From positions 9,959 through 44,412 of the forward strand of contig PBFM01000003.1 of NCBI GenBank assembly GCA_002718655.1: 34,454 nucleotides of DNA, in the 5' to 3' direction. Within the stretch, counting starts at the first letter, position 1; the number at the start of each line of letters is the position of its first letter. The translations under genes and the position numbers were made by a program. The notes below the pieces were generated by a model. It was not told the DNA's origin. It was given only the letters and a program-made list of their open reading frames with translations, and searched no databases. Origin of the DNA: Fidelibacterota bacterium (GTDB lineage Bacteria; Fidelibacterota; Marinisomatia; Marinisomatales; UBA1611). Shown in pieces: positions 1-34,454 of this stretch.

Positions 1-599
1 ATTACCATTAATTTTACAACATCCATTTTTTCTGTCTTACCAAGCAATACCTCCATAGAGGTAACTCCTTTATCAAAAATACCACAAGGGATAATTCCAT
101 CATAATAGGATAAATCTGTATGAACGTTCAGAGAAAATCCATGCATGGTTACCCATCTAGTTAATCTTACTCCTTGCGATGCAATTTTCGCATCATCCAC
201 CCATACACCGGCCAAACCTTCAACTCTTTTCGCAATAATACCGTACTCATTAAGTACTTCAATCGTAACCTGTTCTAATGAACGCATATACCAATTAATG
301 CTTTTTTTATAATTTGAAAGGTTAATAATAGGATATCCAACTAGTTGCCCCGGACCGTGGAATGTTATATCACCTCCACGTTCAATACTAAACACCTCTA
401 CTGATTTGTCTCTACTTTGAAGTAAATGGTTAATTTCTGCATTTTTTCCTAATGTATAAACTGGCTCATGTTCTACCAATATTAGCATGTCATCAATTTC
501 ATTATTTATTCGTTTTGCTTGCATTTTTTTCTGAAAGCTCCAAACCTCCTCATATGGTTTTTTTCCAAGATCTAACACATTTATTTTAGTATTTTCCAT
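1..599 (-). CDS. lipB: Octanoyltransferase LipB (lipoyl(octanoyl) transferase), truncated at window edge
   Basis: Own translation of minus strand from ATG at 597-599: MENTKINVLDLGKKPYEEVW...EHEPVYTLGKNAEINHLL...RGGDITFHGPGQLVGYPI...DAKIASQGVRLTRWVTMHGFSLNV...GIIPCGI; LipB motifs RGG..TFHGPGQLVGYPI and PCGI. C-terminus lies outside the window. Confidence 0.93.
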   Translation of the reverse strand, partial: MENTKINVLDLGKKPYEEVWSFQKKMQAKRINNEIDDMLILVEHEPVYTLGKNAEINHLLQSRDKSVEVFSIERGGDITFHGPGQLVGYPIINLSNYKKSINWYMRSLEQVTIEVLNEYGIIAKRVEGLAGVWVDDAKIASQGVRLTRWVTMHGFSLNVHTDLSYYDGIIPCGIFDKGVTSMEVLLGKTEKMDVVKLMV

Positions 600-611
600 T
601 AGACTTCATTA

Positions 612-2000
612 TTACTGGTGAATGGATTGCCCATATGCATCCATCGCTGCTTCCATTATTGCTTCAGATAAAGTTGGATGTGCATGCATTGTTGTAGCAA
701 TATTTTCCCAAGTGGTTTCTAAAGCCTTTGCAATCCCAAGTTCAGCAATCATTTCTGTAGCTTCAGTGCCTACAATGTGAGCGCCTAACAATTCGCCATA
801 CTTATTATCAAAAATCAATTTGACAAATCCAGTTGTTTCTCCAACTGCCATTGCTTTCCCGCTTGCTTGGAAAAAAAATTTCCCAATTTTAATATCATAA
901 CCATCTTCTAAAGCTTGTTTTTCGGTCATACCTAATGACCCTATTTGAGGTTGGCAATATGTACAGCCAGGTATATTAGTTAAATCGATGGGATTGGTCT
1001 TCATTCCTATTGCATGCTCAACTGCAATATGGCCCTGCATAGAGGCAACATGCGCAAGCCAGGGTGGACCACAAACATCACCTATTGCATAAATGTTATC
1101 AAAATTGGTCTTGCAATATTCATCTACCTTTACACAGCCTGACTCGGTTTTAATACCAATTTTTTCCAATCCAATATTCTCGATATTTCCTACAACTCCT
1201 ATAGCCATTAAAACCTTATCTGATTCTAATAACAATTCTTTATTATCTTTGGTAGCGTGAACCCTTACTTTTGTTTTAAAAGATTTTATGTTCAAAACTT
1301 TTATAGCTTTAGTGATTTTTATTCCGGCTCTGATAAAGTTTTTTTCAAGCTCTTTGGATATGTCTTCATCTTCATTTGGTAATATTCTATCCATCATTTC
1401 AATTATGTGGACATTTGTTCCGAATTCATTAAAGTAATATGCAAATTCAATACCAATGGCTCCAGAGCCAATAATAATTAAATTCTTGGGAGGAGATTGG
1501 AGCATCATAGCCTCCTTAGAGCTAATAACTCTTTCACCATCAAATTTCATCCCAGAGAAAGTTCTTGGTCTCGCACCCGTCGCTATGATTATCTTATCCG
1601 TTTCGATTTTAATTTTCTTTTTCCCTTGATTTACAATTATCAAATTTTTTGAAAATAGCGTGCCTTTTCCATTAACATGTTTAATATTATTTTTTTTCAT
1701 TAGGAATTCAATACCTTTACTAAGGCGTGTAGATACTTCACGACTCCGCTTGACATTACTTTTAAAATCTACTTGATAATCTCCAACGCTTATTCCATAT
1801 TTTTTTGCATTTTTAATGATATTGTATACTTCTGCATTTTTTAATAGCGCCTTTGTGGGTATGCAACCCCAATTTAGGCATACTCCGCCTAATTTATCTT
1901 TATCTATGATGCATACTTTTTGACCTAATTGAGAAGCACGAATCGCAGCAACGTAACCCCCAGGACCTCCACCTAATACTGTAAGGTCAAATCGAGGCAT
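612..2000 (-). CDS. lpdA: Dihydrolipoyl dehydrogenase (E3)
   Basis: N-terminal FAD GGGPGGYVAA, redox disulfide GGVCLNWGCIPTKALL, NAD site IIGSGAIGIEFAY, C-terminal HAHPTLSEAIMEA. Confidence 0.95.
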   Translation of the reverse strand: MPRFDLTVLGGGPGGYVAAIRASQLGQKVCIIDKDKLGGVCLNWGCIPTKALLKNAEVYNIIKNAKKYGISVGDYQVDFKSNVKRSREVSTRLSKGIEFLMKKNNIKHVNGKGTLFSKNLIIVNQGKKKIKIETDKIIIATGARPRTFSGMKFDGERVISSKEAMMLQSPPKNLIIIGSGAIGIEFAYYFNEFGTNVHIIEMMDRILPNEDEDISKELEKNFIRAGIKITKAIKVLNIKSFKTKVRVHATKDNKELLLESDKVLMAIGVVGNIENIGLEKIGIKTESGCVKVDEYCKTNFDNIYAIGDVCGPPWLAHVASMQGHIAVEHAIGMKTNPIDLTNIPGCTYCQPQIGSLGMTEKQALEDGYDIKIGKFFFQASGKAMAVGETTGFVKLIFDNKYGELLGAHIVGTEATEMIAELGIAKALETTWENIATTMHAHPTLSEAIMEAAMDAYGQSIHQ

Positions 2001-2563
2001 TATTCAAATCGCCTATTAATTATAGATAAAAATTCTGATCGAGTCTCAGCTGAGTTCCTAAACTTTCCATGCATCGCACTTGTTGAAGTATAGCTACTCT
2101 GTTTTTGTACTCCTCTCATTTGCATGCACATATGCTGACCTTCCATGACAACAGCAACACCTTTTGGGGTTAGTATATTATTGACTGCATCTGCAATCTG
2201 GCTAGTCAGGCGCTCTTGCACCTGAAGCCTTCTTGAAAACATATCTATAATTCTTGGTATTTTGGACAATCCAATAACTTTTCCATTTGGTATGTATCCT
2301 ACATGCGCTTTTCCAAAAAATGGGATGAGATGATGTTCACACAGAGAAAAGAACTCTACATCTCTTACAATAACCATATCTTTTGCTTCTTCATTGAATA
2401 TTGCTTGGTTGACTATGTCATCTAAATTCTGCTTATATCCATGAGAAAAAAAGTCCCATGCCTTAGCAACTCTTTTAGGAGTTTTTAGAAGACCTTCCCT
2501 TTCAGGATTCTCACCAATTTCTTTTAACAACTGTTTTGTTATTTTTGCAATTTTTTCTTCCAT
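2000..2563 (-). CDS. folE: GTP cyclohydrolase I FolE (start trimmed to internal Met, [10 protein letters not shown])
   Basis: Motifs [35 protein letters not shown] and [12 protein letters not shown]. Track ORF begins at 2623, but the ATG at 2561-2563 is preceded by GAGGAGTGATGAA (RBS-like) and avoids overlap with the upstream gene. Stop overlaps lpdA start (TAATG). Confidence 0.94.
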
Positions 2564-2567
2564 TTCA

Positions 2568-3224
2568 TCACTCCTCAACAATCGCGATATCAATTTTCCC
2601 CTTAAGAAGATGTATAATCCCATAGATGATTGGCGTATCGATAAAGGCCATCAACATTTTAAATAACCAACCATCTATTATTGCCGAAACTAGTTGACTA
2701 GAATCCCAAACTCCGATGAAAAGTATACAAATTACAAGAGTGGTGTCTACAAGTTGCGATGCAATGGTTGAACCATTATTCCTTAACCAAAGATGTTTCC
2801 CATTCGTAAGCTTTTTCCAAAAATGAAATATTCTAACATCTATGAACTGAGCAAACAAGTACGCAACCATTGATGCAGCTATCAACCTCCAAGCGTTTTG
2901 AAAAACAGAATTATAGATAGAATCATTTACAATAGATTCTGGAATGGCTTCAAATTGTGAACCAAGCCACAAAAATATTAAAACAAACATAGAAGCAATG
3001 AACCCAGAAAAAACTACAAGATTTGCTTTTTTTTGCCCATATAATTCAGAAATCAAATCAGTAACTAAAAATGTTAATGGGTAAGGTAAAATACCAGCAG
3101 ATACTATGAAAACTTTAAATCCAAGATCTACAGTAACAAATTTATTTGCTATGAGATTACAGGTAACTAATGAAGCAATAAATATTCCAGAAAGAATGAT
3201 ATAGAATTGATCTTTAAATTTCAT
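2568..3224 (-). CDS. yhhQ: Queuosine precursor transporter (YhhQ family, formerly DUF165/VUT)
   Basis: Multi-TM protein with [10 protein letters not shown]-like N-terminus ([43 protein letters not shown]) and SQLVDTTL motif typical of the family; neighbour of queD-like gene. Confidence 0.85.
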
Positions 3225-3637
3225 TGGCTAGTCGGACCATAATAATCAGTTTGAATTGTGGGTGTTTCAACAAGTCTGATTTTGTGTAGTTTTGCTTTTT
3301 TAAAATCTTTAACGATTTGGTCCCATATCCAAATTACAAGCATTTCCGATGAGGGTTGTTTGTCTTTGAACCATTCAATATCTTGTTCAATTTGGGAATG
3401 ATCTAAAATATTGATAACATTTGATTTTACAATTTGATTAAGATGTGGTAAATCAACTAACCAGCCAGTATCAGAATTCACTGGTCCAGTAACCGATACT
3501 TCTAAAACATAGTTGTGACCATGGTTATTATAATCCTTACCAAAAACTTTAAGATTTTGTTCTTGATTCCAATACTCATTCCCATATTTGTGTGAAGCAC
3601 AAAAGTGATATTTCTTTGTTAGTATAGGATTAGCCAT
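3221..3637 (-). CDS. 6-pyruvoyl-tetrahydropterin synthase / 6-carboxytetrahydropterin synthase (QueD-like) family protein
   Basis: FCASHKY...FGKDYNNHGHNYVLEV, TGWLVDLPHL, ILDHSQI, VETPTIQTDYYGP: Zn-ligand His residues, Asp-His and Glu conserved; canonical catalytic Cys position is Asp. Confidence 0.85.
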   Translation of the reverse strand: MANPILTKKYHFCASHKYGNEYWNQEQNLKVFGKDYNNHGHNYVLEVSVTGPVNSDTGWLVDLPHLNQIVKSNVINILDHSQIEQDIEWFKDKQPSSEMLVIWIWDQIVKDFKKAKLHKIRLVETPTIQTDYYGPTSQ

Positions 3638-3682
3638 ATTTATTTTATAGAGATATCATTGATACACATTTATCTAAATACG

Positions 3683-3709
3683 TCATCATAAAAGCATACC
3701 AGATGATGA
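3683..3709 (-). other. Hairpin-forming inverted repeat in the presumed leader of the queD-folE operon
   Basis: TCATCAT-n13-ATGATGA, exact 7-bp arms, about 46-72 nt upstream of the queD-like ATG in a 263-bp noncoding gap. Confidence 0.35.
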
Positions 3710-3900
3710 TAATTATTATGATATTTTAAATATTCAACTCTTAGTCTTTGTATAATTTAAACTAGATATGTGATTTTATTAAAACCATTAAATAAATTTG
3801 ATTATTTGTAAAAAAATAATATCCAAGTTGTATTTTATTTGTAAAGGTTAGAATATCTTTAATAAAGCAATATCCATTTTATTTATCAAATTTAATTGTT

Positions 3901-4251
3901 TCATGCGATTAACTCGGACACTAGGGTTGGGATATTTTTAACAAGGCTTGCTCTTGAAATAATTACATCGCATCCAGCAGATCGAAATTTTAATGCATCT
4001 TTATTATTCACAATATTCATAGTCCCAATTATTTTCAATCCTTTTCTACGTAGCTCTGAAATCAGGCCAACAGATGCAAAAACCTTCTCATCTAAATCAA
4101 TAATTGACATTTTTGTATTTTTACTAAAATCATTCGGATCAGTGTTTTCATCAGTGAATTCAATATGACGATCGATATCAATACATGCTGCAGATAATTT
4201 TGAAGCTAGCTCAAAATCTTTGACAAAAAGTATTACTTCAATCATTTTCAC
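3901..4251 (-). CDS. Degenerate response-regulator receiver-like (pseudo-REC) small protein
   Basis: beta/alpha pattern IEVILFVKDFELASKL...MSIIDLDE...GLKIIGTMNIVNNKDALKFRSAGCDVIISRASL resembling a CheY fold with incomplete acidic pocket and no canonical KP; ATGA overlap with upstream DUF309 gene. Confidence 0.5.
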   Translation of the reverse strand: MKMIEVILFVKDFELASKLSAACIDIDRHIEFTDENTDPNDFSKNTKMSIIDLDEKVFASVGLISELRRKGLKIIGTMNIVNNKDALKFRSAGCDVIISRASLVKNIPTLVSELIA

Positions 4252-4613
4252 TCCAAATTAGGTACCAATTCCCAATCAAAATCAGTTGGATTATTAAGAT
4301 CATCATATGCCTGTGCAATGATTTTTATTTGACCTAATAATTTTTTAATATTTATTCCACGTTGAATGCCATTGTATAATTGAAATTTATCATTAGCCTT
4401 ATTTAATAAACTTTTCGCACCAATTAAATTCCCATTCCCCATATGAACAAAACTAACAGATAATTGAATTAAACCCTGAATAAATTTCTTGTCTTCTAAA
4501 TAATAATCTGACCATAAATCTTCCCAAGATTCATGAGCCTCAAAATATTCTTTTGATTTAAAGAATTTGATACCATCTTCAAATAATTTTTCTTTTTTCT
4601 CTTCTTCATTCAC
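4248..4613 (-). CDS. DUF309 domain-containing protein
   Basis: YFEAHESWEDLWSDYYLEDKKFIQGLIQLSVSFVHMGNGNLIGAKSLL: the FEAHE.WE..W...QG.IQ...a..h...gn..GA..LL pattern of DUF309. Confidence 0.85.
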   Translation of the reverse strand: MNEEEKKEKLFEDGIKFFKSKEYFEAHESWEDLWSDYYLEDKKFIQGLIQLSVSFVHMGNGNLIGAKSLLNKANDKFQLYNGIQRGINIKKLLGQIKIIAQAYDDLNNPTDFDWELVPNLE

Positions 4614-5454
4614 TAATCTTTACCTCATTTTTTACCTGAAAATGTTTTCCATTTTTATGCACTGTACAAGCTTGCATATTTGGGTCATGTTCAAAAAATA
4701 ATATCCATTTTTCGTATTCCATCTTTGGTAACAGTTTTTGTTTTTCATCTATTGTTTTTAATGGTTGGACATCATATGCCATAACCCAAGGTACTGCAAC
4801 ATGAGATGAAAGTGGGAAAATATCTGCTCCAAAAAATAATTTTTTTTCCCCATCAGATATGACCGGATGGAGCAAACCTGGAGTATGACCATAGGTCAAA
4901 TGCGTATCAATACCCTTAATGAAAGATTCTTTTCCATCCACAACCTCCACCATAGAATTCTCTGCTAATACTTTCCAATCATTTTCGATGAAACTTCCTG
5001 CATCTTTTTGGCTTGGATGGTTCGCAAGCTCCCAATTTTCTTTTGTGACCCAATACTTTGCATTTGGAAAGGTTGGTACTATTTTGCCTGATTCGTATTT
5101 TGTATTACCTCCAATGTGATCAAAATGTAAATGGGTACATATTACATCAGTAATATCCTCTGGAAAAAAGCCATATTTATTTAATGAATTTTCAATACTG
5201 TACTTTCTAGTATCAATTTTATAAATATTTTTATACTTCTCCTCCCATTTAGTTCCATTACCAGTGTCTACAAGAATGTTTCTATTTTCATTTGAAAGTA
5301 ATAATGATCTAGTTACCATACTTATTCGATTAGCATCATCTGCAGGGCTGTGTTTTTCCCATATGGGTTTCGGAATAATCCCAAACATTGCACCTCCATC
5401 CAAACCAAATTCTGAGGTTTCAATACTAAATAGTTCAAATTCTCCAATTCTCAT
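4606..5454 (-). CDS. MBL-fold metallo-hydrolase
   Basis: Metallo-beta-lactamase motif CTHLHFDHIGG, then YGHTPG, FGADIF, FEHDP. Confidence 0.9.
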   Translation of the reverse strand: MRIGEFELFSIETSEFGLDGGAMFGIIPKPIWEKHSPADDANRISMVTRSLLLSNENRNILVDTGNGTKWEEKYKNIYKIDTRKYSIENSLNKYGFFPEDITDVICTHLHFDHIGGNTKYESGKIVPTFPNAKYWVTKENWELANHPSQKDAGSFIENDWKVLAENSMVEVVDGKESFIKGIDTHLTYGHTPGLLHPVISDGEKKLFFGADIFPLSSHVAVPWVMAYDVQPLKTIDEKQKLLPKMEYEKWILFFEHDPNMQACTVHKNGKHFQVKNEVKISE

Positions 5455-6431
5455 TAATTTAAAAGATAGTTAAATCTTGAGCCTATGTAATCAATTTCAT
5501 GTCTTTCAATACTAGCACTAATTGAACGAACAGCTTCTAAAGTTAATAAATCTGTTGCTATAACGCTCTTTGTTTCTTTTTTATTAATTATTTTTTCAGC
5601 TAATTCAATAAATGATAATTTATTACTATCGTTCAAAAAATGATTATCTAATAATTTTACTTCCTCTAATCCACTAAATTTTATTTCACCAAGCCAGTAA
5701 CTTAATTCACGCTTATATCCCCTAATCCTTACATATTCCCCTTCCCATATTCGGTTCATAGCAGCAAATAGGACAATATCTCCAGTTTTAATTATTCCCC
5801 TTTTGATTTGATTAGGACTAATGTTCACTGAAGCATGCGGAGATTCTAATTGAATTTTTTTAATTTGTTCAAAAATACATTTAATGAATATCCAATTATC
5901 TTCTCTTTTTTCTTGAAATTGATATCCTCTCAAAAGATGGTTAATGAAAGAAGCGCAATCAAATGAGTTTTGCAGTGCTAGTTCTACAAGTGCATCCAAT
6001 GTTGCTCTTGATTTATCCGATGCAATAAATGTTTGGGCCATAACATTTTCTGCCTTTTCCCAGTCACCAGTTTGACATAATTCTTCAAGATCACTCACAA
6101 AAATGCTTTGACCTAATCCCCTTTTTTGCACCTCAATTAAACTATCTTGATCATTATATCGAAATTCAAATTCAAATAAATAACGAATTGCAAATTCTAA
6201 TAATGTTTTAGAAGGATTCCTTTTATCATCTCCAATGAAATTTTTTATTGAGTTAACAATACAGATAGGATGCAAAGTTGGATCACCGGTGTAAGATACC
6301 TTTGCACTTGCGTATATAAGTTCATAAATAAAATCAATTAAAGACTGACCCGTTAATTTTGAAGAAATGGCACTGCTACATATATTTAAATCTTTATTTA
6401 TCAAGGCGGATCGAATGTCAAAATCATCCAT
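5454..6431 (-). CDS. Hypothetical protein, 325 aa, function unknown
   Basis: Intact 325-aa ORF in a tight operon (TAATG overlap with MBL gene, 6-nt gap to the next upstream gene); no family recognised by eye. Predicted mostly helical; contains GDPTLHPICIVNSIKNFIGDD. Confidence 0.75.
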   Translation of the reverse strand: MDDFDIRSALINKDLNICSSAISSKLTGQSLIDFIYELIYASAKVSYTGDPTLHPICIVNSIKNFIGDDKRNPSKTLLEFAIRYLFEFEFRYNDQDSLIEVQKRGLGQSIFVSDLEELCQTGDWEKAENVMAQTFIASDKSRATLDALVELALQNSFDCASFINHLLRGYQFQEKREDNWIFIKCIFEQIKKIQLESPHASVNISPNQIKRGIIKTGDIVLFAAMNRIWEGEYVRIRGYKRELSYWLGEIKFSGLEEVKLLDNHFLNDSNKLSFIELAEKIINKKETKSVIATDLLTLEAVRSISASIERHEIDYIGSRFNYLLN

Positions 6432-6437
6432 TGAAAT

Positions 6438-7103
6438 TTACTTTTTCTTTTTTTCCGATTTCCCTAAATACATAAATAATTGTGTTGATAAACCAACCGC
6501 AGTAGAATATTGAGTCGGCCATCCAATATTAGAATCTTTGTGGGGATAATCTTTGTTTTCTGGATTAAGACCGGATCTGAAATCATGAAAGTATCCAAAT
6601 TCAAACCCCCATCTATAGTTTAATCTTTTTCCTAGCAAGAAACCAAATCGTATACTTTGATTATCGCCTGGACCAGTTCTATCATATCTGCCATCTGGAA
6701 CAATCATGCATCTAACTCCAGTCCAACCAACATTAAATGGACTTGGCTTGCCATTTCGCAAACCTCCTTTAAACATATAATATGTAAAATCAAGACTAGA
6801 GTTTGCAGAAATACTGTATGCTATATTTAGTACATCCCATTTTCTATCCCTTTTTCTAAGGACTCTATTAATATCGATTCCTGTTCCTGAGAGCGGAAGT
6901 CCAAATTTTAGTCCAATATCAGTATATCTATCTAAACCGCGTCTGAACCAAAGAACAGGTAGGATATTTTCTATGGAAATGGTAAAACCTGTATTGGTCT
7001 CTCCTTTTACAGGCATTTGCGGCAACACTGGTGGATGTGAGGTGCATCCAACACACCAAATGATAATAAAAAGGTATTGAAGCCTAGGATTACGAAAAAT
7101 CAT
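6438..7103 (-). CDS. Putative outer-membrane-associated lipoprotein
   Basis: N-terminus MIFRNPRLQYLFIIIWCVGCTSHPP has a lipobox-like CVGC; C-terminal alternating aromatic strands (IRFGFLLGKRLNYRWGFEFGYFHDF) suggest beta-rich structure. Confidence 0.65.
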   Translation of the reverse strand: MIFRNPRLQYLFIIIWCVGCTSHPPVLPQMPVKGETNTGFTISIENILPVLWFRRGLDRYTDIGLKFGLPLSGTGIDINRVLRKRDRKWDVLNIAYSISANSSLDFTYYMFKGGLRNGKPSPFNVGWTGVRCMIVPDGRYDRTGPGDNQSIRFGFLLGKRLNYRWGFEFGYFHDFRSGLNPENKDYPHKDSNIGWPTQYSTAVGLSTQLFMYLGKSEKKKK

Positions 7104-7163
7104 ATTATATGAAAATACATAAAACTCTTAGACATTAAAAACTAAAAGGGTTAAATATAATAC

Positions 7164-8936
7164 CTATTTCAAGTAAAGCATTTTTCGACTAATAACGGTT
7201 GGTGGGATTTCATTAACTTGGGCTTGTAATGTGACAAAATATATCCCAGTTGAGTGCCCTTCTCCATTCCAAAGATAACTATAAGTTCCTGAATTAACAT
7301 ATTCAGAATCTAGTAATTTATCATAAATACGTCCAGTAGCATCAGAGACAAATAAGCTGATAATTGCATTTTCAATTAAATCAAATGAAATCTTTGTTTG
7401 TCCATTAAATGGGTTTGGATAATTTTGATAAAGGACAAATAACTCCGGTACCATTGATTTAGAATAATCATCAAAAATAGTATTATTTGATAATCCACTT
7501 GTTTGTGCTTCAGAATAGTGCCAGTCTCCACCATCTGGCATACGGCTAATTGCAAATGGGATTGAATCTAAAACTATATATTCAAGTGTTCTTTGATTTC
7601 CCTCATAACTCATTGAGTTTAAGGACAAGATAGTTGGAAAATCTAATTCAGGCGAAAGCGTAAAAGAAGAGTCAAAATAATTCACTTTAAATTCAATCAA
7701 TGGATCAAAATTCCAAATAACACTATCATTAAAAGAAATAAAATAATCAAATTGTAAACTTGATTTTGCAGCAAGTTCAACATTTATATTTCGTTTGTGC
7801 GAATTCCATGTTATCTCATTCAGCCATAGTTCAGTTTTTTCATTTTCAACTTTCACAGGATTATGCACATCGAAAGGTATAATGTCACCATTAAGGGTAT
7901 ATGTTATCAATGAATCAACCATTAAAGGACAATGCTGAATGAAAATATCATCCATTATGATATCAACATAATTCCAATAATCGGGGACAATGATAGAAAA
8001 CGAATTTGAATCTAGTATTATAAAATTTTGGAGGTCTATGTATTCATCTTCAAATAAAAGAAATAATTCACTAAGGTCTAATTGTTCTGGATGAAAAACA
8101 AATAAATCCAATGTTATGTTTTTTTCAATCCCACGTCTTGCGCCTATTATCCTAATTGGCTCAATAGTTTGGAATAAATCTTGAGCGAAAGGAAATTCCG
8201 CATAAAGCAATTTCCAATTTTGTTTAACTCTATCAATCTCAAAATTTAATTCTCTCTCCCACTCTGTTGGGCTAAGGTATAATTGGTTACTGTAATAGCT
8301 ACCAGTATTTATAATGTTTTCAAAAATATTTGATTCCAGCATTATATCATTTATTAAAGGTATTACCGGAGTGATGGAGTTAAAAAAAACCAAGGGAAAA
8401 GTTTCTATCCAGTTGTGGCGTGAGGAGAGATCTGAATCTATCAAATCAAAAATGGACTCAAAATCTATATCAATATCTTGATTTTCCAATTTTCTCATTA
8501 ATTCTGCATATAATATATCAGCAACACTTATATGGCTTGTATCATAATTTATTATCCCAGAATAGGGCAAACATGTCCCAAAATGTGGTGTGATTATGTC
8601 ACTAAAGTATACTGATTCGTTAACGTCGATTATCTTAATCTTAAAAAAATACCGGGTATCTGGTATGCAGTTAGAATAAAGAAATTTTGAATTGTTAGCA
8701 CTAATGGTTGATAATAACTGGAACTCTTTTTGCCCAAATTCTTTTACATAGATATAGACTTCCTTACTCATTACTGAATCGGGAACTTCCCAAGTTAAAA
8801 GCAGTGAACCCTGCCCATCATTTATAGTAAGATCAATATCGGTTGTCACCAACTTCTCATCAATATTTATAGTATCAGCATTTATTACGCTAACACTAAA
8901 ATAGATGATAATTACACTTTTTAAGAATACTTTCAT
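7164..8936 (-). CDS. Secreted protein with N-terminal Fn3-like region and C-terminal T9SS type A sorting domain
   Basis: Signal peptide MKVFLKSVIIIYFSVSVINA; Fn3-like LLTWEVPDSVMSKEVYIYVKEFG; C-terminus YQNYPNPFNGQTKISFDL...GTYSYLWNGEGHSTGIYFVTLQ...KMLYLK. Confidence 0.85.
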   Translation of the reverse strand: MKVFLKSVIIIYFSVSVINADTINIDEKLVTTDIDLTINDGQGSLLLTWEVPDSVMSKEVYIYVKEFGQKEFQLLSTISANNSKFLYSNCIPDTRYFFKIKIIDVNESVYFSDIITPHFGTCLPYSGIINYDTSHISVADILYAELMRKLENQDIDIDFESIFDLIDSDLSSRHNWIETFPLVFFNSITPVIPLINDIMLESNIFENIINTGSYYSNQLYLSPTEWERELNFEIDRVKQNWKLLYAEFPFAQDLFQTIEPIRIIGARRGIEKNITLDLFVFHPEQLDLSELFLLFEDEYIDLQNFIILDSNSFSIIVPDYWNYVDIIMDDIFIQHCPLMVDSLITYTLNGDIIPFDVHNPVKVENEKTELWLNEITWNSHKRNINVELAAKSSLQFDYFISFNDSVIWNFDPLIEFKVNYFDSSFTLSPELDFPTILSLNSMSYEGNQRTLEYIVLDSIPFAISRMPDGGDWHYSEAQTSGLSNNTIFDDYSKSMVPELFVLYQNYPNPFNGQTKISFDLIENAIISLFVSDATGRIYDKLLDSEYVNSGTYSYLWNGEGHSTGIYFVTLQAQVNEIPPTVISRKMLYLK

Positions 8937-9011
8937 AAACTTGATAAATGGGTAACACCGAATTTCTAAGAAATAAGTTGCTTAGGCAAGCATTACATTT
9001 TTAAGCCAAAA

Positions 9012-10670
9012 TTATTTTAAGTATGTTATTTTTTTGAGTGTTTGGGATATTCCATCATTTAATCTGATAAAGTATATACCACTTGGAAGAGAGGCTGGTT
9101 CCCACATTAAATGAATCGAACCTTTTTCTATCTTGTTTTGGTAAATGGTTTCAATGTGGCTACCATTATATGAAAAAATATCAATTTTCAATTTTCTACT
9201 CGCTTTAGCCATTACTTGAATATTGATTATAGGATTAAATGGATTTGGATATGTCCTCATTAGGTTAAATTCTACGGGTTGGGTGTTATATTCATAGCCT
9301 ATGTTTGATTCAGTAAAATAAGACAGCGCATCTAATGTATTTACAATTCCATAACCATAAGTATTATTTGCACTGTCTGCCATAGAAGCAGTCATCATAA
9401 TAGATTCTCTGACTTCCATTGCAGACCAATTTGGCCTTGCTTGTAATATTAATGCTGCAGCTCCTGCAACAAGAGGGCAAGAAAGTGAAGTACCACTAAG
9501 CTGTGTATAACTCGTTGTACTATTTGGGTTAACACACCATGTTTGCCTTCCTCTAGCACATACCTCAGGTTTTATTCGCCCATCAGCAGTTGGTCCGTGA
9601 GAACTAAAACTAGCAATTTCTCCACTTTCTGAAACAGCACCTACCGCTATGACAGAATCAGCATCAGCTGGTGCAATAATATAATACCAATCATCATTCC
9701 CTGAATTCCCAGCTGCAGTCACACAAACAATACCAAGCCCCACTGCTATATCTACAGCAATGGTAGTAACCGCTGTATTACCATCAAGGTCAGAATATTC
9801 ATACCAATCTAAATACCCCAGAGAAGTTGATACAACATCAGCACCGTTCTCTTCTCCCCATTCCAAACCAGCAACATAATTATCTTCTTCCTGTTGTATT
9901 TCCTGTGTTACATCTTCAGTTTTAGCTAAAAGAAACTCAGCATCATATGCAACACCCATAAGTTCACCAGGTGAGCTTGCAGCAATTGTTGATAATACTG
10001 CAGTACCGTGAAAATCTTGACTAGCTGTTTCCTCTTGATCATTCTCATTTGCAGTTTGATTATCATCGTTTATGAAATCCCACTGAGCTATAACATTAAT
10101 ACTATTGAAAGCATTATGGCCAAGGTCAAAGCCAGTATCCATCACTAGTATTCTAACACCCTGTCCTGTAAAACCCAGCTCGTGTATTAAATGCACATTT
10201 ATTTGTTCTATCTGTTCTTGGGCATATCCATAATCAACGTGAACTGTGTTTGAATTATTTTCATTATATTGATCATAATAGTTTTTTTTATATCCAATTA
10301 CTGGTCTAATAGAATCGACAAATTCAAATTTTGTTAAATCTTTTAAATCATTAAATGAACAAAGTACAGATACCGCATTAAGCCAGCGGCTCTCATTGAT
10401 AATATCTATTCCAATTGATGATATTTGCTCTTTATATAAATTAGAAACTGATAAATCATACCAACTTTCTTCTAATAGAAAACCGTTTTTATTTCTTCTT
10501 TCGACAGCCTTTTTATTAAGAGTAATGGGGATGGATTCATTTTTATCCTTAAAGAAAATCCATAATCTGTATTTTTCTCCTCTTTTACCGTATTTTATCT
10601 GACCAGGGTCGTATTTTTCAGAAAATATAATGTTATGAAATATTGTAAAAAGAAGTAGTAATCTTACCAT
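9012..10670 (-). CDS. S8 family (subtilisin-like) serine protease with T9SS C-terminal sorting domain
   Basis: Catalytic Asp VLVMDTG-like (ILVMDTGFD), His (DFHGTAV), oxyanion Asn (AAGNSG), Ser (GTSLSCPLVAG); C-terminal RTYPNPFNPIINIQV...LPSGIYFIRLNDG. Confidence 0.94.
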   Translation of the reverse strand: MVRLLLLFTIFHNIIFSEKYDPGQIKYGKRGEKYRLWIFFKDKNESIPITLNKKAVERRNKNGFLLEESWYDLSVSNLYKEQISSIGIDIINESRWLNAVSVLCSFNDLKDLTKFEFVDSIRPVIGYKKNYYDQYNENNSNTVHVDYGYAQEQIEQINVHLIHELGFTGQGVRILVMDTGFDLGHNAFNSINVIAQWDFINDDNQTANENDQEETASQDFHGTAVLSTIAASSPGELMGVAYDAEFLLAKTEDVTQEIQQEEDNYVAGLEWGEENGADVVSTSLGYLDWYEYSDLDGNTAVTTIAVDIAVGLGIVCVTAAGNSGNDDWYYIIAPADADSVIAVGAVSESGEIASFSSHGPTADGRIKPEVCARGRQTWCVNPNSTTSYTQLSGTSLSCPLVAGAAALILQARPNWSAMEVRESIMMTASMADSANNTYGYGIVNTLDALSYFTESNIGYEYNTQPVEFNLMRTYPNPFNPIINIQVMAKASRKLKIDIFSYNGSHIETIYQNKIEKGSIHLMWEPASLPSGIYFIRLNDGISQTLKKITYLK

Positions 10671-12913
10671 TCGATACCTAATATAATATTTGAGATACCA
10701 ATTAAATCCATAACATCTATTTGTCCACTTCTATCAATATCGCAAAAAAATAATTGAGATTCAGTTGGCTCATTACCAAGAAAAATAATATCCACAATTG
10801 CAAGCAAATCATAAATGTCAACATGAAGATCTTGGTTAAAATCACCCATTAGACCAATGGCAAAACCCGAGATTGAAAAGTCGTCAAATGTAAACCCATC
10901 ACCTTCAACAAAATTATCTGATGTTTGAATAAAACGAAACCCAGTTATGGTTTCACCGATAAGTTGGTCAATATAAATGGTTTCTTCAATCCAATTTTCT
11001 TGATTACCATCATAGCCATGTTGCCCAAAAGGTTGTGCTGGTTGCCCAGACCCTAAGCCCGTGTAATTTCCTTCTAGACTAACCCATCCAGAATCTAACA
11101 CATATGCCTGAAATCGAACAAAATCCCAACCTTCTTCTATTTCCCATTTAGCTTTATACTCAATGACTGGATATAAAATATAATTAAAATTTATTTCATA
11201 GGTTAGTTCAGCGATTGACTCAAAAGCTTCTTGGTAATCCCCATTAGGACTATCAGTTAGAGCCAGTGAGTCAGTGGGAGCATCATCTGTCAAACCCCAA
11301 TCACCATTAACTGACCAGTTAACTAAACCATTTTCGAATCCATCAAAAAAAAACATTTCTCTTTGACCGATTACAAAATTTATAGTGTCTGTTCTTGAGT
11401 AAGAAAAATCATTTTGTAATGAAATAACTATCCCGGAGTGGCTACCATAATCTGCATTCTCAGAAACACTGATAGTAATAGAGAACTCATCTTGGTCTCT
11501 TGCATCAATTTCACTCATTTCATAAGAATCAATATTAATTCCTATTATATCATTTAATGCATTTAAACTAACGTCTATATCCCCATTTGAATTTTGCAAG
11601 CCTCTATTTTGAATTACAATCTCAATTTCAACTGAATCTCCTGGTAAAATATCTTCTTCTGAAAATTGATAGGAGTGCACTATAATATCTGGCCCAGAAA
11701 CAAAAGAAAATATTTTATTTGGGTAAAACTGATTAGAGCATAAATCAACAATTTCATCTTCAGACGGCCAAAAACCTTGGGATGGAGAACCCACTTCCGG
11801 TACATAGGATATGATATTTTGATCTCCAAATGTCCAATCAACGGCATCACCGTTTACAGTATAACCAATAGTTGATAAACCGGTCCCAACTACATAACCA
11901 TTATATCTTGCCATTTCTTCACCAATCTCTCTCAAAGTAGTTAAATCAGGCTCTTCTGGCAATGATCCATCTCCCCAAGGATGGATGTAAATATTTGAAA
12001 AAGTATGATAATGCAAGACATTCATAAAATCATACTCAATAATAAAATCACGTACTACTTGTGTTTCTAACTCAGAAAAAGAAGATTCACCCCTATATGT
12101 GGCAGAACATGGATTTGGTGATGAACCAGTGTTATCCGAACCCCAGCCATATCCATAATTTCTATTTAGATCAACACCACGACCAGTACCATCTCCACAA
12201 TTAGTATCTAATCTATTTTTTCTATGCATACCTCCACCATCAGGTTCTATCTCTTCATTATAAACATAACCATCTGGATTAACTACAGGAATAAACCACA
12301 TTTCACGATTGTTTATTAAATATTCTAGCTCTGCATCAGTCTCATATTCTTCAGCTAATTTTTGAACAAAATAAAATAAACTCATCATTCCAACAGGCTC
12401 TCTAGCATGGGTAAGTGCAGTAAACAATACTGCTGGCTCGTCTTCTTCAACATTCGGATTATCAGATACTTTGAATGCCCATATATCCCGCTCCTCAATT
12501 GTTTGCCCAATTATGATTCGGTTTGAGATAATTTCAGGGTATAACATATGAAGTTCATCAAATCTATTATTTAACTCATCAAAAGTATAGTTACCTTGCA
12601 TAGATCCAAGTGGAAAATCACGATCAATTCCATATTGATTTCTAGATTTATAATGCATTGTTAAATCTTCAACTAAAATATCTAAAGCTATATCTCTCGA
12701 TAACAATTCAATTGTTTGATCAGTTGTAACTACAAGATCAATAAACACGTCTTTTTTGCCATTTATGTGGTCAAGGGGTATTCCTAACTGTCCTATTGTC
12801 TGAATTATTTGGTTTGTTGGGGAATATACCCTTATTGATTGAAACACTTCACTTCCATTAATAATATTGTGAAAAAGTAAGATAAGATAACAGAAAAGAT
12901 AAATGTTTTTCAT
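10664..12913 (-). CDS. M14 family zinc carboxypeptidase with CARDB-like, MAM/jelly-roll-like and C-terminal dockerin-like domains
   Basis: ALTHAREPVG (HxxE), GVDLNRNYGYGWG, VLHYHTFSNIYIHPWG, YVPEVGSPSQGFWP; signal peptide MKNIYLFCYLILLFHNIING; C-terminal GDFNQDLHVDIYDLLAIVDIIF and CDIDRSGQIDVMDLIGISNIIL are dockerin-type Ca2+ loops. Confidence 0.92.
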   Translation of the reverse strand: MKNIYLFCYLILLFHNIINGSEVFQSIRVYSPTNQIIQTIGQLGIPLDHINGKKDVFIDLVVTTDQTIELLSRDIALDILVEDLTMHYKSRNQYGIDRDFPLGSMQGNYTFDELNNRFDELHMLYPEIISNRIIIGQTIEERDIWAFKVSDNPNVEEDEPAVLFTALTHAREPVGMMSLFYFVQKLAEEYETDAELEYLINNREMWFIPVVNPDGYVYNEEIEPDGGGMHRKNRLDTNCGDGTGRGVDLNRNYGYGWGSDNTGSSPNPCSATYRGESSFSELETQVVRDFIIEYDFMNVLHYHTFSNIYIHPWGDGSLPEEPDLTTLREIGEEMARYNGYVVGTGLSTIGYTVNGDAVDWTFGDQNIISYVPEVGSPSQGFWPSEDEIVDLCSNQFYPNKIFSFVSGPDIIVHSYQFSEEDILPGDSVEIEIVIQNRGLQNSNGDIDVSLNALNDIIGINIDSYEMSEIDARDQDEFSITISVSENADYGSHSGIVISLQNDFSYSRTDTINFVIGQREMFFFDGFENGLVNWSVNGDWGLTDDAPTDSLALTDSPNGDYQEAFESIAELTYEINFNYILYPVIEYKAKWEIEEGWDFVRFQAYVLDSGWVSLEGNYTGLGSGQPAQPFGQHGYDGNQENWIEETIYIDQLIGETITGFRFIQTSDNFVEGDGFTFDDFSISGFAIGLMGDFNQDLHVDIYDLLAIVDIIFLGNEPTESQLFFCDIDRSGQIDVMDLIGISNIILGIEW

Positions 12914-14184
12914 CTTATGTTACTTTTTATCCAATCAGATGTTATGGATTTTGGTCTTGTAATGGGAATTCCTAGAGCTCGCTCCCACACCATCTGTGAA
13001 ATCATACCCATTGTACGAGAAATACTAAAAAGCACCGTGTAAAAATTGAATTCCTTCAACCCATAATAGTATAATAAGGAGCCTGACGCAGCATCTACAT
13101 TTGGCCAAGGATTTTTGGCCTTACCATGCTCTTTTAATACACCAGGTACAACATCAAACAATAGATCAACGATTCCAAATACATCATCATTTTTTATATG
13201 TTTTTGCCCAAAATTTATAAAAGCTGTAAACCTAGGATCTGGACATCTCAGAACGGCATGACCATAGCCAGGAATAACTCTACCATTATTTAGTCGATTC
13301 CAGCAATATTCACTCAGCTCCTTTTCTGTTGGAAGACCATTAAATTCATCTCTAATATTCAAAACAAATTTTAAACACTCCTGATTTGCAAGACCGTGTA
13401 AGGGACCTGCTAAGCCATTTAAACCTGCAGAAACAGCGTAATAGGGATCTGATAATGCAGATGCTACAGTATGAGAGGCAAATGCACTAACATTCCCACC
13501 TTCATGATCACAATGTAGCATAAAATATAATTGCATAAGCTTATGGAAATCTCCGTTTTGGTCTGATAATCCTGTCATATGCACAAAGTTACCTGCCCAA
13601 TCTTTATTAGAATCAGGTAAAATCATCTCTCCTTTATTAAATCTCATTCTATAGATGCCAGCACCAAGAGATGGTAATTTTGCCAATAATTGGATACCAT
13701 CTTCAAGAATTGCCTCCCAATATTCATTTTTTGGCATTCCTTCATCATATCGTTTTCTAAAAACACTTTCACCTTGCATAGATAGTATTGCTGTATTAAA
13801 CATCGTCATTGGATGGGAATCTTGTGGCATCGCCTTTAAAATATCCCAAACATATTCTGGAACCATAAAATCTTGGCAAAAATCACTTTGTAAATCTTTC
13901 AATTCATTTTTGTTAGGTAATCTTCCCGTCAAAAGCAGAAAGAAGACTTCCTCAGGAAGTATATTTATGATATCTAAAAGAGGTTTACCTCTAATTATTA
14001 ATCCTTTTTCAGCTGAAACTGATGATGTGTCACATACAAAGGCTTTAACACCTCGCATGCCAGAAAATGCCTGAGCAACATTTACATCACTAATTTTTTG
14101 ATTACCTTTTTCTTGAATCAGTTTTTTAATATCATCTTGTGTTTCAGGAATTTGTCTTTTTAATTCATTTTTTAATAAATCCAT
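12910..14184 (-). CDS. gltA: Citrate (Si)-synthase, eukaryotic/mitochondrial-like type
   Basis: GLAGPLHGLANQECL, GRVIPGYGHAVLRCPDPRFTAF, GKAKNPWPNVDAASGSLLYYYGL, FYTVLFSISRTMG, RALGIPITRPKS. Confidence 0.93.
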   Translation of the reverse strand: MDLLKNELKRQIPETQDDIKKLIQEKGNQKISDVNVAQAFSGMRGVKAFVCDTSSVSAEKGLIIRGKPLLDIINILPEEVFFLLLTGRLPNKNELKDLQSDFCQDFMVPEYVWDILKAMPQDSHPMTMFNTAILSMQGESVFRKRYDEGMPKNEYWEAILEDGIQLLAKLPSLGAGIYRMRFNKGEMILPDSNKDWAGNFVHMTGLSDQNGDFHKLMQLYFMLHCDHEGGNVSAFASHTVASALSDPYYAVSAGLNGLAGPLHGLANQECLKFVLNIRDEFNGLPTEKELSEYCWNRLNNGRVIPGYGHAVLRCPDPRFTAFINFGQKHIKNDDVFGIVDLLFDVVPGVLKEHGKAKNPWPNVDAASGSLLYYYGLKEFNFYTVLFSISRTMGMISQMVWERALGIPITRPKSITSDWIKSNIR

Positions 14185-14295
14185 TTCATAAGCCTTAGAA
14201 TATTGTTTTCCTCAAAAATTTAATTACAAAAATTACATATTTTTCTATCAACAAAACAAAATATGGAGTCGGTTATATAGTAATCAAATGTTGAT

Positions 14296-15012
14296 TTATT
14301 TCTCTTTAAATAATTCTCTTGCCAATTTTAAGTCTTCAATAAAATCTATCTCAAGACAATTGAATTCAGAAACATCAACATAATTTACTCTAAATTCATT
14401 CAATAAAGGCTGAATGGCAGCTTCAAAATAATCATTTTTCCCACCAGCTTTAATAAGCTGCTCAATTGATTTCAAAAAGTTTATCACAAAATTTTTTGAC
14501 AATTTTGCTACACCTATAAATTCACCTAAGCAGTTCTTTTCAATTAGTTCTTTTCCTATTGCGACAATCCTATGCTCACTACCATCAATAACTTTGACCT
14601 CCTCACGCCCACATGGTTTTATATCAATTGCAAGAGCATTTTCATATTCAGAGTAAAATATTTTTTTTAATAATTCTCTAGGGTAAATAACATCAGCATT
14701 CATTAATATATGATTTGAATTAAGTTCAGCTTTACCAACATAAATAGAATACGCCGTGTTTGTTTCAAAGTAGTGGTGATTAATCAAAAATTTAAAATTC
14801 AAATCGGGAAAATTTTTTTTTAGATTTGATATTAAAGTTTCACGATAATAACCTACAATTATTGTAATCTCATTTATACCAAGTTCATTCAAGGCTTCTA
14901 GTTGATAATGAATGATTGGTTTTCCCTCTACCTCCAAAAGGCATTTGGGCAGACTGTAAGTATAAGGGTACAACCTTCTTGAAACACCTGCGGCAAGTAT
15001 TAACGCTTTCAT
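14296..15012 (-). CDS. Nucleotidyltransferase (LicC/phosphocholine- or alditol-cytidylyltransferase-like)
   Basis: MKALILAAGVSRRLYPYTYSLPKCLLEVEGKPIIHYQLEAL; NTAYSIYVGKAELNSNHILMNADVIYP; GEFIGVAKLS; CLEIDFIEDLKLA, typical of the CTP-dependent NTase family. Confidence 0.8.
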   Translation of the reverse strand: MKALILAAGVSRRLYPYTYSLPKCLLEVEGKPIIHYQLEALNELGINEITIIVGYYRETLISNLKKNFPDLNFKFLINHHYFETNTAYSIYVGKAELNSNHILMNADVIYPRELLKKIFYSEYENALAIDIKPCGREEVKVIDGSEHRIVAIGKELIEKNCLGEFIGVAKLSKNFVINFLKSIEQLIKAGGKNDYFEAAIQPLLNEFRVNYVDVSEFNCLEIDFIEDLKLARELFKEK

Positions 15013-15157
15013 TCTAAAATAAAGTTACATAATTGCATAACTAACAACACCAATATTTGTTTCTAATTTCTTTTTCAATAAGGTGTAAAATTCCTATGAT
15101 ATAAAATAAGCTCCATTCAATTATTTATTTTAATGGTTAACTTCACTTTCCATACTT

Positions 15158-16177
15158 TCAGGATATTAACCTTCTTATTTTCCACTTTCTAAACCAGTTC
15201 AAAGACTTTTTCTTAAGCTTTAAACACTCACCATTATCAATTGTTTCGTTTATAGACTGAATTAAACGTTCTGATGACTTACCATCTAAATATGGATGTA
15301 TATCATTCAAAATTTCTTGTCTAGATTCAGAATATTCCTCTGGATCATTAAAAGATCTTGTAATTGCACCCGTCAAATCATCAGGGTCAGTAATGTTAAT
15401 GCCTTTTTCAAATCTAGTGGTTGTATTATATGTAATTATTGGTCTATCAAATATTAGAAATTCATAAGCAACAGATGATGTATCAGTAATCAATAGATCT
15501 GCGGCATTCAACCATAGTAAAATGTTATTATCTTCAATGATGGTGAATTTAGATGAAATCAATTCTTTATATTTTCTTATTATTTCTTTCTTTTCCAGCT
15601 CATGAAATTTTACTACCCAATGGTAGCCAAAGTCTTGAGTTTTTTTTATTGGCTCGAACAAATCTCCAGAAGATCTATACTTTGGAGAAAAAGTCGGCGC
15701 ATATAAAATCACTTTAGTGTCTGAATCTAAACTAAAGAATGTTTTTTGATCAGAAATAGATTTAAAATTGACACAATCATCTAATTTTGGCCAACCTGTT
15801 TCCTTTACTAAAAATGTATTTTTTTCTTTTTTAATTTTTTCAAATTTTTCTGTAATCAATGGTCCAGGAGTACAATAGAGGTCAAAAAAACCTGTTATTT
15901 TGTAATGTCCTTTTTTTTCTTCGCATAATCCATGGAAAATTTGAACTTTTAGACCAGGCCAAAAATCTGGAACAACATTACCAGGAACTATGATTGCATC
16001 TGGATTAAAATCAAATACTTGTTTCGATTCTCGGATTACAGTTCCTTTGATATTATTTTTTATTTTTCCTACTATAAACCAAGCAGTTTCTAAATCATTT
16101 AGAGTTTTGCAATAAGAATCAATAGGCTTTAAAATTGATAGAGAATAGGATTTTGTAACAAAAAATAATAGCTTCAC
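15158..16177 (-). CDS. CDP-glycerol glycerophosphotransferase family protein (divergent paralogue)
   Basis: IFHG, ILYAPTFSPKY, VVKFHELE, LLITDTSSVAYEFLIFDRPII, PYLDGKSSERL: TagB/TagF C-terminal family motifs. Confidence 0.8.
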   Translation of the reverse strand: MKLLFFVTKSYSLSILKPIDSYCKTLNDLETAWFIVGKIKNNIKGTVIRESKQVFDFNPDAIIVPGNVVPDFWPGLKVQIFHGLCEEKKGHYKITGFFDLYCTPGPLITEKFEKIKKEKNTFLVKETGWPKLDDCVNFKSISDQKTFFSLDSDTKVILYAPTFSPKYRSSGDLFEPIKKTQDFGYHWVVKFHELEKKEIIRKYKELISSKFTIIEDNNILLWLNAADLLITDTSSVAYEFLIFDRPIITYNTTTRFEKGINITDPDDLTGAITRSFNDPEEYSESRQEILNDIHPYLDGKSSERLIQSINETIDNGECLKLKKKSLNWFRKWKIRRLIS

Positions 16178-16220
16178 TTTAATTTTATTTTAATATTTGG
16201 TACTTGATAGATATCCCAAA

Positions 16221-17297
16221 TCAGTCTTCAAAAGCATCTATCAAGCGAGAGGAAGCTTTGCCATCTAATTTATATAAATAATGTTCAGTGGCATTTATTC
16301 TTTGAGATGACATTTCATCAATATTATCAATAGCGTAATAAACTCGGCTCAATAGCTCTGATGGATCTTTTATATGGTATGTGAAGTTTACATTAAGCAT
16401 TCTTTGATAATCAATTTTTCTAAAAAAACGATTTTTAAATATCTTATGCATAAATTTTAAAGTATAACATTGTACCTGAATAATTGGTTTATTAATTGGC
16501 AAATATTCAAACATTGTTGATGACAAATCAGTTAATAGCATATCTGACATTTTATAGTATGGAATAATATCATAGTCATAATTTTTTAGTAGATGAATAT
16601 TTTCATTTGCTTTATCTAACTCATTACAAAGAGCATTTTGATAGTAATATTTTTTCTTTTCCCAACTAAAACCGTGGAGTTTGATTATAATATTGAAATC
16701 ATTATTTAAATCAGGTAATAGAGGACATACCTTTTCAATGGATGTTGGATAGTAACTTGGGGCGTACAATATTGTTTTTTTTGATTGATCAAGGTTAATC
16801 ATATTTTTCTTTTTTTCAATTTTACCATCAGGGATGGTAAACAATCTATCAAGTTTTGTAAAGCCAGTGAGAACTAAATTATCGCAACCTGTATTTTTTA
16901 ATTTATTGTATCTTGAAACTGATTCAACTGCTCTAAGATCTATTCTGTCATGCATATCGTTATAATAGGATTGTTTTAAACCTATACCATGATATACCAT
17001 TATAGCTTTTGTACCTTTTCTTACAATTTTATTTAATTTCCCAATATTGCCAACGATAATAATATCATATTTTTCGGAAAAAATATTTTTTATGCGTTGA
17101 ACTTCGCTATTTGCAGTAATAAATCTAATATCAATATCATTACACACCTTCATCAATATGTTTTGTTCAAAACATGATGAACGTTTTGGAATTGAAACGT
17201 GAATATCATACTGATTTCTTCTTTTCAATTCTTGAACAATTGGTAGAAAGTTAGGCCAATAATAAAGATGATGAGTTTCAAATAAGACTTTTTTCAT
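16221..17297 (-). CDS. CDP-glycerol glycerophosphotransferase family protein
   Basis: MVYHGIGLKQSYYNDMHDRIDLRAVES, LTGFTKLDRLF, ILYAPSYYPTS, IIKLHGFSW, LLTDLSSTMFEYLPINKPIIQ, YKLDGKASSRL. Confidence 0.85.
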   Translation of the reverse strand: MKKVLFETHHLYYWPNFLPIVQELKRRNQYDIHVSIPKRSSCFEQNILMKVCNDIDIRFITANSEVQRIKNIFSEKYDIIIVGNIGKLNKIVRKGTKAIMVYHGIGLKQSYYNDMHDRIDLRAVESVSRYNKLKNTGCDNLVLTGFTKLDRLFTIPDGKIEKKKNMINLDQSKKTILYAPSYYPTSIEKVCPLLPDLNNDFNIIIKLHGFSWEKKKYYYQNALCNELDKANENIHLLKNYDYDIIPYYKMSDMLLTDLSSTMFEYLPINKPIIQVQCYTLKFMHKIFKNRFFRKIDYQRMLNVNFTYHIKDPSELLSRVYYAIDNIDEMSSQRINATEHYLYKLDGKASSRLIDAFED

Positions 17298-18418
17298 TTT
17301 AACCTTTTCACTATCTCATTTCTAGCTCTATATGAGGCTTTTCCATCTAACTTATACAACATTTTTTCTTTGTACTCTTTCATTGCAGAAAGTTTTATTT
17401 TTGAATTTTTCAATGCAACTTCAATCATATTTGGTAATTCTTCTGGTTTGTTTGCCTCAAAGCAAAATTCTGATACATCACTTTCCATTTTGCTATTCAA
17501 TCGCGATCTGTACAACCTTTTTCTAAACAATTTATGAGATAGTTTCAGTTTAAAAAAACGGTTAACTATTACTGGTTTATCTAATGATAACATCTCATAA
17601 ATAGTGCTGCTGGCTTCAGTTATCAATAAATCAGATACTTTATAAAAAGGAGTAATATTATATGTATCAGGTTGAATCAGATGAATATGGTCAAAAAGAT
17701 CTGCAACCCGAAAAAATAAATCCCTCTGTTTTTTAAGATTCACGCCACCAGAAAAATTATTCATAAACATTGTCCAAAGATGAGGCTTAATAAGGACATT
17801 GTAATCTTTCGTATATAATCCAAGTCTGGTTCCAATTAATTCAAAAGAACTAGGATAAAAAGTAGGAGCGAATAAAATCGTTTTTTTGTTTTTATCTAAA
17901 CCATATTTTTCATATATGCCATCAGAATCAATTTTATTTTTTTGAAAAAGATAATCTAACTTCATAAATCCAGTTAAAGATAAATCAGTTTTAACACCAT
18001 TTTCCTTTAGTTGTTGGATTCTGTAAGGACCCTCGACAAATCGTACATCAAGCCTTTTGTGGTTATCCCGCCAATAGGAAGGTTTAATTCCAATTCCATG
18101 ATATACCATTCCTACTAAAGTTTTCTTATTGACAAAATTTTCAATGTCATATCTGGACCAACCACAAATAAATACATCTAAATCAAGGTCTTTTATTTTT
18201 CTTTTCCGCTCCTCTTCAGTTCTTCCAAAAATGAATTTACCAGGTTGATTAATCAACACTTTTTTACATAATTCATATTCATATTTATCAATGTTTCTTG
18301 AGGTGGAATGATAGATAACAAATCTTTCATCCCTTGATAAAAGTTCAATTAAAGGTTCAAATTGAGGTAAATGATATAAATGATAGCTATCAAAAAGGAT
18401 TGTATATTGTTTTTTCAT
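17294..18418 (-). CDS. CDP-glycerol glycerophosphotransferase family protein
   Basis: MVYHGIGIKPSYWRDNHKRLDVRFVEG, LTGFMKLDYLF, ILFAPTFYPSS, LIKPHLW, LLITEASSTIYEMLSLDKPVIV, YKLDGKASYRA; 4-nt overlap with next gene. Confidence 0.85.
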   Translation of the reverse strand: MKKQYTILFDSYHLYHLPQFEPLIELLSRDERFVIYHSTSRNIDKYEYELCKKVLINQPGKFIFGRTEEERKRKIKDLDLDVFICGWSRYDIENFVNKKTLVGMVYHGIGIKPSYWRDNHKRLDVRFVEGPYRIQQLKENGVKTDLSLTGFMKLDYLFQKNKIDSDGIYEKYGLDKNKKTILFAPTFYPSSFELIGTRLGLYTKDYNVLIKPHLWTMFMNNFSGGVNLKKQRDLFFRVADLFDHIHLIQPDTYNITPFYKVSDLLITEASSTIYEMLSLDKPVIVNRFFKLKLSHKLFRKRLYRSRLNSKMESDVSEFCFEANKPEELPNMIEVALKNSKIKLSAMKEYKEKMLYKLDGKASYRARNEIVKRLK

Positions 18419-18458
18419 TGAAATAAATAATTTAGATAGTTATCGATAATTTGATGTT

Positions 18459-20294
18459 TTAATTATCAAATTGAATATCATATAATTGATGGTAATACCC
18501 TTTTTTAGCATAAAGTTCATTGTGCGTGCCAGACTCAACAAGCTTCCCTTCATGTAGTACAATTATATTATCGGCGTTTTTTACTGTTGACAAACGATGT
18601 GCTATGACAAGTACAGTTCTTTTTTCCATTAGATTATCTAAGGCACTTTGAACCAAATGCTCGGACTTTGAATCAAGGGAGGAGGTTGCTTCATCTAAAA
18701 GTAGAAGTGATGGATTTTTATATATTGCTCTTGCGATAGCGATACGTTGTTTTTGCCCACCTGAAAGTTTTATTCCATTCTCACCAATAACACAATTAAA
18801 ACCATCTTCAAAACCTCTAATAAATTCCATAGCATTTGAACCCTCCGCTGCTTGAATTAGACGTTGCTCATTAATTTCATCGGCACCATATGCAATATTC
18901 TCACTTATCGTCGCATTCATTAATATTGTTTCTTGACTAACAATACCCATCATGCGTCTTAAAGAATCAATTTTATATTGTCTAATATTTTTGCCATCGA
19001 TTAAAATTTTTCCGCTTACAACATCAAAAAATCTTGGAATTAAATCAGCAATTGTGGATTTTCCTGCACCACTTGCTCCAACAATTGCAACCGTTTGACC
19101 TTTTAATACATCAAATGAAAGATTTGATAAATTAAAGGAATTTTTTTCATAATTAAATCCAACATTATCAAATCTTAATTTTTTTGTTATCTGTTTTATG
19201 TCATACTTCCCATCATCAACAATTTCTGTCTTTTGATCTAAAACATCAAATACACGCTCAGCTGAAGCAAAACCATTTTGTAAAATTATATGCACATTAC
19301 TTAAGGATCGGATAGGCCCAAGCATTGAAAATAATAGAAACATAAATCTAAGAAAATCCTCAGATGAGAGTGAAGAACCAACAATTACTTTTGACCCTCC
19401 TAGCCAAAGAAGTAATACTGCCATAGAAACACCAATCATTTCAATGATTGGTGAAGATATAAGACGCAATTTTGATGACCTGAACAAAAGCGAAAAATAC
19501 TTCCAAGATTCTTTATTAAAACGGTTTATCTCCTGGTTTTGGACAGCAAAAGATTTGATAATTCTCATCGAGGATAAATTTTCGGTAATAATACTAAGGA
19601 TACCCCCAATTTGTTTTGTATTTCTCCTTGCTTTTCTTCTAATACTTTGACCAATTCCTTGCATGACTATTTGGGAAAACGGTATGATTAAAAGTGCAAT
19701 TATCATCAATTTCCAACTTATGATAGTTAATAATATTGCAAAAGCCAATATATTTATGGGTTCAACAATGATTTTTTGAAAAGTTGTCCCGATTGATTTA
19801 TTTAAGGTGTTTACATCATACATTAGAACTGAAGATAAATCGCCTGATTTTTTCCGTTGAAAAAACGATAATGGAAGGATTTGTAAATGAGCATAAAGAC
19901 GATTTCTTAATTGGGTAACAATCCTAAGTTGCACAAATGACATTGATAAATTTTTTAAATAAAGGAAAATATTTTTTAGTATGAAGATTATGATAATTGA
20001 AATACATAAAACCTCCAAAGTTTTGATATTTGAATCGCGCAATATAAAATTATTAACAATAATCTTAAGTCTTTCATTAATTGTTGGTGACTCCTTCGCC
20101 AATAATGTTTCCTGAATCACAATTAGTTGATCAAACTCAACTAAAACATTATTTACCAAAGAGGCAGTTAACCAAATAGATATGCTATTAAAGATGACAA
20201 AAACCAATCCATTGAATAATGATAAAATCATAAAAAACCACTCAGGTTTAATGAATTGAAATATTCTATTTATTATTTTATCATTGTATTTCAT
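18459..20294 (-). CDS. MsbA-like ABC transporter (fused TM-ATPase; lipid/polymer export type)
   Basis: TM domain then Walker A VGASGAGKSTIADLIPRFF, signature LSGGQKQRIAIARAI, Walker B LLLLDEATSSLD, H-loop IAHRLSTV. Confidence 0.92.
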   Translation of the reverse strand: MKYNDKIINRIFQFIKPEWFFMILSLFNGLVFVIFNSISIWLTASLVNNVLVEFDQLIVIQETLLAKESPTINERLKIIVNNFILRDSNIKTLEVLCISIIIIFILKNIFLYLKNLSMSFVQLRIVTQLRNRLYAHLQILPLSFFQRKKSGDLSSVLMYDVNTLNKSIGTTFQKIIVEPINILAFAILLTIISWKLMIIALLIIPFSQIVMQGIGQSIRRKARRNTKQIGGILSIITENLSSMRIIKSFAVQNQEINRFNKESWKYFSLLFRSSKLRLISSPIIEMIGVSMAVLLLWLGGSKVIVGSSLSSEDFLRFMFLLFSMLGPIRSLSNVHIILQNGFASAERVFDVLDQKTEIVDDGKYDIKQITKKLRFDNVGFNYEKNSFNLSNLSFDVLKGQTVAIVGASGAGKSTIADLIPRFFDVVSGKILIDGKNIRQYKIDSLRRMMGIVSQETILMNATISENIAYGADEINEQRLIQAAEGSNAMEFIRGFEDGFNCVIGENGIKLSGGQKQRIAIARAIYKNPSLLLLDEATSSLDSKSEHLVQSALDNLMEKRTVLVIAHRLSTVKNADNIIVLHEGKLVESGTHNELYAKKGYYHQLYDIQFDN

Positions 20295-20709
20295 TTTTTA
20301 TCATTTCCCAATGTGGTATACCCGCTTCGAAAAATTTATCATTTACTTTTTTAAATCCTAGAGAACTATAAAAGTTCGCAACTGATTCTTGAGCATGTAA
20401 ATAAATTGTTTTATGATCTTTTAATTCATCAAGAATAAATTTTACCAAACCCTTTCCTACTCCTAACCCTCTATATTCTTTGAGAACTGCAAATCGCTCC
20501 AATTTCATGCCTTTAGATGTTTCTCTGTATCTTGCAGTACCTACATATTCATTATTAATGATTGCACAAATATTCGTAGCATCAATTTTTCCATCGTCAA
20601 GCTCAATGCTTTCTGGGATACCTTGTTCTTCAATGAAAACTTTTTTTCTTATTGAAAAGCAAACTTTAATCTCTTGCTCACCATCAGCATACTTAATGTC
20701 TAATCTCAT
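20281..20709 (-). CDS. GNAT family N-acetyltransferase
   Basis: IRKKVFIEEQGIPESIELD, LERFAVLKEYRGLGVGKGLVKFILDE (acetyl-CoA loop RGLGVG), LHAQESVANFYSSLGFKK. Confidence 0.9.
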   Translation of the reverse strand: MRLDIKYADGEQEIKVCFSIRKKVFIEEQGIPESIELDDGKIDATNICAIINNEYVGTARYRETSKGMKLERFAVLKEYRGLGVGKGLVKFILDELKDHKTIYLHAQESVANFYSSLGFKKVNDKFFEAGIPHWEMIKNEIQ

Positions 20710-20791
20710 AATGTAATTTCAACCTAGAAAAGAAAAGTTCATACAAAAAGATTTTGCGAGAGTATAGTTTTAATAAAAAGTAAATTTATCT

Positions 20792-21922
20792 ATGATTTAT
20801 GCTGGAATTTACATTCATATCCCATTTTGTAATGTAAAATGCATGTATTGTGATTTCTATTCTATTTCTGATAAAAATAGTGATATACCTGACTTTATTA
20901 AAGCATTAACATATGAAATTGAGCATTGCTCTATTGATACTTCAAAATGGATTTTTGATACGATATTTATTGGTGGTGGCACACCTAGTCTTATCAAAGA
21001 AAATCATATGGAAAAAATACTTTCATGTATGCACAAAAAATTTAATCTAACACAAGTAAAAGAATTAACTATTGAAGTAAATCCAGGTGAGGCACCTAAA
21101 GATAGATTAAAAGCATTTCACCAAATGGGAATAAATAGATTATCAATGGGCGTTCAATCTTTTCAACCTGAATTATTAAAATTTTTAACAAGAATGCATG
21201 GAAGAGATGAAATTTTTGAAACATACGACAATATAAGATGGGCAGGTTTTCAAAATGTAAATTGTGATTTGATTTACTCAATCCCTGGACAGACTAAAAA
21301 GATGTGGGAAGATGACCTAAAAAGTATTATCAATCTAGACCCTGAACATATTTCAGCTTACACACTAACTGCAGAAAAAGGGACTGAATTATTTTCATTA
21401 ATATCTGAAGGTCAAATTAAGATGCCAAGGAATAGTCAAATAGGTAGTTGGTTCACAAGAACTCATGAAGTTTTATTAAAGAATGGTTATTCTGGCTATG
21501 AAATATCAAATTTTTCTAAGGAAAGGTTTGAATGTATGCATAATCTTCATTATTGGAATATAGAACCTTACCTAGCTTTTGGCCCATCAGCACATGGATT
21601 TGATGGAATCTTTCGATGGAATAATGCAAGATCTTTAAAAACTTATATGGAATTAATAATGGCGGGTAAATCTCCAATATCCACCAGAGAAAAATTAGCA
21701 TCAATGGATAAAACCAATGAAATAATTGGTTTTGGGATGAGAATGCTAAAAGGAATAAACCTAAAAAATTTGCCAACCACGCATCTAGAAAAGTGTAAAG
21801 TAAATTTTGAAATAATAATGGAAAAATATCCAAACTGTATTGAACGTAAAGCAAAAAACTATTCCTTCACTAACAAAGGGCTCCTATTTGCAGACCAAAT
21901 TATTCCCGATCTATTAATTTAA
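20792..21922 (+). CDS. hemW: Radical SAM family heme chaperone HemW (coproporphyrinogen III oxidase-like)
   Basis: GIYIHIPFCNVKCMYCDFYS (CxxxCxxC), FIGGGTPSLI, EVNPGE, NRLSMGVQSFQPELLKFLTRMH, DLIYSIPGQT, HISAYTLTAEKGT, GPSAHGF. Confidence 0.94.
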   Translation: MIYAGIYIHIPFCNVKCMYCDFYSISDKNSDIPDFIKALTYEIEHCSIDTSKWIFDTIFIGGGTPSLIKENHMEKILSCMHKKFNLTQVKELTIEVNPGEAPKDRLKAFHQMGINRLSMGVQSFQPELLKFLTRMHGRDEIFETYDNIRWAGFQNVNCDLIYSIPGQTKKMWEDDLKSIINLDPEHISAYTLTAEKGTELFSLISEGQIKMPRNSQIGSWFTRTHEVLLKNGYSGYEISNFSKERFECMHNLHYWNIEPYLAFGPSAHGFDGIFRWNNARSLKTYMELIMAGKSPISTREKLASMDKTNEIIGFGMRMLKGINLKNLPTTHLEKCKVNFEIIMEKYPNCIERKAKNYSFTNKGLLFADQIIPDLLI

Positions 21923-21945
21923 TAATTGTATGCTTTTTAAAATTA

Positions 21946-21961
21946 TCTAAAAACTTTTAGA
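21946..21961. terminator. Possible weak terminator between convergent hemW and xth
   Basis: Exact inverted repeat TCTAAAA-AC-TTTTAGA in the 44-bp convergent gap; AT-only stem apart from one GC pair. Confidence 0.3.
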
Positions 21962-21966
21962 GAAAA

Positions 21967-22731
21967 TTAAAAATCAAGTTCTAATGAAACTGGACAATGG
22001 TCTGAACCATAAACATGGTGATAAATATCAGCATCGATACAAAACTGAATCATATCTTCATTAATAAAAAAATAATCTATTCTCCATCCTACATTTCGTT
22101 CTCTTGCACCAAATCGATATGTCCACCAAGAATATCTATTTGGTTCATTATGGAATATTCTAAAAGTGTCAACCCAACCTTTAGAAATATATTCATCAAT
22201 TTTTTCTCTTTCAATTTGCATAAATCCTGAAGTGTTTATGTTTTCTTTTGGCCTTGCTAGGTCAATTTCTTTATGTGCAGTATTCCAATCTCCTGTTACA
22301 ATAACATTATTTCCAGACTCAACCTGCTCATTAATTAAAGGCAAAAGATCATCATAAAAATCTAGTTTGTATTTTAATCTCACATCATCTTTCTGTCCAT
22401 TTGGAAAATATATATTGTATAACAAAAAATTTTCGTGCTCTGTAATTAATACCCTTCCCTCATTATCATATTTATTGATACCAAGTCCTTTTTGAATAAA
22501 CAACGGTTCTTCCTTACAAAAAGTAGCAACTCCGCTATAACCTTTTTTAATTCCTGAGTGCCAATATGTATGATAGCCATGATCTTCAAGAATTTCACTG
22601 GATAGTTGTTCTTCATGTGCTTTTGATTCTTGTATGCATAAAATATCAGGCTGTTCAGTTTCTAGAAAATCTAAGAATCCTTTTTTTACTGCTGCTCGTA
22701 TACCATTAACGTTCCAGGAGATGAGTTTCAT
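21967..22731 (-). CDS. xth: Exodeoxyribonuclease III
   Basis: MKLISWNVNGIRAAVKKGFLDFLETEQPDILCIQESKA, NIYFPNG, VTGDWNTAHKEIDLARPK, GSDHCPVSLEL. Confidence 0.95.
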   Translation of the reverse strand: MKLISWNVNGIRAAVKKGFLDFLETEQPDILCIQESKAHEEQLSSEILEDHGYHTYWHSGIKKGYSGVATFCKEEPLFIQKGLGINKYDNEGRVLITEHENFLLYNIYFPNGQKDDVRLKYKLDFYDDLLPLINEQVESGNNVIVTGDWNTAHKEIDLARPKENINTSGFMQIEREKIDEYISKGWVDTFRIFHNEPNRYSWWTYRFGARERNVGWRIDYFFINEDMIQFCIDADIYHHVYGSDHCPVSLELDF

Positions 22732-22867
22732 AAGTAATCCATTTTTCTATTTTATTATTAATAAAAATTAATTTGCTTAATAATTTATATTAAGATTATT
22801 AATTCAGCTTATTATAAATGTATTAAGAAATCATTTTTTTTATTGTGTCTTTTTTTTATACTCAGTT

Positions 22868-23338
22868 ATGTCTCAAAAACGAAAAGTCATCCCAAAAGAA
22901 AAACAATTTTCATTCTATAAGGAATATAATTTTGAGATTAGGGTTATTTTATTATTTACATTAGGTATTTTTTTACTAGTAGAAGATTTAGAAATTAAAA
23001 ATTACATCTATATATTCATTAGTAAAACACTTACAATTATTGGTGATGCTGCAGTTTGGATGAGAGATTTCATTATTTTTCTAGTTAAACAATTTGAGGT
23101 TTCTGATATTGTAGGAATTACACTTATTCTATATGTATTCTACTTGATAATTAATCGATGGAGAGATAGGACGATTGAACGTTATTCAAAACTTATTAAC
23201 TGCTCTAAGTGTGGTGGTGACCTTCATCGAATCAGAAAAACATATAATCATAAAATGATGAGTATAATTTATTTCATTACCGTTAAACACTATCAATGTA
23301 AAAGTTGTCCCAATAAAGAAATAAAACTAGTTAGGTAG
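22868..23338 (+). CDS. Hypothetical membrane protein with C-terminal zinc-ribbon-like CxxC...CxxC
   Basis: Hydrophobic segments (VILLFTLGIFLLV, IVGITLILYVFYLII) then NCSKCGGDLHRIRKTY...HYQCKSCPNKE. Confidence 0.7.
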   Translation: MSQKRKVIPKEKQFSFYKEYNFEIRVILLFTLGIFLLVEDLEIKNYIYIFISKTLTIIGDAAVWMRDFIIFLVKQFEVSDIVGITLILYVFYLIINRWRDRTIERYSKLINCSKCGGDLHRIRKTYNHKMMSIIYFITVKHYQCKSCPNKEIKLVR

Positions 23339-23357
23339 AACAAAAAATAGGAATAAT

Positions 23358-23672
23358 ATGGAACTTAAAGAAAAAATCATGAATGAGATAAAAGAAAATA
23401 GAATAATCCTTTATATGAAAGGCACAAAGGAAGCACCTATGTGTGGATTTTCAAACTCAGTAGTTCAAATACTTAATCACTATGGTGTAGATTATAAAGA
23501 TATTAATGTATTAGAAGACCCTATGATTAGAGTTAAACTAAGCGAATATTCTAATTGGCCAACCATTCCACAATTATTTATTAATGGAGACCTTGTTGGG
23601 GGTGCGGATATTACTATGGAATTACATCAAAATGGCTCATTACTAGACATATTAGATAAAGCAAATAATTAG
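23358..23672 (+). CDS. grxD: Grx4-family monothiol glutaredoxin
   Basis: ILYMKGTKEAPMCGFSNSVVQIL (CGFS), NWPTIPQLFINGDLVGGADI. Confidence 0.95.
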   Translation: MELKEKIMNEIKENRIILYMKGTKEAPMCGFSNSVVQILNHYGVDYKDINVLEDPMIRVKLSEYSNWPTIPQLFINGDLVGGADITMELHQNGSLLDILDKANN

Positions 23673-23756
23673 AATTGAATCTTAAGAAAAATGAGTTGAT
23701 GTAAGCTTTCTTTAAACAATAAATTTGTCAGTACATTTTTTGAAAAAATTAATCAT

Positions 23757-23828
23757 GGCCCGTTCGTCTAGTGGTTAGGACTCCAGGTTTTCATCCTGGC
23801 AACAGGAGTTCGATTCTCCTACGGGCTA
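23757..23828 (+). tRNA. tRNA-Glu (anticodon TTC)
   Basis: GGCCCGT TCGTCTAGTGGTTAGGACTCCAGGTTTTCATCCTGGCAACAGGAGTTCGATTCTCCT ACGGGCT A: acceptor, D, anticodon (CCAGG-TTTTCAT-CCTGG) and T arms (AGGAG-TTCGATT-CTCCT) all pair. Confidence 0.96.
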
Positions 23829-23834
23829 CATAAG

Positions 23835-23856
23835 AAACCCCCATATATGGGGGTTT
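23835..23856. terminator. Bidirectional hairpin terminator (inference) between tRNA-Glu (+) and DUF4249 gene (-)
   Basis: Perfect palindrome AAACCCCCATATATGGGGGTTT between convergent transcription units, with flanking AAA/TTT. Confidence 0.75.
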
Positions 23857-23867
23857 ACTTTTGATAT

Positions 23868-25010
23868 TTATTCTCTTACTACATTTAAAAGAAACCTATA
23901 TTCATTCGAACTATAAAACACACCTAATCCATCTTCAAAATTAGAATCAGGGAGTAGATATATGTTTTGACCTACAGGGTCACCACTAAAATAATTAAAA
24001 TATGATTCACTTGTCGCTTTGAATGTCATTAATTGTAAACCGTAGTAGTCAAAATAAAGCCACATTATTGGCGTAGGTGCCTCCTCAATGTTCCACTGCC
24101 AAGGATTAATTCTGTAAGGTATGTTATTTGTTAATCTTGGATACTGCCCTTTCCATATCCTAAAGCCCAATGTTGTATCATATATTAGATTTACTAAAAC
24201 ACTGTCCCTAATTCCATTAAAATTGTAATCAAAAAATCCACCACTATCAGGGTCTAAAATTGAACTCAATGTATCAAGAGGCTCAAGGCCAATTTTATTA
24301 GCTTCAAGTGCATAAGTTAGTATTTTTATAGTTTCATAGTTTTCTGAATCAAAATCGACCCCAAACATTGGATAACTAGCAAAACTTTTTGTATAACATT
24401 CACCGAATCTGTACACTACCGAGTCAACGTTAATATTATTTTCTGATACATAATTTATTGGGTTAGCATAAAGTTGCATTAATTCTGCAAATGAAAGATT
24501 TTCAAGATTTTTTATATCTATGCTATCGACAGGTAAGACTGTACCATCCGGGCACACATATTGACCCAAATCAGCAGATCGCATATTCATTTCAGTTGGG
24601 ACAGTAGTAGTAGCAATAACTGAATCTCCCATTTCACTTATCACCACTAGTTTATAAGTTGATCCAGGCCTGATGACAAAATTCAAGTATTTATCATAAG
24701 TTTGAATTCCTGAAGTATCTGTAATTGGGAAATATCTTCCTGATCCTAAATTGTAGTATCTTAATATGCTTCCAGTTGAATCATCAATTAGTTTAACATC
24801 AGCATTATTTATCCATAATTGGCTAGCATTAATATCCTCATTTATTTCGGCAGTTTTTGAAACTAAAACAGTGTCAATAACTGGCAAATTTGCAGATATT
24901 GATCCAAAGACCACCAAGCGCTCTTCATATGATTTTTCACTATCTTCAAAGCTGCAAGATTGAAATAGAAGTGAACATAAAACTATTATTTGTAAAAATT
25001 TCTGATTCAT
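23868..25010 (-). CDS. DUF4249 domain-containing lipoprotein (TonB-receptor partner)
   Basis: MNQKFLQIIVLCSLLFQSCSFEDSEKSYEERLVVFGSISANLPVIDTVLVSKTAEI...WINNADVKLID: lipobox FQSC and DUF4249-like N-terminus, directly downstream of the TonB receptor. Start trimmed from 25025 to the Met preceding the signal peptide. Confidence 0.82.
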   Translation of the reverse strand: MNQKFLQIIVLCSLLFQSCSFEDSEKSYEERLVVFGSISANLPVIDTVLVSKTAEINEDINASQLWINNADVKLIDDSTGSILRYYNLGSGRYFPITDTSGIQTYDKYLNFVIRPGSTYKLVVISEMGDSVIATTTVPTEMNMRSADLGQYVCPDGTVLPVDSIDIKNLENLSFAELMQLYANPINYVSENNINVDSVVYRFGECYTKSFASYPMFGVDFDSENYETIKILTYALEANKIGLEPLDTLSSILDPDSGGFFDYNFNGIRDSVLVNLIYDTTLGFRIWKGQYPRLTNNIPYRINPWQWNIEEAPTPIMWLYFDYYGLQLMTFKATSESYFNYFSGDPVGQNIYLLPDSNFEDGLGVFYSSNEYRFLLNVVRE

Positions 25011-25012
25011 AT

Positions 25013-27358
25013 CTAAAACTCCCATGTAAAACCGATTGTAGGTATGATAGGGAACAGACTTAAACTTCTTTCCCGGATGCGACCTTCATCAGGCTCATCA
25101 ACATTTGTTTCACCAGGGTCAGCTCTTCCATTGTTATTTTCATCGTGAAGTTCTATATCCCAGTCATCATCATCATCGATACCGTTGTAAGTATTTCCTA
25201 AGCTATAAACCTTTCGGAATGTGTTTTTTCTATTCATCGTATTGATTATTTGAAAGAAAAAATCAACATTTGTTTTACCTATTTTCGCATGATAAACTGC
25301 TCCAAGGTCAATACGACTATATGGTTCGTAGCGACCAGAATTTCTGGTTCCAGGAATTGTTCTAAAAACCTCTTCAGGACTTTCTGGAAATCTTTGGATA
25401 TAATAACCTAGAATTGGTGTATACGCTTGCCCAGATTGTAAAGCCCACCTCCAATTCAGTTCCCATTTATCATTGACCTGGTAGTTACCTAAAAAACTAA
25501 ATGCGTGAGTTCTATCCCAATTGGTATAATATTCTTCAACGCTTTCATTAAATATGCTTTGCATTGATTTTCTAGATACTGAAAATGTATATGCTAGCCA
25601 ACCACTTAGATTGCCCGTCATTTTTTGAGCAAATAGTTCAAGACCATATGCGTAACCATCGGAGGGAGTAAGTATATCAGATAGCATATCTGAAGAAACA
25701 TTAGCATCAGTTGATGACCTTTTCTCTTCATATGTTAAAAGATTTTTTAACTCCTTATAATAACCTTCAACTTGAATCTTATATTTATTAATATATTCCT
25801 CATATCCTAGTACTAATTGGGTAGATTTTCCTGGTGCAACAGATTCATCAGCCGCTATCCAATTATCTAGTATCGCCGGATTAAAATCATCCTGAAAGGT
25901 ACTTATGAATTGATGGTAATTACCCATTGATATGTTTAGATATCTGTCATCTGTTAGTAAATACTTTATGCCAAGTCTTATATCTGGATAAATTGAGTCA
26001 GGAAATACATCATAATAGTTTACCCTTACACCTGGCTCAATAATTAACCTGTTACCAAAATCAAATTTGGTTTTTGCATAGGTTCCCATTTCGACTGGAG
26101 ATGTTTTAATTTCAAAATTGGTTGAATCTTGGAATTTATTAATGTATTCAAAACCAAGTATTTTGTATTGAATTCCAAATTTGATTGTTGATTCGGAAGA
26201 TCTAAACCATGAAAAATCTCCAGATATTGTTTGATCATCAATTAGGTTATCACTTACTAAACCTCCGTCTCCCCCTAAACCAAATCGGGTAAAAAACTTA
26301 CTATTTGCAATGAGAAAATTCCCAACAAGTCTTTCGCTAAATAATCTTCTATAATGGAGGCTGATAGTATTATTACCCCACCGGCCATCTAGACCAAATG
26401 TGTCAAATAAGATATCGTCAATTCCTGAATAATAGCTTAATGAAAGTCTATCTTTTGGGCTTAAATCTGAGAAAACATGACCTTGAACATCATAGAAATA
26501 ATATGGAGGAATGCTTGAAGCAACATCTTCAGGTAAAACCTTTGGTAACACCAAATCAAAATATGTTCTTCGTCCACTAAGGACCCAAGCCCCCTTGTAA
26601 AAAGGACCTTCAAGGGTTGTTTGTGCAGATAATAGTGAAATATTCGCCTTACCCTTAAATTCTTTTCTATTTCCTTCCCTGCTTATTACATTCAATACCG
26701 CTGAAAGCCTTCCACCATATTCTGCGTTGTAAGCACCTTTTATAAGCTCTGCCTCTTTAATACCATCCACTATGAAATTTGAAAAGACACCTCCGAGATG
26801 TGATGGGTTATATACCGTTATCCCATCAAGCATTATAAGGTTCTGGTCTGTATTACCTCCTCTTATTATTAACCCAGTGCTATATTCTGAAGTGGTTAGT
26901 ACTCCAGGTAGTGCCTGTATGGTTCTGAATAAATCAGGCTCAGCAAGAGCGGGAGCAGATTTCATCATCCTTGGACTAAGGTTGATTTTACTTGGTTGAA
27001 TATTATTCCTCCTCTGAATTTTTTCAGCTGTTACTTCAACCTGGTTTAATTCTACAACTTCTTCTTTTAGAGATATATCTAGTTTTATTGATTGCGAAGG
27101 AGCAATATCAATAGAACTTCTACGTACTGAAAAACCAACATAGGAAACCATAATTGTATAGCTACCAGGCGTAATGTCTTGGATTACGTAGTAACCATTA
27201 AGGTCTGTGGCCATTCCCTTTCCAGTTTCTTGTACAATCACATTTGCACCGATTAAAGCTTCTCCAGATGAGGAATCGCTAACGAAACCAGAGATAATAC
27301 CGTTTTGAGCACTAACGAGCGAAAATATGATTATTGATGAATAGGTTATAATTCTCAT
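25013..27358 (-). CDS. TonB-dependent receptor with N-terminal carboxypeptidase-regulatory-like domain
   Basis: GIISGFVSDSSSGEALIGANVIVQETGKGMATDLNGYYVIQDITPGSYTI; plug LIIRGGNTDQNLIMLDGITVYNPSHLGG...YGGRLSAVLNV; C-terminal aromatic residue (TWEF). Confidence 0.93.
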   Translation of the reverse strand: MRIITYSSIIIFSLVSAQNGIISGFVSDSSSGEALIGANVIVQETGKGMATDLNGYYVIQDITPGSYTIMVSYVGFSVRRSSIDIAPSQSIKLDISLKEEVVELNQVEVTAEKIQRRNNIQPSKINLSPRMMKSAPALAEPDLFRTIQALPGVLTTSEYSTGLIIRGGNTDQNLIMLDGITVYNPSHLGGVFSNFIVDGIKEAELIKGAYNAEYGGRLSAVLNVISREGNRKEFKGKANISLLSAQTTLEGPFYKGAWVLSGRRTYFDLVLPKVLPEDVASSIPPYYFYDVQGHVFSDLSPKDRLSLSYYSGIDDILFDTFGLDGRWGNNTISLHYRRLFSERLVGNFLIANSKFFTRFGLGGDGGLVSDNLIDDQTISGDFSWFRSSESTIKFGIQYKILGFEYINKFQDSTNFEIKTSPVEMGTYAKTKFDFGNRLIIEPGVRVNYYDVFPDSIYPDIRLGIKYLLTDDRYLNISMGNYHQFISTFQDDFNPAILDNWIAADESVAPGKSTQLVLGYEEYINKYKIQVEGYYKELKNLLTYEEKRSSTDANVSSDMLSDILTPSDGYAYGLELFAQKMTGNLSGWLAYTFSVSRKSMQSIFNESVEEYYTNWDRTHAFSFLGNYQVNDKWELNWRWALQSGQAYTPILGYYIQRFPESPEEVFRTIPGTRNSGRYEPYSRIDLGAVYHAKIGKTNVDFFFQIINTMNRKNTFRKVYSLGNTYNGIDDDDDWDIELHDENNNGRADPGETNVDEPDEGRIRERSLSLFPIIPTIGFTWEF

Positions 27359-27360
27359 AA

Positions 27361-28317
27361 TTAATCCGATAGGTAATTTAAGTTTTCATTATTAAAGATG
27401 ATTGGTTCTATGCCATACCTTTTGAAGAGCTCAGATGAATCACAAACGCTGCCATTTACCAAATCATCAAGTTGATCTTTTCCAGCTGGAAACCATTTAA
27501 ATCTATCTAATAACCCAGCAATAAAAGAAATTAGAAAGATTGGTGCGGGTACCATAATCACACGTCTTTTAGTTACTTCTGCAATAGTTTTGATTATTTT
27601 ATTCCAACTCACTTCATCCTTACCCCCAACTTCCAATGTCTCACCTATGGCTTTATCATCTTTTAAAACATTTAAAATGATAGAGGCAACATCTTTTACA
27701 TGAACCATGGACAAACTATAATTACCAGCATCAAATGGACTTATCCCTTTAAAAAATGAAGGTGCGGGGAATGGTAAAAATTTTGGATATGGTAGGAGAC
27801 TTAACATTAATTTATCAAGCATCATACAAAATTCAGGTCTTTCATTGCCCCTTGGATTACCAAATAATGATGATGGACGAATAATAGTCCAATCAAGATT
27901 TGTATTTTTAATTGATTGCTCTGAAAGGTACTTAGCCTGCATATATTTAGAACCATTTGGATTAGGATTTGCACCTAATGCACTCATGAGGATAAATCTT
28001 TTGATACCATTTTTTTCTGCCAGACGCATTACCCTTTTTGAACCCTCAAACTGGAATCTTTCATTAGTAATGTTTTCAGAAGGGAATTCACGAATAAGCG
28101 CTATTAAATAAATAGCCGAATCACATCCTTTTAAAGTTTCATTAATTGAATTTTCATCTTCTATGTTTCCATATATAATTTCACATTTGTTTGGTTGTAT
28201 AACCTTGTCATCAGACCCTTCCCGTACCATGACGCGGGGAATCATACCATCAGATATAATGGAATCTATTATGTAAGACCCGGCGTAACCAGTGCCACCA
28301 AAAATAGCTACTTTCAT
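27361..28317 (-). CDS. NAD(P)H-binding SDR (complex I NDUFA9-like / atypical SDR)
   Basis: MKVAIFGGTGYAGSYIIDSI, YLIALIRE, FILMSALGANPNPNGSKYMQAKYLSEQSIKNTNLDWTIIRPSSLFG, MVHVKDVA. Confidence 0.87.
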   Translation of the reverse strand: MKVAIFGGTGYAGSYIIDSIISDGMIPRVMVREGSDDKVIQPNKCEIIYGNIEDENSINETLKGCDSAIYLIALIREFPSENITNERFQFEGSKRVMRLAEKNGIKRFILMSALGANPNPNGSKYMQAKYLSEQSIKNTNLDWTIIRPSSLFGNPRGNERPEFCMMLDKLMLSLLPYPKFLPFPAPSFFKGISPFDAGNYSLSMVHVKDVASIILNVLKDDKAIGETLEVGGKDEVSWNKIIKTIAEVTKRRVIMVPAPIFLISFIAGLLDRFKWFPAGKDQLDDLVNGSVCDSSELFKRYGIEPIIFNNENLNYLSD

Positions 28318-31300
28318 TAGTTTTGCTCCGTTTTTAAGATATATTTTTCTATGGTTAAATAAGAAACAGGAATCAAAAGAAGCGTAATACCAGTTGCAAA
28401 AATAACACCAAAAGCTAATGAAACAGCCATTGGAATCATAAACTGGGCCTGAGTACTTTTTTCCAATATTAGTGGAATTAACCCAACAAAAGTTGTCAGA
28501 GAAGTTAAAAAGATTGGACGAAATCTCCTTGGACCAGCTTCTAGAACTGCATCTTTTATAGAGTACCCTTCTCTTCGATAACGATTAATAAAATCAACCA
28601 TTACGAGGCTGTCATTTACTACAACTCCAGTTAATGCTACAATCCCCATAAGGGATAAAACAGAAAAGTTCATCCCTAATAGTAAATGACCAAGCAAAGC
28701 TCCTGTTAGTCCAAATGGAATCGATGACATAATAATCAAAGGTTGAAAGTAAGATTTGAATGGTATAGCGAGTAACATATAGACCACAATCATTGCTAAA
28801 ATAAAATTTTTACCTATTGATTTTAAGTTGTCAGCCTGTTCTTGCTGCTCACCTTCAAAATCATAAGAAAGCGAGCTATACTTTTGAAGCAGTTGTGGTA
28901 ATAATGAAGTAGTTATGGAGGCAATAACTTCATTACCAGTTGTCATTGACAAATCAACGTCTGCAGTGATGTTTATTGATCGCTTACGATCTTTTCGCTG
29001 AATAGATGCAAGCCCCTGTCCAATCTCTAAGCGAGCAATTTGCCTTACAGGAATTGTGAAACCACTAGGTGTGCTAATCATCATTTTTTCTAAATCAGAA
29101 ATGGATTTCCTATCATCTTCAGGGTATCGCACCACTACTTTTATTTCGTCTCTTCCTCGCTGGATACTTTGAACTTCTAGACCATAGAAGGCTTGCCTAA
29201 CCTGCGTTGCAACCATCATCATTGTAACTCCGTAATTTTTGGCTGCAGGAAGCAATTCTATATTTATCTCTTCCTTACCTAAATTGTAATTATCTTTTAC
29301 ATCAAAGACTCCAGGATATTGATTCAATTTAGCTTTCAATTCATCTTTGGCTGTTAATAGATCTTCTATATATTTACTTGATAATTGGATGTTAATTGGA
29401 TCTCCAGCAGAAAATAGACTTGAAAAAAATAATACATCTTTTGCACCTGGAATTACTGGCATTAGCTTTCTCCATCGCCTCACCACTTCTTCTGTGCTAA
29501 TCAATCTATCCTCGCCTGGCACTAACTCAAGGGCAACTTCTGCAACATTAGGACCTGCATAGAGGGCATTTAAATTCCCAGGCCCTCTTGAAGTCTTCGA
29601 TCTCATTGGCTGCCAACCAATAGTGGACAATCTATTTTTGATTGTCACCTCTCCATTTAGCTCTTTATTTAGGTCTTTTTCAAGTATACTTGCTGTCCTT
29701 TCAAGCTCAAGATAACCTTGGCGAGTTACATCAATAGGTGTACCGGATGGATACTCAATTGCACCAATTGCAAGATCCGCTTCAACAGCTGGGAAAAAAG
29801 TAAACTTTACTACACCTCCAGCTATTATTCCTATTGTTAAAATAAATATTCCTGCAGCAATGGATAATGAAGTAAACGGTCTGTCTATTGATTTTTTAAG
29901 AAACGGTTTATAAAAGTTAATGATTGTGTATGAAAGTCCAAAGATTAGCGTTGTTTGGAGGGATTCCCATTTTTCAGAAAGTAATCGAATGAATGCACTT
30001 TTAGGTTCTTTGTCTTTACTGTGAGCTAGGTGTGCAGGAAGAATCGTCAAACTTTCAAATAAAGACCAAAATAGCACCATTATAGTTATTAGCGGAAAGA
30101 TTCTCCATATTTCACCTATCTCACCATCAACTGAAAGCATAGGGGAAAATGTTACCATAGTTGTAAGGATTGCAAAGAATACCGGTGTCGCTACTTGCTT
30201 TGTAGCCTGGACTGCTGCTTCTTTTGGCTCAAGACCTCTTTCTCTAAAAAGTGCTACATTTTCTCCAACAACAATCGCATCATCTACTACGATACCCAAA
30301 ACTAATATAAACGTGAAAAGGGATAGCATATTTATGGAAAGATCCATCAAGGGCATAAAGAGAAAGCCTCCCATAAATGAGATGGGTATTCCAAGAGATA
30401 CCCAAAAAGCTAGTTTTGGCTTAAGAAAGAGTGCTAGTACAATAATAACTAATAGTAATCCGTAGCCCGCGTTTTTTGTCATCGTATCAATCCGACCTCT
30501 TAGAAGAAATGCCTCATCATCCCACGCTGTAACGCTGATATTGGCAGGTAGCTTTTGATTCTTTTCTTTGACGTACTTTTTTACAGACTCAGAAACATCA
30601 ATTGCGTTTTGATTACCAACTCGAAAAACTGTCAGCAAGTTTGCACTACTCCCATTAAAAAGGATGTCAAGTTCGTCAGAATCTATGAATCCATCTTTAA
30701 TGTCGCAGATGTCACCTAAATAAACAATCGAACCTCGATCATCAGTAATTATTGGTATTTGGGAAAAATCATCAATTTCATAACCTTGACTATTAGACCG
30801 TATCAATATTTCACCATCATTAGTTTTAATACTACCACTTGGAATATTTACAGACCAATTCTGAACAGCTTGAGATACTTGATAAAATGATAAGTTATAT
30901 TTTCTAAGCGTGTTTTCACTAATCTCAAGGGAAATCTCTTTATCTTTTCTAGCAACAAATTGTGTGTAAGTTATCTCAGGCAAGCCATCTATTTCATCCT
31001 TAATCTCAGCAGTAAGGTCTGATAATTCACTTTCACCCATATCACCATCAATAGCTACGGTAACAACAGGATTAGATCCAGCAAATTGTCTACATATTGG
31101 TCGCTCAACATTTTCGGGGAATGAATCAATAGCATCAATTTGAGCCTTTATCTTATCTAACATTTCATTGACATCTTGCCCAGGAATTAATTCTAAATTC
31201 ACGCTACCTACATTCTCAGATGCACTAGATGTAATTCTTTTCACTCCCTCTAACCCTTGAAGACGTTCTTCAATTTTTATGCAAATAGCGTTTTCTACAT

Positions 31301-31475
31301 CTATCGGTGATGCCCCAGGGTAAACGGCAGTCACATTAACTATATCAACAGATATTTCAGGAAAAACCTCCATTCTAAGTAATGGAACGGTTAATGCACC
31401 AGCGATAATTATGAACGCCATCATCAGATTAGCGGCTACACTATTATTCACAAACCATCTAATTAAACGTTCCAT
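28317..31475 (-). CDS. RND efflux transporter permease (AcrB/HAE family)
   Basis: 1052 aa; RWFVNNSVAANLMMAFIIIAG, VTAVYPGASPIDVENAICIKIEERLQGLEGVKRITS, GIVVDDAIVVGENV, GIVALTGVVVNDSLVMVDFINRYRREG, ILTTMVTFSPM. Confidence 0.95.
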   Translation of the reverse strand: MERLIRWFVNNSVAANLMMAFIIIAGALTVPLLRMEVFPEISVDIVNVTAVYPGASPIDVENAICIKIEERLQGLEGVKRITSSASENVGSVNLELIPGQDVNEMLDKIKAQIDAIDSFPENVERPICRQFAGSNPVVTVAIDGDMGESELSDLTAEIKDEIDGLPEITYTQFVARKDKEISLEISENTLRKYNLSFYQVSQAVQNWSVNIPSGSIKTNDGEILIRSNSQGYEIDDFSQIPIITDDRGSIVYLGDICDIKDGFIDSDELDILFNGSSANLLTVFRVGNQNAIDVSESVKKYVKEKNQKLPANISVTAWDDEAFLLRGRIDTMTKNAGYGLLLVIIVLALFLKPKLAFWVSLGIPISFMGGFLFMPLMDLSINMLSLFTFILVLGIVVDDAIVVGENVALFRERGLEPKEAAVQATKQVATPVFFAILTTMVTFSPMLSVDGEIGEIWRIFPLITIMVLFWSLFESLTILPAHLAHSKDKEPKSAFIRLLSEKWESLQTTLIFGLSYTIINFYKPFLKKSIDRPFTSLSIAAGIFILTIGIIAGGVVKFTFFPAVEADLAIGAIEYPSGTPIDVTRQGYLELERTASILEKDLNKELNGEVTIKNRLSTIGWQPMRSKTSRGPGNLNALYAGPNVAEVALELVPGEDRLISTEEVVRRWRKLMPVIPGAKDVLFFSSLFSAGDPINIQLSSKYIEDLLTAKDELKAKLNQYPGVFDVKDNYNLGKEEINIELLPAAKNYGVTMMMVATQVRQAFYGLEVQSIQRGRDEIKVVVRYPEDDRKSISDLEKMMISTPSGFTIPVRQIARLEIGQGLASIQRKDRKRSINITADVDLSMTTGNEVIASITTSLLPQLLQKYSSLSYDFEGEQQEQADNLKSIGKNFILAMIVVYMLLAIPFKSYFQPLIIMSSIPFGLTGALLGHLLLGMNFSVLSLMGIVALTGVVVNDSLVMVDFINRYRREGYSIKDAVLEAGPRRFRPIFLTSLTTFVGLIPLILEKSTQAQFMIPMAVSLAFGVIFATGITLLLIPVSYLTIEKYILKTEQN

Positions 31476-31480
31476 ATTAT

Positions 31481-32623
31481 TTAATTCAACTCAAAAGTTA
31501 CTTTTTTTCCATTAATAAGTGATGAGAGTCTTGTGATGAGCAATCTATCACCATTATTAAGACCTTCATCTATGAGCGCAAATTCATTTTCATATCTAAT
31601 TACATTGACTGGTCGATTGAAAATTGTTCTATTTGAATCAACAACCCATACGCTTCTGTCTCGAACTAAATTTCTTGGTAATACAAATATTTCATCAATT
31701 TCAATTCCGCTGATTTCAGCTTGAACAAACTGCCCTACCGTAACTAGTCTTGATTTAGTTTCTCCAATGTTATCGATTCTTGCTACTAGTGAACGCATTT
31801 TTGTTCTTGGATCGACCTCCGCCTCAGTTCTTATCACTCGACCTTGAAACTTTTCGTTTGCTAGATTAAATGTCACAGTAGGTTGTATAGATTCTGGTAT
31901 TTGTTTCCCATTAAACTCAAGTCCAATAAAAAATATATCTTGGTCTGCAACTGGCAAACGAATCTCATATATACTTGTGGAGTAAATATTACCTAACGGT
32001 GTTCCAGGAAATACGATGGTTCCTTCATCTATACTGCTATTCCTTACGCGACCAGTGAAAGGTGCTATACAAACTGTTCGACTAAGATTTCTTTTTGCTT
32101 GCTCAAGTTTTGCTTTTGCTGCTGCATACATTGCTTTTGCTTGAGCCATTTGTGGTTTCCTAAGAGTCAAACTACTCCCAGATCCTGCTCCTACTCTTTT
32201 CCATTCTATTTCTGCAAGTTCTGCTTCAGCCAATTCGCGCTCAAGATTAACCTCCGCGTTAAGAACTTGAGATTCAGCATTAATTAGAGCTAGTTCGTAA
32301 TCCCTCTTGTCCAGAATAATCAAAGTGTCACCTTTTTCAAAACTTGAACCAGGTTCCATTTTATTCGAAACCCATTCAATCCTTGAACTTAATTCTGATA
32401 GCATTGTCAATTCAGATTCAGGTTGAATGATACCTTGCGATGCAATCGTAGCATTGGTAGATATTGGGAGAATCATCATTGTTTCGACATAAGGCAGCTC
32501 TTCTTTCTTTTGTTCAGCTAATGCAACAGGTTTATTCATTATCAAAAAAGTAGAAACTACTAAACTAGAAATTATAGTAATCAATCCAATATGTTTTTTC
32601 GTTAATTGTTTTGCTTTATCCAT
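31481..32623 (-). CDS. RND efflux periplasmic adaptor subunit (membrane fusion protein)
   Basis: GIIQPESELTMLSELSSRIEWVSNKMEPGSSFEKGDTLIILDKRDYELAL, coiled hairpin, CIAPFTGRVRNSSIDEGTIVFPGTPLGNIYS. Confidence 0.92.
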   Translation of the reverse strand: MDKAKQLTKKHIGLITIISSLVVSTFLIMNKPVALAEQKKEELPYVETMMILPISTNATIASQGIIQPESELTMLSELSSRIEWVSNKMEPGSSFEKGDTLIILDKRDYELALINAESQVLNAEVNLERELAEAELAEIEWKRVGAGSGSSLTLRKPQMAQAKAMYAAAKAKLEQAKRNLSRTVCIAPFTGRVRNSSIDEGTIVFPGTPLGNIYSTSIYEIRLPVADQDIFFIGLEFNGKQIPESIQPTVTFNLANEKFQGRVIRTEAEVDPRTKMRSLVARIDNIGETKSRLVTVGQFVQAEISGIEIDEIFVLPRNLVRDRSVWVVDSNRTIFNRPVNVIRYENEFALIDEGLNNGDRLLITRLSSLINGKKVTFELN

Positions 32624-34073
32624 TGTTATCTAAATCTCCTCCAAGTGCAAGTATTAATGATAAACGATTTTCGATTCGTTGTCTTTTGAGGGTTAAATAT
32701 TGAGAACGAACATTGTTGTATTGTCTCTGAGAATTGAGCACAGATTCTAAAGTTGTGACACCTTTATCATATCTCTCTTTTGATAAGTTATAAGCATCTA
32801 AAGACTGTTGAACAGCATTGTTGATAGACTCTTGTTGAATTGATAGGGATTGATTAATCTGGAGCAGTTGTTCAACTTCAGAATAAGCATTTAATAGTCC
32901 CTTCAATAAATCTTTTTTTGCTTTTTCTTTCGATGATTCTCGAAATTTGACTGCAGATTTTAATTTTCCAGAATTAAAAATGGGAGTGGCTAAATTTAAA
33001 CCTATGCTCCATATCCCATAGTCTTCATTGAAGATATCATTTAATTTTTGCGCAGAGGTACCTGCAGAACCAGATATCGAAATCCCAGGTAACCGATTAC
33101 GCTTTGCCTGCATCAGTAAAAGACCTTCAGACTCAGTTTTAAGAAATAAACTCTTTAAATCTGGCCTTCTTATTATAATGTCTGCCGGAATAGCTTTTTC
33201 AATAATCGGTAATTTATCAGGTAGCGCTTTACTAGTAATCATTTGGCCTTTGGGGTATTTCCCTAATAAAGTTTCTAAGCGACGCCTAAGAGCACTTAGT
33301 TGAATCTTTCTTGTTTCAACCAGCACTCTTGATGTTGAAACTGAAGTTTCAGCTAAACGATAATCCAAGCTAGATTTTAATCCTTTTTCATACCTGTTTT
33401 TTACCAAATCTCTTATTTCGGTATAACTATTGTATGATTCTTGGGCTATTTTCATTTGTTCATAAGCTTCAACTGTCTGAAAATAGGATTGCGCTGCTCT
33501 TATGACTGATGAGAAGCCTAGATATGTTAAATCATAATTAATCGATTCATAATTTTTACCCGCGGCTATCTTTGCGTTACTTAACCTGCCCCAAATATCA
33601 ATCTCCCATTGCAAATTAAATCCTAACCCAGCAGTACTGTTTTCGAAGCTAATAATTTCACCTGATTGACCACCAAAAATTTCTCCAGCGGCATCTCCAA
33701 ATCCTGTCAAGTTTTGCATACTAGTATCCGCACGAATACTACTATTTATAGATGGTAGAATATTTGGACTATTGATTTTAGAATTATGGTAAGCCATTTT
33801 TTTGCTTTCTAGTATTGACTGGATGTCGGGGCTATTTTTTCGAAAATTAAATATAAAGTTTTCCAAATTTTCATCCTGAAAGATTTCCCACCATTTTCCA
33901 GCAATATCCTCACTTATTGGTATTGGTATTTGCCAAACATCTGGAATTTTTAACCCTATATCATCAACAGAAACAATTGCACGGTTTGAACAACTTTTAA
34001 AAATCAAGATGCTTAGAATTAGGAATCTAAAATTCAAAAAGTTGAAAAACGATTTAATCTGTTTCACTATCAA
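32616..34073 (-). CDS. TolC-like outer membrane efflux factor (NodT family lipoprotein)
   Basis: Lipobox-like FKSC near N-terminus; LQWEIDIWGRLSNAKIAA, PADIIIRRPDLKS, GLNLATPIFNSGKLKSAV, RYDKGVTTLESVLNSQRQY. Confidence 0.93.
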   Translation of the reverse strand: MIVKQIKSFFNFLNFRFLILSILIFKSCSNRAIVSVDDIGLKIPDVWQIPIPISEDIAGKWWEIFQDENLENFIFNFRKNSPDIQSILESKKMAYHNSKINSPNILPSINSSIRADTSMQNLTGFGDAAGEIFGGQSGEIISFENSTAGLGFNLQWEIDIWGRLSNAKIAAGKNYESINYDLTYLGFSSVIRAAQSYFQTVEAYEQMKIAQESYNSYTEIRDLVKNRYEKGLKSSLDYRLAETSVSTSRVLVETRKIQLSALRRRLETLLGKYPKGQMITSKALPDKLPIIEKAIPADIIIRRPDLKSLFLKTESEGLLLMQAKRNRLPGISISGSAGTSAQKLNDIFNEDYGIWSIGLNLATPIFNSGKLKSAVKFRESSKEKAKKDLLKGLLNAYSEVEQLLQINQSLSIQQESINNAVQQSLDAYNLSKERYDKGVTTLESVLNSQRQYNNVRSQYLTLKRQRIENRLSLILALGGDLDNNG

Positions 34074-34454
34074 GGTTTGTAATTATGTTCCGTAGTACAT
34101 TTTTAAATGTATTTATTTCATCTTCTGAAATTGCTTTTCTAGCTTCTTCTCTAGTTTTTTCCATAACAGGCAAAACATCATAGAAGAGTTGCTTACCGGC
34201 ATTTGTAAGAACAATTCTTTTAATCCTATGGTCTAACTGGTCTGCAATGCGTACCACTAAATTCTTTTTTTCTAAGGCATCAATTATTCGCGTTATACTT
34301 GTCTTATCCTTTAGGCATATCTCTCCTAACTCCTTCTGCGATGCTGACTCCAGCTGCCACACGGGGCCCAAAACCATCCATTGGTCGAGTGAAATATCTA
34401 CTCCCGAATCCATTGCATTTTGGACAAATCTTTTTGTCATAGCGCGATGTGCTG
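34054..34454 (-). CDS. MarR family transcriptional regulator, N-terminus beyond window edge
   Basis: DISLDQWMVLGPVWQLESASQKELGEICLKDKTSITRIIDALEKKNLVVRIADQLDHRIKRIVLTNAGKQL: MarR winged helix. The frame stays open through the window edge (AHRA before the annotated Met), so the true start is probably outside. Confidence 0.9.
   Translation of the reverse strand, partial: AHRAMTKRFVQNAMDSGVDISLDQWMVLGPVWQLESASQKELGEICLKDKTSITRIIDALEKKNLVVRIADQLDHRIKRIVLTNAGKQLFYDVLPVMEKTREEARKAISEDEINTFKNVLRNIITNLDSETD

Follow-up and report, generated by a model that had tools for sequence, protein, structure and literature searches.

A MarR-headed operon combining RND efflux with a TonB receptor/DUF4249 pair in Marinimicrobia and its probable tie to a photo-oxidative-stress gene cluster

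Introduction

MexR-MexAB-OprM is a MarR-controlled tripartite RND efflux operon. In Bacteroides thetaiotaomicron, the gene of a TonB receptor (BT2172) is followed by a DUF4249 gene (BT2173); the pair is conserved in dozens of genera, and disruption of either gene has similar consequences (PMC11003636). For the furan fatty acids of Rhodobacter sphaeroides, UfaM is a SAM methylase, UfaD is an FAD/phytoene-dehydrogenase-like protein, and UfaO contains DUF1365 (PMC7380195). A LitR region of Pseudomonas holds the PhrB photolyase, an SDR, an FAD oxidoreductase, and UfaM (PMC9758184). In Corynebacterium, an RND gene lies beside a MarR-controlled, light-induced carotenoid cluster, and its inactivation was without effect on carotenoid production (PMC6739363). 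Photolyases are already known in epipelagic Marinimicrobia (PMC6143742). No paper linking LitR/CarH clusters with both TonB receptors and RND pumps was found in the literature search. Among 5.39 million papers searched, a single one names DUF4249, and a substrate for DUF4249 or its receptor was not found there.

The window, that is, the whole stretch of DNA analysed in this study, has 34,454 nt and covers positions 9959–44412 of contig C3 of genome G000, a 2.1-Mb MAG of 60 contigs with 80% completeness. The MAG belongs to Marinimicrobia (SAR406), and its close relatives carry the names Candidatus Marinimicrobia/Neomarinimicrobiota and SAR406 group.

Organization of the Operon

Seven ORFs, all on the minus strand, extended from 23868 to the window end in the transcription order marR, tolC-like, MFP, RND, SDR, TonB receptor, and DUF4249 (Table 1). 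Pfam and NCBIfam agreed with the family named for every gene: DUF4249, CarboxypepD_reg+Plug, NAD-binding SDR, ACR_tran, HlyD, OEP, and MarR. The seven-gene, one-strand operon given in a preliminary description of this DNA was thus confirmed. The operon is headed by marR, as described there, but the gene is cut by the window edge; complete marR encodes 151 aa and reaches 55 nt past the window end (full ORF L021:1013-1468).

Table 1. Features of the operon and of its convergent neighbours in the window.
Feature	Position	Strand	Basis or remark
marR, MarR/SlyA-type regulator, truncated by window edge	34054..34454	-	PF01047 1.9e-10
tolC-like outer-membrane channel lipoprotein	32616..34073	-	TIGR01845 NodT family, just above cut-off
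RND periplasmic adaptor (membrane fusion protein, MFP)	31481..32623	-	TIGR01730 127.5 bits, cut-off 94.9
RND (HAE-type) permease	28317..31475	-	PF00873 567 bits; nearest solved relative MdtB
Atypical extended SDR, NDUFA9/NmrA-like	27361..28317	-	Pfam; solved-structure match; alignment of 17 relatives
TonB-dependent receptor, N-terminal CarboxypepD_reg domain	25013..27358	-	Pfam
DUF4249 lipoprotein	23868..25025	-	PF14054 4.3e-11; start may be ATG at 25010
Perfect hairpin AAACCCCCATATATGGGGGTTT, common end of operon (-) and tRNA-Glu (+)	23835..23856		Hairpin scan
tRNA-Glu(TTC), convergent neighbour downstream of operon	23757..23829	+	Conserved in families f1 and f8
Glutaredoxin, conserved convergent neighbour; marks ancestral position of receptor/DUF4249 pair	23358..23672	+	Gene maps of relatives

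The tight junctions described earlier also matched the sequence, with ambiguity only at the starts of tolC and DUF4249. The overlap of marR and tolC is 20 nt if tolC starts at TTG; a GTG a few nt downstream could serve as the start instead. There is an 8-nt overlap between tolC and MFP, a 5-nt gap between MFP and RND, the sequence TAATG at the RND/SDR junction, and a 2-nt gap between SDR and the TonB receptor. The receptor and DUF4249 genes overlap by 13 nt (ATG 25025) or are 2 nt apart (ATG 25010).

Promoter-like matches inside the operon were at chance level (39 versus 46.2 ± 7.4 in shuffles), as were terminator-like sites (5 versus 5.3 ± 2.0 in shuffles), and none of either kind lay at a gene junction. 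There was therefore no sign of an internal promoter or terminator between SDR and receptor; the presence of both had been named as a finding that would speak against a single unit. The strong palindromic terminator placed at the operon end proved to be a perfect hairpin, although the convergent tRNA-Glu sharing it had been missed. Because the hairpin lies between the operon and the convergent tRNA-Glu, it is a common, probably bidirectional, end of both; the terminator scan scored it on the plus strand only.

By gene content, the unit is a tripartite RND efflux system with predicted export function: the three components are encoded together, with PF00873, TIGR01730, and TIGR01845 all over cut-off.

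Properties of the SDR, Receptor, and DUF4249 Proteins

Among solved structures, the NDUFA9 chains of complex I matched the SDR best by sequence (7zm7_E, 1.2e-20, and further chains). S112, Y125, and K129 were invariant in 17 aligned relatives, so the SDR is probably an active enzyme. The likeness to NDUFA9 implies no complex I role.

The receptor has a conserved acidic EF-hand-like loop, D-x-N-x-N-G-x-x-D-x-G-E, near its C-terminus. In the DUF4249 alignment, D-x-N-x-N was invariant, a further D at the distance expected for such a loop was nearly so, and the lipobox Cys was invariant. From these motifs, we infer that the acidic loops of both proteins resemble calcium loops. DUF4249 had no match in the PDB by sequence. 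Its AlphaFold model (pLDDT 76) gave nothing at E<0.001 against the PDB; the top structures were generic beta-sandwiches with low TM-scores. In the predicted model of the receptor (pLDDT 64, 18 sequences), the plug region was not resolved.

Two assignments of the receptor were rejected. CarH needs B12, and this prompted the idea of cobalamin uptake; no cobalamin riboswitch was found, and the TonB-B12 match was weak, at plug level, and far from the cut-off of its model (27 of 600 bits). For a SusC/SusD system, the SusC/RagA model scored 66.5 bits versus a cut-off of 368, and the partner is a DUF4249 protein.

Conservation of the Gene Order

The same seven genes, in the same order and on one strand, were found by tblastn and ORF maps in 12 genomes from six genera of the window's family (g1, g3, g4, g5, g8, and g11). 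The full order was present in G000, G004, G005, G006, G009, G014, G015, G016, G023, and G112, and in G001 and G002 up to the contig end; a seventh genus (g6, G007) has a partial copy of the operon. The junctions in the conserved-order relatives are likewise tiny gaps or overlaps. The gene order is conserved far beyond chance, and the possibility that it is limited to this one genome, named in the preliminary description as a refutation, does not hold.

The TonB receptor/DUF4249 pair was present in 60 of 68 Marinimicrobia-type records (L071–L138), and 6 of the other 8 end at a contig end. In an order-wide search of 121 genomes, the pair was commoner than the pump, and many relatives have it without pump or LitR. 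Since the pair often occurs without the pump, the two modules can be separated and do not have to act on one substrate, and the seven-gene unit is a combination of such modules. The tRNA-Glu and glutaredoxin genes downstream of the operon are conserved in the window's family f1 and in family f8.

These results bear on a carrier cycle, which follows the suggestion in the preliminary description that a carrier is taken up and a product or toxic moiety exported. In this cycle, the receptor and DUF4249 would import a carrier (metallophore or vitamin), the SDR would process it, and the pump would export the emptied carrier or a toxic part. That six genera have importer, oxidoreductase, and exporter tightly joined in a single operon agrees with such a cycle. 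However, the pump and the receptor do not always occur together in relatives, and the surroundings of the operon showed no recognisable siderophore, metallophore, or cobalamin genes, no other biosynthesis or metal genes, and no riboswitch. The wider cluster described below also concerns light and lipid damage, not metals. The carrier cycle is compatible with the findings but is considered unlikely.

Photo-Oxidative-Stress Cluster in Sister Lineages

In sister lineages, the SDR, RND pump, and receptor/DUF4249 genes are co-directional with a CarH/LitR-like B12 regulator, photolyases, UfaD-UfaO-UfaM-like genes, a lipocalin, SOUL, and peroxidases. The cluster members include a photolyase (TIGR00591, over cut-off), a DPRP photolyase-related protein, glutathione peroxidase (GPx), SOUL, and DUF1295; further members are a fatty-acid desaturase, two CFA-type methyltransferases, DUF1365, an FAD oxidoreductase, a lipocalin, and PlsC. 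In lineages beyond the compact clade, two genes commonly stand ahead of the SDR: one for c13, a small START-like protein, and one for a protein of the MerR type that carries B12-binding domains. Most of the latter proteins keep W...EEH and D-x-H in the alignment, which we take to be CarH signatures. As the NCBIfam CarH model scored 59.5 of 400 bits, far under the equivalog cut-off, the protein was named CarH/LitR-like.

The arrangement differs among lineages. In family f8, the order is FADox-DUF1365-CFA-CFA2-DUF1295-SOUL-SDR2-photolyases-LitR-MarR-TolC-MFP-RND-c13-SDR in G101 (L152) and LitR-MarR-TolC-MFP-RND-c13-SDR with receptor-DUF4249 downstream in G094. In family f1, genus g10 (G098 and G020) has LitR-photolyase-MarR-TolC-MFP-RND, preceded by a DUF1365 block in G098 and followed by SDR-receptor-DUF4249 in G020; G022 (L039) has DUF1295-SOUL-MarR-TolC-MFP-RND-LitR-c13-SDR-c11-receptor-DUF4249. 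In family f7, G030 and G075 share CFA2-TolC-MFP-RND-GPx-...-PlsC-...-receptor-DUF4249; neither has MarR at TolC, and in both the LitR and SDR genes lie some 10 kb upstream in the same orientation; the whole order in G075 (L067/L068) is LitR-SDR-...-CFA-CFA2-TolC-MFP-RND-GPx-PlsC-receptor-DUF4249. In 15 named records, a LitR-like gene, SDR, and receptor share a strand and lie no more than about 22 kb apart. A search upstream of the cluster genes gave no common LitR-type operator, only the MarR palindrome and AT-rich noise.

By analogy of content with the Rhodobacter Ufa set and the Pseudomonas LitR region, the Marinimicrobia cluster is of the light/photo-oxidative kind. Judged from domains and gene order, the cluster enzymes may make furan fatty acids, the Rhodobacter proteins being likened to them by domain.

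Origin of the Compact Operon

Gene order in relatives gives good support for a tie between the operon and the photo-oxidative-stress cluster. By parsimony from this gene order, the window's operon is most likely a compacted descendant of the larger cluster. The preliminary description had presented a stand-alone small-molecule operon; of this, the single MarR-headed unit stands, and the relatives point most likely to a compacted piece of a larger locus.

Compaction could also have left unrelated genes on one transcript, the pump being general MarR-controlled efflux and the receptor pair an unrelated importer. Whether or not the pump is present, the receptor and DUF4249 genes stand next to tRNA-Glu and glutaredoxin, as expected for inherited neighbours. 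Likewise, the window's clade has closed the RND-SDR and SDR-receptor gaps, which elsewhere measure roughly 90–570 nt or more and in some cases contain c13 or an AhpC-like gene. Yet the order with its overlaps or tiny gaps is kept in six genera, and in at least three families the pump is again found next to SDR/receptor or LitR. Both observations suggest that joint expression has been selected for. Mere inheritance of neighbours is thus a possible explanation, to which we give a lesser weight.

In the window's clade, the LitR/DUF1365 block forms a locus separate from the operon (G005, G112, G004, G015, and G023). In G000, the DUF1365 block is on contig C4 (L155) and is not physically linked to the window's operon; C4 ends before the expected place of LitR, which follows the block in G005, G112, and G004, so the absence of LitR from this assembly is uninformative. 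The orthologous pump (>50% identity) was found in 18 of 20 genomes with DUF1365 and in 10 of 101 without it (Fisher p = 1.6e-12). The association was also seen by genus (p = 1.4e-4), within f1 (p = 5e-4), and outside f1 (p = 2.6e-6), all these values being limited by MAG incompleteness and not fully corrected for shared ancestry.

Such co-occurrence would fit a role in lipid placement, with pump and receptor moving furan/cyclopropane lipids or their breakdown products between the inner and outer membrane. The pump genes directly follow CFA2 in G030, G069, and G075, and lipocalin, PlsC, and START-like c13 are cluster members. The pump is nevertheless present in the 10 genomes where DUF1365 was not found, incomplete as these MAGs are, and its closest solved relatives are multidrug pumps. 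Lipid placement is very improbable.

MarR and Its Candidate Operator

A palindrome occurs upstream of marR in the great majority of relatives. Exact TAGTTG-N6-CAACTA was found at marR or tolC starts in G002, G009, G016, G020, G034, G022, G112, G101, and G094, with N-containing matches in G005 and G006; the palindrome is thus present in relatives from three families. No exact copy lay elsewhere in the 0.90 Mb of loci examined. Five shuffles gave 0 exact palindromes and 5.6 per pass at up to one mismatch. In the window's genome, TAGTTACATATGCAACTA at C3:44488-44505, with one mismatch, lies just upstream of marR, 75 nt beyond the window edge. TAGTTG-N6-CAACTA is a strong candidate for the MarR operator.

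The same genome has 12 further one-mismatch sites versus 6 in the backwards control, so a regulon is not claimed. No MarR-type palindrome was found at the LitR/DUF1365 (furan-fatty-acid) cluster, and a common MarR regulon is therefore not indicated. A peroxide-sensing MarR of the OhrR type was rejected because the 151-aa protein has no N-terminal Cys, the position of the reactive Cys in OhrR. Its sole Cys is in the DNA-binding region (EICLKDKTS), and two residues are unread (N in the assembly).

Proposed Function

On balance, we lean towards an envelope unit under MarR control, most likely an offshoot of the Marinimicrobia photo-oxidative-stress locus, that would act in the light-stress response. 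A MarR dimer would repress its own operon until released by a ligand, which may be an amphipathic compound formed or met under light or oxidative stress (an oxidised lipid fragment, quinone, or photosensitiser). The RND-MFP-TolC pump would then expel this compound, and the SDR would use NAD(P)H to reduce the same compound or a related carbonyl. The receptor and the DUF4249 surface lipoprotein would import a molecule that serves in this response. Where the cluster is arranged otherwise, light control is probably added by the CarH-like regulator directly upstream; the window's clade has that regulator on a separate locus, and there MarR would be the local switch of the operon.

A bolder form, offered only tentatively, is a light-stress "in-and-out" envelope circuit. 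The receptor and DUF4249 would import a protective or repair molecule, while the SDR and RND pump, from the same transcript, would reduce and expel a photo-oxidised product, all tied to furan-fatty-acid membrane protection. If true, this would be the first physiological role for this DUF4249/TonB branch and for this RND branch.

The link to a light-damage cluster is the first lead on the role of the operon. A DUF4249 branch and an RND pump beside photolyases, a B12-type light regulator, and furan-fatty-acid genes are given a concrete, testable physiological context. This setting also suggests that photo-oxidative defence, with its DNA repair and lipid modification, may extend to outer-membrane transport in an abundant uncultured ocean phylum. 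The candidate MarR operator makes the regulation testable in vitro.

Comparison with Known Systems

As in MarR-controlled RND operons such as MexR-MexAB-OprM, the regulator, adaptor, HAE-type permease, and channel are in one unit with a palindrome at the regulator. Unlike in that type, the channel gene precedes those of adaptor and permease, and the permease gene is followed by those of SDR, TonB receptor, and DUF4249.

As in BT2172/BT2173, the window's Plug-domain receptor gene is directly followed by the DUF4249 gene on the same strand, joint working being known for BT2172/BT2173 only. The window's pair differs in that it shares an operon with MarR, a tripartite RND pump, and an SDR, a link that did not occur in the papers found. 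A TonB receptor with a CarboxypepD_reg domain and a partner lipoprotein also recalls SusC/SusD (RagA/RagB), but the partner is DUF4249, not SusD.

Like the Pseudomonas LitR/PplR regions and the Rhodobacter ChrR/RpoE furan-fatty-acid genes (RSP1087-1091, ufaM), the clusters of the sister lineages unite a LitR-like regulator with photolyase, SDR, FAD oxidoreductase, and UfaO(DUF1365)- and UfaM-like genes. In contrast to those regions, the Marinimicrobia clusters add an RND unit, usually with MarR, and the TonB receptor/DUF4249 pair, and in the window's clade these additions stand on a separate locus. The receptor-DUF4249 pair thus appears to be of a known kind, and its joining with RND efflux in a putative light-stress locus is new as far as searched.

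Genomic Location and Neighboring Genes

The tRNA-Glu(TTC) gene downstream of the operon and its adjoining glutaredoxin gene marked the same location in relatives from two families. A terminator hairpin was common to the operon and this tRNA gene. Elsewhere in the window, the sorting tail of the subtilase was of the Por secretion (type IX) kind, and an ABC exporter lay one gene from the CDP-glycerol glycerophosphotransferase-like pair.

Features around the operon and related genes in other loci
Feature	Location	Strand	Remarks
tRNA-Glu(TTC)	window 23757-23829	+	convergent with operon
Subtilase and zinc carboxypeptidase	window 9012-12913	-	adjacent
Two CDP-glycerol glycerophosphotransferase-like genes	window 15158-17297	-	neighboring; low-GC stretch
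Second full-length receptor, same kind as the operon's	G000:C59:12228-14525 (L044)		window's own genome; 36% identity
Short receptor gene, genome G034	L035:11747-12709 (= L134)		320 aa; adjoins pump
c13	L039:6268-6771, L065:8576-9055, further loci		START/polyketide-cyclase-like, ~160 aa

Receptor, SDR, and RND Genes in Relatives

Counterparts of the second receptor were found in many relatives; in G005 and G015, they were located on the operon's contig. The short receptor gene of G034 is a copy either decayed or mis-assembled; a full-length relative lay on a separate contig (G034:C60). One MAG, G023, had two SDR-receptor-DUF4249 copies (G023:C4 and G023:C65). The second copy was nearer to genus g10 by identity, and may be contamination or a transferred copy.

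The SDR was coupled with c13, whose Pfam match scored slightly under the cut-off, in many Marinimicrobia; the window's operon had no c13.

Family f15, in the same order as the window's genome, consisted of very small genomes (0.7-1.0 Mb). The order-wide search found no close relative of the operon's receptor in them. An RND permease was retained in f15, with approximately 41% identity to that of the window's operon.
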